A stretch of DNA of 64,000 bases from assembly GCA_013177825.1 (NCBI GenBank), contig JABLXX010000002.1:558001-622000 (forward strand). The letters run 5' to 3'. The stretch is from Syntrophaceae bacterium (GTDB lineage Bacteria > Desulfobacterota > Syntrophia > Syntrophales > PHBD01). The notes beneath the pieces are model-generated. The model saw nothing but the letters and a program-made list of their open reading frames with translations. It did no database searches and was not told the DNA's origin. Position numbers and translations under genes: made by a program. Of the stretch, positions 1-64,000 are shown piece by piece. How positions within the stretch are numbered: the first letter of the stretch is position 1; each line of letters starts with the position of its first letter.

Positions 1-22
1 CGTTTGAAAGGAGGGAAGTACT

Positions 23-223
23 TTGGCACAGGGTAAGGTTAAGTGGTTCAACGAGAAGAAGGGGTATGGCTTCATCGAGAACGATGAAGGCGGCGATGTG
101 TTCGTTCACTACAGTTCCATTCAGTCAACCGGTTTCAAGACGCTCCAGGAAGGCCAGCGAGTAGGCTTTGAAATCGAGCAGGGCAAGAAAGGCCCCGCTG
201 CCGTGAAAGTCCAGCCTATATAA
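23..223 (+). CDS. Cold-shock protein, CspA family
   Basis: A 66-residue single cold-shock domain, full length for the family. It is a small cytoplasmic beta-barrel that binds single-stranded nucleic acid and acts as an RNA chaperone. Both RNP motifs are visible: KGYGFI near residues 13-18 and DVFVHY near residues 25-30. The start is TTG, preceded by a strong GAAAGGAGGGA ribosome-binding site; no ATG lies near the conserved N-terminus [10 protein letters not shown]. It is monocistronic and followed 20 bp later by a clear intrinsic terminator. The promoter lies outside the window, so cold regulation cannot be judged. Which csp paralogue it is cannot be told. Confidence 0.95.
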
Positions 224-243
224 AGCAGGCGGAATTCTAGGAG

Positions 244-277
244 ATGCCCCGACCATACCGGCCGGGGCATTTTTTTT
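244..277 (+). terminator. Rho-independent terminator of the csp gene
   Basis: An 8-bp perfect stem ATGCCCCG/CGGGGCAT (244-251 and 263-270) is followed by seven T residues at 271-277. It lies 20 bp after the cold-shock stop codon. Confidence 0.9.
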
Positions 278-280
278 GGG

Positions 281-405
281 GCGGGCTGTTGAAAAGGGGT
301 CGTCTGCAGCGTTGCCCTCGTCCTTCGCCGCTCGACGTACCAAAAGTACGACTCGCGGCTCATGACTTCGGGCGCCTTGCATCCAACCCCTTTTGAACAG
401 CCCGC
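281..405. repeat. Palindromic repeat family A, copy 1 (full length)
   Basis: A 125-bp imperfect palindrome. Its 20-bp terminal inverted repeats (281-300, beginning GCGGGCTGTTGAAAAGGGGT, and 386-405) differ at one base. The centre is a small dyad, GTAC-CAAAA-GTAC, inside CTCGACGTAC. Five related copies occur in the window, at 2309, 12070, 12209, 33096 and 39251. No open reading frame is conserved among them. Confidence 0.85.
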
Positions 406-430
406 CATACTTCCGCATTTCATCTTTTTC

Positions 431-657
431 TATAGAGAATCAGTCGCGGATGGCGACTGGCATGTGGGAGGGGGGCATCCTTCGCGCTCAGAAGCGTTTT
501 TTCGACCCTGCAACGTCTCGCTCCGCTGCAAAGTCATAACTCGCACCGGACGGCGCTCAGACAGATGACTTTGCGGGCGCTGCGCTGCGACGGCAGGGTA
601 CCCCGAAAAAGCCGCTATTCGCGCTCCGGGAAGACCCCCTCTCCCCGACCAATGTCC
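431..657 (+). repeat. Repeat family C, copy 1 (part of composite element C+B)
   Basis: About 227 bp that recurs in inverted orientation at 38745-38970 with high identity, judged by eye. The core is itself palindromic: GCAAAGTCAT at 528-537 pairs with ATGACTTTGC at 565-574, and CCCTGC near 506 with GCAGGG near 593. It runs directly into family B copy 1, giving a composite of about 360 bp. Small open frames here are not conserved as proteins between copies. Confidence 0.8.
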
Positions 658-789
658 GCGGGGGCGCGACCGGGGGTTCCCAGAGGAGCAATTGGAAAAC
701 GTTTCCGGACCCCAGGCTCTTCGGTTTCAGAAGGCGATGAGCGGAAACGTTTTCGCGACGGCGGGAGCCCCCGTGGCAGCCCCCGCGCC
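658..789 (+). repeat. Palindromic repeat family B, copy 1
   Basis: About 130 bp with an outer GC-rich inverted repeat (CCGCGGGGGCGCG at one end, CCCCCGCGCC at the other). The inner arm GGAAAACGTTTCC near 694-706 pairs with CGGAAACGTTTTC near 741-753. Related copies lie at 2387, 32464 and 38609. This repeat fills the gap between csp and the MATE gene; no gene is seen in 280-862. Confidence 0.8.
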
Positions 790-862
790 ACGATACGAAT
801 CAAAAAGAAAAAAATGGAGAGAGTGCGGGCTTGAAATCCGCCCCCCTTTTCACTTCGCTTCC

Positions 863-2218
863 TCAAACAGCCGCAGCTTCCCGGAACGAGCGGATCTCCC
901 GCAGCGCCCGGCGGCGGATGATGAAGAACGCCACGACACTGGAAAGGGGCTGGGCCATCCAGACGCCGCTGACGCCGAAGAAGGGCGGCAGGAAGATCAA
1001 GAGCGGCACCAGGAGCAGCATGTCCCGGACAAACATCAGCCACATGGCCGTTGTTCCCTTCCCAAGGCCGATGAACATGTTGATCCACACCAGCGCTGGG
1101 GCGATGATGACCATGGCGGAGACGAAAATGCGCAGCGCCGGCACGGCCATCTCCGTGAGCCGCGGATCCGTCGAGAACAGGCTCAAGACCTGGGGCGCCA
1201 GGATCTCGATGAGAAGAAAAGACGCCACCGCCAGGATAACGGAAAACCGGGTGGCAACCCGGACCGTCTCGATGAGCCGGTCATAACTCCGGGCGCCCGC
1301 ACTGAAACCGACCATGGGCATGACGCCGTGACCCACGCCGAAAAGAATCATCATCACCAGGCCGTTCACCCGGAAGCACATTCCGAGCGTCGCCAGGGCC
1401 TCGTCACCGAAAGGAACGAGGGCGTGGTTGTAGACGATGATGACGAAGCCGATGACGAAGTTCATGATGATGGAGGGCAGCCCCGTCTGAAAGATGGACC
1501 GGAGAATGGCCGGATCCGGCCGCATGATGCTCCAGTCCAGGCGGTACCTGGAGGTCCGGAGGCTGAGGAAATAGAGGGACAGAAGGCCCGCGGCGGACTG
1601 GGAGATGACGGCGGAATAAGCGGCGCCCCGGATTCCCATGGCCGGTACGGGGCCCCAGCCCCGAATCAGCAGGGGATCCAGGACGGCCCCGATGGCGGCG
1701 AAGACGAGGATCACGTACATGGACTGGTTCGGCCTGCCCTCGGCACGGAGCAGGTTGTTCGCCATCATGAGAAACAGCAGACACGGGGAGGAGCAGATGA
1801 TGATCGTCAGGTAACTCCGCCCGAGGGGCAGGATGTCGCCGGTGGCGCCGAAGATCCGGAGCATGCCGTCCGGATTGGCCAGGGTGACGGCGATCAGGAG
1901 GATTCCGAAAAGGAAGGTGAGGAGAAAGACCTGGCCTGCCGTCTTCCGGGCGGCCTCGATGTCGCCTGCCCCGAACATGCGGGCGGCGTAGGAGCCGGCC
2001 CCCACGCCGGTGCCGATCCCCACCGCGCCGATGATCATCTGGATGGGGAGGCTCACTGTCAGGGCCGCCACGGCCTGATGGCTCGTCCGGGCAAGCCACA
2101 GCGTATCCATGAGATTGTAGAGGGCCATGGACAGCATGGCGGCCATGGAGGGCCAGCTCATCCGGAGGAGAAGGGGAAGGATGGGGCCCCGGCCCAGGTC
2201 CAGGGTTTTGTCAGTCAT
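863..2218 (-). CDS. MATE family multidrug/cation efflux transporter
   Basis: A 451-residue polytopic membrane protein of the multi-antimicrobial extrusion family, which exports organic cations or metabolites using a sodium or proton gradient. It has about twelve hydrophobic segments in two halves. The N-terminal half carries the MATE-like pattern RMSWPSMAAMLSMALYNLMDTLW (shown in part) and GIGTGVGAGSYAARMFGAG. The open frame extends upstream to 3277, but that extension runs antisense through miaA and lacks family similarity. I therefore start at the ATG at 2216-2218, which gives a normal length; the ribosome-binding site there is weak. It is transcribed alone, convergent towards the repeat block upstream of 862. 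Substrate is unknown. Confidence 0.9.
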   Translation of the reverse strand: MTDKTLDLGRGPILPLLLRMSWPSMAAMLSMALYNLMDTLWLARTSHQAVAALTVSLPIQMIIGAVGIGTGVGAGSYAARMFGAGDIEAARKTAGQVFLLTFLFGILLIAVTLANPDGMLRIFGATGDILPLGRSYLTIIICSSPCLLFLMMANNLLRAEGRPNQSMYVILVFAAIGAVLDPLLIRGWGPVPAMGIRGAAYSAVISQSAAGLLSLYFLSLRTSRYRLDWSIMRPDPAILRSIFQTGLPSIIMNFVIGFVIIVYNHALVPFGDEALATLGMCFRVNGLVMMILFGVGHGVMPMVGFSAGARSYDRLIETVRVATRFSVILAVASFLLIEILAPQVLSLFSTDPRLTEMAVPALRIFVSAMVIIAPALVWINMFIGLGKGTTAMWLMFVRDMLLLVPLLIFLPPFFGVSGVWMAQPLSSVVAFFIIRRRALREIRSFREAAAV

Positions 2219-2308
2219 GGGGAAGAATCCGCCCCTGGAATTGTAAAACGGGGGAAATCCTGCTAACACGCATATGCCGCGCAGTTCAAGACAATTCGGA
2301 GTAAGGGA

Positions 2309-2368
2309 GCAGGCTGTTGAAAAAGGGCTGTCTGCGGCGTTGCACTCGGGCATTTTTGAACAGCCCGC
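2309..2368. repeat. Repeat family A, copy 2 (internally deleted)
   Basis: About 60 bp that keep both terminal arms (GCAGGCTGTTGAAAAAGGGC and GGGCATTTTTGAACAGCCCGC) but lack the central part seen in full copies. It lies in the divergent MATE/miaA gap. Confidence 0.75.
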
Positions 2369-2386
2369 TCGGGTGCTGCCGATGTT

Positions 2387-2522
2387 CGCGGGGGCGCGGC
2401 CGGGGGTTTCCAGAGGAGCGTTCGGGAATGCTTTTCCATCCTTCCGGTGTTCGGCTTCTCGATCAGCGTGAGGCGGAAAAGCTTCCGCGACGCCGGAAGC
2501 CCCCGTGACAGCCCCTGCGCCC
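2387..2522 (+). repeat. Palindromic repeat family B, copy 2
   Basis: About 135 bp sharing the GC-rich outer arms (CGCGGGGGCGCGG and TGCGCCCG) and the segment GGGGGTTTCCAGAGGAGC with copy 1. The central arms are diverged. It ends about 57 bp before the miaA start, so any miaA promoter must lie in it or just after it. Confidence 0.75.
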
Positions 2523-2578
2523 GAGATTTTAAAAAATCCGTTCCGGCTTTTGCGCAACTGCATCACGAAGGAATGAAC

Positions 2579-3493
2579 ATGGAAATGCAACCGGTGAATC
2601 TCATCGCCATCGTCGGCCCCACGGCCTCGGGGAAGACGCGGCTCGCCGCCCGGCTGGCAAGGGAGACGGGCTCGGAGGTGATCTCCGCCGACTCCCGGCA
2701 GGTCTATCGCGGCCTCGACATCGGTTCCGGCAAGGACCTGGGAGACTACGTCGTCGACGGCGTCCCGGTTCCCTGTCACCTGATCGACGTGGCGGATCCC
2801 CGGGAGGAATTCAGCGTGTTCACTTATCAGAAGGCCTTCCGGGCCTGCTTCACGGAGCTTTCCCGGCGGGGCCTCGTTCCGGTCCTGGCAGGTGGCACGG
2901 GGCTCTACATCGAGGCGGTCCTCCGGGACTTCCGCATGGAGGAGGTCCCGGAAAACCCGGAACTCCGGCGTGAACTCCGCGACCGGAGCGTGGAGGAGCT
3001 GGCGGGTCTCCTCCGCTCCGCAAACCCGCGCCTGCACAACACGTCGGACCTGGGGGACCGTGCACGGCTCCTCCGGGCCATCGAGATCGCCCGCCACCGG
3101 GCCGATGTCCCCGCGGAACCCGGTCCGGCGCTCCGGCCCCTGGTGGTGGGGGTTCGCTGGGAGCGGGCCGTCCTTCGGCGCCGTATTTCGGAGCGCCTGG
3201 AAGTGCGCCTGGCCGGAGGCCTTGTGGAAGAGGTGCGGCGGCTTCTCGATTCGGGCGTTTCCCAGGAGCGGCTCCACGAACTGGGCCTCGAGTACCGCTA
3301 CATCGGCCTCTATCTGAAGGGGGACCTCGCGTACGATGCGATGGTCCGGACCCTCTCGATCCGCATCGGCCAGTTCGCCAAGCGGCAGGAGACCTGGTTT
3401 CGGGGCATGGAGCGCCGGGGCGTTCCGATCCGCTGGATCGAAGGCGGCGACTACGAGGCTCTCCGGAACCTGGCGAAGGCGGCGATGTCATGA
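2579..3493 (+). CDS. miaA: tRNA dimethylallyltransferase
   Basis: 304 residues, typical for the family. MiaA transfers a dimethylallyl group to N6 of A37 in tRNAs reading UNN codons, the first step of the ms2i6A modification. Visible motifs are the P-loop GPTASGKT (about residues 12-19), the conserved SADSRQVYRGLDIGSGK with the catalytic Asp/Arg, and the AGGTGLY motif. The open frame begins at 2447, but the first codons come from repeat family B. The ATG at 2579, six bases after AAGGA, is the better start, and the nearer ATG at 2573 abuts that ribosome site. It overlaps the downstream glycosyltransferase by four bases (ATGA), so the two are translationally coupled. Confidence 0.95.
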   Translation: MEMQPVNLIAIVGPTASGKTRLAARLARETGSEVISADSRQVYRGLDIGSGKDLGDYVVDGVPVPCHLIDVADPREEFSVFTYQKAFRACFTELSRRGLVPVLAGGTGLYIEAVLRDFRMEEVPENPELRRELRDRSVEELAGLLRSANPRLHNTSDLGDRARLLRAIEIARHRADVPAEPGPALRPLVVGVRWERAVLRRRISERLEVRLAGGLVEEVRRLLDSGVSQERLHELGLEYRYIGLYLKGDLAYDAMVRTLSIRIGQFAKRQETWFRGMERRGVPIRWIEGGDYEALRNLAKAAMS

Positions 3494-4872
3494 GCGTGTC
3501 CCGGACGATCCGGCGCTATCTCGACGGATGGGCGGAAAAGCCCGTCCATCCTCTCTTCTCGGGTCCCCTGGACGGCCTCTCCCGGGCAATCGTTATCCCG
3601 GCTCTTGCGGAACGGGACTCCCTTTTTGCGACGCTGGCGGATCTGGCCCGCCAGCCCGGGGCGGAGCTTGTCCGCACCCTGGTCATGGTCGTGGTGAACA
3701 ACCGCCGTCCCGACCTCGAGTCCGAGGAGGACGTCCGGAACAACCGCGAAACCCTGGAGATCCTGGAAGGACTTATTCGCGGGGACGGGCCGGGACCGCG
3801 GGCCGGAAAGCCCGAATTCGCGGAGGACCTGGAAATCATCCGCCGGAGCCCTCTCCGCCTGGCGGCCGTCGATGCCTCCTCCCCGGGATTCGAGATCCCC
3901 GACCGGGACGGCGTCGGCCTGGCGCGAAAAATCGGCCTCGACCGGGCCCTGTCCGTGCTCGACGGGGAACGGGAGCCTGTCTTTCTTGTCTGCCTGGATG
4001 CCGACACCCGCGTGGACGCCGGCTACCTGTCGGCTGTCGGCGCCTTCTTCGACCGGGCCGAGGCCCCCGGGGCGGTCATCGACTACGCTCACCAGGAGCC
4101 GGCGGACCCGGTTCTCCGCGAGGCCATCCTGCGTTACGAAGTGTTTCTCCGAGCCTATGTCCTGGGGCTCCGCCTGGCCGGTTCGCCCTATGCCTTTCAC
4201 ACGGTCGGCTCCACCATCGCCTGCACGGGCGAAGCCTATGCCGCCGTCCGGGGGATGAGCCGGCGCCGGGCCGGGGAAGACTTCTACTTTCTCAACAAGC
4301 TGGCCAAACTGGGACCCGTCGGCCGCATCGGCGGAACCGTCGTCCGCCCTTCGCCCCGGCCGTCGCTCCGCGTTCCCTTCGGGACAGGGCGGCGCATGGC
4401 CCGCGTTCTCTCCGGCGAGGAGGCCGTCGCCGGAGAGCTGTATGAGCCGGAGATCTTCCGGATCCTCCGGGAATGGATCGGCCTGGCGGAGGAAGACCCG
4501 GACCGCTCCGGGGAGGCCCGGCTCGATCAGGCCCGACGAATCCACCCGGTCCTGGGACGGTTCCTGGAAGAACAGGCCTTTCCCCGCGCCTGGGAGTCGA
4601 TCCGCCGGCAGGCGCCGGGTCCCGCCCATCTGCGGCGACAGTTTCACGGCTGGTTCGATGCCTTCCGGACCCTCCGGGCCGTTCACGCCCTCCGGGACGG
4701 AGGGCTGCCGAACATTCCCCTGCTCGAAGGGGCGACGCAGCTTCTGGAATGGACGGGATCCCGGTCCGGAGCGGACCGCCGGGAGGAAGGCGGGGAAACA
4801 GCCGGGGAACTGCTGGCGGCCCTGCGCGGGGAGGAACAGGCCGCATCGGTGTTCCGCCGTTTCCATCCTTGA
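3490..4872 (+). CDS. Glycosyltransferase, GT-A (family 2-like)
   Basis: 460 residues, predicted cytoplasmic. The N-terminal half resembles a family 2 glycosyltransferase: SRAIVIPALAERDSL opens the fold, a DxD metal/nucleotide-sugar motif lies at D170-A-D172 (VCLDADTRVD), and an acidic ED pair follows in RRAGEDFYFLNK. The C-terminal 150 residues are helical with no assignable domain. It overlaps miaA by ATGA and is probably co-transcribed, though no functional link with tRNA modification is known to me. Donor and acceptor are unknown. A gap of 117 bp follows; it includes a GC hairpin at 4926-4945 without a T-run. Confidence 0.75.
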   Translation: MSVSRTIRRYLDGWAEKPVHPLFSGPLDGLSRAIVIPALAERDSLFATLADLARQPGAELVRTLVMVVVNNRRPDLESEEDVRNNRETLEILEGLIRGDGPGPRAGKPEFAEDLEIIRRSPLRLAAVDASSPGFEIPDRDGVGLARKIGLDRALSVLDGEREPVFLVCLDADTRVDAGYLSAVGAFFDRAEAPGAVIDYAHQEPADPVLREAILRYEVFLRAYVLGLRLAGSPYAFHTVGSTIACTGEAYAAVRGMSRRRAGEDFYFLNKLAKLGPVGRIGGTVVRPSPRPSLRVPFGTGRRMARVLSGEEAVAGELYEPEIFRILREWIGLAEEDPDRSGEARLDQARRIHPVLGRFLEEQAFPRAWESIRRQAPGPAHLRRQFHGWFDAFRTLRAVHALRDGGLPNIPLLEGATQLLEWTGSRSGADRREEGGETAGELLAALRGEEQAASVFRRFHP

Positions 4873-4989
4873 CGCCGCCCTTCCTTTTCGCATATACAAC
4901 GGAAAATTTTTACAATTTCAGCGAACCGGCGGTCTTAGCCGCCGGCGCCGGACAGGGGGAAGACCCCGCCGGGAGGAGGAAATATTTTC

Positions 4990-6084
4990 ATGAAGCGTGT
5001 GGTGTATGCGTTCGGTTCCATCTTGCTGGTCCTTATGCTCCTGATTGCTCCCGCGGGCTGCGGCAAGGAAGACAAACCCAAGGAAACCGCCGAGGCACCC
5101 CAGCAGGCCCCGGCTCCGGCGCCCGTACCCCTGCCCGGTACGGCAGGACCTGAGACGCCGGCTGCGGCGACGGCGGCGCTCCCCGTCCCGCCGGATGTCG
5201 TGGTGGAAGTGGACGGAACGAGGCTCACCCAGGGCCAGATCGACACCATCGTAAAGAAGCGCCTGGCCGCCGTGAAAGAGAAGCTCTCCGCGGAGCAGAA
5301 GAAGAAGCTCCGCGACGATCTGCGCAAGCGCATCATCGAAGACTTCGTTGCCCGGACGCTCCTGGCCGACGAGATCAAGCGGCGCAAGGTCACCGCCTCC
5401 GCGCAGGAGATCAACGAGGCCATCGAACAGGTCAAGGGGACCCTGCAGCCGGGGACAACCCTCGAGGACCTGATGAAGCAGAGCGGAACCTCCCAGGCCC
5501 AGCTCCAGGAGGAGATGGCCTTCGGCGTCAAGCTCGACAAGCTCGTGAAGATCAGCATGGGCAAACAGGGCAAGCCCACCGATAAGGAGATCACCGCCTT
5601 CTACGAGAAGAACAAGAAGACGTTCACCATCCCCGAATCGGTGAGGGCCCGCCATATCCTGATCGCCAAGGCGACCGGCGATGACGAGAAGACAAAGGCG
5701 GAGAAGAAGGCCAAGGCGGAGGACATCCGCAAGCAGCTGCTGGCCGGGGGCAACTTCATGGAGCTGGCGAAAAAATACTCCGAATGCCCCAGCAAGGAGC
5801 ACGGCGGCGATCTGGGAGAGTTCCCCCGGGGCCAGATGGTCAAGCCCTTCGATCAGGCCGCCTTTTCGCAGAAGGTCAACGAAATCGGACCCGTGGTGGA
5901 GACGGACTTCGGCTATCACATCATCCAGGTCCTGGAGCACAACGCCGTGCGGCCCATGCCCCTGGAGAAGGTGAAGGATCGCGTGTCCCTCTATCTGGAG
6001 CACCAGAAAAAGAGCCAGGCCCTTGTTGCGCTGGTCAAGAAGCTCCGGGAAAAAGCGAAAGTCGTTCTTTACAAGCCCGTATAA
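4990..6084 (+). CDS. Parvulin-type peptidyl-prolyl isomerase lipoprotein
   Basis: 364 residues with a lipoprotein signal: hydrophobic residues 5-20, then lipobox APAGC with Cys24. An Ala/Pro-rich linker follows to about residue 60. A SurA/PrsA-like chaperone region spans about 70-190 (RKRIIEDFVARTLLADEIKR). A PpiC rotamase domain spans about 210-325 (RARHILIAKA, GGDLGEFPRGQMVKPFD, TDFGYHIIQV). It should assist folding of exported proteins from a membrane anchor. A strong GGGAGGAGG site precedes the ATG. It lies 19 bp upstream of the metallo-hydrolase gene and is probably co-transcribed with it. SurA and PrsA are alternative names; the lipid anchor makes it PrsA-like in layout. Confidence 0.9.
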   Translation: MKRVVYAFGSILLVLMLLIAPAGCGKEDKPKETAEAPQQAPAPAPVPLPGTAGPETPAAATAALPVPPDVVVEVDGTRLTQGQIDTIVKKRLAAVKEKLSAEQKKKLRDDLRKRIIEDFVARTLLADEIKRRKVTASAQEINEAIEQVKGTLQPGTTLEDLMKQSGTSQAQLQEEMAFGVKLDKLVKISMGKQGKPTDKEITAFYEKNKKTFTIPESVRARHILIAKATGDDEKTKAEKKAKAEDIRKQLLAGGNFMELAKKYSECPSKEHGGDLGEFPRGQMVKPFDQAAFSQKVNEIGPVVETDFGYHIIQVLEHNAVRPMPLEKVKDRVSLYLEHQKKSQALVALVKKLREKAKVVLYKPV

Positions 6085-6103
6085 CGCAAAAGGAGGTCCG
6101 GCC

Positions 6104-7000
6104 ATGCGGCATCGTCAGGCGGGGAAGGTTTGCGACGGTCTCTGGTATCTGGGGCGGGAAGAGTCTGGTGTCTACTACCTCAAGGGACGGTCGGGGGCGG
6201 TTCTGATCAGCGGCGGGCTGGCTCACATCCTTCCGGACGTCCTCGACCAGATGAAGTCCTTCGGCCTCGATCCTGGGTTCCTGACCAGCATCGTGATCCT
6301 CCATTCCCACTTCGACCATGTCGGCGTCGTTCCATATTTCAAGCGGACCTGGCCGGCCGTCGAAATTTGTGCGTCCGCGCCCGCCTGGAGCATCCTGTCC
6401 ATGCCCAAGGCTGTCGGCGTTGCCAATACCTTCAGCCTGATGGCCGCCAAAATGGCGAAAGCCGAGGGAGGCCTTGCGGGATACGATTACGAATGGCGGG
6501 ACGACGTCCGGGGGACGACGCTGAAGCAGGGAGACCGGATCGACGTGGGTGGATTTTCCCTGGAGATCCATGAGACTCCCGGGCACTCCTCCTGTTCGAT
6601 CACGGCCTACGAGCCGGGCCTCAAGGCTTTGTTTGCTTCCGATGCCGTCGGCATTCCCTATCGGGACATCCTGTTTCCATCGGCGAATTCGAGCATGGCC
6701 CAGTACCTGGAGAGCCTGGAGAAGCTTCGGCCCCTGCCGCTGGCGATCGTCGGGGCGGACCACTATGGCTACGTCACGGGCGAGGAAGCGGCCGGGTTCA
6801 TCGATGCATCCGCCGTGGAAGCCCGGAAACTGGACGCGGAGATGCGGGAGATTCTTCGGAGCAGGGGAGGCGATGTCGAGGCCGCCGCGAAGGCCATGAA
6901 CGCCCTGTTCTTCGAACGGTGCTCCGATTACTTCATCGCCCCCGAGATTCTCGAGGGGGTTTTCAAGCAGATGATGAAACACATCGCCAAGTCTGCGTGA
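6104..7000 (+). CDS. Metallo-beta-lactamase-fold hydrolase
   Basis: 298 residues, soluble. The metal motif HxHxDH is seen at H67-S-H69-F-D71-H72, followed by the family's downstream ligands in ETPGHSSCS, LFASDAVG and GADHYGY. The C-terminal 80 residues are helical. Substrate cannot be predicted; relatives include thioesterase/glyoxalase-like and lactonase enzymes. The start at 6104 is chosen because AGGAGG lies at 6091-6096; the open frame extends to 6023 inside the isomerase gene. A 33-bp perfect palindrome follows 20 bp after the stop. Confidence 0.9.
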   Translation: MRHRQAGKVCDGLWYLGREESGVYYLKGRSGAVLISGGLAHILPDVLDQMKSFGLDPGFLTSIVILHSHFDHVGVVPYFKRTWPAVEICASAPAWSILSMPKAVGVANTFSLMAAKMAKAEGGLAGYDYEWRDDVRGTTLKQGDRIDVGGFSLEIHETPGHSSCSITAYEPGLKALFASDAVGIPYRDILFPSANSSMAQYLESLEKLRPLPLAIVGADHYGYVTGEEAAGFIDASAVEARKLDAEMREILRSRGGDVEAAAKAMNALFFERCSDYFIAPEILEGVFKQMMKHIAKSA

Positions 7001-7020
7001 GGGGGCGAGGCGACCCGGCA

Positions 7021-7053
7021 ATAGGGGGGCAGATTTGAAATCTGCCCCCCTAT
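7021..7053. repeat. 33-bp perfect palindrome with GATTTgAAATC core (family D)
   Basis: Sixteen-base arms around a single central G (7037). The outer arm is ATAGGGGGGCAGATTT. A second half-copy, GATTTCAAATCTGTCCCC, follows at 7076-7093. The same core recurs at 829-852, 38564-38580, 38996-39010 and 46261-46295. It sits at the end of the hydrolase gene and may form a bidirectional hairpin; there is no T-run directly after the stem. Confidence 0.75.
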
Positions 7054-7116
7054 CAACCCGAAACTACGCGGAGACGATTTCAAATCTGTCCCCTTTTCAG
7101 CCAATAGGAGAATGTC

Positions 7117-7536
7117 ATGACCGAAGATCAGCATATCCATGATGCGGGAGAAATGAACGCGACGGATGAAACGCGGGACGCCGACGGGCAGCAGCGTGTC
7201 CGGGTGAACCAGCAGAACCTCTATCGGGAAGAAACCTTCTCGGATCTCCAGGTGGCGGTGATCCGTCAGTTGACGCCGGTGAAGCCCAACGGAGAGCCGG
7301 ACAAGACCCGGAAGATCCTTTTCGCCGGACAGACCCAGATCATGACCCCCCAGGGGCCGCTCCCGATCCAGTTTCCCATCGATGCGAAGAATCTCCAGCA
7401 GGCCCTGGATCTCTTCCCGGAAGCAATGGAGGCCTATGTGGAGAACCTGATGGCGCAGGCCCGGGAGATGCAGCGCCGGGAGTCTTCCCGCCTGATCGTT
7501 CCGCAGCAGGGAGGGGACAGCCGGATCATCCGGTAG
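7117..7536 (+). CDS. Conserved hypothetical protein
   Basis: 139 residues, acidic, no signal peptide or membrane segment. The first 30 residues look disordered (rich in D, E, Q). A compact core follows with the phrases ETFSDLQVAVIRQLTPV, FAGQTQIMTPQGPLPIQFPID and an amphipathic helix ALDLFPEAMEAYVENLMAQAREMQ. I recognise it only as a small soluble protein type common in deltaproteobacteria; no function can be given. It is convergent with the zincin gene, and AATAGGAG precedes the ATG. Confidence 0.7.
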   Translation: MTEDQHIHDAGEMNATDETRDADGQQRVRVNQQNLYREETFSDLQVAVIRQLTPVKPNGEPDKTRKILFAGQTQIMTPQGPLPIQFPIDAKNLQQALDLFPEAMEAYVENLMAQAREMQRRESSRLIVPQQGGDSRIIR

Positions 7537-7564
7537 TCAGGGGAGCGGAGTCCCGTCCTTCCGG

Positions 7565-7939
7565 TCATTCGTAGCCCAGTTCGATCAGGCGTTCCTCCGT
7601 AATGCCGAGGAAATGGGCCACCTCGTGGACGACGGTGATTTCGATCTCCTCCTCCAGTTCCTCCACGGTCCCGCACATCTCTTCGAGGGGTTCCTGGAAG
7701 ATGAGGATCGTGTCCGGATAGAGGGGCGGGTAGCTCACGGAACGCTCCATCAGGGAGGATCCCTGATAGACCCCCAGGAGGGGGTAGTCGGGAGGGAGGT
7801 CCATGTCCCGGAGGAGTTCCGGGGACGGCCGCTTCCGGACGGAGATCACCATGTTGTCCAGGTACTGCCGGATCTCCCCGGGAATCCGGCGGATCGCCCG
7901 CTCCACCGCCCGGTCGAATTCATTCCTCGGAACCCTCAT
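7565..7939 (-). CDS. Zincin-like metallopeptidase family protein
   Basis: 124 residues. The zinc-protease motif HExxH is at H105-E106-V-A-H109 (TVVHEVAHFLGI), and a downstream glutamate in TEERLIELGYE may be the third ligand. This matches the small minimal zincins of the PF06262 type, whose physiological substrates are unknown. A Tyr/Pro-rich segment (SVSYPPLYPDTILIF) precedes the metal motif. The start at 7939 has GGAGGAAAAG upstream; the longer frame to 8059 is rejected. The gene is divergent from the glutamine cyclotransferase across 202 bp. Confidence 0.85.
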   Translation of the reverse strand: MRVPRNEFDRAVERAIRRIPGEIRQYLDNMVISVRKRPSPELLRDMDLPPDYPLLGVYQGSSLMERSVSYPPLYPDTILIFQEPLEEMCGTVEELEEEIEITVVHEVAHFLGITEERLIELGYE

Positions 7940-8087
7940 GCTTTTCCTCCCGGGGCGCTCGAGCCCGCAGCATTCCCGCCGGTTGATGGGCGGCATCATA
8001 CCATGGCCGCGGGAAGGAGGAAACCCCTGCGGCCGCCCGTGCCGGTGCGGGACGGCCAAGGCCGCCCTTGCAGCGAGGCCTCCCGCC

Positions 8088-8116
8088 TCGACAAATCTTT
8101 CGTTTCGTCATATGAT
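8088..8116 (+). promoter_or_regulatory. Sigma-70-type promoter for the cyclotransferase operon
   Basis: TCGACA at 8088-8093, a 17-bp spacer, then TATGAT at 8111-8116, 26 bp before the ATG at 8142. This is a good match by eye only. Confidence 0.45.
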
Positions 8117-8141
8117 GCCGCATCTTGAGGGAGAGAATACC

Positions 8142-8951
8142 ATGGCCCGTTTACGCCCGGGGTTCCTTCCTGCGGTCCTGGCGGCGTTTCTGATCCTGGC
8201 CGCGGTCGTCCCCGCGGTTTTGGACGCCGCGAAGGACGGCCCCGAAACGGAGGTGCCGGTCCGGATGGCCCGGATCGTCCGGGAGTATCCCCACGACCCC
8301 GAAGCCTTTACCCAGGGACTGCTGTTTCATCAGGGGTTTCTCTACGAAAGCACGGGTCTCTATGGCCGGTCCGCCGTAAGGGAGGTGGCGCCGGAGAGCG
8401 GGGCTGTGCTGCGGATCCACCGGCTGCCGGGGGACCGGTTCGGCGAGGGGCTGGCCCGCTACGGGGAGCGCCTGATCCAGTTGACCTGGCGTTCCCGGGT
8501 CCTCCTCGTCTACGACCGGAAGACCTTCCGCTTCCTGGCCGAATTTCCCTATCCCCGGGAGGGCTGGGGACTGGCCAGCGACGGGAAGCGTCTCATGGCC
8601 AGCGACGGGACGGACCGACTGTACGTCCTCGATCCCCGGACGTTCCGGACGCTCCGGTCCGTCGCCGTGACCGACGCGGGCCGTCCGGTCGACCGGCTCA
8701 ACGAACTGGAGTTTGTGGACGGCCGGATCCTGGCAAATGTCTGGGAGAGCGACCGCATCGCCCGCATCGACCCGGATTCGGGACGGGTGGAAGGGTGGAT
8801 CGACCTGGCGCCCCTCCGGGAGCGTCTCCGGGGGACCGCCGCCGGGACGGCCAACGGGATCGCCTGGGACGCCGCCGGGCGCAGGCTCCTGGTGACCGGA
8901 AAGAACTGGCCCCTGCTGTTCGAGGTGAAGGCCGATCAGCCCCAAAGGTGA
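8142..8951 (+). CDS. Glutaminyl-peptide cyclotransferase (glutamine cyclotransferase, plant/bacterial type)
   Basis: 269 residues. An N-terminal signal peptide or anchor (residues 1-28, hydrophobic, ending AVLDAA) implies export. The remainder is a five-bladed propeller enzyme type that converts N-terminal glutamine to pyroglutamate. Motifs include PHDPEAFTQGLLF, LYESTGLYGRS, EGWGLASDG, NELEFVDGRILANVW and TANGIAWD, all characteristic of the family. The start at 8142 gives a proper signal peptide. It is followed after 6 bp by the antiporter gene, with which it should be co-transcribed; no functional relation is evident. Confidence 0.9.
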   Translation: MARLRPGFLPAVLAAFLILAAVVPAVLDAAKDGPETEVPVRMARIVREYPHDPEAFTQGLLFHQGFLYESTGLYGRSAVREVAPESGAVLRIHRLPGDRFGEGLARYGERLIQLTWRSRVLLVYDRKTFRFLAEFPYPREGWGLASDGKRLMASDGTDRLYVLDPRTFRTLRSVAVTDAGRPVDRLNELEFVDGRILANVWESDRIARIDPDSGRVEGWIDLAPLRERLRGTAAGTANGIAWDAAGRRLLVTGKNWPLLFEVKADQPQR

Positions 8952-8957
8952 ACCAGC

Positions 8958-10979
8958 ATGCCCCACGACCTGATGTCGGACATCCTGATCATTTTCGGCC
9001 TTTCCGTGGGGGTCCTCTTTCTCTTTGCGAAGATCCGCGTCCCCGCCCTGGTGGGATTCATCTTTACGGGGATGCTTGCCGGTCCCCACGGGTTGGGGCT
9101 CATCCACCAGGCGGAAAACGTGGAGATCCTGGCCGAGGTGGGGATTGTGGCCCTCCTGTTCACCATCGGGCTTGAGTTTTCCTTCCGTCACCTCGTGAAG
9201 ATCCGTCGCTCCGTCCTTTTCGGCGGGTCCCTCCAGGTGGGCCTCACAACCCTGGCCGGAGCCGGAATCGCGGCGCTGGCGGGCTTTCCCGTCGGCCAGT
9301 CGCTGTTCTTCGGCTTTCTCCTCTCCCTGAGCAGCACCGCCATCGTGCTCAAGGCCCTGCAGGACCGGGCCGAGCTGGATACGCCCCACGGCAGCGCCGC
9401 CCTGGGCATCCTCATTTTCCAGGACCTGGCCATCGTTCCCATGATCCTGCTGGTTCCCCTCCTCGCGGGAATGCAACGGGGCGCGGGACCCGACCTGTAC
9501 ATGGCGGTGGCCAAGGGCACCCTTGCGATCGCGGTCATCGCCGCCGGGGCGAAATGGATCGTCCCCTTCTGGCTTCACGCCGTCGCCCGCTCCCGGAGCC
9601 GCGAGCTCTTTCTGCTGGCGGTGATCCTCATCTGCCTGTCCGTCGCCTGGCTGACGAACCTGGCCGGACTGTCGCTCGCCCTGGGGGCGTTTCTCGCGGG
9701 ACTGATGATCTCCGAGTCGCCTTACAGCCACGAGGCGGTCGGCCATGTCCTGCCCTTCCGTGACGTCTTCACGAGCTTTTTCTTCGTCTCCGTCGGGATG
9801 CTCCTGGATATGGCGTTTTTCCTGGCCCAGCCGTTCCTCATCCTGGGATTGACCATCGCGGTCCTGCTCCTGAAGGAAGTGCTGGCGGCGGGAACCGTGG
9901 CGATCGAGGGGCGCCCGCTCCGGGTCGCCATCATGGCGGGCCTGGCGCTCAGCCAGATCGGAGAGTTCTCCTTCGTCCTGTCGAAGGTCGGCATGAACTA
10001 CGGCCTGATGAGCCCCCGGATGTACCAGATCTTCCTGGCCGTCTCGGTCTTCACCATGGCCCTGACCCCCTTCGTCATCGCCGGATCCCCGCGCCTGGCG
10101 CGCCTGATCCTGTCCTGGCCGCTGCCGGCGCGTTTCAAGAAGGGCGGCTCGCTGTATCACAGCCCGAAAGAGACCTTCCTGGGCGATCACCTGATCATTA
10201 TCGGATTCGGCCTGAACGGGCGGAACATCGCCCGGGCTGCCGGGCAGACGGGCATCCCCTACGTGATCCTCGAGACGAACCCGGACACGGTCCGGGAAGA
10301 GCGACGCGCCGGACTGCCCATCCATTACGGCGACGCCACCCATGAGGCGGTCCTGGATTCCGTGGGCGTCCGGTCGGCCCGGACGCTGGTTGTGGCCATC
10401 AACGATCCCACGGCGACCCGGAGGATCGTCGAACTGGCCCGCCGTCTCAATGGGCGGCTCCACATCATCGTGCGGACCCGGTATCTCGGCGAGATGGCTG
10501 CGCTCCACGAGTTGGGAGCCGACGAGGTGATTCCCGAGGAATTCGAGACGTCCATCGAGATCTTCGCCCGGGTCTTGAGGAAGTACCTCATCCCGAAGCC
10601 CGAGATCGACCGCTACGTCAGCGAAATCCGAACGGGCGGCTACGACATGCTCCGAGCCCTGGCACCCGAGGCGGGCGTCTGTACGGACCTCAGGATCTGC
10701 CTCCCCGACGCGGAGGTTGCCACGTTCCGGATTGAGGAGGAATCCGTGGCGGCCAGCCGGACCATCGGCGACATGGCCCTCCGGAAAAAGCACGGCGTGA
10801 CGATCCTGGCGATCCGGCGAGGTGACGAAATGCTCTACAATCCCGACCCCGCGATGCAGCTCTCCACCGGGGACATCCTGGTTTCCTTCGGTGCACCGGA
10901 GCAGACGGCCGCCGTGGCCGGTCTCTTCGCGGCGGGTGGACTTGAACCGGAGCGGGACGCGGGTGCGAAAAACTCCTGA
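8958..10979 (+). CDS. CPA2 family cation/proton antiporter with RCK domains (Kef-type)
   Basis: 673 residues. Residues 1-385 hold about twelve membrane segments of the monovalent cation:proton antiporter-2 family, with the conserved FTIGLEFS, SLSSTAIVLKAL and GAFLAGLMISES patterns. Residues about 410-525 form a TrkA-N/RCK nucleotide-binding domain (IIGFGLNGRNIARAAG). Residues about 570-655 form a TrkA-C domain ending in GDILVSFGAPEQ. It should exchange potassium or sodium for protons across the inner membrane, gated by NAD(H) or another ligand. It lies 6 bp after the cyclotransferase. Ion specificity cannot be read from sequence. Confidence 0.93.
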   Translation: MPHDLMSDILIIFGLSVGVLFLFAKIRVPALVGFIFTGMLAGPHGLGLIHQAENVEILAEVGIVALLFTIGLEFSFRHLVKIRRSVLFGGSLQVGLTTLAGAGIAALAGFPVGQSLFFGFLLSLSSTAIVLKALQDRAELDTPHGSAALGILIFQDLAIVPMILLVPLLAGMQRGAGPDLYMAVAKGTLAIAVIAAGAKWIVPFWLHAVARSRSRELFLLAVILICLSVAWLTNLAGLSLALGAFLAGLMISESPYSHEAVGHVLPFRDVFTSFFFVSVGMLLDMAFFLAQPFLILGLTIAVLLLKEVLAAGTVAIEGRPLRVAIMAGLALSQIGEFSFVLSKVGMNYGLMSPRMYQIFLAVSVFTMALTPFVIAGSPRLARLILSWPLPARFKKGGSLYHSPKETFLGDHLIIIGFGLNGRNIARAAGQTGIPYVILETNPDTVREERRAGLPIHYGDATHEAVLDSVGVRSARTLVVAINDPTATRRIVELARRLNGRLHIIVRTRYLGEMAALHELGADEVIPEEFETSIEIFARVLRKYLIPKPEIDRYVSEIRTGGYDMLRALAPEAGVCTDLRICLPDAEVATFRIEEESVAASRTIGDMALRKKHGVTILAIRRGDEMLYNPDPAMQLSTGDILVSFGAPEQTAAVAGLFAAGGLEPERDAGAKNS

Positions 10980-11022
10980 TGGATTCCCGCCGCGCGGCAG
11001 ACCACTGGAACCTGCGGCGCCC

Positions 11023-11051
11023 TTGACGGCGTCTTGCGCCGGGGGTAAGGT
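11023..11051 (+). promoter_or_regulatory. Possible sigma-70 promoter for the patatin gene
   Basis: TTGACG at 11023-11028, a 17-bp spacer and TAAGGT at 11046-11051, 82 bp upstream of the start codon. The -10 box is weak. Confidence 0.3.
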
Positions 11052-11132
11052 GGAGGCGCCTCCCGGCGCCGGAAGCGGATTGACGGATGCCGGGCGGGAT
11101 AAGCGAAAAGAACGGGCGGAAGGAGTTGTGAC

Positions 11133-12071
11133 ATGAGGTGGACGGGGAAGAAGGTTGCCCTGGCCCTGGGCGGCGGCGGCGTGCGGGGATTCTCACACGT
11201 GGGTGTGCTCGCCGTCTTCGAACAGGAACGGATCGACATCGACCTGATCGCCGGCACCAGCGCCGGGGCCCTCATCGGCGGGGCCTACGCCGCGGGTTCT
11301 TCCCCGAAGGAGATCCAGAAACGGATCGATGAATACATCGCCTCTCCCGCGTTCCAGGACTCGGAGCTCAAGGCCATCGGCCTCTCGGTCAGTCCCGTTG
11401 AGAATTCCGGCCGGCTGACACAGCTCCAGACGTACCTGAGAGGCCGTTATTACATGCTCCGTTCCGTCTTCCGGCCCTCGATCCTGCCGCCCAAGGATTT
11501 CGCTTCTCTCATCGACTTCTTTATCCCCGATATCGACATCCGCGACACGCGTGTTCCCTTTCTCACCGTCGCCACGGACCTGCTGAAGGGGCAGGAAGTC
11601 GTCTTTTCCGAGGGGTCCCTTCGCCAGGCCGTCCTGGCGAGCTGCTCCGTTCCCGGGGCCGTCGAGCCCGTCCGCTGGGGAGAATGGCTCCTCGCGGACG
11701 GGGGCATCACGAGCCTGGTCCCTGTCCGGGCGGCCCGGAAGGCCGGGGCCGACGTAGTCATCGCCGTGGTGGTCGATCGGGATCCCCTGGAGACGGCACA
11801 GTTCGAGACGGCCCAGGACGTCTTTTACCGGGCCGGCGAGATCACCTCGGACCGCCTGCAGGCGGAGGAACTGCGGGACGCGGACGTTGTCATCCGGCCC
11901 CGGGTGGGGGACCTGCACTGGATGGACTTTACCCGCGCCCGGGACCTCATGCGGATCGGGCAGGAAGCCACCCTGGAGGCGCTTGGGAAAATCGAGGAAG
12001 CACTCCCGGTTTATAAGCGGGCTTATCGGTTGGCGGGACGGATAGTGCCGTCCTTGCGCAAGCGGGTGTAA
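11133..12071 (+). CDS. Patatin-like phospholipase (RssA-type)
   Basis: 312 residues with a complete patatin domain. The oxyanion loop is GGGGVRGF (residues 13-20), the nucleophile elbow GTSAG has Ser43, and the catalytic-dyad Asp189 lies in LLADGGI. No signal peptide is present, so it is predicted to be a cytoplasmic or membrane-associated lipid acyl hydrolase. A start 31 bases after AAGGAG in GGCGGAAGGAGTTGTGACATG is well supported. The stop codon coincides with the first bases of a family A palindrome, which may serve as its 3' end. Confidence 0.9.
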   Translation: MRWTGKKVALALGGGGVRGFSHVGVLAVFEQERIDIDLIAGTSAGALIGGAYAAGSSPKEIQKRIDEYIASPAFQDSELKAIGLSVSPVENSGRLTQLQTYLRGRYYMLRSVFRPSILPPKDFASLIDFFIPDIDIRDTRVPFLTVATDLLKGQEVVFSEGSLRQAVLASCSVPGAVEPVRWGEWLLADGGITSLVPVRAARKAGADVVIAVVVDRDPLETAQFETAQDVFYRAGEITSDRLQAEELRDADVVIRPRVGDLHWMDFTRARDLMRIGQEATLEALGKIEEALPVYKRAYRLAGRIVPSLRKRV

Positions 12072-12193
12072 GGCCGCTGAAAAAGGGCCGCCTGCGGCGT
12101 TGCCCTCATTCCGTAACGCTCGACGTACGATAAAGTACGCCTCGCGTCCCGGAATTTCGGGCGCCTTGCATTCAACCCTTTTTGAGCGGCCTT
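12070..12193. repeat. Palindromic repeat family A, copy 3 (full length)
   Basis: A 124-bp palindrome with 18-bp terminal arms: AAGGCCGCTGAAAAAGGG at 12070-12087 and its complement, with one mismatch, at 12176-12193. The outer arm differs from copy 1 but both arms changed together. The first bases form the patatin stop codon. Confidence 0.85.
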
Positions 12194-12208
12194 TACGTTG
12201 AAGGTGGG

Positions 12209-12274
12209 CAGGCTGTTGAAAAACGCCCGTCTGCTTCGTTTCCCTCATCCCTCGCCGCTCGACGTACGAAAAAC
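12209..12274. repeat. Repeat family A, copy 4 (left half only)
   Basis: CAGGCTGTTGAAAAACGCCC begins a half-element that stops after the central dyad CTCGACGTACGAAAAA. The right arm is missing. It lies 38 bp before the alpha-2-macroglobulin start. Confidence 0.75.
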
Positions 12275-12311
12275 CATTGGATCCCATCAAAATCAAGAAA
12301 GGGGGATCGTC

Positions 12312-15300
12312 ATGATTTCCGGACACTCGAATCCATCCCGTCGCCCGGCGGGACTTCTTCTCGTTTTCCTGTCGCTCCTGCTGATTCTTTCCGCGGGGCC
12401 GGACGCCTGGGCCGCCGCTCCGGGGGTCGAGCAGTTCAGCCCCCAGGGAAACGTGCGGAACGTCCGGCAGGTGGCCGTCCGCTTCGGCACCGCCATGGTG
12501 TCCCTCGGCGACCCTCGCCTGGAGGATCCGTTCACGGTGTCCTGCCCGGAAAAGGGCGGCGGCCGCTGGGTGGATCCGCGGAACTGGGCCTATGACTTTG
12601 CCCGCGACCTGCCGTCGGGAATCCTTTGCCGCTTCGAGCTGAAGCAGGGCCTGAAGGACCTGGAGGGCCGCACGCTCCCGCCGGCGCAGGCCTTTTCCTT
12701 CTCCACGGGCGGCCCCGCCGTCCTGCGATCCTGGCCGGAGGAGGGCAGCGAAAGCATCCAGGCGGACCAGGCCTTCGTCCTTCTCCTCGACGGGGAGGCC
12801 GACGAGGAATCGATCCTGAAGCACGCCTACTTTTCCGTCGCGGGGATTGGAGACAGGATCGGGATCACAATCCTGTCGGGCGAAGAACGGGTGGCCATCC
12901 TGAAGGCCCTGGGCCTTCAGAAACAGGGAAAGAAGGTGCTCGTGATCCGGGCGCGGCGCATGTTTCCCGACGTGACGGCGGTCAACCTCGTCTGGCAGGG
13001 TGGCATCCTGTCCCGGACGGGGCTGGCCCGGGACAAGGACCAGGTCCTTGCCTTCAAAACCCGCGGCCCCTTCCGGGCGGAGTTCCGCTGCTCCCGGGAG
13101 AAGCCGGACCGGTCCTGCATCCCCCTCTTGCCGATGGGGGTGCGATTCTCGTCTCCGGTACCCGCGGCGGCCCTCGGCAAGATCACCCTCCGGACGAAGG
13201 CGGGACGGGTCTTCAAGCCCCGCATCCGGTCCGATGAAGAGGACTCCGGCCATGTCGAACGCGCCCTCTTCGAGGGACCGTTTCCCCAGGGGAGCGATTT
13301 CACGCTGACCCTGCCGCCGGACCTCCGGGACGACGCCGGCCGTTCCCTGAGCAACGCCGCCCAGTTTCCCCTGGCCGTGAAGACCGATTCGTACCCGCCC
13401 CTGGCAAAATTCGCCGGGCGGTTCGGCATCGTGGAAAGCCGCGCCGGGGCGCTCCTGCCCCTGACGGTGCGGAACCTGGAGGCGGATCTGGCCGCCCAGC
13501 TTCTCCGGGTGGAGAAGAGGCCGGGGCAGCCGGGTCCGGAAGTGAGATCCGCGGAGCCTGCCGGAAAGAAAAAGACGGTCCTCGACCAGCGCCTCTCCGG
13601 CAAGATCCGCCCGATCGAGTCGGGCCAGGAGGCCCAGGTCATTCGCTGGCTCTATCGCGTCGCCGCGGCGAAGCGGGAGGCTCCCGTCCTGAAAGAGGAA
13701 AAGGGCGTCCGGACGCTGCCCGTCTCCATGCCGGCGGGACAGCAGGCCACGCAGGTCGTGGGTCTGAAGATGCCGGGACCGGGATTCTATGTCGTGGAGA
13801 TGGAGAGCCGGATCCTCGGGGAGCGCCTCCTGGACAAGCCGGCGCCGCTCTATGTTCCCGCCGCCGCCCTGGTGACGAACCTGGCGGCCCACTTCATGTG
13901 GGGCCGCGAGTCGTCCCTCGTCTGGGTGACCACCCTGGACAAGGGCGCCCCCGTGAAGGGCGCCGCCGTGGCGCTCCGGGACTGCTCGGGCCGCCCGGTC
14001 TGGGAGGGAAAGACCGGTCCCGACGGGATCGCCCTCATCCGGAAGGCCCTCCCGCGGGAAAACCAGCTTCCCCGCTGCAAGGGGGAAACGAACTGGGAAG
14101 AGTCCTCCAGGGCCCTGTCGGACATCCACGGCGGCCTTTTCGTCTTCGCCCGGTCGGGCGCCGACATGACCTTCACCCACTCGAGCTGGAATGACGGCAT
14201 CGAGCCCTGGCGTTTCAACATTCCGACGGGCTCGGGCGGCTCCGAGGGGGCCATCGCCGCACATACGATCCTCGACCGGACCCTCTTCCGGGCCGGCGAG
14301 ACGGTCCACATGAAGCACGTGATCCGGCTCCGGACGAGCGAAGGGTTCGTGTTTCCCGGGGCCGCTTCGATGCCGAAGGAGCTGGTGATCGAGCACCGGG
14401 GAACCGGTCAGGAGTACCGGCTGCCCCTGGCCTGGCAGCCCGGAGGACTGGCTGTGAACGTCTGGCCGATCCCGCAGGGGGCGAAGCTCGGCCTTTACGA
14501 CGTATCCCTCGCCATGAGCGGCAAGCACGGGATGAGACGGACCTCCGGCACCTTCCGGGTGGAGGAGTTCCGGGTGCCGCTCATGAAAGCGACCGTCCAG
14601 GGCCCCCGGGAGCCCCTCGTGAACGCCCGGCAGGCCGACGTGGACCTCTCGGCTTCCTATCTGTCCGGAGGCGGCGCCAACGGCCTGTCCGTGAAACTCC
14701 GCGGGGAGGTGCGCCCCCGGAACATCTCCTTTCCCGACTGGGAGGGATACGAGTTCAGCGGGGAGCCGCCGGAGGAGGGGGTGACCGAGCGGCACCGACG
14801 GGAGTTCATGGCGGATGAGGATGAAACGGATACGGAGCGGGCGGAACTGGAGCGGGACGGCGAACGTTCAAAGGGCCGGCTGGCCGTACAGGATCTGATT
14901 CTGGGTACCGGCGGGACCATCCGGACCCGGATCGCGGACCTGCCGGCGGCGGACCGGCCCCAGGAAATCCATCTGGAGATGGAGTTCCGGGATCCCAACG
15001 GTGAGGTGCAGACCGCCGCGACAAACGTTCCCCTCTATCCCTCGCGGCGGCTGGTCGGCATCCAACCCGAGTCCTGGGCGGCTTCCCAGGAGAGCCTGCG
15101 CTACCGTGTGGCGGTGGTGGACCTCCGGGGCCGGGCCGTTCCCGACGCCGAGGTGTCCGTCGATCTCTACACCCGGAAGGTCCTGAGCCACCGGGTCCGC
15201 CTCGTCGGCGGATTTTACGCCTACCGGAGCAGTGTCGAGGTAACGAAGGTCGGCCGGCACTGCTCCGGCCGGACCGATAAAAACGGCCGGCTGATCTGCG

Positions 15301-18086
15301 AGGGGCCCGTATCCCAGTCGGGAAGCCTGATCCTGGCGGCCCGGACGGCCGACGAGCAGGGGAACGCGGCCCAGTCCCGGCGCACCGTCTGGGTGGCCGG
15401 AAAGGAGGACTGGTGGTTCGAGGCCGGAAACGACGACCGGATGGACGTCCTGCCGGAGCGGCGGCACTACGAGCCGGGGGAGACGGCCCGCTTCCAGGTG
15501 AGGATGCCCTTCCGGAAGGCCACGGTCCTGGTGGCGGTCGAGCGGGAGGGGGTCCTGGAGGCGTTCACGAGGACGCTCTCCGGCAAGGGGCCCGTCCTCG
15601 AGGTCCCCGTCGGGGAACGCTGGGCGCCCAATGTCTTCGTATCCGTCCTGGCCGTGCGGGGCCGCACCGGGACACCGGCCCCGACGGCCCTGTTCGATGC
15701 CGGGAAGCCTTCCTGGCGCTTCGGCATCGGCGAGATCCAGGTGGGCTGGAAGGCCCACGAGCTCAAGGTCCAGGTCCTTCCGGAGCGGGAGACCTATCGC
15801 ATCCGCGAACGGGCGGGGGTGAAGATCCGGGTCTCCCGGGCCGACGGCCGGCCCCTTCCGAAAGGGGCGGAAGCGGCCGTCGCCGCGGTGGACCGGGGCC
15901 TGCTGCAGCTCCTGGACAACGACAGCTGGAGGCTTCTGGAGGTGATGATGGCCCGCCGGTCCTGCGAAGTGACCACCTCCACGGCCCAGTCGATGATCCT
16001 GGGGAAGCGCCACTTCGGGCTGAAGGCGATGCCCCACGGGGGAGGCGGGGGCAAGCAGGTGACCCGGGAGCTCTTCGATACGCTTCTCTTCTGGAACGGG
16101 CGGGTCACCCTGGACGAGCGGGGGGAGGCCTTCGTGACGATCCCCCTGAACGACTCCCTGACGAGCTTCCGCATTGCCGCGGTGGCCCTGGCGGGTCCGG
16201 ACCTCTTCGGGAGCGGCGGCGCGGACATCCGGACGACCCAGGACCTGATGGCCCTCTCGGGCCTGCCGCCCCTGGCGCGTGAAGGGGACCGCTTCGATGC
16301 GACCTTCACCCTGAGGAACACGACGGATCGACCCCTCGATGCGGAGGCCGTCCTCGCGGTCGAGGGGCTTCGCGACCGGCCGGAGACGAGGCGCGTGAAG
16401 ATCCCCGCCGGGTCCGCCCTGGACGTCGTCTGGTCTCTCTCCGTTCCCGCCGGGGTCAGGACTCTCCGTTACGAGCTCGAGGTCCGTGAGGTGGGCGGCG
16501 CCGCGGCGGATCGCCTGAAGATCCAGCAGCGAGTCGTCGAGGCAGTCCCGGTGCGGGCCTTCCAGGGGACCCTGGAGCAGCTCCGCCCGGAGGTCCGGGT
16601 TCCCGTGGAGAAGCCTGCGGACGCCCTGGCCGGCCGCGGCGGCCTGCAAGTCAGTCTCCGGCCCCGGCTGGGGGAAGGGCTGGAAGGGGTGCGGGACTAC
16701 ATGGAGCGGTACCCCTATACATGCCTGGAACAACGGGTCTCCCGGGCGGTCGTCCTGGGAGACCGGGGCCTCTGGCAGTCCATCGTGAACGTCCTGCCGT
16801 CGTATCTGGATTCGGACGGTCTCCTCAAATATTTCCCGGGGATGATCCTGGGGAGCGACGTCCTGACGTCCTACGTCCTGTCGGTGACGCACGAGGCGGG
16901 CCTGTCCCTTCCAGACAGCCTGAAGGAGCGGATCAGCCGGGGGCTGGGTGAATTCCTGGCCGGCCGGGTGAGGAGGGCCGGGAGCCTCCCCACGGCGGAC
17001 CTGGCCATCCGGAAGGTCGCCGCCGCGGAGGCCCTGTCCCGGTACGGGAAGCTTGACGTCCAGGCACTGACGGCCATTCCGGTGGACCTGGAGCTGTGGC
17101 CCACCTCGGCGGTCATCGACTGGATCCGCCTGCTCCAGCGCCTCGAGGGCCACGCCGGACGGGAAGCGAGCCTCAAGGAGGCCTTGAAGATCCTCCGGGC
17201 CCGCTTGAGCCTGCAGGGAACCGTCCTCGCGTTCTCGACGGAGCGAAGCGACGGGCTCTGGTGGCTCATGGCCTCGGCGGACGCCAATGCCGCCAGGGCC
17301 ATGCTGGCCCTCCTCCCCGAGAGCGGCTGGCGGGAAGACATGCCCCGGCTGGCCAAGGGATTCCTGGGGCGGATGAAGCGTGGGCGGTGGGACACCACCG
17401 TGGCCAACGCCTGGGGGATCCTCGCGGCCCGCGGTTTTTCGTCGCAATACGAGAAGGATCCCGTGGCGGGCGCGACGACGGCGGGTCTGGGAGCGGCGGC
17501 GAAAAGCCTCGATTGGGCGTCTACGCCCCGGGGAGGCGTCCTTGCCCTGCCGTGGCCACGGGGGGCGGACTCCCTCCGGCTGGTCCACCAGGGCGGCGGA
17601 GCCCCTTGGGCGGAGGTCCGCAGCCTGGCCGCGGTGCCCCTGAAGAAGCCCTTCTCGGCGGGCTACCGGGTGACCCGGACGGTCCATGCGATGGAGCAGA
17701 AGAAGAAAGGGGCCTGGAGTGCCGGAGACGTTCTCCGGGTGAAACTGGAGATGGACGCCGCCGCCGACATGACCTGGGTCGTCGTGAGCGATCCCGTCCC
17801 GGCGGGGGCCTCGATCCTGCGGACGGAGCTCGGCGGAGGATCGTCCCTCCTCCTGGCGGGGGAGCAGTCCCGGGGATACGCCTGGCCGGCCTTCACGGAG
17901 AAGTCCTTCGAGGCGTGCCGGTTCTATTACGAGTATGTGCCGAAGGGGAAGTGGTCCGTGGAGTACACCCTGCGGCTGAACAATGCCGGGACGTTCCAGC
18001 TGCCGCCGACGCGGGTGGAGGCCCTCTATGCTCCCGAGATGTTCGGCGAGGCGCCGAACGGGATCCTGAAGGTCGGGACGCCGTGA
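12312..18086 (+). CDS. Bacterial alpha-2-macroglobulin family protein
   Basis: 1924 residues, exported. A signal peptide covers about residues 1-35 (hydrophobic LLLVFLSLLLILSAG, cleavage after AWA). Several macroglobulin MG domains follow. The bait/MG7-8 region and the thioester domain are visible, with the thioester motif CLEQ at C1471-Q1474. The C-terminal receptor-like domain ends near residue 1920. Such proteins trap attacking proteases in the periplasm by covalent thioester capture. There is no lipobox, unlike E. coli YfhM, so it may be soluble or held differently. The ATG at 12312 follows AAAGGGGGA; the longer frame from 12198 runs through a repeat and is rejected. It is followed at 72 bp by pbpC, the conserved partner arrangement. 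Confidence 0.93.
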   Translation: MISGHSNPSRRPAGLLLVFLSLLLILSAGPDAWAAAPGVEQFSPQGNVRNVRQVAVRFGTAMVSLGDPRLEDPFTVSCPEKGGGRWVDPRNWAYDFARDLPSGILCRFELKQGLKDLEGRTLPPAQAFSFSTGGPAVLRSWPEEGSESIQADQAFVLLLDGEADEESILKHAYFSVAGIGDRIGITILSGEERVAILKALGLQKQGKKVLVIRARRMFPDVTAVNLVWQGGILSRTGLARDKDQVLAFKTRGPFRAEFRCSREKPDRSCIPLLPMGVRFSSPVPAAALGKITLRTKAGRVFKPRIRSDEEDSGHVERALFEGPFPQGSDFTLTLPPDLRDDAGRSLSNAAQFPLAVKTDSYPPLAKFAGRFGIVESRAGALLPLTVRNLEADLAAQLLRVEKRPGQPGPEVRSAEPAGKKKTVLDQRLSGKIRPIESGQEAQVIRWLYRVAAAKREAPVLKEEKGVRTLPVSMPAGQQATQVVGLKMPGPGFYVVEMESRILGERLLDKPAPLYVPAAALVTNLAAHFMWGRESSLVWVTTLDKGAPVKGAAVALRDCSGRPVWEGKTGPDGIALIRKALPRENQLPRCKGETNWEESSRALSDIHGGLFVFARSGADMTFTHSSWNDGIEPWRFNIPTGSGGSEGAIAAHTILDRTLFRAGETVHMKHVIRLRTSEGFVFPGAASMPKELVIEHRGTGQEYRLPLAWQPGGLAVNVWPIPQGAKLGLYDVSLAMSGKHGMRRTSGTFRVEEFRVPLMKATVQGPREPLVNARQADVDLSASYLSGGGANGLSVKLRGEVRPRNISFPDWEGYEFSGEPPEEGVTERHRREFMADEDETDTERAELERDGERSKGRLAVQDLILGTGGTIRTRIADLPAADRPQEIHLEMEFRDPNGEVQTAATNVPLYPSRRLVGIQPESWAASQESLRYRVAVVDLRGRAVPDAEVSVDLYTRKVLSHRVRLVGGFYAYRSSVEVTKVGRHCSGRTDKNGRLICEGPVSQSGSLILAARTADEQGNAAQSRRTVWVAGKEDWWFEAGNDDRMDVLPERRHYEPGETARFQVRMPFRKATVLVAVEREGVLEAFTRTLSGKGPVLEVPVGERWAPNVFVSVLAVRGRTGTPAPTALFDAGKPSWRFGIGEIQVGWKAHELKVQVLPERETYRIRERAGVKIRVSRADGRPLPKGAEAAVAAVDRGLLQLLDNDSWRLLEVMMARRSCEVTTSTAQSMILGKRHFGLKAMPHGGGGGKQVTRELFDTLLFWNGRVTLDERGEAFVTIPLNDSLTSFRIAAVALAGPDLFGSGGADIRTTQDLMALSGLPPLAREGDRFDATFTLRNTTDRPLDAEAVLAVEGLRDRPETRRVKIPAGSALDVVWSLSVPAGVRTLRYELEVREVGGAAADRLKIQQRVVEAVPVRAFQGTLEQLRPEVRVPVEKPADALAGRGGLQVSLRPRLGEGLEGVRDYMERYPYTCLEQRVSRAVVLGDRGLWQSIVNVLPSYLDSDGLLKYFPGMILGSDVLTSYVLSVTHEAGLSLPDSLKERISRGLGEFLAGRVRRAGSLPTADLAIRKVAAAEALSRYGKLDVQALTAIPVDLELWPTSAVIDWIRLLQRLEGHAGREASLKEALKILRARLSLQGTVLAFSTERSDGLWWLMASADANAARAMLALLPESGWREDMPRLAKGFLGRMKRGRWDTTVANAWGILAARGFSSQYEKDPVAGATTAGLGAAAKSLDWASTPRGGVLALPWPRGADSLRLVHQGGGAPWAEVRSLAAVPLKKPFSAGYRVTRTVHAMEQKKKGAWSAGDVLRVKLEMDAAADMTWVVVSDPVPAGASILRTELGGGSSLLLAGEQSRGYAWPAFTEKSFEACRFYYEYVPKGKWSVEYTLRLNNAGTFQLPPTRVEALYAPEMFGEAPNGILKVGTP

Positions 18087-18158
18087 GGCGGGTCCGGAGG
18101 TACTGCGGGATGGGATGCCCGGTGCCGGTGAATCGGCCTCCCCGCGGGCGATGAAGCG

Positions 18159-20288
18159 ATGAAGAAGCGTCTGTTTCTGTGGGCCGCCGCCGTCCTGGTC
18201 CTTGTCGCCGGAGCGGCGGCGTGGGTCCTGGGGGGCATGCTGCGGGGCGGCCCGCCGCCTCCGTCCTTTGCGCAGGTGCGGGAAGAGCGGCGGCTTTCCG
18301 AGGCCTTCCTTCTGGACCGGTCCGGCCGGGTGATCCACGAGCTGCGGGTCGATCCCTCGGGGAGGCGCCTTCCCTGGGTCGCCCTGGGAGACGTCTCGCC
18401 GGCTCTCGTCCGGGCGGTCGTCCGGGGGGAGGACCGGCGGTTCCGGGATCACGGAGGCGTGGACTGGCTTGCCGCGGCGGGAGCCCTGGCAAGGCGGATC
18501 GCCGGGGGGCCGCTCCGGGGCGCCAGCACGATCACCATGCAGCTTGCGGCGCGGCTGGACCGGGAGGCCCGACCGCGGGCGGTGCGGAGGACCTGGGCGG
18601 AAAAGATCCGCCAGGTGCGGGCAGCCCGCCGCCTGGAGGAGAGCTGGACGAAGGACCAGATCCTGGAGGCCTATCTGAACCTGATCACCTTCCGGGGCGA
18701 GCTGCAGGGCGTGGCCGCCGCGTCCCGGGGCCTCTTCGGCAAGGATCCGGCCGGCCTGACCAACGAGGAGGCATATCTGCTGGCGGCCCTGATCCCCGCC
18801 GGGCGGGCGCGGCCGGAGCAGGCAGCCGCCCGGGCGTGGCGCCTGGCCCGCTCCCTCGAAGGGACAACGACGCTCGAACGCCTCCGGACCCTGGCCGAAG
18901 AGCAGCTGGGCCAGCCCTACTTCGTCCAGCCGGCCGTCGCCCTGGCGCCCCACGTGGCCCGGCTTCTCCTGACGGAAGGAGGCCGGCGGATCACGTCCAC
19001 GCTGGACGGCGACCTGCAGCGGCAGGTCCTGGAGATCCTCAACCGGCACCTGGACATGCTGCGGGACCGGAACGTCCAGGACGGGGCGGTCCTCGTGGCG
19101 GACAACCGGACCGGCGCAATTCTGGCCTACGCGGGAAACCAGGGGGCCGGATCCTCGGCGCCTTTCGTGGACGGCATCCGGGCCCCGCGGCAGGCGGGAT
19201 CCACCCTGAAGCCATTCCTCTACGGGCTGGCCTTGGAGCGGAGAATCCTCACGGCGGCCTCCATCCTGGAAGACGCCCCCCTGGAGATCCCGACGCCGGC
19301 CGGGCTGTACATGCCGGAAAATTATTCGAACCACTACGCCGGCCCGGTGAGCGTCCGGACGGCCCTGTCTTCTTCCCTCAACGTCCCCGCCGTGCGGGTT
19401 CTCGGACTGGTCGGGGCGGAGCCCTTCGCACTGCGCCTCCGGGAGGTCGGCTTCGCCGGCGTCCGGAAGGACGGCGAGTACTACGGCTGGTCCCTGGCCC
19501 TGGGGTCCGCCGACGTGACGCTCTGGGAACTGGTGACGGCCTACCGGGTTCTGGCCAACGGAGGCCGGACGGGCGGCCTGACCCTCCTGCCCACGGGAAA
19601 GATTCCTCCCGGGCGATCCGCCATGGACCGGCGGGCGGCCTTCATCGTCTCCTCCATCCTGGCGGACCGGGGATCCCGGAGCACCACCTTCGGGCTGGAG
19701 AACGTACTGGCGACCCGGTTCTGGACGGCCGTGAAGACGGGAACCAGCAAGGACATGCGGGACAACTGGTGCATCGGTTACTCGGAGCGGTACACCGTCG
19801 GGGTCTGGATCGGCAATTTCTCCGGCGCCTCGATGTGGAACGTCACCGGCATCTCCGGCGCCGCCCCGGTGTGGCTGGAGGTCATGAATGTTTTACACGG
19901 CCGGACCGCCTCCGGGCCGCCGGTGCCCCCGAAGGGAGTGACCGCCTCGCCGGTCCGCCTGGCCGGTGCGGAGCCGGACCGGACCGAGTGGTTCCTGGCG
20001 GGAACCGAGCCGGGGCCGGCGGCTGAACCCGGCGCGCCCCGGGATATCGCGGCTATCCTGTATCCGCCCTCGGGGGCCGTCCTGGCCCTCGATCCGGACA
20101 TCCCGGAGGATAACCAGCGGGTTTCTTTTCTGGCAAAATCCCCCCCGGATGCGATATGGATCCTCGACGGCCGTCCCGTTGGGAAGGCCGTTTCCCACGT
20201 CTGGCCGCCGGTCCGGGGGGACCATGTCCTGTCGCTGGCGGACGCGGACGCGAAGATATTGGATACGGTGAGGTTCAGTGTGAAATGA
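18159..20288 (+). CDS. pbpC: Penicillin-binding protein 1C
   Basis: 709 residues. An N-terminal membrane anchor (residues 4-28) is followed by a GT51 glycosyltransferase (about 55-225; catalytic region VRGEDRRFRDHGGVD, and GASTITMQLA). A transpeptidase domain spans about 280-570, with Ser348 of S-T-L-K, the SLN triad motif in SSSLNVP, and K526-T-G. A C-terminal BiPBP_C-type domain covers about 620-709. It polymerises glycan strands at the outer face of the inner membrane. It lies next to the alpha-2-macroglobulin, as in many proteobacteria, where the pair is thought to act in repair and defence after wall or membrane breach. The last bases overlap the next gene (ATGA). Confidence 0.95.
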   Translation: MKKRLFLWAAAVLVLVAGAAAWVLGGMLRGGPPPPSFAQVREERRLSEAFLLDRSGRVIHELRVDPSGRRLPWVALGDVSPALVRAVVRGEDRRFRDHGGVDWLAAAGALARRIAGGPLRGASTITMQLAARLDREARPRAVRRTWAEKIRQVRAARRLEESWTKDQILEAYLNLITFRGELQGVAAASRGLFGKDPAGLTNEEAYLLAALIPAGRARPEQAAARAWRLARSLEGTTTLERLRTLAEEQLGQPYFVQPAVALAPHVARLLLTEGGRRITSTLDGDLQRQVLEILNRHLDMLRDRNVQDGAVLVADNRTGAILAYAGNQGAGSSAPFVDGIRAPRQAGSTLKPFLYGLALERRILTAASILEDAPLEIPTPAGLYMPENYSNHYAGPVSVRTALSSSLNVPAVRVLGLVGAEPFALRLREVGFAGVRKDGEYYGWSLALGSADVTLWELVTAYRVLANGGRTGGLTLLPTGKIPPGRSAMDRRAAFIVSSILADRGSRSTTFGLENVLATRFWTAVKTGTSKDMRDNWCIGYSERYTVGVWIGNFSGASMWNVTGISGAAPVWLEVMNVLHGRTASGPPVPPKGVTASPVRLAGAEPDRTEWFLAGTEPGPAAEPGAPRDIAAILYPPSGAVLALDPDIPEDNQRVSFLAKSPPDAIWILDGRPVGKAVSHVWPPVRGDHVLSLADADAKILDTVRFSVK

Positions 20289-21331
20289 CAGGCGATGCGT
20301 ACCGGCCCTCGGGCTGGCTGAAAAACCCCCATGTTCAAACCCTGCTTTCGAGTTCGCGCCTCCGGGCCCTCGGCCGCCATCCCATGGAAGAGGCCGCCTG
20401 CGAGGTCATCCTGGACGGCGTGTACCGCTCCCGCCTCCAGGGCTTTCACTCCCCCCATCCCGGCGAAAATCCCCGGGGCCTGGTCATCCTCCTCCACGGC
20501 TGGGAAGGCGGCGCCGGCTCGGCCTACATCCGCTCGGCGGGAAGCTATTTCTGGGACCGGGGACTGGACGTCCTCCGGCTCAATCTCCGGGACCACGGCA
20601 ACAGCCACGACCTCAACGAGGGGCTGTTCCACGGCGCCCTCATCGACGAAACCCATGCCGCCGTGAGCCAGGCCGCGGAGCTGGCGAAGGGGGCTCCCTG
20701 CTGGATCCTCGGCTTCTCCATGGGGGGCAACTTCGCCCTCCGGATCGCCCTCGGGCAGGGCCGGGATCCGATTCCCGGACTCCGCCGCGTCTTCGCGGTC
20801 AGCCCGGCGCTCGATCCCTACAAGGCCACCGTGGCCATCGACGAAGGGCCCGCCCTGTACAGGAAGTATTTCCTGAAGAAATGGAAGCGATCCCTCCGGA
20901 GAAAGGAGCGTCTCTTCCCCGAGCGGTACCGCTTCGGGGATCTTTTGAAGGAGCACGACACCTGCATCGGCCTCACGGAGGCCATCATGGGCTACTTCCC
21001 GCAATTCCCCGACTACCGGACCTATTTCCTTCAGTACACTCTGCTGGACGGAGCCTTCCGTCACCTGGAGACGCCCCTGACAATCTTCACCTCCGCCGAC
21101 GACCCGATCATCGACGTGAACGACTTCCGGGGGCTTGCACCGAGCCCGAACCTGGACCTGCGGATCCTGCCCCACGGCGGACATTGCGGCTTTTTCGAAT
21201 CGGCATTCCCCTTCACCTGTTACCACGAACGGGAAGCGATGCGGATGATCTCGGAAGGCCTGAAGGGTGGGAAGGAAGTCAGAGCGAACGGCGTGGTGCG
21301 GTTGCTCAAGCCGGCGGATCAGAGGAGATAG
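20285..21331 (+). CDS. YheT-like alpha/beta hydrolase
   Basis: 348 residues. The family start NPHVQTLL is visible at about residues 14-21. The nucleophile elbow is GFSMGGN, the acid residue lies in FTSADDPIID, and the histidine lies in LPHGGHCGF. Relatives are carboxylesterases of unknown natural substrate. The ATG at 20285 overlaps the pbpC stop by four bases, so it is the third gene of the alpha-2-macroglobulin/pbpC unit. The frame extends back to 20156, but that part duplicates pbpC coding sequence. Confidence 0.88.
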   Translation: MTGDAYRPSGWLKNPHVQTLLSSSRLRALGRHPMEEAACEVILDGVYRSRLQGFHSPHPGENPRGLVILLHGWEGGAGSAYIRSAGSYFWDRGLDVLRLNLRDHGNSHDLNEGLFHGALIDETHAAVSQAAELAKGAPCWILGFSMGGNFALRIALGQGRDPIPGLRRVFAVSPALDPYKATVAIDEGPALYRKYFLKKWKRSLRRKERLFPERYRFGDLLKEHDTCIGLTEAIMGYFPQFPDYRTYFLQYTLLDGAFRHLETPLTIFTSADDPIIDVNDFRGLAPSPNLDLRILPHGGHCGFFESAFPFTCYHEREAMRMISEGLKGGKEVRANGVVRLLKPADQRR

Positions 21332-21460
21332 GGAAGAACAAATCGGTCTCCGGTCTTCCCCGTGGCGGCCCGAAAAGCGCAAGACTTCGCCAGGCCTTTG
21401 AAAAGGGCAGGGAGCGCGGCATGGCCGGCATCCTCCCTGCCCGGGTCGACGATGGACAGG

Positions 21461-22825
21461 CTACTGGAAAATGCCCCTTTCCCGGGCTGCCATAACCAGT
21501 TCATCCTGGAACCGAGGATGGGCGATTTTGATCAGCGCCTCCGCCCGCTCGGCCACGGACAGCCCCTCCAGCGGGCCCGCGATGCCGTTCTCCGTGACCA
21601 CGTAGTCCACCAGGTGGCAGGGGATGTTCACCAGGCCTCCGGGCTTCAGGAATTTCACGATGCGGCTGATGGGATTCCGGTTTTCATCCCGCCCCACCGA
21701 CTCCGTCGCGATGATCATCCGTCCAAATTCGGACATGCGGCAGCCCATGGCGAAATCAATCTGGCCGCCATGGCCGCTGAAGATCCGCTCGCCGCAGGTG
21801 AGGGAGGCAATCTGCCCGGCCAGGTCGATCTCCAGGGCGCCGTTGATGCCTACGAGCTGGTCCTCGGCGCCGAGAATGCTCGGGTGGTTCGTCATGTTGC
21901 TGGGGAAGAATTTCACGAAGTCGTTTTTCTGGATGAATTCATAAAGCTCCGCCGACGGCCCCATGAACGTGCAGTTGATCTCCCCGGGCCGGAACTTCTT
22001 GTACTTCCCCGTGCAGATGCCCTTCTCGACCCACTGGGGAGCCCCCGTGGGGAGCATCTCCGTGAGGACCCCGATGTCCCGGAGGTCCGACTTGACGATG
22101 AGGTCGGAGACCACCATGGGGAGGGCGCCGATGCCAATCTGGATCGTGTCGCGGTCTCTCAGCAGGCTGACCACGTTTTCGGCGATTTTGTGGTGCGTTT
22201 CCGACGCAGTGGGCGGCGGCGGGGCCGGCAGCTTCGCGGAGTTCCGGACGATACAGCTCAGCCTGGACACGTGGAGTTTCGTATGGCCGAAGGCGTGTGG
22301 AAACTGATCGTTCTCCTCGGCAATGACAACCCGGGCGCCGCCGATGACTCCCCGGCTCGTCTGCAGGCCTTCCACCATGGCGCGGGTGTAGAAGAGGTCG
22401 GGCCCCAGGTTTACGAAGCCGTCGTTGTCGGGCGGCGACACCATCATCACGACGACGTCGGGCCTGCGGTAGTAGGCATACTGCTTGGAGGTGGAAAAGG
22501 AACTGACGGGGACGTAGCGGCCGTAGCTTTCGCTCTCGGGAAAGCAGGCCCGGATGGTGGGCGTTCCCAGGAAGCCCGCGTTGATCCGGAAACTGCCGCT
22601 GTACTCGGGCTTCATCATCTTGTAGGGCCGCATGGTGAGCAGGGCGTTGAACTCGCAGCCGGTGAGCTCGTCCCTGCGGTCGGCGATGGCGTCCATGATC
22701 AGGTTCGTCGGCTGGCCCAGCATGAGGGGATTCATGATCCGATCTCCGCTTCTCACGGTACGCGCGGCTTCTTCCGCCGTGCACAGCTTCGCCTTGTAAA
22801 GATCCTTCCAGTCTCCTGACGACAT
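21461..22825 (-). CDS. Acetyl-CoA hydrolase/transferase family CoA-transferase
   Basis: 454 residues, a single-chain family I CoA-transferase resembling 4-hydroxybutyrate or acetate CoA-transferases. Both halves of the fold are present: VRSGDRIMNPLMLGQP in the first, IGIGALPMVVSDLI and GHGGQIDFAMGCRMSEFG in the second. It would activate an organic acid by exchange with acetyl-CoA or another acyl-CoA. I start at the second ATG (22825), seven bases from GGGAGGGA; the first ATG (22831) is too close to that site. It is the last gene of the eight-gene minus-strand operon. A 129-bp gap separates its 3' end from the convergent hydrolase gene, without a clear terminator. Confidence 0.88.
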   Translation of the reverse strand: MSSGDWKDLYKAKLCTAEEAARTVRSGDRIMNPLMLGQPTNLIMDAIADRRDELTGCEFNALLTMRPYKMMKPEYSGSFRINAGFLGTPTIRACFPESESYGRYVPVSSFSTSKQYAYYRRPDVVVMMVSPPDNDGFVNLGPDLFYTRAMVEGLQTSRGVIGGARVVIAEENDQFPHAFGHTKLHVSRLSCIVRNSAKLPAPPPPTASETHHKIAENVVSLLRDRDTIQIGIGALPMVVSDLIVKSDLRDIGVLTEMLPTGAPQWVEKGICTGKYKKFRPGEINCTFMGPSAELYEFIQKNDFVKFFPSNMTNHPSILGAEDQLVGINGALEIDLAGQIASLTCGERIFSGHGGQIDFAMGCRMSEFGRMIIATESVGRDENRNPISRIVKFLKPGGLVNIPCHLVDYVVTENGIAGPLEGLSVAERAEALIKIAHPRFQDELVMAARERGIFQ

Positions 22826-22898
22826 GATCATTCCCTCCCTTTTTCGTACATCCCGGATGTGGTTCCGCTGTTCGGATTGTCAGACCCGCGCGGAACGG

Positions 22899-23360
22899 TC
22901 AAACGGGGGCAAACCAGGCAATGTCCCGGATATCCGCGTTTTTTGACGGATTCCAGACGACCCTCACTTTGGCCCCCGCCTTCAGTTTCCGTTTTCTCTC
23001 TCCCGTGTCCGTTATATCGAACCCGTCAATGAAGTGATGAAAATCGCAATCCGTTCCGTCCAGCCGAATCATGCCGATGATGTAGGGAGGATCTTTCACC
23101 TGGCCGTAATAGGATGTGTTCACCAGGGTCCACGAGACGATCTTCCCCAGGGGCTTCACGTCGACCCACTCCTTCAGGTCCGTGAAGCAGCCGGGGCAGA
23201 AGGATCTCGCCGGGACATAGACCTTGCCGCAGAGGTCGCACTTCGTCCCCAGGATCCTCTCCTCCTTCAGGCCGTCGAAAAACCGGGTCCATGTCCTGCC
23301 CAGGGCCCACTGGTAGGGCAGGGCCACGTCGTTCCGGATGGTTCTGTATTCCTTGGCCAT
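22899..23360 (-). CDS. Zn-ribbon/OB-fold (DUF35) acyl-CoA-associated protein
   Basis: 153 residues. A rubredoxin-like zinc ribbon with C-x2-C and C-x2-C (KCDLCGKVYVPARSFCPGC, about residues 40-58) precedes an OB fold (about 68-150). DUF35 proteins act as obligatory partners of thiolase-fold enzymes, as BbsA does for the thiolase BbsB. It lies 13 bp downstream of a second DUF35 gene and close to two thiolase-fold genes. It should bind acyl-CoA or position the thiolase substrate. Confidence 0.87.
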   Translation of the reverse strand: MAKEYRTIRNDVALPYQWALGRTWTRFFDGLKEERILGTKCDLCGKVYVPARSFCPGCFTDLKEWVDVKPLGKIVSWTLVNTSYYGQVKDPPYIIGMIRLDGTDCDFHHFIDGFDITDTGERKRKLKAGAKVRVVWNPSKNADIRDIAWFAPV

Positions 23361-23373
23361 GATCTCGTCCTCC

Positions 23374-23841
23374 TCAGTCCGCGGGCTCGAAATAAGCGAT
23401 GTCGAGAATGTTTCCCCGTTTCTCCGGGTTCCAGACCGCCCGGACCCGGCTGCCCAGCTTCACGATCTCCCGGACCCGGTCGAAGTCTTGCAGGTCGATT
23501 CCCGCGACCTGGTGGATGAAGCCGCTGTCGCTCCCGTCCAGCCGGATCTGCGCGGAGATGAAGGGGATCCTGATCTCCTGGGCGAAAAAGGGCATGTTCA
23601 CGTAAACCCATGTCTCCAGCACGCCCTCCTGACTGACCTCGACCCACTCGTCCATGTCCACGAAGCACCGCGGGCAGAAGCTCCGGGGAGGGACGAGCAC
23701 GCGCGAGCAATTCCCGCATTTCTTGCCCATGATCCGCTCTTCCTTCAGGAAATCGTAAAAGGCGCTCCAGGTCCTTCCCAGCGCCAGCTCGTAGGGGACC
23801 GTGACCTGCCCCTTGACGATGCGGTGTTCTTCCTTCGCCAT
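23374..23841 (-). CDS. Zn-ribbon/OB-fold (DUF35) acyl-CoA-associated protein, second copy
   Basis: 155 residues, a clear paralogue of the downstream DUF35 gene. The zinc ribbon CGNCSRVLVPPRSFCPRC spans about residues 42-59 and the OB fold about 70-150. Both copies share the N-terminal phrase YELALGRTW/YQWALGRTW, so a duplication is likely. It is 15 bp downstream of the cysteine-containing thiolase. Two DUF35 proteins with two thiolase-fold proteins suggest either two thiolase complexes or one hetero-oligomer. Confidence 0.87.
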   Translation of the reverse strand: MAKEEHRIVKGQVTVPYELALGRTWSAFYDFLKEERIMGKKCGNCSRVLVPPRSFCPRCFVDMDEWVEVSQEGVLETWVYVNMPFFAQEIRIPFISAQIRLDGSDSGFIHQVAGIDLQDFDRVREIVKLGSRVRAVWNPEKRGNILDIAYFEPAD

Positions 23842-23856
23842 GGCTCATCCTCCTCC

Positions 23857-25023
23857 TCAGAGCGTCGATCCGACGATGGTGACGCCGTTGAACTGGTCCA
23901 CGCCGCCCATGGCGTGGGAGAGGGCCAGCTTCGCGCCCTCCACCTGCCGCTCCCCCGCCTTGCCCGTCACCTGGAGGGCCGCTTCCGCCAGCCGGATCAG
24001 GCCGGTGGCGCCGATGGGGTTGGTACAGAGCGTGCCTCCCGACGGATCGCAGGGAAGCTCGCCGCCCTTCCGGAAGGTTCCCTTGAGGACATAGTCCGGG
24101 GCCTCTCCGCGGGGACAGAAGCCGAAGCACTCGTAGAAGATCATCTCCTGGTAGGTGAAGGGGTTGTAAATCTCCGCCACGTCCAGCTCCTTCAGGGGAT
24201 CCCGGATGCCCGCCTGCCGGTAGGCCTCGCCGGCGGCCTCGGTGGCGCTCATCCAGACGGCTTTGTCGCTCTCGCCGTAGAAAAACTCTTCGCCCCGGAA
24301 CCCCAGTCCCCGGATCCAGGCGGGTTTCCGCCCGATCTTCCGGGTTGCCTTTTGGGAGGCGAAGACGACGGCACAGGCGCCGTCCGAAGCCGGACAGACG
24401 TCAAGCAGGCGAACGGGGTAGGTGATGACGCGGGCGTTCTTGACCTCCTCCATGGTTACCCGCATGCGGATGTGGGCGTGCGGGTTGTCCATGGCATTGT
24501 CGTGGTTGCTGACCGAGATGAGCGCCGCCGCCTCCCGCCCCTTCTCCTCGGGGATGCCGAACCGGTACATCCACTCCATGCTCTGCATGGTGAAGACGCC
24601 CGGCGCGCCGGCGGCGAAGGTCCGCTGGAAGAAGGGGTCGAAGACCGTGGTCATGGTCGCCTGGCCGTCGCCTTCGGACATTTTTTCGGATCCCACGACC
24701 AGGACGATGTCCGCCATCCCGGAGGCCACCCAGAAGAACCCGCAGTGCCCGATGGACTGGCCGGTGCTTCCGCAGGTCTCTACCTTCAGGACAGGCTTGC
24801 CCAGGGACCCCATGGCCTCGGCGAAATAGAAATGGGTCGACGAGACCCCCTCCATCATGGAGGGCATGGTTCCGAGGACGACCCCGTCGATATCATTCAG
24901 CGTGATCCCCGCATCCTCCAGGGCCGCCGTCACGGCCTCCCTGACGAGGTCGGGATAGCACACGTCCGTCCTTCTACCGTGCCGGGTCTGGCCCGTTCCG
25001 ATGATTGCAACCGCGTTTCCCAT
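23857..25023 (-). CDS. Thiolase family protein (SCP2-type), catalytic cysteine present
   Basis: 388 residues. The N-terminal thiolase domain starts VAIIGTGQTRHG. The acylation cysteine lies in VETCGSTGQSIGHCG (about residue 88). The C-terminal motif is GGTLCTNPIGATGLIRLAEAALQ, with Asn replacing the usual His as in SCP2-like thiolases, and ALSHAMGG supplies the late motif. It should cleave a 3-oxoacyl-CoA with CoA (or the reverse), with a DUF35 partner. GAGGGAAAGAC precedes the ATG. Thirteen bases separate it from the second thiolase-fold gene. Confidence 0.9.
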   Translation of the reverse strand: MGNAVAIIGTGQTRHGRRTDVCYPDLVREAVTAALEDAGITLNDIDGVVLGTMPSMMEGVSSTHFYFAEAMGSLGKPVLKVETCGSTGQSIGHCGFFWVASGMADIVLVVGSEKMSEGDGQATMTTVFDPFFQRTFAAGAPGVFTMQSMEWMYRFGIPEEKGREAAALISVSNHDNAMDNPHAHIRMRVTMEEVKNARVITYPVRLLDVCPASDGACAVVFASQKATRKIGRKPAWIRGLGFRGEEFFYGESDKAVWMSATEAAGEAYRQAGIRDPLKELDVAEIYNPFTYQEMIFYECFGFCPRGEAPDYVLKGTFRKGGELPCDPSGGTLCTNPIGATGLIRLAEAALQVTGKAGERQVEGAKLALSHAMGGVDQFNGVTIVGSTL

Positions 25024-25036
25024 GTCTTTCCCTCCT

Positions 25037-26173
25037 CTATGCGGATAAAATGACGACGGAGTGGCACTGGCCGCCGAAGCCGTGGGTGCTGTGAGCCAGG
25101 GCCGTCCGGACCGGCTTCCCGACCTGGTGTTCCCCCGCCTCGCCCCGGATCTGCAGGGCCGCCTCGGCGATCCGGTAAAGGCCCCGGGCCGGATAGGGAT
25201 TCGTGGCGAGAACGCCGCCGGAGGGATTTACGGGAAGCGCCCCGTCCATCCGGGATGCGCCGCTGTCGAACCATTTGCCGCCTTTCCCTTCGCCGCAGAA
25301 ACCGAGCTGCTCGCACCAGAGAAGCTCCTGGAAAGCATAGGGCTCGCAGACTTCCGCCACGTCGATCTCCTTCCCGGAGCGCCCGACACCCGCCATGACG
25401 TAGGCCCGCTTCGCCGCCTCCGGCAGCCGGCCCTTCAGGAGGTCCCGGTCGCCGGGATGGAAGTGGTCCATGGAGCAGCCGTAGCCGGCAAGCCAGACGG
25501 GTTTTTTCGTCAGCTTCTTCGCCCTTTTCTCCGAGGCCAGGAGCACCGCGACGACGCCGTCGGACTTGGGCGCGCACTCCAGGGCCTTCAGGGGGTCGTA
25601 GATCCTCTCCGAGTTCATGACGTCTTCGATGCTGACCCTTCGCTTCCGGTCGGCACAGGGGTTGAAGAGCGCATTGCCCAGGTTCTTCACGGCGACCCCG
25701 GCGCACTGCTCCTCCGTCACGCCGTAGCGCTCCATGTATTGCCGCATCTGCATGGCCGCCACGACGCTTTCGTTAATGCCTGTGGGACGCAGGTAGAAGG
25801 GATCGCCGTAGAAGCTGGTGATGGGGTCGTTGTCCGGGTTCTCGGAACCTTTGACCAGGGCCGTCACCAGGACTGTGTCGTAACGGCCGGACAGGATCCG
25901 CATGCAGCCGTAAATGAAGGAGAAGGCCGATTCCTCCGCCCGGGAGCCTTCCTTCAGGAAAGCCCCGATGCCGTCCCAGTCGAAGGCATTGGCGCAGGAC
26001 AGGCCGCTGTGGAAGATGTCCGCCGAGCCGGCGATGATGCATCCGACGTCCTGCCGCTTGAGTCCGGCCTTGTCCAGGATCTCCCGGTTGACCCGGTAGG
26101 TGAAATCCATCAGGCTTTCCCTGGATTCCATACCGGAACTCTGTGCCACGTGGGTAATGGCAACCTTTTGCAT
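25037..26173 (-). CDS. Thiolase-fold protein lacking the usual catalytic cysteine
   Basis: 378 residues, homologous throughout to the neighbouring thiolase (shared NPSGG, PARGLYRIAEAALQIRGEAGEHQV). At the position of the nucleophilic cysteine it reads AEESAFSFIYGC instead of ETCGSTG. The nearest Cys (in YGCMR) is displaced by several residues. The late motif is ALAHSTHGFGG. It may be a structural or regulatory partner, or use a different residue. The start at 26173 follows GAGGAGGAAAAATC; the frame extending to 26329 overlaps the hydratase gene. It is fourth in the sigma-54 operon. Confidence 0.85.
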   Translation of the reverse strand: MQKVAITHVAQSSGMESRESLMDFTYRVNREILDKAGLKRQDVGCIIAGSADIFHSGLSCANAFDWDGIGAFLKEGSRAEESAFSFIYGCMRILSGRYDTVLVTALVKGSENPDNDPITSFYGDPFYLRPTGINESVVAAMQMRQYMERYGVTEEQCAGVAVKNLGNALFNPCADRKRRVSIEDVMNSERIYDPLKALECAPKSDGVVAVLLASEKRAKKLTKKPVWLAGYGCSMDHFHPGDRDLLKGRLPEAAKRAYVMAGVGRSGKEIDVAEVCEPYAFQELLWCEQLGFCGEGKGGKWFDSGASRMDGALPVNPSGGVLATNPYPARGLYRIAEAALQIRGEAGEHQVGKPVRTALAHSTHGFGGQCHSVVILSA

Positions 26174-26255
26174 GATTTTTCCTCCTCGATGCTTTCCTGT
26201 GACGGTGCTCCGTTCCCGCTGCAGCCGCCTGCGGGGATCGCCCCGGCGCCGCTTC

Positions 26256-26735
26256 TCACCCTGTCTGCTCTTTCGGAGCCCTCCTGCCGCAAAGGACCTT
26301 GATGACGAAGGAGACAAGGAGTTCTCCATGCTGGTTCACGATCCGGTGGCGGGTTGTGAGCACGCCCCGGTCTGGAGACCGGTCGATGATCTCCGTCACC
26401 TCCACCTCGCAGCGGATCGTGTCCCCGATTTTCGTCGGCCCCGTGAAGCGAACGTTCTCCATGCCGTAAAAGGCGATGAACGACCGGGGGAGAAAGCTCG
26501 CGCAGGGACCGAGACGGAACGGCAGGGCCATGCCGACGGAGAGCGTCAGCATGCCGTGGGCGATCCGTTCTCCGAAAGGCGTTTTCGCCGCGTATTCGAC
26601 GTCCGTGTGCAGAGGGTGCCAGTCCCCCGTTAGACCGGCGAAGGTTACGATGTCGGCCTCCGTGATCGTTCTCGCCGGGGAGACGAACTGGTCGCCGATG
26701 GCGTAATCGTCCAGGGATTCGTGGTCTTTTGTCAT
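26256..26735 (-). CDS. MaoC-like acyl-CoA hydratase (hotdog fold)
   Basis: 159 residues. The hydratase-2 motif is seen as FAGLTGDWHPLHTD (about residues 30-43), with catalytic Asp and His, followed by ERIAHGMLTLSVG. This fold hydrates trans-2-enoyl-CoA to (R)-3-hydroxyacyl-CoA or dehydrates it. AAAGGAG precedes the ATG at 26735; the longer frame to 26807 adds a low-complexity N-terminus and is rejected. It sits between the acyl-CoA dehydrogenase and the thiolases, matching the order oxidation, hydration, thiolysis. No separate 3-hydroxyacyl-CoA dehydrogenase is found in the operon. Confidence 0.87.
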   Translation of the reverse strand: MTKDHESLDDYAIGDQFVSPARTITEADIVTFAGLTGDWHPLHTDVEYAAKTPFGERIAHGMLTLSVGMALPFRLGPCASFLPRSFIAFYGMENVRFTGPTKIGDTIRCEVEVTEIIDRSPDRGVLTTRHRIVNQHGELLVSFVIKVLCGRRAPKEQTG

Positions 26736-26822
26736 AGGGACTCCTTTCCCGTTATGGGGAGGGATGGGAGGAGCGTCCGGCGCCGGTGGCGCGGAAACGG
26801 GCGACATACGCCTGGTGCGGGC

Positions 26823-27983
26823 TCACAGGCCCAGGAGTTCCCGGGCGATGATGAGGCGGCGGATCTCCGACGTGCCGGCGCCGATCTCGATGAGCTTGGC
26901 GTCCCTGAGGAAGCGCTGTACGGGGTACTCGAGCATGTAGCCGTACCCGCCGTGGATCTGCACGGCCTGGTCCGCAATGCGGCAGGCCATCTCGGCGTTG
27001 AAGAGAATGGAAGCCGCGGCGAGCTTGTGGACCTCCGTGCCCTTTCCGCCTCTCCGCTCCTGGTCCGCCAGGAGCGCGGCCTTGTAGCAGAGCGCCCGGC
27101 CCGCCTCCAGTTGCGTGTACATGTCCGCGAGCTTGGCCTGGATGAGCTGGAAGGCGCCGATGGGTTTCCCGAACTGGACCCGCTCCTTCGCGTATCGGAG
27201 GGAGAGTTCGAGGCAGGCCTCGGCGATTCCGATGGACTCGCCGGCGTAGAAGGCGCGCTCCACGTCGAGGCCCGACATCAGGACGTGGATGCCCCGGTTT
27301 TCCTCTCCCAGGACGTTTTCCGCGGGGATCCGGCAGTCCTCGAGGACCAGCTCCGCCGTCGGGGAGCCGCGGTGCCCGTACTTCTTCAGCTTCCTGGAAA
27401 CGGAGAACCCGGGGAGCGCGGTGTCGAGGATGAAGGCGGTGATGCCTTTCGCCCCCTTCGCCCGGTCCGTCTTGGTATAGAGGACGACCGTATCGGCGAC
27501 GGTGCCGTTGGTGATGAACATCTTCGTCCCGTTGACCACGTAGTGATCGCCGTTTCGTACCGCCACGGTCTGGATGCTGACGGCGTCGGAGCCCGCGTTC
27601 GGCTCCGTCAGGCCCAGGGCGCCGATGTGTTCTCCGGTGCAGAGGGGAGGCAGGTACTTCCGCTTCTGGTCATGGCTGGCGTTGTGGTTCAGGTTGTTGC
27701 AGCAGAGGTTGGCGTGGGCGCCCCAGGAGAGGGCGACGGCGGGGCTGGCCTTGGCAAGCTCCTCCAGGACGATCACGGCGGAGAGCAGGTCCGCCCCGGC
27801 ACCGCCGTACTCCTCGTCCACGGTGATCCCCATGACGCCCAGGCCCGCCAGCTTTTCCCACATGCCTTCGGGCCAGGCGTCCTCCGCGTCGATCTCCTCG
27901 GCGATGGGCCAGATTTCCTTGGCGGCGAAATTGCGGACGCTTTCCCGCAACATGAGATGCTGGTCGCTGAAACGATAATCCAT
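26823..27983 (-). CDS. Acyl-CoA dehydrogenase, isovaleryl-CoA dehydrogenase-like
   Basis: 386 residues, full-length FAD acyl-CoA dehydrogenase (LTEPNAGSDA FAD motif; MFITNG; QIHGGYGYM). The catalytic base appears to be Glu242 in MSGLDVERAFYAG. The C-terminal motif is EIGAGTSEIRR, where most family members have the catalytic Glu of YEGT. This swap is diagnostic of isovaleryl-CoA dehydrogenases, so a branched or otherwise bulky acyl-CoA is the likely substrate. Electrons would pass to ETF, which is not in the window. GAAAGGAGACGAGC precedes the ATG. Confidence 0.9.
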   Translation of the reverse strand: MDYRFSDQHLMLRESVRNFAAKEIWPIAEEIDAEDAWPEGMWEKLAGLGVMGITVDEEYGGAGADLLSAVIVLEELAKASPAVALSWGAHANLCCNNLNHNASHDQKRKYLPPLCTGEHIGALGLTEPNAGSDAVSIQTVAVRNGDHYVVNGTKMFITNGTVADTVVLYTKTDRAKGAKGITAFILDTALPGFSVSRKLKKYGHRGSPTAELVLEDCRIPAENVLGEENRGIHVLMSGLDVERAFYAGESIGIAEACLELSLRYAKERVQFGKPIGAFQLIQAKLADMYTQLEAGRALCYKAALLADQERRGGKGTEVHKLAAASILFNAEMACRIADQAVQIHGGYGYMLEYPVQRFLRDAKLIEIGAGTSEIRRLIIARELLGL

Positions 27984-28020
27984 GCTCGTCTCCTTTCCCG
28001 GACGGAACCGCAGGGAGTGT

Positions 28021-28944
28021 TCAGAAGTTCACCGCGCCGATCCCCTTGAGACCGAGGATCTTCCTCGCTTCGTCCGGCCCGGCGGGTTCGATGCCCAGTT
28101 CGCGGGCGATCCGGACGATCTTCGCCACCTGCTCCGCGCTGCTCCTGGCCATGACGCCCTTCTCCAGGAAGAGGTTGTCCTCCAGGCCGACCCGGCAGTT
28201 GCCTCCCAGGAGGAGGGACTGGTTGCAGATGGGAAACTGGGCGCGGCCGGCGACGCAGACGGAGAACTCGAAGTCGCCGATCAGGCGCTTCGTGTAGTCC
28301 ACCAGGAACATCAGATTTTCCGGGCTGGCCGTGATTCCGCCGAGGATGCCCATGACGTACTGGATGTAGACGGGCTTCTTCACATAGCCCCGCTCGATGA
28401 GGAAGGCGACGTTGTTGACCATGCCGGAGTCGTACACCTCGAACTCCGGCTTGGTCCCGTTGGCGTTGAAGATCGCCGTGAACTCCCGCATGGACCTGAA
28501 GGTGTTGGGGAAGATGAAGTCCTCCGTCATGGCGAGGTATTGCGGTTCCCACTCGAACTTGAACTCCTTGAACTTGTCGAGGGCGTGAAAGAGGGCGAAG
28601 TTCAGGGACCCGGCGTTGAAGGACGCCAGCTCCGGCTTGAAGGTGGAAACCGGGACGAGGCGCTGCTCCGCCGTCATCCCCAGCCCGCCGCCGGTGGTGA
28701 TGCAGACGATCATGTCGCAGCGGTTCCGGATGGAAGTCAGCACTTCCGCGATGAGTTTGATGTCCGGCGTCGGGCGCCCCGTTTCGGGATCGCGGACGTG
28801 GATGTGGGCCACCGCTGCGCCGGCCTCCCAGGCGGCGACCGCGTCATCGGCGATCTGTTGCGGGGTGATAGGGAGATGGGGGGACATGGTCGGCGTGTGA
28901 ATGCTGCCGGTGACGGCCGCGGTGAAAATGGCCTTTTGCTTCAT
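28021..28944 (-). CDS. Beta-keto acid cleavage enzyme (BKACE, DUF849)
   Basis: 307 residues. The zinc HxH motif is in VAHIHVRDPETGRPT (about residues 46-60), near the expected TTGGG (ITTGGGLGMT). BKACE enzymes condense a beta-keto acid with acetyl-CoA to give acetoacetate and a new acyl-CoA, as in lysine fermentation (Kce). As first gene of the operon, it could supply the acyl-CoA that the following dehydrogenase oxidises. GGAGAGGAGAGC precedes the ATG at 28944. A sigma-54 promoter lies 72 bp upstream. Confidence 0.9.
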   Translation of the reverse strand: MKQKAIFTAAVTGSIHTPTMSPHLPITPQQIADDAVAAWEAGAAVAHIHVRDPETGRPTPDIKLIAEVLTSIRNRCDMIVCITTGGGLGMTAEQRLVPVSTFKPELASFNAGSLNFALFHALDKFKEFKFEWEPQYLAMTEDFIFPNTFRSMREFTAIFNANGTKPEFEVYDSGMVNNVAFLIERGYVKKPVYIQYVMGILGGITASPENLMFLVDYTKRLIGDFEFSVCVAGRAQFPICNQSLLLGGNCRVGLEDNLFLEKGVMARSSAEQVAKIVRIARELGIEPAGPDEARKILGLKGIGAVNF

Positions 28945-29015
28945 TTTTGCTCTCCTCTCCAGCCTTGGCGGCGGGTGCCGATTTCTTTGAATCGCTTCGG
29001 GATTGCCTTGCATGA

Positions 29016-29031
29016 AGCAAGCGGTGTGCCT
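29016..29031 (-). promoter_or_regulatory. Sigma-54 promoter of the BKACE/acyl-CoA operon
   Basis: Read on the minus strand: AGGCACA, four bases, TTGCT (29031 down to 29016). The invariant GG (29030-29029) and GC (29018-29017) are separated by exactly 10 bp. It lies 72 bp upstream of the BKACE start and near an NtrC-type activator gene. Confidence 0.75.
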
Positions 29032-29215
29032 GTTCCGGAATGGGCATTCCGAAGGCGGGGAAACGGACGGGAGAAGAGAATATCGGAAGGATGATCGGGA
29101 TGTTGCGACAGCAGGAGGCGCCGGGATGATGCTGCGGGCCGGAGGGACGGAGCCCCGCTTCGATGAATTCCGGATCTGTATGAATACCGATCAGAGTTTG
29201 TGCAGAATCAATACA

Positions 29216-29237
29216 TGGATTGTACGATATCAATCCA
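29216..29237. promoter_or_regulatory. Inverted repeat TGGATTG-N8-CAATCCA
   Basis: Seven-base arms at 29216-29222 and 29231-29237 overlap the response regulator stop codon and lie about 190 bp upstream of the sigma-54 promoter. It could be an activator-binding site or a transcript-end hairpin; no T-run is present. Confidence 0.35.
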
Positions 29238-30675
29238 CCCGGGAATTCAGGATTCGTTTCAGCCTCTGCCTGGTGATCTTCAGTGCCAGGGCGGTTCGGG
29301 ACTGGTTCCCCTGGTAATGGGAGAAAACCGCCTCCACGTAAGTTTTTATAGCCGAGTCCAGGGCGACCGGAACCGGGGCGGTCCGGTGGGACCGGTTCCC
29401 CTGGAAATGCGGCGGAGCGCCCTCCGCACGAGTCTTGACGATCGGATCCGGGGCTCTGTTGTCGCGAGGAGAGCTTTTCGCCGGAGCGGAAATCTTCCGG
29501 GAAGCGATATGCTCCAGGGGAATGTCCGTCGTCCGGATCCATTCCCCTTCGCACAGAAGCATCCCCCGTTCGACGATGTTCCTAAGTTCCCGGATGTTCC
29601 CCGGCCAGGAATAGTCCGACAGGATCGCCAGGGTCTCCCGGTCGCATCCGCTGACGCTCTTGTTCAGTCCCCGGTTGTAGCTGTCGATGAAATGCTTGAT
29701 CAGCAGGGGAAGGTCGCTGATTCTCTCCCGCAGGGGCGGGATGAGCAGGGATATCACATTGAGCCGGTAATAGAGGTCTTCCCGGAATGTCCCCTTCTCG
29801 ACCTCCCGGAACAGATCCTTGTTGGTGGCGGCGATGATCCGGACGTCCAACTTGAGCTTTTTTGTCCCGCCCACCCGCTGGATTTTCTTTTCCTCCAGGA
29901 ACCGGAGCAGCTTGACCTGCGTCTTCTGTGTGATCTCCCCGATCTCGTCGAGAAACAGGGTGCCCCGGTCCGCCAGTTCGAACATCCCCCGCTTTTGCCT
30001 CATGGCGCCCGTGAAGGCGCCCTTTTCATGGCCGAACAGCTCGCTCTCCAGGAGCCCCTCCGACAGGGACGCGCAGTTGACGGTAACCAGGGGATCTTCG
30101 CAGCGGGGTCCGTTGTAGTGGATTGCGTTGGCAAAGAGCTCCTTCCCGGTTCCGCTCTCCCCCATGATCAGCACCGTTGACTGGCCGTTCTTGGCCAGCC
30201 GGCGGCTGAGATCGATCAGGCGCCTGATCTTCGGGTGGGCCGTGACGATATTGTCGAAGCTGTACTGCTCCTTGCTGGTGGAGCGGATCTTGTTCACTTC
30301 GGCGACGGCCTTCCGGGAAGCCAGGCACCGGGCCAGGGCAAACATCAACTCTTCGATGTCGAAGGGCTTCGCGATATAGTCGTAGGCGCCCAGCTTGACG
30401 GCTTCCACGGCCCCCTTGATCCCGCTGAAGGCCGTCATGATGATCACGGGCACATCCCCGTCCAGGGCCCTGATTTTCTGCAGCACCTGCATGCCGTCCA
30501 TATCCGGGAGCTTCACATCCAGGAGAATGACGTCGGGACCGTGCTCCCGGAACATCGCCAGGGCCTCTTCGCCGCAGACGGCGGTCATAGTCAGGTAACC
30601 CTCGTGCGAGAGGGCCTTGTCCAGGGAGTGCAGGAGCAGCTTTTCGTCGTCGACGATCAGGATGGAGTGCTTCAC
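29230..30675 (-). CDS. Sigma-54-dependent response regulator, NtrC family
   Basis: 481 residues. A receiver domain (1-120, phospho-acceptor Asp53 in LLDVKLPD) is followed by a sigma-54-interacting AAA+ domain: Walker A GESGTGKE at 172-179, GAFTGA at 219-224, LFLDEIGE near 240-247. A Fis-type helix-turn-helix forms the C-terminus (442-481). Residues 412-433 are a degenerate copy of 442-463, so the DNA-binding end contains a partial tandem duplication. The start is GTG at 30675, overlapping the kinase stop (GTGA). It is the obvious candidate activator of the sigma-54 promoter at 29016-29031. Confidence 0.92.
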   Translation of the reverse strand: MKHSILIVDDEKLLLHSLDKALSHEGYLTMTAVCGEEALAMFREHGPDVILLDVKLPDMDGMQVLQKIRALDGDVPVIIMTAFSGIKGAVEAVKLGAYDYIAKPFDIEELMFALARCLASRKAVAEVNKIRSTSKEQYSFDNIVTAHPKIRRLIDLSRRLAKNGQSTVLIMGESGTGKELFANAIHYNGPRCEDPLVTVNCASLSEGLLESELFGHEKGAFTGAMRQKRGMFELADRGTLFLDEIGEITQKTQVKLLRFLEEKKIQRVGGTKKLKLDVRIIAATNKDLFREVEKGTFREDLYYRLNVISLLIPPLRERISDLPLLIKHFIDSYNRGLNKSVSGCDRETLAILSDYSWPGNIRELRNIVERGMLLCEGEWIRTTDIPLEHIASRKISAPAKSSPRDNRAPDPIVKTRAEGAPPHFQGNRSHRTAPVPVALDSAIKTYVEAVFSHYQGNQSRTALALKITRQRLKRILNSRVD

Positions 30676-32327
30676 GTTCGTTTCCCCCGATGCGCTTGAA
30701 GCGTTCTGCCGGCGGGCAGGAACACGCGGAACGTCGTTCCTCCGTCCGGCTGGCTTTCTACCTCGATCCGGCCGTTGTGATCCTCGATAATCTTGTGGGT
30801 CACCGTCAGTCCCAGGCCTGTCCCGGCGTTTTTCGTCGTGAAAAACGGGTCGAAGATCTGGCCCAGGTGCTTCGCGGGAATGCCGATGCCCGTGTCGATG
30901 ACGTCGACGAAAATCCAATTCCCGTTCCTGGCTCTCCGCTTTGCCGTGCCCGTTCTCACGGTGATCGTCCCGCCGCCGTTCATGGATTCCATGGCGTTGA
31001 TGGCCAGGTTCAGGAATACCTGTCTCAGGCGGTTGGGGTCCGCGCGGACGACGGCCTGCTCTCCGCTGAAACTCGTTTCCCAGGCGATGTGTTTGCGGGC
31101 CATTTCTTTTTTCAGCAGGGAAAGCGTTGTCGAGAGGAGTTCATGGAGATCGAATTCCTCGATCTGGAGCGGGACGGGCCTCACGAGGTTGAGGATTTCC
31201 CGGATCAGGCGCTCGACCCGGTCGATCTCCCTGCGGATGTTTTTCAACTCTGCCTTCCGGGCATCGGCCTTGCCGGGATTTCGTTCCAGATTCTGGACGG
31301 TGGTGTAGATGCTGGCCAGGGGATTCCGGATTTCATGGGCGATGCCCGCGGCGATGCGTCCCAGGGCGGCGAACTTCTCCACCCGGACGAGGTAATCGTC
31401 CATCCTCTTCTTTTCCGTCAGGTCCGTGATGATGGTCACGGCGCCGAGGGTCTGATGGTTTTCATCCAGGACGGCAAAACCGCTCAGGTTCAGGATGAGG
31501 TTCCGGCTGTCCGAGCCCTGGTACGGGAAGTCGAAGAACTGGATGTCCTCGTTCTTCTTGAGCGCCCGGTAGATCCTGTTCCGATCGCGCCTGTTAAACC
31601 GGAAAATGTCCTGGATCCGGAGTGTTACGGCTATCTCCTTCGGAAGGCCCAGGATTTCCTCGGCCCGGGGGTTGACGTTCAGGACGCGGCCCATGAGATC
31701 CGTGACGATTACGCCGTTGGTGGAGCACTTGATGATGTTTTCGGAGAGGGCCTTCTCGTCGGAGAGCGCCCGGTAGAGCCGGGTGTCTTCGATGATGATG
31801 GAGGCCTGGTTGGCGAAGATCGTAAGAGACTCGACGTCGTCCTGGGTGATTTCCATGCGGGTCCGGTAGCGGTCTACGCCCAGAATGCCGAGGATCTTGT
31901 CCTTGATCTTCAGAGGAACGTAGAGGACCGACTTTCTTTCCTGCTGTCCGTTGATCACCAGGTCGATGGCCGTTGCATCGGCCGCCTTTTCCGTGTCGGG
32001 GATGAATCGGGGGGCTCCGGAACGGATGACCTTGGTCTCGTAGCAGTCGTGCCGGTCAAGGATCAGCGGCCTTTCCCAGGCCCTCCGCTCCCCTTTCGGC
32101 GTAAATCCCTTGATGCATTTGCATTCCAGCTTTTCCTGGTCGTGATTCAGGAGCATGACGATGGCCCGGTCGAAATTCAGGCCGATCATGGCACTGCCCG
32201 TGATTTTGTCCAGGACTTCGTCCAGATCGGGCGAAGCCGTGAGAAGAGAGCTGATCTCGAAGACGTGGTTCAGAAGGTTGTTCTTGATCCGGAGTTTTTC
32301 ACTCAGGACGGCTTCCCGGCGGGCCAT
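30672..32327 (-). CDS. Sensor histidine kinase (GAF-PAS-HisKA-HATPase)
   Basis: 551 residues, no membrane segment, so a cytoplasmic sensor. A GAF domain (about 35-195), a PAS domain (about 210-320), the HisKA helix with the phospho-His in GIAHEIRNPLAS (about 355) and an ATPase domain (NLAINAMES, DTGIGIP, GTGLGLT) are in order. It should phosphorylate Asp53 of the overlapping response regulator in answer to an intracellular signal, possibly an acyl-CoA or redox cue. GGAAGGAAAACC precedes the ATG at 32327; the upstream extension to 32480 is rejected. The stop overlaps the regulator by four bases. Confidence 0.92.
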   Translation of the reverse strand: MARREAVLSEKLRIKNNLLNHVFEISSLLTASPDLDEVLDKITGSAMIGLNFDRAIVMLLNHDQEKLECKCIKGFTPKGERRAWERPLILDRHDCYETKVIRSGAPRFIPDTEKAADATAIDLVINGQQERKSVLYVPLKIKDKILGILGVDRYRTRMEITQDDVESLTIFANQASIIIEDTRLYRALSDEKALSENIIKCSTNGVIVTDLMGRVLNVNPRAEEILGLPKEIAVTLRIQDIFRFNRRDRNRIYRALKKNEDIQFFDFPYQGSDSRNLILNLSGFAVLDENHQTLGAVTIITDLTEKKRMDDYLVRVEKFAALGRIAAGIAHEIRNPLASIYTTVQNLERNPGKADARKAELKNIRREIDRVERLIREILNLVRPVPLQIEEFDLHELLSTTLSLLKKEMARKHIAWETSFSGEQAVVRADPNRLRQVFLNLAINAMESMNGGGTITVRTGTAKRRARNGNWIFVDVIDTGIGIPAKHLGQIFDPFFTTKNAGTGLGLTVTHKIIEDHNGRIEVESQPDGGTTFRVFLPAGRTLQAHRGKRT

Positions 32328-32463
32328 GGTTTTCCTTCCCTCTCCAGCACGTGGGTTCACCCATATCAAAAAATGTCCGTTCTCTCCATCTCTCCACAAG
32401 CAATATTCGTGCGTTCTCGCCGAAGCCGCCGGCTGCGCCCCCCGTGAATGCCGGTCGGTCCGG

Positions 32464-32597
32464 GGCGCGGGGGCTGTCACGGGGGCTTCCGCCGTCGCGA
32501 AAACGTTTCCGCTTTCAGCGATTTGAAACCAAAGCGCCGTGGAGGTGGAAACGTTTTCTGATTGCTCCTCTGGAAACCCCCGGCCGCGCCCCCGCGG
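32464..32597 (-). repeat. Palindromic repeat family B, copy 3
   Basis: About 134 bp with the same outer arms as the other B copies (GGCGCGGGGGCTGTCACGGG and GCGCCCCCGCGG) and the inner dyad CGAAAACGTTTCC/GGAAACGTTTTCTG. It lies in the divergent gap between the kinase and queF, with about 90 bp left for a queF promoter. Confidence 0.8.
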
Positions 32598-32689
32598 ACG
32601 GAAGGTTCATCACGGACACGGAGGTTGTTTTTCTCCGGTGGATTTGCTATAGGATTCGCCCTGTTTGCCAAGGAGGGGGGGAGATCGCC

Positions 32690-33106
32690 ATGGCGAAGAT
32701 GACCTCGAAGAAGGACCTGGAGGGCCTGACTCTCCTGGGGGAGGACAAGACCCGGCCGGGGAAGAAGCTGGAGACGTTCCCCAACCACAACCCGGAACGG
32801 GACTACACGGTGACCCTCCGGACGGAGGAGTTCACCTGCGTATGCCCCGCCACGGGGCAGCCCGACTTCGCCGTTCTCACCATCCGCTACATTCCGGACC
32901 GGAAGATCCTGGAGTCCAAGTCCCTGAAGCTTTACCTCTGGTCCTACCGCGACCGGGGCGTCTTCCACGAGCACGTGACGAACGCCGTCCTGGACGACCT
33001 GGTGGCGGCCCTGTCGCCGCGCTGGTGCAAGGTCACCGGCGAGTTCGCCGTCCGCGGCGGCATTTCCATCACCGTCGAGGCGGAGTACAGGGCCTCAGGC
33101 TGTTGA
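32690..33106 (+). CDS. queF: NADPH-dependent 7-cyano-7-deazaguanine reductase
   Basis: 138 residues, the short (YkvM-type) form. QueF reduces preQ0 to preQ1 in queuosine biosynthesis. The catalytic Cys52 and Asp59 are in TCVCPATGQPDF, and the substrate-binding ESKSLKLYL follows. AAGGAGGGGGG precedes the ATG; the frame upstream to 32351 runs through repeat B. The last codons and the TGA lie inside a family A palindrome, so the C-terminal residues SGC are encoded by repeat sequence. The queuosine precursor transporter lies 164 bp downstream, supporting the assignment. Confidence 0.95.
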   Translation: MAKMTSKKDLEGLTLLGEDKTRPGKKLETFPNHNPERDYTVTLRTEEFTCVCPATGQPDFAVLTIRYIPDRKILESKSLKLYLWSYRDRGVFHEHVTNAVLDDLVAALSPRWCKVTGEFAVRGGISITVEAEYRASGC

Positions 33107-33219
33107 AAAACGCCCGCCTGCTGCGTTTCCCTCATCCTGCGCCACTCGACGTACCAAAAAGTACGACTCGCGGCTCAGGATTTCGGGGGCCTTGCATCCG
33201 GGCATTTTTGAACAGCCTG
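33096..33219. repeat. Palindromic repeat family A, copy 5 (full length)
   Basis: A 124-bp palindrome with arms CAGGCTGTTGAAAAACGCCCG and CGGGCATTTTTGAACAGCCTG and the central dyad CTCGACGTACCAAAAAGTAC. Its first 11 bases encode the end of queF. Confidence 0.85.
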
Positions 33220-33270
33220 TATGGGTGGATTTTTCAAAAAATAAATCTGACCTGTTTTTCGAGTGAATGA

Positions 33271-34017
33271 ATGATGAATGAAACCGCAAACGGGCGATCC
33301 CGGTGGCTGCCGGCCATCACGGCCCTCTTCGTCACCTCCCTGATCGTCGCTAATCTCATCGCCGTCAAGCTGATCCAGGCGGGACCACTCGTCCTGCCTG
33401 CGGCGGTCATCATTTTCCCCCTGTCGTACATCTTCGGGGACGTCCTGACGGAGGTCTACGGATACGGCCGGGCCCGGCGGGTCATCTGGACGGGCTTCGC
33501 CTGCAACCTCCTGGCGGTCCTCGTCATGCAGGCGAGCATCCAAATCCCCGCCGCTTCCTTCTGGACCCTGGGGTCCCTGGACGGGACCGTTTCGAACCAG
33601 GCATATGAAGCCCTCCTGGGATTTACGCCCCGGCTCCTCATGGCATCCTTTGCGGCCTATCTCGTCGGGGAATTTCTCAACGCCTTCGTCCTGGCAAAGA
33701 TGAAAATCATGACGGCGGGACGCTTCCTCTGGATGCGGACCATCGGCTCCACCGTCCTGGGCCAGCTGGCCGATTCGGCCATCTTCATCGCCGCGGCCTT
33801 CTGGGGCATGATTCCACCGCCCGTCCTGGGGACGATGATCGTCACGCAGTGGCTCGTCAAGAGCGCCTACGAGGCGGCCTTCACACCCGTCACCTATCTC
33901 GTCGTGGGATTCCTCAAGCGGGCCGAAGGGTGCGACGTCTACGACCGCCACACCCGCTTCAGCCCGTTCCTGTGGGGAGAACGTTCCCGGGAGACGTCGC
34001 TCCGCGGGAAGAGCTGA
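33271..34017 (+). CDS. Queuosine precursor transporter (VUT/YhhQ family)
   Basis: 248 residues with about six membrane segments (LFVTSLIVANLIAVKLI; LPAAVIIFPLSYIFGDVLTEVYGYG; later NAFVLAKMK, GQLADSAIFIAAAFWG). The sequence FGDVLTEVYGY is the family hallmark. YhhQ-like proteins import preQ0/preQ1. Its position after queF supports a role in queuosine precursor salvage. Two in-frame ATGs (33271, 33274) are possible and no strong ribosome site is seen. The 50 bp before the start carries AATAAATCTGACCTG, a short motif repeated before the gene at 37559. Confidence 0.88.
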   Translation: MMNETANGRSRWLPAITALFVTSLIVANLIAVKLIQAGPLVLPAAVIIFPLSYIFGDVLTEVYGYGRARRVIWTGFACNLLAVLVMQASIQIPAASFWTLGSLDGTVSNQAYEALLGFTPRLLMASFAAYLVGEFLNAFVLAKMKIMTAGRFLWMRTIGSTVLGQLADSAIFIAAAFWGMIPPPVLGTMIVTQWLVKSAYEAAFTPVTYLVVGFLKRAEGCDVYDRHTRFSPFLWGERSRETSLRGKS

Positions 34018-34029
34018 GGAGACGCGGCC

Positions 34030-35805
34030 GTGTTCCGCATCCGGAAGATCTTCGACGACGTCCAGAAGAGAAACCGCCTGGCCCTCGATCAGGTGCGGAC
34101 CATCCTGGCTGCCCGGTTCCAGGGACTGAGCCAGGGCCGGATCGACCGGATCCCCGACACGCTCCGCAATCCCTTCGAGTACGATTTCCGTTCCATCCTC
34201 TACGTGGCCGAGGGGCCGGGTGGCGCCGTCCGGGGATTCGCCCTTCTTTCCCACGACCCCTCGCTCTCGTTCTGCCTCCTGGATTACCTGGCCACGAGCG
34301 CGAAGCTGACCGGAAGGGGCGTCGGGGCGGCCCTGTACGAGCGCGTGCGGGACGAGGCGCTCCTCCTGAACGCCTCGGGCGTCTTCTTCGAATGCCTGCC
34401 GGACGACCCGCTTCTCTGCCGGGACCCGGAGATCCTCCGGGAGAATGTGGCGCGTCTGAAGTTCTACGAGGCCTTCGGCGCGCACCCCGTCGCCGGGACA
34501 GCCTACGAAACCCCCGTCAACCCGGGCGGCGACAATCCGCCGTACCTGGTTTTCGACGGCCTCGGGCGTGACCTTCCGCTGCGCCGCGGCCATGCGCGTG
34601 CCATCGTCCGGGCCATCCTGGAGCGAAAGTACGGGGACATCTGCGGGCCCGAATACGTGCGGGCAGTGGTCGATTCCTTCCGGGACGACCCGGTCCGGAT
34701 CCGCCCGCCGCGCTACAGAAAAGCTCCTCCGGACGGCCGCTACCCCGTCTCCGGGAAGATATCGGCCGTTGCGCTTGTGGTTTCCGACCGGCACGCCGTC
34801 CACCACATTCACGACCGCGGCTACGTGGAGTCGCCGGTCCGCATCCGGACGATCCTGGACGCCCTGGAGCGAACCAACCTCTTCCGGCGGGTCGAGCCGC
34901 TCGACTTTCCGGAGAGGCACTTGGCGGCCGTGCACGACCCCTCGTACATCCGCTATTTCAAACGGGTTTGCGAGACGCTGCCACCCGACGGGTCCGTCTA
35001 CCCCTATGTATTCCCCATCCGGAACCAGGCCCGGCCTCCCGTGGAGCTGGCCGTCCGGGCGGGGTACTACTGCATCGACACGTTCACCCCCCTCAACCGA
35101 AATGCCTTCATCGCGGCGAAACGGGCCGTGGACTGCGCTCTAACCGGGGCTTCCCAGATCCTGGAGGGGGTCCGACTCGCCTACGCACTCGTGAGGCCGC
35201 CCGGACACCATGCGGAGCCGCGCGCCTTCGGTGGATTCTGCTACTTCAACAACGCCGCGGCGGCGGCCCATTATCTGAGCGAGTTCGGATCCGTGGCGGT
35301 CCTGGACCTGGACTACCACCACGGAAACGGGAACCAGGTAATCTTCTACCGGCGGAGGGACGTCCTGACCCTTTCGATCCACGCCCATCCGTCCCTGGCC
35401 TATCCCTATTTCAGCGGGTTTGCCGACGAGCGGGGCGAGGGGGAGGGGGCGGGGTGCAACGGAAACTATCCCCTCCCGGAGGCGGTGGACGGTCCTGCTT
35501 ATCTGGCGGTGCTCGACAGGGTTCTGTCGCGTGTCCGGTATTTCCGGCCGAAGTTTCTCGTGGTGTGCCTGGGCCTGGACACGGCCAGGGGTGATCCGAC
35601 GGGAACTTGGAGTTTGAAGGCCCGTGAATTCAGGGAGATGGGCCTGCGGATCGGGAGCCTGCGCCTGCCGACGCTGGTAGTGCAGGAGGGGGGATACGAC
35701 AACCGCTCCATCGGGGCGAATGCCCGATCGTTCTTCGAGGGACTCTGGTCGGGGACCTTCCTCGGAAACGGCGGCGCGAGGAACGGGGCGAACGGGAAGG
35801 CCTGA
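34030..35805 (+). CDS. GNAT acetyltransferase-histone deacetylase family fusion
   Basis: 591 residues. The N-terminal domain (1-175) has GNAT features: acetyl-CoA loop TGRGVGAALYERV at about 94-106, and LKFYEAFGA at about 143-151. A helical linker covers about 185-235. The C-terminal domain (about 245-575) is a zinc deacetylase of the HDAC/acetylpolyamine amidohydrolase superfamily. Visible there are RPPGHHAEP with the His393/His394 dyad, zinc ligands Asp428 and His430 in DLDYHHGNG, LGLDTARGDP, and the catalytic Tyr in EGGYD. Both active sites look intact. The start is GTG with GAGGAG upstream, 12 bp after the transporter. Substrate may be a polyamine or protein lysine; this is inference. Confidence 0.85.
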   Translation: MFRIRKIFDDVQKRNRLALDQVRTILAARFQGLSQGRIDRIPDTLRNPFEYDFRSILYVAEGPGGAVRGFALLSHDPSLSFCLLDYLATSAKLTGRGVGAALYERVRDEALLLNASGVFFECLPDDPLLCRDPEILRENVARLKFYEAFGAHPVAGTAYETPVNPGGDNPPYLVFDGLGRDLPLRRGHARAIVRAILERKYGDICGPEYVRAVVDSFRDDPVRIRPPRYRKAPPDGRYPVSGKISAVALVVSDRHAVHHIHDRGYVESPVRIRTILDALERTNLFRRVEPLDFPERHLAAVHDPSYIRYFKRVCETLPPDGSVYPYVFPIRNQARPPVELAVRAGYYCIDTFTPLNRNAFIAAKRAVDCALTGASQILEGVRLAYALVRPPGHHAEPRAFGGFCYFNNAAAAAHYLSEFGSVAVLDLDYHHGNGNQVIFYRRRDVLTLSIHAHPSLAYPYFSGFADERGEGEGAGCNGNYPLPEAVDGPAYLAVLDRVLSRVRYFRPKFLVVCLGLDTARGDPTGTWSLKAREFREMGLRIGSLRLPTLVVQEGGYDNRSIGANARSFFEGLWSGTFLGNGGARNGANGKA

Positions 35806-35917
35806 GGGAACGGGGGAGGGGCAGAGACCGGCACAGACGGACCTGCAGCGCCGCCATTCTCCGGTCAGGGCGGTGTCATGCCGCCGGTTCTCAAGACGGA
35901 TCCTTTGAAAATCCCGG

Positions 35918-37033
35918 TCAGGCCTTGCCGAGGATCTGCCCGAGGGCGGCCAGGAAGCGGTCCACGTTTTCCCGCCGGGCCGTGTGGCCCATGAGGCCGA
36001 TCCGCCAGATCTTTCCCGCCAGGGGCCCCAGCCCGCCACCGATCTCGATCTTGAACTCCTTCCGCAGCCGTTTTCGGACGGCAAGCTCGTCGATCCCCTC
36101 GGGGCAGCGGACGGTGTTGAGCATGGGCAGGCGGAAGGGCTTCTCCACCAGCATCGAGAGCCCCATGCCTTCCAGCCCGGCAACGAGGGCCTCGTGGGCC
36201 TCCCGGTGCCGCGCAAAGGCCTTATCCGGTCCTTCCTCCAGGACGAGCCGGAGGGACTCGTACAGGGCGTAGAGCATGTTCACCGGAGCCGTGTGGTGGT
36301 AGACCCGGTTCTGGTTCCAGTAGTTCGTGATGAGGCTCAGGTCCAGGTACCAGTTGGGGACCTTCGCCTTGCGGCCGTTCAGCTTCGCCGCGGCACGGTC
36401 CGAGAAGGACAGGGGCGCCAGGCCCGGGGGGCAGGAGAGGCACTTCTGGGTGCCGCCGTAGAGGGCGTCGATGCGCCAGTCGTCCATGCGGACCTCGATC
36501 CCGCCCAGGCTCGTGACGGCGTCCACCAGGTAGAGCGCGTCCTTCCCGGCCAGCATCTTCCCGATCTCGGCAACGGGGTTCCGGACGCCCGTGGACGTCT
36601 CGGCGTGGACCACCGCCACGATGGCGAAAGGCTCTTTCCTGAGGGCCTCTGCGGTGCGATCAAGGTTGACAGGGGTTCCCCAATCGAATTCCAGTGCCTC
36701 CACGCGGGCTCCGAGCCGTCCCGCCACGTCCTGCATGCGGCGGCCGAAGACGCCGTTCGTCAGGATGAGAACCGGGTCGCCGGGCTCGACGAGGTTGACG
36801 AAGCAGGCCTCCATACCGGCGGAGCCGGTCCCGGACATGGGAACCGTGAGGACGTTCTTCGTATTCAGGAGTTCCTGGAGCATGGACTTGATACCGTCCA
36901 TGATGGTCAGGAAATAGGGGTCCAGGTGGCCCAGCGTGGGCTTCGCCAGGGCCTCGTAGACCGTCGGGGGCACACAGGACGGGCCCGGGCCCATGAGCAG
37001 GATTTCTTCGATGCCGTCGAGCAGATTCTTCAT
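35918..37033 (-). CDS. Class V aminotransferase (serine/alanine-glyoxylate type)
   Basis: 371 residues, PLP enzyme. The Schiff-base lysine is K197 in LYGGTQKCLS. The fold starts with LMGPGPS and includes SGTGSAGMEA, VVHAETSTGV and the PLP-binding Asp in LVDAVTSLGG. It resembles serine-pyruvate or alanine-glyoxylate aminotransferases. A glyoxylate/hydroxypyruvate-reductase-like gene lies nearby at 37559, so serine or glyoxylate metabolism is plausible. GGAGGTGC precedes the ATG at 37033. Confidence 0.9.
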   Translation of the reverse strand: MKNLLDGIEEILLMGPGPSCVPPTVYEALAKPTLGHLDPYFLTIMDGIKSMLQELLNTKNVLTVPMSGTGSAGMEACFVNLVEPGDPVLILTNGVFGRRMQDVAGRLGARVEALEFDWGTPVNLDRTAEALRKEPFAIVAVVHAETSTGVRNPVAEIGKMLAGKDALYLVDAVTSLGGIEVRMDDWRIDALYGGTQKCLSCPPGLAPLSFSDRAAAKLNGRKAKVPNWYLDLSLITNYWNQNRVYHHTAPVNMLYALYESLRLVLEEGPDKAFARHREAHEALVAGLEGMGLSMLVEKPFRLPMLNTVRCPEGIDELAVRKRLRKEFKIEIGGGLGPLAGKIWRIGLMGHTARRENVDRFLAALGQILGKA

Positions 37034-37120
37034 GACGCCGCACCTCCTCTGCGGATCTTGTCCGGGGGATTCGGGGTGAAAGAACCGGTCGCCTGGAATC
37101 CTTGCGGATCCTTGGCCTTT

Positions 37121-37149
37121 TCTATAGCGAAAAGATTTGTTAATGTCCA
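37121..37149 (-). promoter_or_regulatory. Sigma-70 promoter of the aminotransferase gene
   Basis: On the minus strand TGGACA (37149-37144), a 17-bp spacer and TATAGA (37126-37121), about 88 bp upstream of the start codon. Confidence 0.5.
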
Positions 37150-37197
37150 TTGTCCCATCCAGCAGATCATGCATGCCTTTCGGAAAGGAGGAATAAT

Positions 37198-37488
37198 ATG
37201 CTCAGGCACGTGGTATTCGTGAAGTTCAAGGCCGGGGTGACGGCGGAGCAGGTGGAGGAAGTGAAAAAGGCCCTGGGAGGCCTGCCGGCGAAAATCCAGG
37301 AAATCAAGGGGTGGGCCTTCGGGGCTGACGTTCTCCGGACGGAGCGTTCCGTCGATTTCGCCCTCGTGGCCGATTTCGAGGACGTGGAGGCACTGAAGCG
37401 CTACCAGGTCCATCCGGACCACGTCCCGGTCCTGGCGCTGGTACGCTCCGTGAGCGAGGTGTTGCAGGTCGCGGATTTCTTCCTGTAG
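37198..37488 (+). CDS. Dabb (stress-responsive A/B barrel) domain protein
   Basis: 96 residues, a dimeric alpha/beta ferredoxin-like barrel. The family opening LRHVVFVKFKAG and the ending HPDHVPVLALVRSVSEVLQVADF are clear. Members have no agreed enzymatic role. The ATG at 37198 follows AAAGGAGGAATA. It is divergent from the aminotransferase and lies 70 bp before the hydroxyacid dehydrogenase. Confidence 0.88.
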   Translation: MLRHVVFVKFKAGVTAEQVEEVKKALGGLPAKIQEIKGWAFGADVLRTERSVDFALVADFEDVEALKRYQVHPDHVPVLALVRSVSEVLQVADFFL

Positions 37489-37558
37489 AGAAAAAGCGGG
37501 TCAGAGTTTGTTTTTGCTCTGCACGAATAAATCCGACCTGTTTTCCGGGGAGGCGACG

Positions 37559-38533
37559 ATGAAGAAGAAAGTGCTGGTGACCCTCAACCTGCCGAAGGAG
37601 CTTCTCGACCGCCTGGGGGGCGAGTGCGAGGCGGATTTCCATGCCGAAGACCGCCCCATGGAGCGAAAGGATTTCCTGGAGCGGATTGTGGGAAAGGAGG
37701 GCCTGCTGCCTTCGATCACGGACGCGGTGGATGCCGAGGCCATGGACCGGGCGCCGGGCCTCCGGATGATCGCCAACTTCGGCGTGGGATTCAACAACAT
37801 CGACGTGGCAGCCGCCACGGCCCGGGGAATCGCCGTTTCCAACACGCCGGGGGTGCTGACGGATGCCACGGCGGATGTGGCGTTTGCCCTGATCCTGGCG
37901 GTGAACCGCCGGGTGGTCGAAGGGGACAGGATGGTCCGGGAAGGACGGTTCCGTTACTGGGCGCCGTTTCTCTTTCTCGGCAGCGAGGTCTCCGGCAAAA
38001 CCCTCGGGATCGTGGGGATGGGACGCATCGGACAGGCCGTGGCCCGACGAGCCCGGGGATTCGGCATGCCGGTTCTCTACTCCGGCCGGACCCGCCTGAA
38101 CCCCGCGGAGGAGGAAGCCCTGGGAGCCTCCTTCCGGTCTCTCCCGGACCTCCTGGCGGAGGCGGACATCGTGTCTCTCCACGTTCCCCTGACACAGGAG
38201 ACCCGCCATCTGATCAACCGGGAAGCCCTGGGGTGCATGAAGCCCTCGGCGGTTCTGATCAACACCTCCCGGGGTCCCGTGGTGGACGAGAAGGCCCTTG
38301 TGAACGCCCTCCGAGCCGGAACCATCGGCGGGGCCGGCCTGGACGTTTACGAGGATGAGCCCCGCCTGGCACCCGGACTGGCGGAACTGGACAACGCCGT
38401 TCTCCTGCCCCATGTCGGGAGTGCCACGTGGGAGACACGGATGAAGATGGCCGACTTGGCCGTGACGAATCTCCTGGCGGGACTGCGGGGCGAGCGGCCG
38501 CCGAACCTCGTCAACCCCGAGGTCTGGAAGTAA
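37559..38533 (+). CDS. D-2-hydroxyacid dehydrogenase (glyoxylate/hydroxypyruvate reductase-like)
   Basis: 324 residues. The NAD(P) motif GMGRIGQAVARRA follows LGIVGMG. The catalytic Arg is in NTSRGPVVDEKAL, Glu in the DEPRL region and His in LLPHVGSAT. ANFGVGFNNID and SNTPGVLTDATADVAF are typical of glyoxylate reductases. It should reduce glyoxylate or hydroxypyruvate, fitting the neighbouring aminotransferase. GGGGAGGCGACG precedes the ATG. The 70-bp leader contains AATAAATCCGACCTG, shared with the leader of the transporter at 33271. Confidence 0.9.
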   Translation: MKKKVLVTLNLPKELLDRLGGECEADFHAEDRPMERKDFLERIVGKEGLLPSITDAVDAEAMDRAPGLRMIANFGVGFNNIDVAAATARGIAVSNTPGVLTDATADVAFALILAVNRRVVEGDRMVREGRFRYWAPFLFLGSEVSGKTLGIVGMGRIGQAVARRARGFGMPVLYSGRTRLNPAEEEALGASFRSLPDLLAEADIVSLHVPLTQETRHLINREALGCMKPSAVLINTSRGPVVDEKALVNALRAGTIGGAGLDVYEDEPRLAPGLAELDNAVLLPHVGSATWETRMKMADLAVTNLLAGLRGERPPNLVNPEVWK

Positions 38534-38563
38534 TCCTGGAGAATGCCGGCCTCGGAGAAACCG

Positions 38564-38580
38564 ACGGATTTGAAATCCGT
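38564..38580. repeat. Family D palindrome ACGGATTTgAAATCCGT
   Basis: A 17-bp perfect palindrome 31 bp after the dehydrogenase stop, at the outer edge of the composite C+B element. The matching CGGATTTCAAATCCG is at the other edge (38996-39010). Confidence 0.7.
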
Positions 38581-38608
38581 GCTCCTCTTTTCTTTGACTT
38601 CGCATCAG

Positions 38609-38744
38609 GGCGCGGGGGCTGCCACGGGGGCTTCCGCCGTCGCGGACTTTTTTCCCGCGATCCGTCGTCGAAGGTCCGTCAGGCTGGAGGGATGGGAAAA
38701 AAGTCCCAATTGCTCCTCTGGAAACCCCCGGTCGCGCCCCCGCG
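38609..38744 (-). repeat. Palindromic repeat family B, copy 4
   Basis: About 135 bp in inverted orientation relative to copy 1. It has the same GC-rich arms and GCTCCTCTGGAAACCCCCGG; the inner dyad here is GGACTTTTTTCCCG/GGGAAAAAAGTCCC. Confidence 0.8.
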
Positions 38745-38970
38745 AACATCGGTCGGGGAGGGGGGCTTCCCGGAGCGCGAATAGCGGCTTTTTCGGGGCA
38801 CCCTGCCGTCGCAGCGAAGCGCCCGCAAAGTCATCTGTCTGAGCACCGTCCGGTGCGAGTTATGACTTTGCAGCGGAGCGAGACGTTGCAGGGTCGATAA
38901 AACGCTTCTGAGCGCGAGGGAAGCCCTGATCCCGCATGCCGACCTCCCATCCGCGCCTGATTCTCTATTA
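38745..38970 (-). repeat. Repeat family C, copy 2 (inverted)
   Basis: Near-identical inverted copy of 431-657. It includes GCTATTCGCGCTCCGGGAAG (as complement) and the dyad GCAAAGTCAT/ATGACTTTGC. With B copy 4 it forms a composite element bounded on both sides by GGATTTSAAATCC palindromes. No gene is seen in 38534-39033. Confidence 0.8.
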
Positions 38971-38995
38971 AAAAAGAAAAAATAAGGAAGGAGAA

Positions 38996-39010
38996 CGGAT
39001 TTCAAATCCG
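38996..39010. repeat. Family D palindrome CGGATTTcAAATCCG
   Basis: A 15-bp perfect palindrome at the far edge of the composite C+B element, just before the end of the small cysteine-rich gene. Confidence 0.65.
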
Positions 39011-39033
39011 CTCCCTTTTGCTGTCCCGCTTCT

Positions 39034-39195
39034 TTATGCCTTGGGCGTCCAGTAGGCGCAGTCGCGTGTAGCATCGGTGATGACGTGATCGACGAAGCGG
39101 GCGAAGCGCCAGCAGTGAGTCCGAGCGCCCTCGGTCTCGTCCTCGAAGTACAGGCAGGCATTGCAGGACTGTTTCCCTTCCTCTTTCCTTTCCAT
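39034..39195 (-). CDS. Small cysteine-rich protein
   Basis: 53 residues. It starts MERKEEGKQSCNACLYF and contains four or five Cys plus one His (C-x2-C, then HCW, then a late C-A-Y-W). This could bind zinc or an iron-sulfur cluster. AGGGAGAAAAG lies upstream of the ATG at 39195. A longer frame continues upstream but runs through a family A palindrome and the VWA gene antisense. I recognise no family; the conserved-looking aromatic and Cys pattern makes it likely real. Confidence 0.5.
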   Translation of the reverse strand: MERKEEGKQSCNACLYFEDETEGARTHCWRFARFVDHVITDATRDCAYWTPKA

Positions 39196-39250
39196 TTTCT
39201 TTTCTCCCTGCAGACGGATAATTTTGAACCGCCCGGACTCGACTCCCTTT

Positions 39251-39376
39251 CCGGGCGGTTCAAAAGGGGTTGGATGCAAGGCTCCCGAGGTCATGAGCCA
39301 TGAGGCGTACCTTGAGGTACGTCGAATGGCGAAGGACGAGGGGAACGCCGCAGACGGGCTCTTTTCAACCGCCCGG
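39251..39376. repeat. Palindromic repeat family A, copy 6
   Basis: A 126-bp palindrome with arms CCGGGCGGTTCAAAAG and CTTTTCAACCGCCCGG, differing at one position as in other copies. An extra half-arm, TTTTGAACCGCCCGG, lies just outside at 39223-39237. It starts two bases after the VWA stop codon (minus strand). Confidence 0.8.
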
Positions 39377-39377
39377 G

Positions 39378-40727
39378 CTAATGCCGCGTGGCGGCGAGCA
39401 AGGACCCGATCACCCTCTCCAGGTGGTCCAGGGTGTTGCACTCCCGGGCCGCGTGGCAATAGGGCAGGAAGCGCTTCATCTCCGAGTCGCCGGTGCCCCA
39501 GAAGGGGCGCGGTTCCGGGTTCAGCCAGACGAGGCGCTTGCACCGCTGGTAGATGTCCCGCAGGACGTGAGTCCCCGGGTCGGCGTTGTTGTTTCTCCCG
39601 TCTCCGAGGAACAGGACCGTCGTCCGGCGCGTCACGAGGTTGAGGTACTGCAGCCGGAAGTCGTCGAGCGACCGGGCGTAGTCCGTGAGGCCCATGACGA
39701 TCGGCAGGTCCGTCCCCTGCTGGAGGCGATCCACGGCAACCTCCACCGGGTACCGCTCGAAGACGTCCGACACATCGATCAGATTCGAGCAGAAGACAAA
39801 GGTGCGGATGCGGAGGATCTCCTCGTTGAGGCCGTAGAGAAACAGGAGGAAGAAGCGGACGAGCCGCATCATGGACCGGCTGATGTCGCAGATAACCAGC
39901 ACGTCGGGCCGGTTCACCTTCCGCTGCTTCCATTTCGGGTCGAAAATGAAGCCTCCGTAAGGCACGTTGTGCCGGAGGGTCCTCTTGAAGTCCAGGTGGC
40001 CCCGCCGGGCGGCTTTCCGGCGTCGCGAGTGGATGTCGTTGAGCCGTTTGACGAGGCGTTGGATCAGCTCGCCCATCTTCTCGAAGTGGCGTTGCTCCAG
40101 GTGGGAGAGGCGGGTCTTCCGGAGGGCCTCCTCAAGGTATTCATTGACGATGCCGCGGCCGTAGAGGTCTAGCTGGCGTTCCACATACTGCCGGACGTTG
40201 TCCACCAGTTCCTGCCGGGCCGCCTGGAGAGCATCGGCCTGGGCCAGGGGCCCCCCGCTGCCGGCCCCCGAAAAGGTCCTGATCGTGCTGTCGAGCCCAT
40301 CGATTCCCAGCGCGTTGAGGATCCGGACGGTGTAGAGGCTGCGCTGCGTCGGCAGGCGGATGGCCCGGATGTCCGCGGCTCGGGCCGCTTCCTGGAGGGC
40401 CGCCGCAAGGGAGGCCTGATCCCCCTGGAGAAGCATCCGGCTCAGGGGATCCTCCGGAAGCGTCGCTTCACGGTCGACTCCGTCGTCCCGCTCCGGGAGG
40501 GCGGCGGTGCACGTGAAGTCGCTGAAGAAGCGGTCGAAGGTATCGGAAAACAGGTCTTTTTCATGGCCCGATTTGGCCAGGGCGGCACCGAGGGAATCCT
40601 TCAGGAGCAGACGGTTTCCATACCCCACCAGCGCCGCGGCGGAGCAGGCGTCGAGGGTCTCGGCGACGGAGATCCTGACTCCCGACAGCCGCAGGGCCGT
40701 GACAAAATCCTCCAGCACCCGGTCCAC
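39378..40727 (-). CDS. VWA domain protein, CoxE-like
   Basis: 449 residues. The C-terminal half is a von Willebrand factor A domain with MIDAS motif CDISRSM (D-x-S-x-S) and LFLGDGRNN. The N-terminal half is helical. CoxE-type proteins work with MoxR ATPases in cofactor insertion or complex remodelling. The MoxR partner lies directly upstream (4-bp gap). No CO-dehydrogenase or other cox genes are in the window, so the client is unknown. Confidence 0.88.
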   Translation of the reverse strand: MDRVLEDFVTALRLSGVRISVAETLDACSAAALVGYGNRLLLKDSLGAALAKSGHEKDLFSDTFDRFFSDFTCTAALPERDDGVDREATLPEDPLSRMLLQGDQASLAAALQEAARAADIRAIRLPTQRSLYTVRILNALGIDGLDSTIRTFSGAGSGGPLAQADALQAARQELVDNVRQYVERQLDLYGRGIVNEYLEEALRKTRLSHLEQRHFEKMGELIQRLVKRLNDIHSRRRKAARRGHLDFKRTLRHNVPYGGFIFDPKWKQRKVNRPDVLVICDISRSMMRLVRFFLLFLYGLNEEILRIRTFVFCSNLIDVSDVFERYPVEVAVDRLQQGTDLPIVMGLTDYARSLDDFRLQYLNLVTRRTTVLFLGDGRNNNADPGTHVLRDIYQRCKRLVWLNPEPRPFWGTGDSEMKRFLPYCHAARECNTLDHLERVIGSLLAATRH

Positions 40728-40731
40728 GGTG

Positions 40732-41682
40732 TCAGCCTCCGTCGTTGCGCAGGAGCATCGTTGTGAGCTGCGGCATCCGCTCCTCCACGGTGTGCACGTC
40801 GTCCTGGTACTTCAGAAAGACGTGCAGGGTGTCCCGCACGACCTCCGACGTGAGGCGCTCCGCATGGAGAAGGACGACCACGCGTGCCCAGTCGATGGTT
40901 TCGCTGATGGAAGGGGCCTTCTTCAGGTCGAGCCCGCGGATCTGCTGAATGAAAGAAACAAGCTGCTTTTCCAGCCGCGCCGGCAGATCCGGAACGCGGC
41001 TCCGGACGATCCTGCGCTCCAGGGCGGCGTCGGGGTAGGGGATGAAGAGGTGGAGGCAGCGCCGTTTCAGAGCCTCGCTGAGTTCCCGGGTGTTGTTGCT
41101 GGTGAGGAAGACGAAGGGGCGGGATACCGCGGCGACCGTCCCGATCTCCGGGATGGAGACCTGGTAGTCCGAGAGGATCTCCAGGAGAAAGGCCTCGAAC
41201 TCCTCGTCGGCCTTGTCGATCTCGTCCACCAGGAGGACCGCGCCGTCCGGGTTCTCCAGGGCCTTCAGGAGGGGCCGGGGCTCCAGGAAGTGTCGGGAGA
41301 AGAAGATGTCGTCGTACCGGTGAAGCTTGTCGATGGCCGCGGAGAAGCCGTTGTCCCGGGAGACGATCTCGTCGAGCTTGTCCTTCAGGAGCTGGGTATA
41401 AAGGAGCTGTTTCCCGTATTTCCACTCATAGAGAGCCTTCGCCTCGTCGAGCCCCTCGTAGCACTGGAGGCGGATCAGCTCGAGATCCAGGAAAGCGGCG
41501 GCCGTCTTTGCCAGCTCCGTCTTGCCGACGCCGGCGGGCCCTTCCACGAGGATCGGTTTCCCCAGGTGCCAGGCGAGGTACACCGTCGTGGCGATCGCGC
41601 GGTCGGCGATGTATCCCGTCCCTCGGAAACCCTGCTGGACCGCCTCCCAGGACGCGATCCGGTTCTGTCTGTCGTTGTTCAT
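40732..41682 (-). CDS. MoxR-family AAA+ ATPase (CoxD-like)
   Basis: 316 residues. Walker A GPAGVGKT is at 48-55 and Walker B LLVDEIDKADEEF follows. The sensor-1 region is TSNNTRELSEALKRRCLHLF. MoxR ATPases pair with VWA proteins to insert metals or activate enzyme complexes. It is the first gene of the MoxR-VWA pair, lying 28 bp downstream of the acyl-CoA dehydrogenase gene and possibly in the same transcript. Confidence 0.9.
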   Translation of the reverse strand: MNNDRQNRIASWEAVQQGFRGTGYIADRAIATTVYLAWHLGKPILVEGPAGVGKTELAKTAAAFLDLELIRLQCYEGLDEAKALYEWKYGKQLLYTQLLKDKLDEIVSRDNGFSAAIDKLHRYDDIFFSRHFLEPRPLLKALENPDGAVLLVDEIDKADEEFEAFLLEILSDYQVSIPEIGTVAAVSRPFVFLTSNNTRELSEALKRRCLHLFIPYPDAALERRIVRSRVPDLPARLEKQLVSFIQQIRGLDLKKAPSISETIDWARVVVLLHAERLTSEVVRDTLHVFLKYQDDVHTVEERMPQLTTMLLRNDGG

Positions 41683-41710
41683 GAGTTTCTTTCCGTCCGT
41701 CCGATGTGTG

Positions 41711-42850
41711 TCACTTCGGTTTGTTGATGAAGTCGAGCCCCGCCTTTTGCAGTCGGAGTTTGAGCACGTTCCGTCCCACCGAAAGGGTGAAGCGGGTGTC
41801 CAGGGCCCACCCGGCCAGGTCGCTGTCGCCGGCGAACCCCGCCTGCGAGGCCAGGTCGTCCAGGAGGAACTGGCAGTGGTCCGCCATTTCGCGAAAGGTG
41901 AAAAGCAGCGAGAACAAGGGGCGGGAGGCGTCGGGGTATTCGAGGAGCACCGCCGCCTCGCGGGCCAGGATCCGGATCATGTCGAGCTGGGCCGACAGCC
42001 TCCCCAGGTCCGCCCGGATTTCCTCACCGGGGTCGGCGCCGGTGCGAAGGAGGGCCGATAGCCGCCGGGCCTGGCGGAACAGCATGCCCGTGACGGGGCC
42101 CATGAGGAGCGTGTCCTCGATCTCCCGGAAGGGATACGCCGAGCGCCGGTAGGCGTCGGTCGTCTCGCCCAGGGCGGCCTCCGGGGGTATGAAGCAGTCC
42201 GCCAGGAGGATCCCGCCGTGAGGGGAGGGGTGCAGGGCCTTCAGGTCCGTCGGCTCGGCCCGGACCAGCCCCGGTGTGTCGGCGGGCACCAGGAATGTGC
42301 CGAAGGACTTTCGGTTATCCGAGCTTCCGGTTACGGCCAGGACAACGAAAAGACCCGCCATGGGCCCGTTGGAAAGCATCGATTTTTCTCCGTTGAGGAC
42401 CCACCCGCCGTTCTTCGGAACCGCCGAGGTCTTCAGGTGCTTTGGATGGGCTCCCACCTTCGGCTCCGAGGCTGCGAGCGAGATGATCGTCCGGCCCGAC
42501 GTGACGGAAGGCAGCCACAGCCGGCACTGTTCCTCCGTGGCGTCCGGCAGGAGCACCCACCGGATGACCATCACCTGGATCAGCCACGAGAGGACCACGC
42601 CGAGACAGCCGCCGTGGAAGGCCAGGGCCTCGCCCACGGCCTGGACGGCCGGGGCTCCGCCGCCTGATCCGCCGGCTTCGGCCGGAATGCCGATCCGGTA
42701 GAAACCCTCCCGGCCCATGCGCTCCCACAGGTCTGAAGGAAAGAGGACCGTCTGCGACAACTCAATCCGGCGCGGGTCGATGACCGATTCGGCGAACCGG
42801 GCGGCCCGATCGGCCTCCTGCTGGATTCGTTCCCGTTCCTGGCGCGTCAT
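41711..42850 (-). CDS. Acyl-CoA dehydrogenase family protein
   Basis: 379 residues with the acyl-CoA dehydrogenase fold: an N-terminal helical domain (ERMGREGFYRIGIPAEAGGSGG), a middle beta-domain (LAASEPKVGAHPKHLKTSA, in place of the usual TEP motif) and a C-terminal four-helix domain. No clear catalytic Glu can be assigned by eye, and the C-terminus is shorter than usual and lacks the YEGT-like motif. Activity and substrate are uncertain. Its ATG overlaps the MarR stop by four bases, so expression is coupled to the regulator. Confidence 0.8.
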   Translation of the reverse strand: MTRQERERIQQEADRAARFAESVIDPRRIELSQTVLFPSDLWERMGREGFYRIGIPAEAGGSGGGAPAVQAVGEALAFHGGCLGVVLSWLIQVMVIRWVLLPDATEEQCRLWLPSVTSGRTIISLAASEPKVGAHPKHLKTSAVPKNGGWVLNGEKSMLSNGPMAGLFVVLAVTGSSDNRKSFGTFLVPADTPGLVRAEPTDLKALHPSPHGGILLADCFIPPEAALGETTDAYRRSAYPFREIEDTLLMGPVTGMLFRQARRLSALLRTGADPGEEIRADLGRLSAQLDMIRILAREAAVLLEYPDASRPLFSLLFTFREMADHCQFLLDDLASQAGFAGDSDLAGWALDTRFTLSVGRNVLKLRLQKAGLDFINKPK

Positions 42851-43344
42851 GGCTTTTCCTCCCCGTCAGCGGCCTTCTGGGGGCCGTTGTTGCGGCCGAA
42901 TTTCCGGGAAATATCCTGCAGGATGCGACGGAAGGCGTCGAGATCCGCCTCCGGAAAACCTTCCTTTACCTGCCGGTTCACCGCCCGGATCACCTCCTTG
43001 GCCTTGTCGCATTCTTCCCTTCCCGCCGGTGTCAGGTACAGATGGGATGACCGTCGATCTCCCGGGTTGGCGTCGCGGCGGATGTACCCCGCCCGTTCAA
43101 GGCGATCCGCCAGCCCCGTCATGGTGGAGTTGTCGACGGCGAGGATCGTGCTCAGCTCGGTCATGGTTCTCCCGTCCCGCTGCTTGAGAAGGAAGAGGAT
43201 GCCGCTCTGGGCGGTCGTGACTCTGACTCCGCGCGAGATCAAGGCCGCGTTGAGATGGTTCCTGATCTTCTGCTGTGCCGTGAAGAGCAGGTAGATAAAG
43301 CGGTCGTCCGCCGGGGGAGGTGTTTCGTTTCGTGTGTTTGGCAT
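42847..43344 (-). CDS. MarR family transcriptional regulator
   Basis: 165 residues. The winged helix is visible: TTAQSGILFLLKQRDGRTM, STILAVDNSTMTGLADRLERAGYI, and the wing RRDANPGDRRSSHLYLT. MarR proteins are usually ligand-relieved repressors of the adjacent operon. I start at the ATG at 43344; a TTG at 43368 would lie in the operator-like region. It heads the unit MarR, acyl-CoA dehydrogenase, probably MoxR and VWA. A dyad overlapping its promoter suggests autoregulation. Confidence 0.9.
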   Translation of the reverse strand: MPNTRNETPPPADDRFIYLLFTAQQKIRNHLNAALISRGVRVTTAQSGILFLLKQRDGRTMTELSTILAVDNSTMTGLADRLERAGYIRRDANPGDRRSSHLYLTPAGREECDKAKEVIRAVNRQVKEGFPEADLDAFRRILQDISRKFGRNNGPQKAADGEEKP

Positions 43345-43352
43345 GGCTATAT

Positions 43353-43377
43353 TTTGCACGCCAAGCAAACGCCGTCA
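43353..43377 (-). promoter_or_regulatory. Putative MarR operator overlapping promoter
   Basis: Inverted repeat TTTGC-N7-GCAAA (43353-43369), starting 9 bp upstream of the MarR start codon. On the minus strand TTGACG (43377-43372) and AAAATA (43354-43349) are spaced 17 bp as -35/-10 boxes. There is also a direct repeat of TTTGCTTG-CG. Confidence 0.4.
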
Positions 43378-43485
43378 AGCAAAAAACCGGAAGGGGCAGG
43401 ATCTTTTTTTGCGGTGACGGAACGAACCCGAGTCATTTCTTTGGAGAGCGGATCAGGAGATAACGGGGCAATTGTCCCCGGCTTC

Positions 43486-45015
43486 CTAATCGAACCGGTA
43501 GTCCTTTTCGCGGAAGAGACGGAGGCAGGCATCGACGACGGTTGCATCATAGAGGATTCCCCGATGGGTCCGGATCTCCTCCATGGCTGCCTCCGCGCCG
43601 AGGGCCGGCCGGTAGGGGCGGTGGGAGCACATGGCCTCCACGACGTCCGCAACGGCCAGTATTTTCGATTCCAGGAGCATTTCGTCTCCCTTGAGGCCGC
43701 TGGGATAGCCCGTGCCGTCCAGTCGCTCGTGATGCTCCAGGACCATGCGGGCAATAGGCCAGGGAAACTCGATTTCCCGGAGGATTTCGAAGCCGGTCTG
43801 GGCGTGGGTCTTGACGAGCAGCATCTCGATGGGGCCGAGCTCCGATGGTTTGCCCAGAATCTCCGCCGGTACGGCAACCTTGCCGATATCGTGGATGACG
43901 CCGGCCATGCGCAGGCCATCCACCTGATCCGCCGGAAGTCCCATTTCCTGGGCGATCCGCCGGGCCAGGTCCGCCACTCGCTGCTGGTGGCCCGACGTGC
44001 AAGGGTCGCGGTACTCAATGGTGGAGGCCATGACCTTGATGATACCGCCCAGGGCCCGGCGAAGCCTGGCAAAACTGTCCCGGGCGCGGCTTTCGGCCAG
44101 ATATTGATCCGTTATGTCGCTGATGAATCCTTCCAGACCGGTGATTTCGCCATCGGCCGAGGGGATTGCGTTTCCCTGCTCCGTGACGTACTTTTCCTGC
44201 CCGTCTTTTGACCGGATCCGGTATGTGAGGCGATAGGTCCGGGCGGCGGCGATGGAGGACTGAATCGAGTCCCAGACCTGATCACGGTCTTCAGGATGGA
44301 TAATCTCGCTGAACGTGATCGCGCGTTTGCCGATCAGCTCGTCAGGGGCGTAGCCCGTCAGTTCCAGGCAGCCGGCGCTGGCATAGTCGAGGGTCCAGGA
44401 GCGGTGGTTGCTGCACCGGTAAGCCATGCCGGGAAGGTGGTCCATCAGGTTGGCCAGGCGACGCCGGCTCTCCGCAAGATCTTCCTCCATGCGCCGCCGC
44501 TCGGTCACATCCGACAGGGTTCCGGAGATGCCGCAGTACCGTCCGTCCCTGTAAATCTGCCTGCTGATCGCGGCGCGCACCCAGACGTACCGTCCGTCCT
44601 TTGCGAGGAGCCTGCTTTCCCAGGGCTCCATCCCGGAGCGCCCTTCCACTTCGAAGCGGTTGAGCATCTCCTTGAGGTCCTGACGGTGGATAAAGGACAT
44701 GAAGGGCTTCCCGATCATCTCCTCGGGGCGGTAACCCAGTACGGATTCGACCTGGGGGCTGACGAACGTGATCGTTCCGTCCACGTCGAGGAAATAGACC
44801 GTTTCCTGAAGGCTCTGGATGAGGGACCGGTACTGCAGCTCGCTTTCCGAGACGGCCTCCCCGGCTCGTTTCGCCGTGGCGTCTTCCTGCAGACTCGAAA
44901 AGGGATGGGTCCAGGTGCCGCCCAAGGCGGCCAGCTTCTTTTCCAGAAAGGAGATCCGGCGCTTCGCCTGCGCCATCTCCTCTTTCAGTTTATCGTACTT
45001 TTTCGTGACATCCAT
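43486..45015 (-). CDS. PAS-PAS-HD-GYP signalling protein (c-di-GMP phosphodiesterase)
   Basis: 509 residues. A short coiled coil (about 1-35) is followed by two PAS/PAC domains (about 65-185 and 195-315; both with xxDGxxxxV/xxDIT-type ends) and an HD-GYP domain (about 330-505). The metal motif is HDIGKVAVP and the signature motif is HHERLDGTGYP, so hydrolysis of cyclic di-GMP is likely. No membrane segment is present, so it senses a cytoplasmic cue. A dyad CGGGG-N7-CCCCG follows its stop at 43464-43480. Confidence 0.92.
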   Translation of the reverse strand: MDVTKKYDKLKEEMAQAKRRISFLEKKLAALGGTWTHPFSSLQEDATAKRAGEAVSESELQYRSLIQSLQETVYFLDVDGTITFVSPQVESVLGYRPEEMIGKPFMSFIHRQDLKEMLNRFEVEGRSGMEPWESRLLAKDGRYVWVRAAISRQIYRDGRYCGISGTLSDVTERRRMEEDLAESRRRLANLMDHLPGMAYRCSNHRSWTLDYASAGCLELTGYAPDELIGKRAITFSEIIHPEDRDQVWDSIQSSIAAARTYRLTYRIRSKDGQEKYVTEQGNAIPSADGEITGLEGFISDITDQYLAESRARDSFARLRRALGGIIKVMASTIEYRDPCTSGHQQRVADLARRIAQEMGLPADQVDGLRMAGVIHDIGKVAVPAEILGKPSELGPIEMLLVKTHAQTGFEILREIEFPWPIARMVLEHHERLDGTGYPSGLKGDEMLLESKILAVADVVEAMCSHRPYRPALGAEAAMEEIRTHRGILYDATVVDACLRLFREKDYRFD

Positions 45016-45072
45016 CCTTGCGGGCTCCTGCCTTCTGCTTCCTTCTGCTGTTCCTGTCCTGAACCGGATTCG

Positions 45073-46236
45073 TCATCGGCACAGGGACAGGATATCGAGG
45101 ATCGCTTCTTTCGAGTAGTTCTTGAGTCCCCATACCTGGGCGAGGGCAAAAGCATTTTCGGCGATGGCGTCGATACCGCCCTCGGGGATTTTCCCCTCCG
45201 CCAGCGTCACGGGGCTGCCGATGGCGGCGAACCATTTCCGGAGGCTCTCGATACCCTCCCGGGCGGCTTCCGCGTCGTCGATCGCCTCCACGTGGAAGAC
45301 CCGGCGGGCGAGACGGGCGAACCGGGCGGGGTTCTGCCGGGCGGCCCAGGTCATCCAGGCGGGCATGACGATGGAGAGCCCCGCCCCGTGGGCGATGTCG
45401 TAGAGGGCGCTCAGGGCGTGCTCGACCATGTGCATGGGAAAGCCGACGACTCCCATCCCCGCCGTGGTGAGGCCGTTGAAGCCCAGGACGGCGGACCACA
45501 TCAGGGTCGCCCGGGCCTCGTAGTTGTCCGGCTCCCGGAGGATGACGCCGGTGCTTTCCATGACGCTGTGCATCAGGGTCTCCACGAGGCCGTCCTGGAG
45601 ATCGCTCGCCGTCGCGGTGTTGGTGAAGTAGCCCTCCAGCATGTGGGCGATGATATCGACGGCGCTGTAGGCGCTGTAAGCCCTGTCAAGGCTGAAGAGG
45701 ACCGTCGGGTCCAGGACGGAGGCTTTGGGCTGGACCGCCATGTCCCGGATGCTGTACTTCCGGGCGCCGTCCTCGTTGGTGATGACGGCGGCGGGATTCA
45801 TCTCCGAGGCGCTGGCGGAGACGGTGACCACGGTGAGGACCGGCAGCGCCTTTTTGATGGCGCTTTTCCGGAGGAAGAAGTCCCAGACGTCGCAGTCGGC
45901 AGGTGCGCCCGCGGCGATCGCCTTGGCCGTGTCGATGACGCTTCCGCCCCCGACGGCCAGGACGACGTCCGCCCTCTCCCGGCGGGCCAGTTCGATGCCC
46001 TTGCGGACGTGGGAGAGGACCGGGTTCGAACGGGCGCCCGGAAACTCCACGACAGCGACCCCTGCCTCGCCGAGCGAGGCCATGACCTGATCGAAGACGC
46101 CGTTCCGCTTGATGCTCCCGGACCCGTAGACAAGGAGGGCTTTGGTGCCGAAGCGGCGGACCTCCGTCCCGATCCGCCGGATCTGGCCCTTTCCGAACAG
46201 GATCCTCGTGGGGTTTTCGAAGATGAAGTTCTGCAT
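45073..46236 (-). CDS. Iron-containing alcohol dehydrogenase (BdhA-like)
   Basis: 387 residues, group III metal-dependent alcohol dehydrogenase. The NAD motif is VGGGSVIDTAKAIA. The metal ligands are Asp and His of AVDIIAHMLEGYF and the two His of MVEHALSALYDIAHG. Relatives reduce butyraldehyde or other aldehydes in fermenters. Its ATG follows GGAGGGAAAACC. The gene is 57 bp from the PAS/HD-GYP gene and probably separately expressed. Confidence 0.9.
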   Translation of the reverse strand: MQNFIFENPTRILFGKGQIRRIGTEVRRFGTKALLVYGSGSIKRNGVFDQVMASLGEAGVAVVEFPGARSNPVLSHVRKGIELARRERADVVLAVGGGSVIDTAKAIAAGAPADCDVWDFFLRKSAIKKALPVLTVVTVSASASEMNPAAVITNEDGARKYSIRDMAVQPKASVLDPTVLFSLDRAYSAYSAVDIIAHMLEGYFTNTATASDLQDGLVETLMHSVMESTGVILREPDNYEARATLMWSAVLGFNGLTTAGMGVVGFPMHMVEHALSALYDIAHGAGLSIVMPAWMTWAARQNPARFARLARRVFHVEAIDDAEAAREGIESLRKWFAAIGSPVTLAEGKIPEGGIDAIAENAFALAQVWGLKNYSKEAILDILSLCR

Positions 46237-46260
46237 GGTTTTCCCTCCTGATGAGCTCCG

Positions 46261-46295
46261 GAAAAGGGGACGGTTTTCAAATCCGTCCCCTTTTC
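46261..46295. repeat. Family D palindrome with second half-copy
   Basis: Thirteen-base arms GAAAAGGGGACGG/CCGTCCCCTTTTC around TTTTCAAAT. A partial second copy, CAGACTTCAAATCCGCCC, follows at 46310-46327. It lies between two co-directional genes and ends in T-rich sequence on both strands, so terminator activity is plausible. Confidence 0.6.
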
Positions 46296-46340
46296 CGGTT
46301 TATGGTGGGCAGACTTCAAATCCGCCCTCTTTCCGATTCA

Positions 46341-46727
46341 TCACTGGCAGCGGGCCGGCCCCTTGCCCCGGCCTCCGGTTTCCACTTTCTTCAGGATCCC
46401 TCCCTCGAACGAGAGCTGGTAAATGAAGTCGTTCTCGCCGCAGTTGTAGGACCACCGCTCGACGGTCAGCTTCTTCCTGCGGACCTTCTTCTGTTTGGTC
46501 GCCTTCTTTTTGTCCCGCGTGTCCGTTTCGACGGCCGATCCGGATTCGATCCGGGCGACCTTCTCCTTCAGCATGGGTTGGCCGCACTCCAGGATGACCT
46601 TCGCCTTGCTGTCACCCTCCGAAACCAGCCCTCCGTTGCGGCAACGGAAGGCCTCCGCTTCCATCACTGTCCCGGCCAGGAAAAGCGCACACAGGATCGC
46701 CGGCCCGGCCCATCGTTTTCCCTTCAT
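46341..46727 (-). CDS. DUF2845 domain exported protein
   Basis: 128 residues with a signal peptide (1-26, cleavage near AEA). The mature part has the DUF2845 features: FRCRNGGLVSEGDSKAKVILECG, then WSYNCGENDFIYQLSFEGGILKKVETGG. A Lys-rich insert (KKKATKQKKVRRKK) sits in the middle. Two or three Cys could form disulfides in the periplasm. Function is unknown. AGGAGGAGAG precedes the ATG. Confidence 0.85.
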   Translation of the reverse strand: MKGKRWAGPAILCALFLAGTVMEAEAFRCRNGGLVSEGDSKAKVILECGQPMLKEKVARIESGSAVETDTRDKKKATKQKKVRRKKLTVERWSYNCGENDFIYQLSFEGGILKKVETGGRGKGPARCQ

Positions 46728-46956
46728 GGATGGCTCTCCTCCTGTTCCTGTTTTTTCATTGCCGGGGAAGCGGAATCAAACTGGAACCGGACATCAAGTA
46801 ACGGAATTTGCCGGGATGGTCAAGCCGGTTGTGAAGCGGGCGACGCACCGCTCATCGGCCGTCCGGTGACGCTGTGCGGAACGTCCCGCATTCAGGGTGG
46901 ACCGTGACGGACCGCCCGCAAGCGGAACGGAGACAGCGGAAAGGCAGAGGATGTAA

Positions 46957-47112
46957 TGCATTGAACGATCCGGATTCAGAGAGGAATTTGTTGTAAGGAC
47001 CATCTGCGGAGTGCCTGTGATCGTGAAATGGATCGAAGCGGACTTGTGCATCCGGCTCCTGAAGGAACGGCGGGACCGCATCCAGCAAGGGCGTGATTGC
47101 CATTCAGCTTGA
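46957..47112 (+). CDS. Possible small open frame, start not resolved
   Basis: An open stretch of 51 codons ending at TGA 47110-47112 with a protein-like composition (phrase VPVIVKWIEADLCIRLLKER). No ATG is in frame; GTG at 47011 or an ATT near 46960 would be needed, and no good ribosome site is seen. It may be a gene remnant. Nothing else is recognised in 46728-47108. Confidence 0.2.
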   Translation, partial: CIERSGFREEFVVRTICGVPVIVKWIEADLCIRLLKERRDRIQQGRDCHSA

Positions 47113-47137
47113 CACACCCCGTGCCCGATGGTATACG
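47109..47137 (+). promoter_or_regulatory. Promoter of tRNA-Pro
   Basis: TTGACA at 47109-47114, 17-bp spacer, TATACG at 47132-47137; the tRNA begins 15 bp later. Confidence 0.75.
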
Positions 47138-47151
47138 CTGCTCCAGTGTGT

Positions 47152-47228
<77 letters not shown>

Positions 47229-47239
47229 TCGAAATCAAC

Positions 47240-47268
47240 GGGTTAGCCGATTCGGCTAACCCTTTTTT
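47240..47268 (+). terminator. Rho-independent terminator of tRNA-Pro
   Basis: Stem GGGTTAGCC/GGCTAACCC (47240-47248, 47254-47262), loop GATTC, then six T residues. It lies 11 bp after the tRNA. Confidence 0.9.
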
Positions 47269-47502
47269 CGTTTCTGTGTGGGAATCTCTAAAAGCTTCAT
47301 CGCAGATCCTCCTCACCCTGCGCTCGACCTTCTTGACCTTCTCCCCGAAAACCGGCCGCGTGACCGGACCCGTCTTGGGGGGATCCCCAAAATGGCGGAA
47401 TTCCGTTTCCCGATGTGGTAGATGATTCGGGGTCGGGAAGACGGGTCCTTCCGACATTCCATCCATGCGAGAGGGCGTTTCAACCGGAGGTACGGAAAAG
47501 AA

Positions 47503-49410
47503 ATGAAAGACCAGCCACATGATATGCAGGATCGAATCGACCACGCGGATGCCTCGATATTCCAGGCAAAGCAGGACTGGGTCGGAAACATCGATTTCCG
47601 GCAGATGGTGGAAGATCTTCAAATTATTGTGTGCGTTTACGATATTGACGGATTCATCTACCTGAATCCGGTCGGTGAAAAGATGACGGGCTACTCCCTG
47701 GAGGAGGTCAGGGGAAAGAGATTCTGGGAAGTAACGCATCCCGAAGATGCCCTGTGGATAAAACCGCGAGGGCTGGCGAGGCTCCGCGGCGAAACGGTTC
47801 CTCCAACCCGCGAATTCAGGATTATCAAGAAGAACGGCCAGGTGATGTGGGTCAATGTCTTTTGGATGATCACCCCGTGGCACGGGAAGAACACGATTAT
47901 CATGGCGTGTGTCGACGTCACGGAAAACAAGCGTTTGACCGAAGAATTGCAGGCATCGCGAAGTGAACTGGAAACACGCGTCAAAGAGAGAACGGAGGAA
48001 TTGAACCGAACGAACAAGGAACTGCTGCTCCTGAACCAGAATCTCAACAACATCCTCAAGAACATATCCGACGGTGTGGCCACCGTGAACCAGGACGGCG
48101 ATGTTCTGCTGCTGAACGCATTCCTCGACCATGTGTCGGGCCATGCCGCCGAAGAGATCAAGCGCCGGCTGTCGAACATGATTTTAGAGGAAGAGGACGG
48201 CATCTTGAATAAAATGCTCCGGGAAAAGAAGACGTTCAGCGACGAGGAAATCATCTTTCCGACGGCGGAGGGCTCCCTCAATCTTCTGGTTTCGGGAACT
48301 CCGATTCTGGATGAAGAGGGGGCGGTCCAGAGCGGGGTCATCGTTCTGAGGCCGATGAAGGATGTGCATCGGTTGATCCAGCGTTTCAGCGGCTATCGGG
48401 CGACCTTCCGCTTTGAAGACATCATCACCGACGACCCGATCATGCTGACGCTGATCGAGAATGCCAAGAACACGGCGCTGGGCGACAGCAGTGTCGTGAT
48501 CGAGGGCGCGAGCGGCACGGGAAAAGAGTTGTTTGCGCAGGCCATCCACAACTATGGGTCCAGGAGCCGGGGACCGTTCATTGCCGTGAATTGCGGGGCC
48601 ATCCCGCGGGAATTGATCGCCAGTGAACTGTTCGGCTATGCGGAAGGCGCTTTTACCGGGGCCAAAAAAAGCGGGAACCCGGGAAAATTCGAACTGGCTT
48701 CGGGAGGCACGCTGTTTCTGGACGAAATCGGCGACATGTCCATTGATCAACAGGTGTCTCTCCTGCGGGTGATCCAGGAAAAAAGGTTGACCCGCATCGG
48801 CGGGCACGACGCGATTCCCGTCGATGTCCGCATTATCTGCGCGACCAACAAGGACCTCTACAGCGAGATGAGGACCGGAAGTTTTCGAAACGACCTGTAC
48901 TACCGTCTGAACGTCATCAATATAAAAATCCCGCCGCTCAGGGAACGGCGCGGGGATATCATGCTTCTGTTCAACCATTTCATGAAAATGGCGGAACGGA
49001 AGGCAAACAAGAAGAGCAGCAGGATCAGCAGCGATGTTCAAAAGCACCTGATCAATTACAGCTGGCCTGGAAACGTGAGGGAACTGCAGAATGTGGTCGA
49101 ACGCATGGTCAATGTGATGTCGGGCAGTTCCCTGGAGACAGACCAGCTGCCACAGGACATCAAGATGGCTGTCCCTTCCGTCGCGTCGTCCCATGAAGCC
49201 AATCGGGCGACGAAGGCTTCAGCGGACACCATTGACGTGGGTGCGGCTCGAGAATTGTACAGGCAGAAATCGGGAGAGGCCGAGAAACAGCACATCATCG
49301 GGCTTCTGGAGCTTCATCACGGCAATATCAGCCGGGCTGCCAGAGAAATCGGGATGTCCCGCACCACGCTGTACAAAAAGATAAGGCTCTACAATTCAGG
49401 CGGATGCTGA
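47503..49410 (+). CDS. PAS domain sigma-54-dependent transcriptional activator
   Basis: 635 residues. A PAS/PAC domain (about 35-145), a coiled coil (about 145-185) and a second PAS (about 187-290) replace a receiver domain. The AAA+ domain has Walker A GASGTGKE at 335-342, GAFTGA at 382-387 and LFLDEIGD near 404-411. A Fis-type HTH ends the protein (ISRAAREIGMSRTTLYKKI). It senses an intracellular signal directly. The start at 47503 follows GGAGG and GGAAAAGAA; the longer frame from 47422 lacks a ribosome site. It sits 160 bp upstream of a sigma-54 promoter serving the CoA-transferase cluster and is the likely activator. Confidence 0.92.
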   Translation: MKDQPHDMQDRIDHADASIFQAKQDWVGNIDFRQMVEDLQIIVCVYDIDGFIYLNPVGEKMTGYSLEEVRGKRFWEVTHPEDALWIKPRGLARLRGETVPPTREFRIIKKNGQVMWVNVFWMITPWHGKNTIIMACVDVTENKRLTEELQASRSELETRVKERTEELNRTNKELLLLNQNLNNILKNISDGVATVNQDGDVLLLNAFLDHVSGHAAEEIKRRLSNMILEEEDGILNKMLREKKTFSDEEIIFPTAEGSLNLLVSGTPILDEEGAVQSGVIVLRPMKDVHRLIQRFSGYRATFRFEDIITDDPIMLTLIENAKNTALGDSSVVIEGASGTGKELFAQAIHNYGSRSRGPFIAVNCGAIPRELIASELFGYAEGAFTGAKKSGNPGKFELASGGTLFLDEIGDMSIDQQVSLLRVIQEKRLTRIGGHDAIPVDVRIICATNKDLYSEMRTGSFRNDLYYRLNVINIKIPPLRERRGDIMLLFNHFMKMAERKANKKSSRISSDVQKHLINYSWPGNVRELQNVVERMVNVMSGSSLETDQLPQDIKMAVPSVASSHEANRATKASADTIDVGAARELYRQKSGEAEKQHIIGLLELHHGNISRAAREIGMSRTTLYKKIRLYNSGGC

Positions 49411-49446
49411 GTCGTCAATCCCCCGGGAAAGCGTACATACATTGTC

Positions 49447-49463
49447 CATGTGATGTTCACATG
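49447..49463. promoter_or_regulatory. Putative activator-binding palindrome CATGTGA-TGT-TCACATG
   Basis: Perfect 7-bp arms around TGT, centred about 115 bp upstream of the sigma-54 promoter. This is the usual distance for an enhancer-binding-protein site. Confidence 0.55.
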
Positions 49464-49567
49464 TGGTCGCCGGATTGACGGTCCAGCAACAATCCCTCCC
49501 ATCTCCCTCCGAATAAAAACCAACGCATAAACAGGTGGATGTCTGAAATGACCGGCCTCGTTGACGA

Positions 49568-49583
49568 TGGCATGCACTTTGCC
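49568..49583 (+). promoter_or_regulatory. Sigma-54 promoter of the CoA-transferase cluster
   Basis: TGGCATG, four bases, TTGCC. GG (49569-49570) and GC (49581-49582) are separated by exactly 10 bp. It lies 175 bp upstream of the first CoA-transferase gene; 49411-49757 holds no gene. Confidence 0.75.
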
Positions 49584-49757
49584 CATGGGGATTGAATCCG
49601 TCGGACGGATCCCTGACGGATGAGCGCACGTAGCGCAAGGCGTTTTCAATGGGAAGTGGAGGCATATGATCCACAGGAAGACATGGAGGGTGCCCGGACC
49701 GCCGTTTCCCGATCAAAAGGAAACGCACCGCTCCTGAAGTGCGGAAAGGAGGATCGG

Positions 49758-50816
49758 ATGGAAAAATACATGGATGCCGATAAAAGGACGACCGCAGCCG
49801 AGGCGATCGGGCGTTTTGTCAACGACGGGGAGTCTTTCGTTTTTGCAAATTGCCTCTATTGCATGCCCCTCGCGCTCACCCATGAGCTGATCCGCCAGGG
49901 CAAGAGGAACCTGATGGCCTTCCAGCAGGGCGGAATCGAAGAAATCGACCAGCTGGTCCTGAGCAAGGTGATCGACCGTCTCGTTCTGGCCTACAATTTC
50001 AGGGCCGGCGGCCCCCGCATCGTAAGCCCGCTCGATCGTGCCATAAAAGAGGGTCAGGTTGCCGTCGAGGAAATGACAAACCACACGCTCCTGTCCATGA
50101 TGAAGGCCGGGGCCATGGGGTATCCCTTCCTGCCGGTCCTGCCGGGCATCAAGGTGACGGACGTGGTGAAACGGAACGGATTCATGGGGAATCAGCGGTT
50201 CGCCCGGCTCCCGGATCCTTTCACGGGGAAAGACACCCTGGTCGTCAAGGGCTTCAATCCCGATTTCGCCCTGATTCACGTCCAGCGAGCCGACCGGGCC
50301 GGAAACGGGCAGCTCTGGGGCGCCATGATCAACAGCAAGTGGGCGGCCCTGGCGGCAAAGAAAGTAATCCTTTCGTGCGAAGAGATCGTCGACACGGAGG
50401 TGATCATGTCCTCACCCCACCTGACGATCGTTCCCTCCCACAAGGTCTGCGCCGTCGTCGAGTGCCCCTGGGGCGCCCATCCCTCGGAGGTGCTGGGGCA
50501 TTACGACTATGATTTCCCCTTCCGGGTCCTGTTCGTCGGGTCCGCCGCCAACCCGGATGCGGCGAAGTTCTGGCTCGACGAATGGATCCACAAGGTGAAG
50601 GACCGCGACGAGTATATCGAGCATTATGTAAAGAGGTTCGGAAGGGATACGCTCGAAGCGTTCCGGGCCAGGCCGTTCAAGAGTGTCCCGGCCGATTACG
50701 GTTCAACGTTCTCCCGGGACTGGGATGATCAGGGATACTCGAGGAGCATGGGCATGACCATGCAGGAATTCGTTGCCATGCTGGACGCGAAAGGAGCGCT
50801 GATCGATGGGAACTAG
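49758..50816 (+). CDS. CoA-transferase family I, alpha subunit
   Basis: 352 residues, longer than typical (about 290) because of a C-terminal helical extension (about 280-352). Motifs of the glutaconate CoA-transferase/IpdA-like alpha subunit are seen: FQQGGIEEID and VEEMTNHTLLSMMKAGAMGYPFLPV, where Glu104/Glu105 matches the conserved active-site region, plus DFALIHVQRADRAGNGQ. The ATG follows AAAGGAGG. It overlaps the beta-subunit gene by 11 bp. It is the first gene after the sigma-54 promoter and would activate the cluster's organic acid substrate. Confidence 0.88.
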   Translation: MEKYMDADKRTTAAEAIGRFVNDGESFVFANCLYCMPLALTHELIRQGKRNLMAFQQGGIEEIDQLVLSKVIDRLVLAYNFRAGGPRIVSPLDRAIKEGQVAVEEMTNHTLLSMMKAGAMGYPFLPVLPGIKVTDVVKRNGFMGNQRFARLPDPFTGKDTLVVKGFNPDFALIHVQRADRAGNGQLWGAMINSKWAALAAKKVILSCEEIVDTEVIMSSPHLTIVPSHKVCAVVECPWGAHPSEVLGHYDYDFPFRVLFVGSAANPDAAKFWLDEWIHKVKDRDEYIEHYVKRFGRDTLEAFRARPFKSVPADYGSTFSRDWDDQGYSRSMGMTMQEFVAMLDAKGALIDGN

Positions 50817-51624
50817 ATTCACGATCCAGGAGCTGATCGTCTCGCGGGCCGCCAAGGAACTGAAGGACAGGGAATTCGTCGTGATCGGCCAGGGGATTGC
50901 CATGGCCGCGGGCGTCCTGGCAAGGAGGACCCACGCCCCCAACGCCGTGATCCTCACCGAGGCGGGCCTCCTGGGGATCGATCCCTTCAAGGTCCCGCTC
51001 CACATCGCCGATCCCACCTGCACCCGGGGATTCACCTATTCGTGCGACATGATCGACATCTTCACCACGGTCCTGAACCAGGGCTACGTGGACGTAACCT
51101 TTCTCGGTGTCGGCCAGATCGACCGCTTCGGCAACATGAACAGCAGCTACCTGGGCGAGCCGGGCAACTACACGACCCGCATGACCGGTGCAGGGGGAGC
51201 CCCCGAGTTCATCGGCTACGCCGGCCGGGCCATTCTCACCATGAGCGGCGGCACCTTCGTGGAAAAACTGGACTACTTCACCTCTCCCGGGTATCTGGAA
51301 GGCGGCGACTCGCGTTACGCGGCGGGGATGCCCGAAGGATCGGGGCCCAGTGTGCTCATTACGACCCGGGGCGTCTTCAGGTTCGACGAGGTCACGAAGG
51401 AAATGTACCTGGCGGGGCTCCACCCCGGGGTGACGGTCGATGAGATCCGGGCCGAGGTGCCCTGGAACCTGAAGATTGCCGACCGGCTGGAAACGACACC
51501 GGCACCGACGGAAGAAGAGCTCGCCATTCTCCGCAGCTTCGCTCCGGACATCACCATGGGGCGGAAGCTGCAGCTCGAGGTCGTGATGAAGCAGGTTATC
51601 AACCTTCTTTCGAAAGGAGCGTGA
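50806..51624 (+). CDS. CoA-transferase family I, beta subunit (catalytic Glu present)
   Basis: 272 residues. The beta-subunit nucleophile region reads VILTEAGLLG, so the catalytic Glu is retained. GVGQIDRFGNMNSS and MSGGTFVEKLDYFTSPGYL are family motifs. It overlaps the alpha subunit by 11 bp and is 4 bp from the next gene. It should form a working heteromeric CoA-transferase with the 49758 product. Confidence 0.88.
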   Translation: MGTRFTIQELIVSRAAKELKDREFVVIGQGIAMAAGVLARRTHAPNAVILTEAGLLGIDPFKVPLHIADPTCTRGFTYSCDMIDIFTTVLNQGYVDVTFLGVGQIDRFGNMNSSYLGEPGNYTTRMTGAGGAPEFIGYAGRAILTMSGGTFVEKLDYFTSPGYLEGGDSRYAAGMPEGSGPSVLITTRGVFRFDEVTKEMYLAGLHPGVTVDEIRAEVPWNLKIADRLETTPAPTEEELAILRSFAPDITMGRKLQLEVVMKQVINLLSKGA

Positions 51625-51628
51625 CCGC

Positions 51629-52618
51629 ATGACGGAAGGGAAGAAGACGAATCGGCCGTACAGGATTATCGACGCGCTTTGCTATGTACCCACGGAAGAA
51701 GTCGTTCTGGATCTTCCCGTCTCCCTGCCTCCCCAGATGGCCCCCTACCTCAGGAACGTTTTCGGGCCGCGGGTGGCCCCACTGATGGGGATCACCGCGG
51801 ATGAATTTTACCGGATGAAGATCACGTTGAGTCAGGAGGAACTGCGGAAGGCCCTGGCGCCGAAGATGAAATTCATGTCCATGAAGCTGGAGGATTTCGT
51901 CCGGCAGCTGGACGAGATGGGCGTGGAAAAGGCGGTCATCTTCAACCTGGATGAAGAAACGCCCGGCGGGCTGAAGGGGCTGCCCAACGACTACTATGCC
52001 GATGTTGTCAAACAGTACCCGGATCGGTTCATCGGCATGGCCGGGATCGATCCCCTGAAGGGCATGGCGGCGGTGCGGGAGATCCGGCGCATTTACGATC
52101 TGGGCCTGCGCGGGATCGGAGTCCGGCCGTTCATGTTCGGCATTCCGCCCCATCATGCAAAGATGTATCCCCTTTACTCCACCTGCGTTGAGCTCGACAT
52201 CCCCGTCTGGTTCCATACGGGGATCAACTACTCCACCAACAACATGGAGGTGGAGAGGCCGGTTTACTTCGACATCGTGGCGCAGGATTTCCCCGAGCTC
52301 AAGATCATCGCCGGCCACGGCGGCTGGCCCTGGGTTCCGGAGATGATGGCCGTGGTCCGGCGGAACGAAAACGTGTATATCGACATCTCCTCTATCGATC
52401 CGCGGTATCTCGGGATGCCCGGCTCGGGATGGGAGACCCTGATGCAGCTGGGAAACTCCGTCCTCCAGGACAAGATCCTGTTCGGCTCAACCTGGCTGTT
52501 CATGGGGCGAACGATCAGGCAACTGGCCGACGGCATCATGGACCTGCCGCTGAAGGAGACGGTCAAGCACAAGTGGCTGTACGGCAATGCGGCCCGCCTG
52601 TTCGGGCTGTCGGCATGA
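51629..52618 (+). CDS. Amidohydrolase-fold (PF04909-like) protein with degenerate metal site
   Basis: 329 residues, TIM-barrel of the amidohydrolase-2/ACMSD type. The fold is clear (VEKAVIFNL, IGMAGIDPLKGM, GIGVRPFMFGIPP, VWFHTGIN, IIAGHGGWPWVPEMM, YGNAARLFGL). The N-terminal HxH metal motif is replaced by IDALCYV, and the late Asp of FGSD by FGSTW. Either the protein works without metal, perhaps as a decarboxylase or hydratase with another base, or it has lost activity. AAAGGAG precedes the ATG. It follows the first CoA-transferase pair. Confidence 0.82.
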   Translation: MTEGKKTNRPYRIIDALCYVPTEEVVLDLPVSLPPQMAPYLRNVFGPRVAPLMGITADEFYRMKITLSQEELRKALAPKMKFMSMKLEDFVRQLDEMGVEKAVIFNLDEETPGGLKGLPNDYYADVVKQYPDRFIGMAGIDPLKGMAAVREIRRIYDLGLRGIGVRPFMFGIPPHHAKMYPLYSTCVELDIPVWFHTGINYSTNNMEVERPVYFDIVAQDFPELKIIAGHGGWPWVPEMMAVVRRNENVYIDISSIDPRYLGMPGSGWETLMQLGNSVLQDKILFGSTWLFMGRTIRQLADGIMDLPLKETVKHKWLYGNAARLFGLSA

Positions 52619-52764
52619 CCGGGATGCCTTGCTTTCCGGATCGGAGATGATGAGGGTAACGGACGTCCCTGGCGTCCTCCCGGCTTACAAACGGACCACA
52701 TGCGCGGGACAGGCTGACGGGGCGATCCTGTTGGCGTGAATCCCGGCAGGAGAGGATCGGAACG

Positions 52765-53622
52765 ATGAAAGACAAACTCATGACCGCGGCCGAAGCGGCC
52801 CGGATGGTGGAAGACGGGATGCACCTCGGTGTCGGTGCCGGGATGGCGATGAATCCCATGCCGGTGATCCGGGAGATCCTCCGGAACGGCATCCGCGGGC
52901 TCACCCTGACGCCTGTCCTGACGGGGGGATACGTGACGGATCTCCTCATCGGCGCCGGGGCCGTGGAGACAATCCAGTTCCCCCAGATCGTCCTCGACGA
53001 GTTCGGGCTGGCCCCCCATTTCCGCAAATGGGCGGAAGCAGGCCGGCTCAAGCTCCTGGAGACCATGTGACCGGCCCTGCTCCTGGGGCTCCAGGCTGGA
53101 GCCCATCAATTGCCGTTCATCCCCGTCATCGGTTTTCTGGGGACGGACTACATGAAAATCCGGGACGATTTCAAGGTCGTCAAGGATCCCTATTCGGGTG
53201 AGGACTATGTCGTGGTTCCGCCCATCATCCCGGATGTCGCGGTTATCCACGGCCTCAAGGGAGACCGGTTCGGCGGTGTTACGGTCCTGGGCGCCCGGAA
53301 CGATCGGCTGCTGGCCACGGCAGCCCGAAAGACCATCGCCGTCATCGAGGATCTGGTCGAACCAGGCGAGGTTCTGCCCGGCCTCCAGGAGGTTTACGTG
53401 GCGCCTGTGCACGTCGACGCAGTCGTCGTGGCGCCCGGCGGGGCCCACCCCACGGAATGCCCGGGCCGCTACGAAATCGACGCCGGCCACATCATGACCT
53501 ACCTCACCGCCGCGAAGGACGAGGCCTCTTTTCAGAATTACCTGGAGACGTACATCACGGGACCGGCGGATCACGAGGCTTACCTGGAGAAGGTCGGCTT
53601 CAGACCCTCGGAATGGAAGTAG
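52765..53622 (+). CDS. CoA-transferase alpha-like subunit with in-frame TGA (candidate selenoprotein)
   Basis: 285 residues if the TGA at 53068-53070 is read through. Both halves (residues 1-101 and 103-285) are in the same frame and align with CoA-transferase alpha subunits on either side of the stop. Aligned with the cluster's other alpha subunit, the TGA stands three residues after the conserved Glu99 (LLETM-stop-PALLLGLQAGA versus VEEMTNHTLLSMMKAGA). An 8-bp hairpin with a GGC loop begins 15 bases after the TGA, fitting bacterial SECIS geometry. Alternatively a recent nonsense mutation has broken the gene. The beta partner follows at 53674. AGGAGAGGA precedes the ATG. Confidence 0.7.
53086..53104 (+). 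promoter_or_regulatory. SECIS-like hairpin after in-frame TGA
   Basis: Perfect 8-bp stem GGGCTCCA/TGGAGCCC with loop GGC (53094-53096). The loop begins 23 bases after the TGA and starts with G, both within the published bacterial SECIS consensus as I recall it (distance 16-37, G in the first two loop bases). Confidence 0.45.
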
Positions 53623-53673
53623 AAGCGGAGTGTTCCGTACGTCTCATAAAAGCATCAAAGAGAGGGAAACATC

Positions 53674-54411
53674 ATGGGAAGCAGCCAGACAGAATCCTTC
53701 GAAAAGATGATCGGCGCCATCTCCCGGCTCCTGAAAAACGGCGAGATGGTCGTGACGGGCACGCTGTCCCCCCTCCCGGCGGCAGGTTGCCTCCTGGCCA
53801 AACATACCCACGCCCCGGACCTGGAGCCCATGCTCTATGGCGATCCGGAGAACCGGCTTTCCGAGGGGCTCCACGAGTTCTTCGGGGTTGCCCAGAAGGG
53901 GAAGGTGGACGTGTTCTTCCTCTCGGGCCTTCAGATCGACCGGCAAGGCAGCATCAACCTGTCGGTCATCGGAGATTATGACCATCCCAAACTGCGCCTG
54001 CCGGGAGGCGCGGGATCAGCCATGCTCTATTCCATGAGCCGGCGGACCATCCTCTTCACCATGACGCACACGAAGAAGCTTTTTGTGCCGAAGGTGGATT
54101 TCGTCAATGCCGCCGCTTTTGACGGCGAGACCAGGACCCCCTGGCGGCGCGGCGGCCTGTCCCACGTCGTCACGCCCCTGTGTGTCATGAAATTCGACGA
54201 AGATAGGAAGCGGGTCGTCCTGGATTCGCTCTTACCAGGAGTGACGCTCGATCAGGTCGTGGAAAACACGGGATTCGACCTGGACGTGGCGGGAAGGGAA
54301 ATCCCCGTCATGGAGCCGCTGACGGAGGAGGAGCAGAGTGCCCTGCGGGGGCCGGTCCTGGAGAAGATGAGGACGATCTATCCCCTGGTGTGCCGGATGA
54401 TCTGGGGGTAG
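53674..54411 (+). CDS. CoA-transferase beta-like subunit lacking the catalytic Glu
   Basis: 245 residues, aligned with the 50806 product over its length (LLAKHTHAPDLEP against VLARRTHAPNAV; GLQIDRQGSINLSVIG against GVGQIDRFGNMNSSYLG). Where the first pair has LTEAGLLG this protein reads LYGDPENRL, so the nucleophilic Glu is not conserved. This resembles hydrolase-like members such as IpdB rather than true transferases. It forms a pair with the TGA-containing alpha-like subunit. AGAGAGGGAAAC precedes the ATG. Confidence 0.82.
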   Translation: MGSSQTESFEKMIGAISRLLKNGEMVVTGTLSPLPAAGCLLAKHTHAPDLEPMLYGDPENRLSEGLHEFFGVAQKGKVDVFFLSGLQIDRQGSINLSVIGDYDHPKLRLPGGAGSAMLYSMSRRTILFTMTHTKKLFVPKVDFVNAAAFDGETRTPWRRGGLSHVVTPLCVMKFDEDRKRVVLDSLLPGVTLDQVVENTGFDLDVAGREIPVMEPLTEEEQSALRGPVLEKMRTIYPLVCRMIWG

Positions 54412-54598
54412 GGAACGTGGCTCCCGATGAAAGGCCGGGGAGCATCATCCCGTTTTAACGGGAGAAGCGAACGGAGACGGGAAACGGCTTTACAACCCGC
54501 ACCATTCATAATAGAAAGCCCCGTCGCAATGGTATCAATCCCCAAGGAGAATTCGGAAGAACCGAACCTGCAGCAAAAAAGAATTAGGGAGGACTGAA

Positions 54599-56041
54599 GT
54601 GGCGACAACGCGTGACTGGGGAAAATCCGTCCGTCGGATGGAACAGCTGCTGCGCTTGAAGACGTTTCCCGTGGCATTCAAGCTCCTGGAGAATCGGGCC
54701 GATTTGTCCGCCATTCCGTACATGCGGAGGGTGGGCCACAAATCGACCCTCTGTCAGCTCATCAACCTCGTTCGCAGCTTCGACTGGACCGTCGGGGCAG
54801 ACGACACGGACATGGTGGGCCCGATGTGCACGTCCATCATCGGCCTGACCGGCATGCCGGAATTCCTCAGGGACGGGACGTTCCGGAGCATCATCTGGAC
54901 CAAGACGAGGCGGGATGGAGAAAAGTACGAAAACGCCGTTCCCCGGATCCCGCCCGGGAAGTACCAGGCTGTCGCCATGGCGCCCCTGGCCTACAACCCC
55001 TTCGATCCGGACCTGATCCTCATCTACGCCAATCCGGCCCAGATGATCCTCCTGATCAACGCCCTCCAGTTCGAAGACTACGAGGTGATGCAGTTCTTCT
55101 GCGTGGGCGAGTCCTCCTGTTCCGATGCCATCGCCCGCTGCCATCTCACCGGCAGGCCCTCCCTCACCATTCCGTGCTTCGGAGAGCGACGCTACGGCCA
55201 CACCCAGGACGACGAACTGGTCATGGCCCTGCCGCCTGCAATGCTCGACAAGGCCGTCGACGGCCTGGAGACCCTTTACAAGCGCGGGATCCGTTATCCC
55301 ATCAGCATGGCCGGGGCGGAACTGGACCTGGGGCGCGCACTTCCCGGCGCTTACGCGACCGGGCCGGCCATGATCGAGGGAATCCGAAGCAGCACGGCCC
55401 TTCTGCTGGGCGTCACGGGAAGCATCGCCACAGGCAAGTCGACGGTGTCCCGCATGCTGGAGGAACTGGGATCGCCCCTGATCGACTTCGACGTCCTGGC
55501 CCGGATCGTGGTCGAACCGGGTCAGCCCGCCCTGAAGGACATCGCCGCGTATTTCGGCAGCCAGGTTCTCCAGGAAGACGGCGCCCTGGACCGCAAGAAA
55601 CTGTCCGAGATCATCTTCACCGATATGGAGAAGCGCAAAAAGCTGGAAAGCTTCGTACACCCTCGGATCGGTGAGGCCTTCATGAAACAGGTGCAGGAGC
55701 ACGCGCTGCGAAATCCCGACGCGATCATCCAGGTGGCGGTACCCCTGCTCATCGAGACCAACATGAATTTCATGTTCGACAAGCTGCTGCTCGTCTATAC
55801 GCCCCCGGAAGAACAGGCGAGGCGGCTGATGGAACGCGACGGAGTCAATCAGGAGATGGCCGCAGCCATGGTGGGCTCCCAGATGTCCGTCGAGGAAAAG
55901 AAAAGCTACGTGGATTTCGTGATCGACAACTCCGGCGCGCCGGAGGAGACTCGCAGGCAGGTGGAGGACAACTGGATGACCCTGCAGGAGTTGCAGAGGG
56001 AAAAGGCTCAGCGGATCAAGGAACGAAAGGAAACCTCATGA
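54599..56041 (+). CDS. DUF169 protein fused to dephospho-CoA kinase (CoaE)
   Basis: 480 residues. Residues 1-260 match DUF169, with conserved cysteines (MCTSIIGL, VGESSCSDAIARC). Residues about 266-470 are a complete dephospho-CoA kinase domain: P-loop GVTGSIATGKST at 271-282, LIDFDVLAR, VHPRIGEAF and VPLLIETNMNFMFDKLLLV. CoaE makes the last step of CoA synthesis; linking it to DUF169 inside a CoA-transferase cluster is unusual. The start is GTG with AGGGAGGACTGAA upstream. It overlaps the next gene by ATGA. Confidence 0.85.
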   Translation: MATTRDWGKSVRRMEQLLRLKTFPVAFKLLENRADLSAIPYMRRVGHKSTLCQLINLVRSFDWTVGADDTDMVGPMCTSIIGLTGMPEFLRDGTFRSIIWTKTRRDGEKYENAVPRIPPGKYQAVAMAPLAYNPFDPDLILIYANPAQMILLINALQFEDYEVMQFFCVGESSCSDAIARCHLTGRPSLTIPCFGERRYGHTQDDELVMALPPAMLDKAVDGLETLYKRGIRYPISMAGAELDLGRALPGAYATGPAMIEGIRSSTALLLGVTGSIATGKSTVSRMLEELGSPLIDFDVLARIVVEPGQPALKDIAAYFGSQVLQEDGALDRKKLSEIIFTDMEKRKKLESFVHPRIGEAFMKQVQEHALRNPDAIIQVAVPLLIETNMNFMFDKLLLVYTPPEEQARRLMERDGVNQEMAAAMVGSQMSVEEKKSYVDFVIDNSGAPEETRRQVEDNWMTLQELQREKAQRIKERKETS

Positions 56042-56550
56042 CCGTAGCATTCATGCGAAACAAGATGGTGGAGGTGGAGCCTCTGCCGACGGGAAACCTG
56101 GCCGTCTACTGGCGGCTCTCGGACGACCTGATCGATGTGGACATGACCCTCACGTTTCAGCTGCCGGACCTCGAGATCGTCGATGCCGCCGCGCACGTTC
56201 GCCGCTCGCCTCACCGGGAGGGCGTCAAGGCAGGGGAAGTCATTCGCAAGATGATCGGGGTGCGGGTCGGCGGAGGCCTGCGCAAGATCGTCAGGGGACT
56301 GATGGGCGGGGACGGCGGCAACATCGACCTCACCGAGGGGGTGCTGGAATGCTGCAACGCCGTTATCCTCAACTTCACCCTGCCGGGAATACAGGAATTC
56401 GAAAAATACACGTACACTACGGAGGAGGAACGCCTTGCCCCCGTCCGCGCCATGCTGCAGGCCAATCCCCGCCTGTACCGGAGCTGCGTTGCCTTTGCCG
56501 AGGACAGCCCGATCGTCCGGGGGCTCGATCTGAAAGGAGGTGTCTCATGA
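56038..56550 (+). CDS. DUF2889 family protein, divergent copy
   Basis: 170 residues, soluble. It starts VAFMRNKMVEVEP and has LPDLEIVDAAAHVRRSPH, VRVGGGLRKIVRGLMGGDGGNIDLTEGVLECC, the latter matching the DUF2889 core but with NID in place of the usual C-x-H. Function is unknown. ATGA overlaps on both sides link it to the DUF169-CoaE gene and the second DUF2889 gene. Confidence 0.7.
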   Translation: MTVAFMRNKMVEVEPLPTGNLAVYWRLSDDLIDVDMTLTFQLPDLEIVDAAAHVRRSPHREGVKAGEVIRKMIGVRVGGGLRKIVRGLMGGDGGNIDLTEGVLECCNAVILNFTLPGIQEFEKYTYTTEEERLAPVRAMLQANPRLYRSCVAFAEDSPIVRGLDLKGGVS

Positions 56551-56999
56551 TCACCTTCAGCCGGAGCCAGCTCGTCGGAATGGAATTCCTGGACGAGGAT
56601 ACGGTCCGCGTTCACGGCACCCAGGAAGATCATATCTATGCCATGGAGATTGAAATGGACGTCCGCATCGCCGACGGCGTGATCCTGGCCGTCAAGGGCT
56701 GGATGAAGCGCTACACGACGCCCGTCTGCCCCCAGGCCGTGGAGAGGCTCCAATCCGCCGTAGGGATGTCGCTGCGCACCGAGGGTTGGATGCAGGCCGT
56801 CATGCGGGACATCGGGCGTAACGGCTGCGAGCACTTCGCCGAGATCATCACGGAGTGCGGGCGGTGCCTCGATCCGGCGCGGCTGTCGAGAGCCCTGGCG
56901 GCAAAGCTGAAGACCGATCCCGGGGCCGACCTTGGAGCCTCGGCGGCCGCCTGGCTGGCCGACCACCCGGAAGCGCCGGGGACTCCGCTGGCCCTGTGA
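56547..56999 (+). CDS. DUF2889 family protein, canonical copy
   Basis: 150 residues. The core DIGRNGCEHFAEIITEC contains the C-x-H pattern that the upstream paralogue lacks. DUF2889 proteins occur beside acyl-CoA and fatty-acid genes but have no assigned activity. The start at 56547 overlaps the previous stop (ATGA), and AAAGGAGG lies just upstream. The frame from 56349 is rejected because it lies inside the preceding gene. Confidence 0.75.
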   Translation: MITFSRSQLVGMEFLDEDTVRVHGTQEDHIYAMEIEMDVRIADGVILAVKGWMKRYTTPVCPQAVERLQSAVGMSLRTEGWMQAVMRDIGRNGCEHFAEIITECGRCLDPARLSRALAAKLKTDPGADLGASAAAWLADHPEAPGTPLAL

Positions 57000-57100
57000 G
57001 ATCTTTGAGGGAATGGATCGATCCATCAATTTCCGTCTCCCATGATCCTGACCAGAGAACCGGGGCGGCATGCCGCCGTCCTTGAAGAAAGCGACATTTC

Positions 57101-57736
57101 ATGATCGTCGATCTGCATGTCCACACGAAGCCCTTGTCTCCCTGCAGTCATATCGATCCCCTGGAAATGGTGGCCGAGGCGAAACGCCGGGGACTGGACG
57201 GCATCTGCCTGACGGAGCACCACGCCCTCTGGGGACGCGGTGAGCTGGACGAGTTGGCACGGCAATCGGGGATCGCGATCTTCTCCGGAAACGAAATCAC
57301 CACCGACCAGGGAGACATCCTGGTCTTCCGGTACCCGGTCCATGTCCCCGATATCATCCCCATCGCGGAGCTGCGCCGGGAGGTCCTGGCGGCAGGCGGC
57401 TTCATGATTGCCGCCCATCCGTTTCGGGGCTTCAAGGTGTTCGGCTTCGGCCAGCTTCGAATGACGCCCGAACAGGCCGCGAAGCGGAGGCTTTTCCAGC
57501 TTGTGGATGCGATGGAGGTCTGCAACGGAAAACTCAGCGAGGAAGAAAACAGGATGGCCCTGGAGGTCTCGAAGATCCTGGGGCTTGCAGGCACCGGCGG
57601 CAGTGATGCCCACCAGATCGATGAGATCGGGAAGTGGGTGACCGTCTTCGAGCGGGAGATCCGGAACGAACAGGAACTTACGGACGAGATCCGGGCCGGG
57701 CGTTACACGATCGGTGCCGCACCCGCAGCATCCTGA
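57101..57736 (+). CDS. PHP domain phosphoesterase
   Basis: 211 residues, a polymerase-and-histidinol-phosphatase fold. Metal ligands are visible: DLHVHTK, LTEHHAL, SGNEITT, IAAHPFRG and GGSDAHQID. Members hydrolyse phosphoesters (nucleotides, histidinol phosphate, 3',5'-bisphosphates). In this cluster it might act on a CoA-related or pathway phosphate, but that is inference. GAAGAAAGCG precedes the ATG; the 101-bp gap before it could hold a separate start site. It is the last gene of the cluster. Confidence 0.85.
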   Translation: MIVDLHVHTKPLSPCSHIDPLEMVAEAKRRGLDGICLTEHHALWGRGELDELARQSGIAIFSGNEITTDQGDILVFRYPVHVPDIIPIAELRREVLAAGGFMIAAHPFRGFKVFGFGQLRMTPEQAAKRRLFQLVDAMEVCNGKLSEEENRMALEVSKILGLAGTGGSDAHQIDEIGKWVTVFEREIRNEQELTDEIRAGRYTIGAAPAAS

Positions 57737-58143
57737 AACCTGTCCATGACTCAATAGAGGAACAAATCTTCAGGTTTATTATCCCGGGCATCCTCTTCTG
57801 TGAGACCTGCGGGCGCCGAATGCGGCGAGAGATCTGGGGAAGGCCCGGAAAATCGAAGGGAACTCTTCTTCCCACTAAAAAAAAGCATCTTTCTTCGGGG
57901 AGGTGCTGTTTTTTTTCGTATTCGGGAGATATACTCCGCATGGGAATGGGAAATCCTTTTTCTCGTCATTTTCCGGAAAGGCTTTTAGGCATTGGCATTA
58001 TCTCTCCGTTTGGTCGTCCGGACGGTCCGTTCCGCCTCTGAGGGAACGGGGCCGGACTCGGGGCCGGCCGGTGGAGGGTGAAGGGCTTCCGAGAACGGGA
58101 GGAGGAAAGGAGCCACTGTCTGTCCGAAGGGAGGCAACCCGGA
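57737..58143 (+). other. AT-rich intergenic region before the polysaccharide locus
   Basis: 407 bp with no convincing gene. Bases 57850-57990 are much richer in A and T than the surroundings. They include a run of A at about 57878, a run of T at about 57909 and a small dyad GGAG-ATATA-CTCC at about 57925-57937. It likely holds the promoter of the sugar genes; no JUMPstart/ops motif was found. Confidence 0.5.
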
Positions 58144-59466
58144 ATGCGCGATGTGACACAAAACGAGATTCGCGAGGAGATCGAGTCGCTGGTGGCGGAA
58201 CTCTACGCCGCCGGACAGGCCGGAAAGCGGTTCATCCCGGGAAAAACGCCCGTTCACTATGCCGGGCGCGTGTTCGACGAGCGCGAGGTTCAGGCGGCCG
58301 TTGCCGCCTCCCTGGAATTCTGGCTCACGGAAGGGCCCCATACGGCGCGTTTTCAGAAGGACCTGGCGGCGAAGCTGGGCGTTACGGGTACGATCCTGGT
58401 CAATTCGGGGTCATCGGCGAACCTTCTGGCCTTAACGTCCCTCACGTCGTCCCTTCTCGGGGATCGGAGGCTCCTGCCCGGCGACGAGGTGATCACGCCG
58501 GCGGCGGGATTCCCCACAACCGTCAACCCGATTCTCCAGAACGGCCTGGTGCCGGTTTTTATCGACTCTGCACCCCCGACGTACAATCCCCGCCCGGAAG
58601 ACATTGCCGCCGCCGTCGGCCCCCGGACGCGGGCCATTTTCCTGGCCCACACCCTTGGAAACCCCTCCGATGCCGATGCGATTCTGGACATTGTCCGCGA
58701 GTACGATCTTTTCCTCATCGAGGACTGCTGCGACGCCCTGGGATCCACATACAAGGGCCGCCAGGCCGGCACGTTCGGGATTCTCTCCACGTTCAGCTTC
58801 TACGCGGCCCATCATATCACCCTGGGCGAGGGCGGCGCCGTGGCGTCTTCCGACCCGCTCCTGCTTCGGATTCTCAGGTCACTGAAGGACTGGGGACGCG
58901 ATTGCCATTGCGGGCCCGGGCAGAATAACGCCTGTGGACGCCGTTTCACCGGCCGACACGGGGACCTGCCGGAAGGCTACGACCACAAGTACGTCTATTC
59001 CCACGTGGGCTATAACCTGAAGGCAACGGACATCCAGGCTGCCATCGGAGTAGAGCAGCTGAAGAAACTGGATCGGTTCTGTGCCGCCCGCAGGGAGAAC
59101 TTCCGGGCCTGGACAGAGTGCTTCCGCCCCCTGGAAGATCGCTTCATCCTCCCGGAGGCGACACCCGGAAGCGATCCCGCCTGGTTCGCCTTTCCCCTTA
59201 CGATCCGCGAAGGGGCGGGCTTCAACCGGCGGCAGGTTACGGATTTTCTGAACGCAAAGCTGGTCGAGACGCGGAATCTGTTCGGGGGAAACCTGCTCCG
59301 CCAGCCGGCTTATCTGGACGTTCCCCACCGCGTCGCCGGGGAGCTGTCCGGCGCCGACCGGATCATGAACGACACCTTCTTCATCGGCACTTATCCGGGG
59401 ATCGGAAAGCCCCAGATCGACTACACCATGGATGTCCTCCGACAATTTCTGAAAAAGGGGGAATGA
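58144..59466 (+). CDS. ddhC: CDP-6-deoxy-4-hexulose-3-dehydrase (RfbH/E1 type)
   Basis: 440 residues. It is a PMP-dependent, iron-sulfur enzyme that removes the C3 hydroxyl on the way to 3,6-dideoxyhexoses. As in E1, the PLP lysine is replaced by His (SFYAAHHITLGEGG, H223/H224). The iron-sulfur cysteine pattern C196-x57-C254-x-C256-x7-C264 is intact. The start at 58144 follows AGGGAGGC; an ATG at 58078 is possible but gives an extra 22 residues. It is followed after 6 bp by ddhB. Confidence 0.93.
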   Translation: MRDVTQNEIREEIESLVAELYAAGQAGKRFIPGKTPVHYAGRVFDEREVQAAVAASLEFWLTEGPHTARFQKDLAAKLGVTGTILVNSGSSANLLALTSLTSSLLGDRRLLPGDEVITPAAGFPTTVNPILQNGLVPVFIDSAPPTYNPRPEDIAAAVGPRTRAIFLAHTLGNPSDADAILDIVREYDLFLIEDCCDALGSTYKGRQAGTFGILSTFSFYAAHHITLGEGGAVASSDPLLLRILRSLKDWGRDCHCGPGQNNACGRRFTGRHGDLPEGYDHKYVYSHVGYNLKATDIQAAIGVEQLKKLDRFCAARRENFRAWTECFRPLEDRFILPEATPGSDPAWFAFPLTIREGAGFNRRQVTDFLNAKLVETRNLFGGNLLRQPAYLDVPHRVAGELSGADRIMNDTFFIGTYPGIGKPQIDYTMDVLRQFLKKGE

Positions 59467-59472
59467 GCCGGT

Positions 59473-60558
59473 ATGAATCCGCTTGAAGACTTTTACCGGG
59501 GACGCCGGGTCATGGTTACGGGACACACCGGTTTCAAAGGTTCCTGGCTTGCTCTCTGGCTCCGGAAACTCGGTGCGGAGGTCACGGGATTCGCCCTGCC
59601 GCCCGCGACGGATCCGTCCCACTTTTCCATCCTGGGACTTGAAACGCGCATCCGCCACCGGGAGGGGGATGTCCGCGATCCCTCCGCCTTGCACAACGTC
59701 TTTGCCGAGGCGAAGCCCGAAGTCGTCTTCCACCTGGCGGCCCAGGCCATTGTCCGGAGCTCCTACGAAGATCCCAAGGAGACCTTCGACGTCAACATCG
59801 GCGGCACGGTAAATGTCCTGGAGGCGATCCGGCAAACCAAGAGCATCCGGTCCGTCGTCATCGTCACTTCCGACAAGTGCTACGAGAACCGGGAATGGGT
59901 CTGGGGCTACCGGGAAGAAGACCCTCTGGGGGGGCATGATCCGTACAGCGCCAGCAAGGGCGCCGTGGAAATCGTCTGCGGGGCCTACGCCAGGTCCTAT
60001 TTCGGAACCGGGGGACGGGGGCCCCGGTTCGGCTTCGCCACCGCCCGGGCGGGAAACGTCATCGGCGGCGGCGACTGGGCGGCGGACCGCCTGATTCCCG
60101 ACTGTGTCCGGGCCCTGGCGGCGGGGAAAGCCGTCGTCATCCGGAATCCCGGGGCCACCCGTCCCTGGCAGCACGTATTGGACCCGCTCTCGGCTTACCT
60201 TTTCCTGGCCCGGCGGCTGGCAGAGGAGCCGGATCGCTTCTCCGGACCCTGGAATTTCGGTCCCGCCGACGGCTCGTCCATGCCCGTCCGCGAACTGGCG
60301 GCCCGCTTCGTCACCTGCTGGCCGGACGGCAGGCTTCGGCTGGGAGGGGGCAGGAAAAACGCGCCCCACGAGGCACATGCACTGGCCCTCTGTGTCGACA
60401 AGGCGCGGAAGATCCTCGGCTGGCAGCCCGTCCTCTCCACCGGGGAGGCCGTTGACTGGACGGCCGCCTGGTACCGGGCATGGCAGGAGGGAAGGGGAAA
60501 CCACCGGGCGCTGTCTCTGCGCCAGATCGGGCAATACGAAAAAAAACGGAGGACATGA
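59473..60558 (+). CDS. ddhB: CDP-glucose 4,6-dehydratase
   Basis: 361 residues, extended SDR. NAD motif GHTGFKGSW, TSDKCYEN, and the catalytic pair in YSASKGAVEI are present. It converts CDP-glucose to CDP-4-keto-6-deoxyglucose, the substrate of the ddhC enzyme. The stop codon lies in the loop of a weak hairpin, AAAAAACGGA/TCCGTTTTTT (60541-60569), that could attenuate transcription. An 8-bp dyad TCACATTC/GAATGTGA follows at 60588-60613. Confidence 0.93.
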   Translation: MNPLEDFYRGRRVMVTGHTGFKGSWLALWLRKLGAEVTGFALPPATDPSHFSILGLETRIRHREGDVRDPSALHNVFAEAKPEVVFHLAAQAIVRSSYEDPKETFDVNIGGTVNVLEAIRQTKSIRSVVIVTSDKCYENREWVWGYREEDPLGGHDPYSASKGAVEIVCGAYARSYFGTGGRGPRFGFATARAGNVIGGGDWAADRLIPDCVRALAAGKAVVIRNPGATRPWQHVLDPLSAYLFLARRLAEEPDRFSGPWNFGPADGSSMPVRELAARFVTCWPDGRLRLGGGRKNAPHEAHALALCVDKARKILGWQPVLSTGEAVDWTAAWYRAWQEGRGNHRALSLRQIGQYEKKRRT

Positions 60559-60725
60559 TTCCGTTTTTTGTATCTGTGTGATATCCGTCACATTCTTTAT
60601 GGATGGAATGTGACCATGAAACAGACGCCGATTGCCGGAGCAAATCTTTCAATCCCTTCGTTATTCGGGAATTGTTTCGCAGAGGCAGAAACGGCACCGC
60701 GTCCCCGGTTCCAGGATGGAGGATG

Positions 60726-61523
60726 ATGTCCACGAATATGAAAAGAAAGAAAACGCTTCCCGTCGTGATCCTCTGCGGCGGCATGGGAACGAGGCTGGCG
60801 GAGCAGACGGAGATTCGGCCGAAGCCGATGGTGGAGATCGGCGGACGGCCAATGCTCTGGCACATCATGAAGCACTACGCCCGCTACGGGTTCCGGGAAT
60901 TCTACCTGGCCCTGGGCTATAAGGGCGAGTACATCAAACGCTATTTCCTCGAATTTCACACCCTCAACCGGGACTTCACGGTAAACCTCGGCGACGGCCG
61001 TATCGGCGTTCTGGATTGTGCGAACGGGGAAGACTGGACGGTCCACCTCGTGGACACGGGGCAGGAAACGATGACGGGAGGCCGCCTGAAACGCGTCGCG
61101 CCGCTCCTGCCGAAGGGACGGTTCCTGATGACCTACGGCGACGGCGTGGGAGACGTGGACCTGGAGAAGCTCCTGGCTTTTCACCGCTCCCGCAAGGGCC
61201 TCGTGACCCTCACGGCCGTGCGGCCCCCGGCCCGTTTCGGCGCGCTCGATTTCGACGGCGACCGGATCGTCCGCTTCAAGGAAAAGTCGGTCGTCAGCGA
61301 GGGCTGGATCAACGGCGGATTCTTCGTCATCGAGCCGGCCGCCCTGGACTACATCGAGCGCGACGTCATGTGGGAGCACGACCCGATGGAGCGCCTCGCC
61401 GCGGAGGGCAAAGTTTACGCCTACCGCCATCCCGGGTTCTGGCAGTGCATGGACACCGTCCGGGAACTGCGTTACCTGGAGTCCCTCTGGGAAAGCGGCC
61501 GTCCGCCCTGGAAATCATGGTGA
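60726..61523 (+). CDS. ddhA: Glucose-1-phosphate cytidylyltransferase
   Basis: 265 residues. The nucleotidyl-transfer motif is ILCGGMGTRLAEQTEIRPKPM, followed by EIGGRPMLWHIMKHY and the CTP-related VDTGQETMTGGRLKR. It makes CDP-glucose, the first step feeding ddhB and ddhC. Starts at 60723, 60726 and 60738 compete around GGAGG (60718-60722); I use 60726. The stop overlaps the next gene start (ATGGTGA). Confidence 0.93.
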   Translation: MSTNMKRKKTLPVVILCGGMGTRLAEQTEIRPKPMVEIGGRPMLWHIMKHYARYGFREFYLALGYKGEYIKRYFLEFHTLNRDFTVNLGDGRIGVLDCANGEDWTVHLVDTGQETMTGGRLKRVAPLLPKGRFLMTYGDGVGDVDLEKLLAFHRSRKGLVTLTAVRPPARFGALDFDGDRIVRFKEKSVVSEGWINGGFFVIEPAALDYIERDVMWEHDPMERLAAEGKVYAYRHPGFWQCMDTVRELRYLESLWESGRPPWKSW

Positions 61524-62638
61524 AAGAGAAGCAGCCGGCAGCAGACTTCATCGTTCACGACCCCGCCGGGCGGAGAAACCGCGGGGGATTGCGGAAGGCC
61601 GCCGAAAATACTCTGGCTGAGGATCTGGACCGTGTCCTGGACCGCACCCGGGATCTTTGGGAAGAGCTGCGGGGCGGCCGGATCTTCATCACCGGCGGGA
61701 CCGGGTTCTTCGGATGCTGGCTGCTGGAGAGTTTTCTGTGGGCGAACCGTGAATTGGGGCTGAAGGCGAAGACCGTCGTCCTGACCCGCAACCCCGGGCG
61801 CTTTGGAAAGAAGGCGCCCCATTTGGCGGGGAATCCGTCCGTCCGACTGGTTGCAGGAGACATGGGGCATTTCCGGTTCCCGCAGGGTTCGTTTACACAC
61901 CTGATCCATGCCGCCGTCCACCAGCAGCCGGAGGGGGAAGAGAGCCGGCCCCTTCGGATGGCCGACGAAATGATCCGGGCGACAAACCGCGTCCTCGATT
62001 TCTGTATGAAATCGGGTGTCCGGAAGATGCTCCTCGCCAGCACGGGCGCCGTCTATGGGCCGCTTCCCGCCGGCATGGAGCGGGTTCATGAGGATTTCGC
62101 AGGTTCCGTGAATCCTGCATCGGGGAAAAATGCCTATCACCACGTCCGGCGGATCATGGAGACGCTGACCGTTCTCCATGCAAAGGAAAGCGGTTTCGAG
62201 GCCAAGATCGCCCGCTGCTTTTCCTTCATCGGGCCGTATCTCCCGCTGAACGGGCGTTTTGCCGCCGGCGATTTCATTCGGGACACGCTGGCCGGCGGCC
62301 CCGTCATCGTCAGGGGAGATGGGAAAGCGGTTCGATCCTACCTGTATGCCGCCGATCTTGCCACGTGGCTCTGGACGATTCTGTTCAAGGGAGAATCCTG
62401 CCGGCCGTACAATGTCGGCTCCGAATCGGCAATCACGATTCTTGGTCTTGCACGGGCATTTGCCCGGGGCTCGGTTCCCCCGCCGGCGGTGTCGATTCTG
62501 GGCGAATCCGTGCCAGGAACCGCACCGAACCACTATGTGCCGGACACGTCGAGAGCAATGTCGGAACTCTGCTTGAGGCAGACAGTCTCTCTTGATGCGG
62601 CCATCGGAAGAACGATGCGGTGGCATCGAGAAGCATAA
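61517..62638 (+). CDS. NAD-dependent epimerase/dehydratase (extended SDR), atypical
   Basis: 373 residues. An N-terminal 50-residue extension precedes the Rossmann motif TGGTGFFGCW. LLASTGAVYG supplies the Ser/Thr, but the YxxxK pair reads Y-H-H-V-R, so the usual Lys is Arg. Its place after ddhABC suggests reduction or epimerisation of the CDP-dideoxysugar (as with abequose, tyvelose or paratose synthases), though the Arg leaves activity uncertain. It overlaps ddhA by seven bases. The frame extends to 61016 inside ddhA, and that part is rejected. Confidence 0.85.
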   Translation: MVKEKQPAADFIVHDPAGRRNRGGLRKAAENTLAEDLDRVLDRTRDLWEELRGGRIFITGGTGFFGCWLLESFLWANRELGLKAKTVVLTRNPGRFGKKAPHLAGNPSVRLVAGDMGHFRFPQGSFTHLIHAAVHQQPEGEESRPLRMADEMIRATNRVLDFCMKSGVRKMLLASTGAVYGPLPAGMERVHEDFAGSVNPASGKNAYHHVRRIMETLTVLHAKESGFEAKIARCFSFIGPYLPLNGRFAAGDFIRDTLAGGPVIVRGDGKAVRSYLYAADLATWLWTILFKGESCRPYNVGSESAITILGLARAFARGSVPPPAVSILGESVPGTAPNHYVPDTSRAMSELCLRQTVSLDAAIGRTMRWHREA

Positions 62639-62659
62639 TAATAAGGAAGGAGCTGCAAC

Positions 62660-63526
62660 GTGGCGGAAGTCAGGATCGGGAACACCCTGGTAGGCGATGG
62701 GCACCCCTGTTTCATCATCGCAGAGATCGGCATCAATCATAACGGAGACATTGAAATCGCGAAAAAGCTGATCGACCTGGCCGCGGTGGCGGGGTGCAGC
62801 GCGGTGAAGTTCCAGAAGCGCACCATCGATGTCGTCTATTCGCAGGAAGAGCTGAACAAGCCGCGGGAAAGCCCCTTCGGTGAGACGAACGGGGATCTGA
62901 AGTACGGCCTGGAATTCGAAAAGCCGGAATACGATGTCATCGACCAGTACTGCCGGGAAAAGAAGATCCCCTGGTTTGCCTCCTGCTGGGACGAGGGCTC
63001 CATCGATTTTATTGCCCGGTACGATGTGCCCTGCTTCAAAATCGCATCTGCCTCGCTGACGGACGATGAACTCCTCCGGCACTATCGCAGCAAGGGCCGT
63101 CCCATCATAATCTCGACGGGAATGAGTACCCTGGAGCAGGTCGATCACGCCGTCGAAGTCCTTGGGAAGCAGGACCTCGTGATCCTTCATTCCTGCAGCA
63201 CCTATCCGGCTGATTATTCGGAGCTGAACCTGAAGGTGATTCCCTTTTTCCGGGAACGTTACGGGGTCCCGGTGGGGTATTCGGGCCATGAAACGGGCTT
63301 GCCCTCATCTTCAGCGGCGGTAGCCATGGGTGCGAGTGTCATTGAGAGGCACATCACCCTCGAGCGGGCCATGTGGGGATCGGATCATGCCGCATCGCTG
63401 GGGACCAGCGGTGTAATCCGCCTCGTCCGGGACATCCGCATCGTGGAGATCGCCATGGGAGACGGGGTCAAGAGGGTCTGCGAGCGGGAGATCACGATCA
63501 TGAAGAAGCTGCGCCGCAAGGGATGA
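62660..63526 (+). CDS. NeuB-family sialic-acid-like synthase without SAF domain
   Basis: 288 residues. The TIM-barrel NeuB domain is complete: FIIAEIGINHNGDIEIAKKL, AVKFQKRTIDVVYS, STGMSTLEQVD, LHSCSTYPA, GYSGHETG, ERHITLERAMWGSDH. The C-terminal SAF (antifreeze-like) domain of classical NeuB, about 60-80 residues, is absent. It should condense phosphoenolpyruvate with a hexosamine-type sugar to give a nonulosonic acid. The start is GTG with AAGGAAGGAG upstream. A KdsC-like phosphatase gene begins 5 bp later. Confidence 0.9.
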   Translation: MAEVRIGNTLVGDGHPCFIIAEIGINHNGDIEIAKKLIDLAAVAGCSAVKFQKRTIDVVYSQEELNKPRESPFGETNGDLKYGLEFEKPEYDVIDQYCREKKIPWFASCWDEGSIDFIARYDVPCFKIASASLTDDELLRHYRSKGRPIIISTGMSTLEQVDHAVEVLGKQDLVILHSCSTYPADYSELNLKVIPFFRERYGVPVGYSGHETGLPSSSAAVAMGASVIERHITLERAMWGSDHAASLGTSGVIRLVRDIRIVEIAMGDGVKRVCEREITIMKKLRRKG

Positions 63527-63530
63527 CTCC

Positions 63531-64000
63531 ATGACGGCCGGGATCAAGATGATTGCACTGGACGTGGACGGCGTTCTGACCGACGGGACCTTTTACTGGG
63601 GACACGACGGAATAGAATGCAAGCGATTCTCCTTCTATGACGTGATGGGGATCTCCCTGGGCCGAAAAGCGGGATTGGTGTTTGCCCTGATATCCGGGGA
63701 GGACAACGCACTGATCGACCGGTTCGCCGCGAAGATGGGAATCGCCGACGTCTTCAAGGGCTGCAAGGACAAGGCGGCCGCACTGCGTACCCTGGCGGAA
63801 ACACGGGGCCTCGACCTTGCAGAGGTCTGTTTCATGGGCGACGACGTCAACGACCTCCCCGCGCTGGAACTGGCCGGCCTCTCAGCCGCCCCGTGCAGTG
63901 CCCACGACCGTGTGACCGGGAAGGTGATGCTGGTGACCAGGAAGCCCGGTGGTGGCGGGGCCGTCCGGGAACTGGTCGACTACGTGCTGAGCAATCGCCC
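63531..64000 (+). CDS. KdsC-like HAD phosphatase, cut by window end
   Basis: At least 156 residues, open at the end of the window. HAD motif I is LDVDGVLTDG, motif IV is MGDDVNDLPAL, and GGGGAVREL is the KdsC-type C-terminal loop. It would dephosphorylate a 3-deoxy-octulosonate 8-phosphate or nonulosonate 9-phosphate, the step after NeuB. It begins 5 bp after the NeuB-like gene and is probably co-transcribed. Confidence 0.88.
   Translation, partial: MTAGIKMIALDVDGVLTDGTFYWGHDGIECKRFSFYDVMGISLGRKAGLVFALISGEDNALIDRFAAKMGIADVFKGCKDKAAALRTLAETRGLDLAEVCFMGDDVNDLPALELAGLSAAPCSAHDRVTGKVMLVTRKPGGGGAVRELVDYVLSNR

Follow-up and report, generated by a model that had tools for sequence, protein, structure and literature searches.

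Does a TGA codon in the middle of a CoA-transferase-like alpha subunit gene end the protein, mark a damaged gene, or specify selenocysteine (Sec)? The question is raised by a gene at positions 52765-53622 (+) of the window, by which we mean the whole 64,000-nucleotide stretch of Syntrophaceae DNA that was analysed. A preliminary description of this locus had proposed either Sec near the active site or a Cys codon mutated to TGA. Our comparisons strongly support the view that the gene encodes a selenoprotein in which UGA codon 102 is decoded as Sec, and we regard this as nearly certain. What the residue would do in the enzyme is a separate matter, on which our conclusions are more guarded.

The gene and its reading frame

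The frame contains one internal stop, the TGA at 53068-53070 (+), with 101 residues upstream and 183 downstream before a terminal TAG. The preliminary description gave the two stretches as 101 and 184 codons; the first figure stands, and the second corresponds to 183 residues plus the stop. Read through the TGA, the product is an alpha subunit of 285 aa with U102, and its Pfam match to CoA_trans (PF01144) is unbroken over that codon (residues 6-222, E 3.8e-20). Alignment with the paralogous glutaconate-CoA-transferase-like alpha subunit at 49758-50816 (+), which contains no Sec, gave 29% identity, in agreement with the earlier observation that both halves align with this paralogue and that the TGA is the only disruption. 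Equally, the conserved Glu said to lie three codons before the TGA is Glu99, and this position is acidic in all sequences of a 30-row alignment. Other frames joined by a TGA occur in the window, and most of them look like neighbouring genes in a common frame.

The TGA codon among relatives

In a first search of 60 relatives a clear orthologue was found in nine genomes, the window's own included (45-100% identity), and each of the nine contained exactly one internal stop, a TGA; among the matches listed at 36% identity or below there was no internal stop. We then extended the search to the class (155 genomes), a phylum sample (395 genomes) and the class of a Rokubacteria metagenome-assembled genome (MAG; 95 genomes). 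TGA occupied the same codon in 55 of 55 genomes read, which belong to the Syntrophales, other Desulfobacterota and the Rokubacteria (35-96% identity), in contexts including LETMUPALLLGLQAG, LDHTUPGLLAGLQAG and DNTUGVMYSMVQAG. Nearly all of these orthologues had no further internal stop. Among the named members are MAGs of the Syntrophaceae and Rokubacteriota, and one of the 55 genomes (G472) is a single-contig assembly. No relatives were found in the viral contigs searched. One other TGA, in L173, was rejected as a Sec codon: it is off-site, and the frame of L173 looks disrupted.

A one-base change of TGC or TGT to TGA, leaving a dead or misread gene, would look alike in any one genome, and this was the second option of the preliminary description. 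However, the presence of TGA at one codon in 55 genomes excludes sequencing error, decay or a lesion in a Cys codon, and dN/dS past the TGA was 0.08-0.22, against 0.10-0.22 before it (window gene versus seven orthologues). A nonsense mutation, pseudogene or sequencing error is consequently of negligible probability. The codons downstream of the TGA are, judging by these ratios, under purifying selection. Within the first 13 of them the synonymous difference was 0.04-0.35, compared with 0.48-0.69 for the whole downstream stretch, although the former figure comes from a short stretch and from the six comparisons in which it showed divergence. Such lower synonymous divergence next to the TGA would be predicted by an RNA element that overlaps the code.

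The same 13 codons bear on the possibility that the TGA is a true stop, after which translation restarts to yield an alpha subunit split into two polypeptides. A TTG-started ORF of 170 aa at 53110 could serve as the second part, but a start there would skip the 13 codons that follow the TGA, and the peptide they encode (PALLLGLQAGAHQ) is conserved. Moreover, the homologues with Cys or Glu are single chains, and the cut would part helix 102-113 of the structural model from its preceding strand. We therefore consider a split subunit very improbable.

The alignment of homologues, a check proposed at the outset, placed TGA or Cys at the position in relatives. Cys is present in a Nitrospinota MAG (L072, 50% identity; KDHTCPALL) and in the more distant L074 (Methylococcaceae), L115 and L175, and Glu in the more distant homologues L082, L083, L116-L118, L121 and L125. 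A maximum-likelihood tree of 65 sequences, unrooted and with several long deep branches, joined the Sec and Cys forms in one group (support 91/90), with the Glu forms outside. L082 and L083, which come from the same order, carry a related alpha subunit whose residue at the Sec position is Glu (IEESELTIGVGL) and are possible IpdA-like enzymes.

Hairpin and selenocysteine machinery

The preliminary description had also pointed to a stem-loop at the distance expected of a bacterial SECIS (bSECIS) element. This hairpin, at 53086-53104 (+) and 23 nt from the UGA, has an 8-bp stem (53086-53093 paired with 53097-53104), an apical GGC loop (53094-53096) and an energy of -14.0 kcal/mol, and it satisfies the bSECIS constraints that we took from PMC13188914. 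Folding of a 63-nt stretch as a single sequence gave a z of -1.16, with 28 of 200 shuffles as good. Since fold energy alone is unremarkable, the case for the hairpin rests on comparison across species. Its centre lies at a constant distance in nearly all of 54 distinct sequences, and a strict ungapped test found the bSECIS rules satisfied in 44 of them; the strict ungapped hairpin was weaker than -7.5 kcal/mol in 10/54. In an alignment of 30 sequences, 87% of pair cells were paired and both sides had changed in five of the eight pairs. Cells changed on both sides numbered 17 versus 3.4 in shuffles (0/500), and covariation was 0.326 versus 0.146 shuffled (0/500), where 0/500 is not a p-value because the shuffles ignore relatedness. 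Sliding the partner by 1-3 columns, a control that preserves relatedness, removed most of the covariation signal (0.071 or less). Thus, the hairpin was not only confirmed as described but also found to be conserved with compensatory changes.

All four of the genes that the preliminary description had suggested looking for, selA, selB, selC and selD, were found in the host genome, the completeness of which is 100% by the tool's estimate. The matches comprise selB (363 bits), selA (605.7 bits), a tRNA-Sec with anticodon tca, and a selD that itself holds one TGA; this selD (G000:C2:171816-172742) is probably a Sec gene in its own right. selD was present in all Sec-form genomes tested, as fragments only in G126 and G315, and a tRNA-Sec match above cut-off was obtained in 4/4 of the Rokubacteria genomes first found. 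For the Cys form of the Methylococcaceae (L074), whose genome may be incomplete, neither tRNA-Sec nor selD gave a match above the curated cut-offs. We rejected an alternative genetic code, since the neighbouring gene at 51629-52618 ends normally at a TGA and selA, selB, selC and selD are present. Decoding of UGA codon 102 would proceed through tRNA-Sec and SelB, guided by the hairpin 3' of the codon.

The active site and the beta partner

Modelling of the alpha subunit with AlphaFold2 (mean pLDDT 93.9) places residue 102 at the opening of a helix (102-113) that is preceded by a strand (96-99). Among solved structures, its best matches are IpdA (Z 36.6, rmsd 1.7), GctA (Z 35.0) and AibA (Z 32.1). 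Sequence alignment sets Sec102 against Glu105 of IpdA without gaps in the region; the facing residue, a Glu in 6CO6, is an Ala in 6COJ, an entry entitled 'IpdAB E105A COCHEA-COA complex'. We take Glu105 to be the catalytic residue of IpdA, as this title also suggests. By homology, Sec102 would be located in the active site, and the original wording of Sec near the active site can be made more precise, as the position of IpdA Glu105. Elsewhere the position holds Gln (GctA), Gly (AibA) or Asn (the 49758 paralogue). Taken jointly, Sec decoding and this placement in the active site appear very likely.

The beta subunit of the pair (245 aa) is encoded at 53674-54411 (+), and a beta gene adjoins alpha in most Sec loci; L155 and L156 have a Sec alpha with no recognisable adjoining beta gene. 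These two belong, with L139-L143, to a family of the phylum sample (f27) that has a Sec-containing alpha. In L159/L076 (G119) alpha and beta lie in one open frame, the junction apparently having been lost, either naturally or as an assembly artefact. The paralogous beta at 50806-51624 (+) keeps the motif ILTEAGLLG, matched in the alignment to the catalytic Glu of GctB. At the corresponding place the partner of the Sec subunit has HAPDLEPMLYG followed by a deletion, with no Glu, and the same loss is seen in the other lineages aligned. The residue opposite Cys56 of AibB is Tyr in the window's beta and Ile in the Rokubacteria, judging by an inspection by eye of the aligned loop.

The fold and alpha-beta organization of a class I CoA transferase are thus present, and the beta catalytic Glu (Glu54 in GctB) is not. 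Judged by its residues, the putative Sec enzyme lacks the defining feature of class I CoA transferases, and its layout resembles that of IpdAB with Sec in place of Glu. Because the beta partner has lost the transferase Glu, the label CoA-transferase-like in the preliminary description refers to a fold rather than to a shown activity. The product would be the alpha partner in an alpha-beta enzyme with this fold, to which IpdAB is nearest. With Sec102 at the place held by Glu105 in IpdA, and with the Glu of beta lost, it is likely that the catalytic group has shifted to alpha as in IpdAB, with Sec (or Cys) instead of Glu.

Gene surroundings were compared at 35 loci. Beyond the alpha-beta pair, recurring neighbours were limited to a lineage or were housekeeping genes only; as the neighbours vary by lineage, no pathway can be assigned. 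In the window an amidohydrolase (PF04909; 51629-52618, +) lies between two alpha-beta pairs, and this arrangement of amidohydrolase and second pair (49758-52618) was found in three loci only, L061 and L145 among them. Directly 3' of beta is an ORF (54599-56041, +) in which DUF169 and dephospho-CoA kinase (CoaE) are fused, and a similar ORF occurs in L061 (6728-8314).

Possible roles of the selenocysteine

If Sec102 acts as a covalent nucleophile, its selenolate, acidic and capped by a helix, would attack an acyl-CoA or 3-oxoacyl-CoA at its carbonyl, and the resulting selenoester would be hydrolysed or handed to an acceptor. The exchange of Sec with Cys at this site favors a nucleophile, although the site of Glu105 would suit a base equally. 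We give Sec as a covalent nucleophile on acyl-CoA an even chance, the highest among the roles considered here. The fuller proposal, a non-redox selenoenzyme in which a Sec nucleophile within a CoA-transferase fold forms an acyl-selenoenzyme (selenoester), is offered more tentatively.

Sec could instead be a general base that replaces Glu105 of IpdA in a hydrolysis of C-C bonds of the IpdAB type. The shared site fits such a role, and the pKa of a selenol is nearer to that of a carboxylate than the pKa of a thiol is; the exchange with Cys in several lineages argues in the other direction, Cys being a typical nucleophile, and on balance we find a general base somewhat unlikely. A redox role, e.g. 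in the reduction of CoA disulfides or peroxides, would agree with the fact that the majority of known selenoproteins are redox proteins (PMC13188914). However, neither a CxxU nor a UxxC motif is conserved in the aligned sequences, and the sole widely shared Cys (C232) is shared by glutaconate CoA-transferase and by some homologues without Sec, so that redox activity seems improbable.

Relation to known systems

The closest known system is IpdAB, a hydrolase that cleaves the ring of COCHEA-CoA (PDB 6CO6, 6COJ, 6CON). The alpha subunits share their fold at 30% identity, the active residue is at the same position in alpha, and both beta subunits are without the CoA-transferase Glu. The systems differ in having Glu105 in IpdAB and Sec or Cys here, and in the shortened active-site segment of the Sec partner's beta. 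Moreover, no steroid-degradation cluster was recognised among the annotated neighbours. In IpdAB the beta Glu is replaced by Gly57, and transferase activity was not detected (PMC5380842). The class I CoA transferase GctAB (PDB 1POI) resembles the Sec enzyme in fold, alpha-beta organization and Pfam family, but its beta Glu54 is absent from the Sec partner and its alpha has Gln at the Sec position. The decarboxylase AibAB (PDB 5MZW) is a further case of this fold repurposed for another reaction, and AibB shares stretches with the Sec-partner beta; in contrast, its beta Cys is not kept in the latter and AibA has Gly where Sec would be.

The family shares the use of UGA with a bSECIS, the Sec/Cys exchange and an occurrence in Sec-rich phyla (Desulfobacterota, Methylomirabilota) with the selenoproteins catalogued in 2026 (PMC13188914). 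That catalogue comprises 119 prokaryotic families and subfamilies, and neither a CoA transferase nor PF01144 appears in its full table. No report of a Sec-containing CoA transferase was found in our literature search, and the deep-Sep paper contains no CoA term. As cited in PMC13188914, a groundwater MAG survey (Deng et al. 2026) lists unvalidated candidates and includes a Methylomirabilota MAG with 63 predicted selenoprotein genes; it is possible that this survey holds an independent prediction of the present family.

In conclusion, our best reading is a new family of selenoproteins, acyl-CoA enzymes that resemble IpdAB but carry Sec instead of Glu in alpha, probably as a covalent nucleophile. 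This would add a widespread selenoprotein family to an enzyme class in which Sec was unlisted. Annotations of the Desulfobacterota and Rokubacteria probably list such genes as pseudogenes or truncated fragments. If the proposed shift of the catalytic group is true, one fold would harbour several alternative catalytic solutions, namely a beta Glu in the transferases, a beta Cys in AibAB, an alpha Glu in IpdAB and an alpha Sec or Cys in the present enzymes, and if Sec is indeed the nucleophile, its chemistry would extend from redox reactions to acyl-CoA catalysis. With Glu, Cys and Sec each occurring at this site, these enzymes would allow a direct test of what is gained with selenium over sulphur and over a carboxylate.
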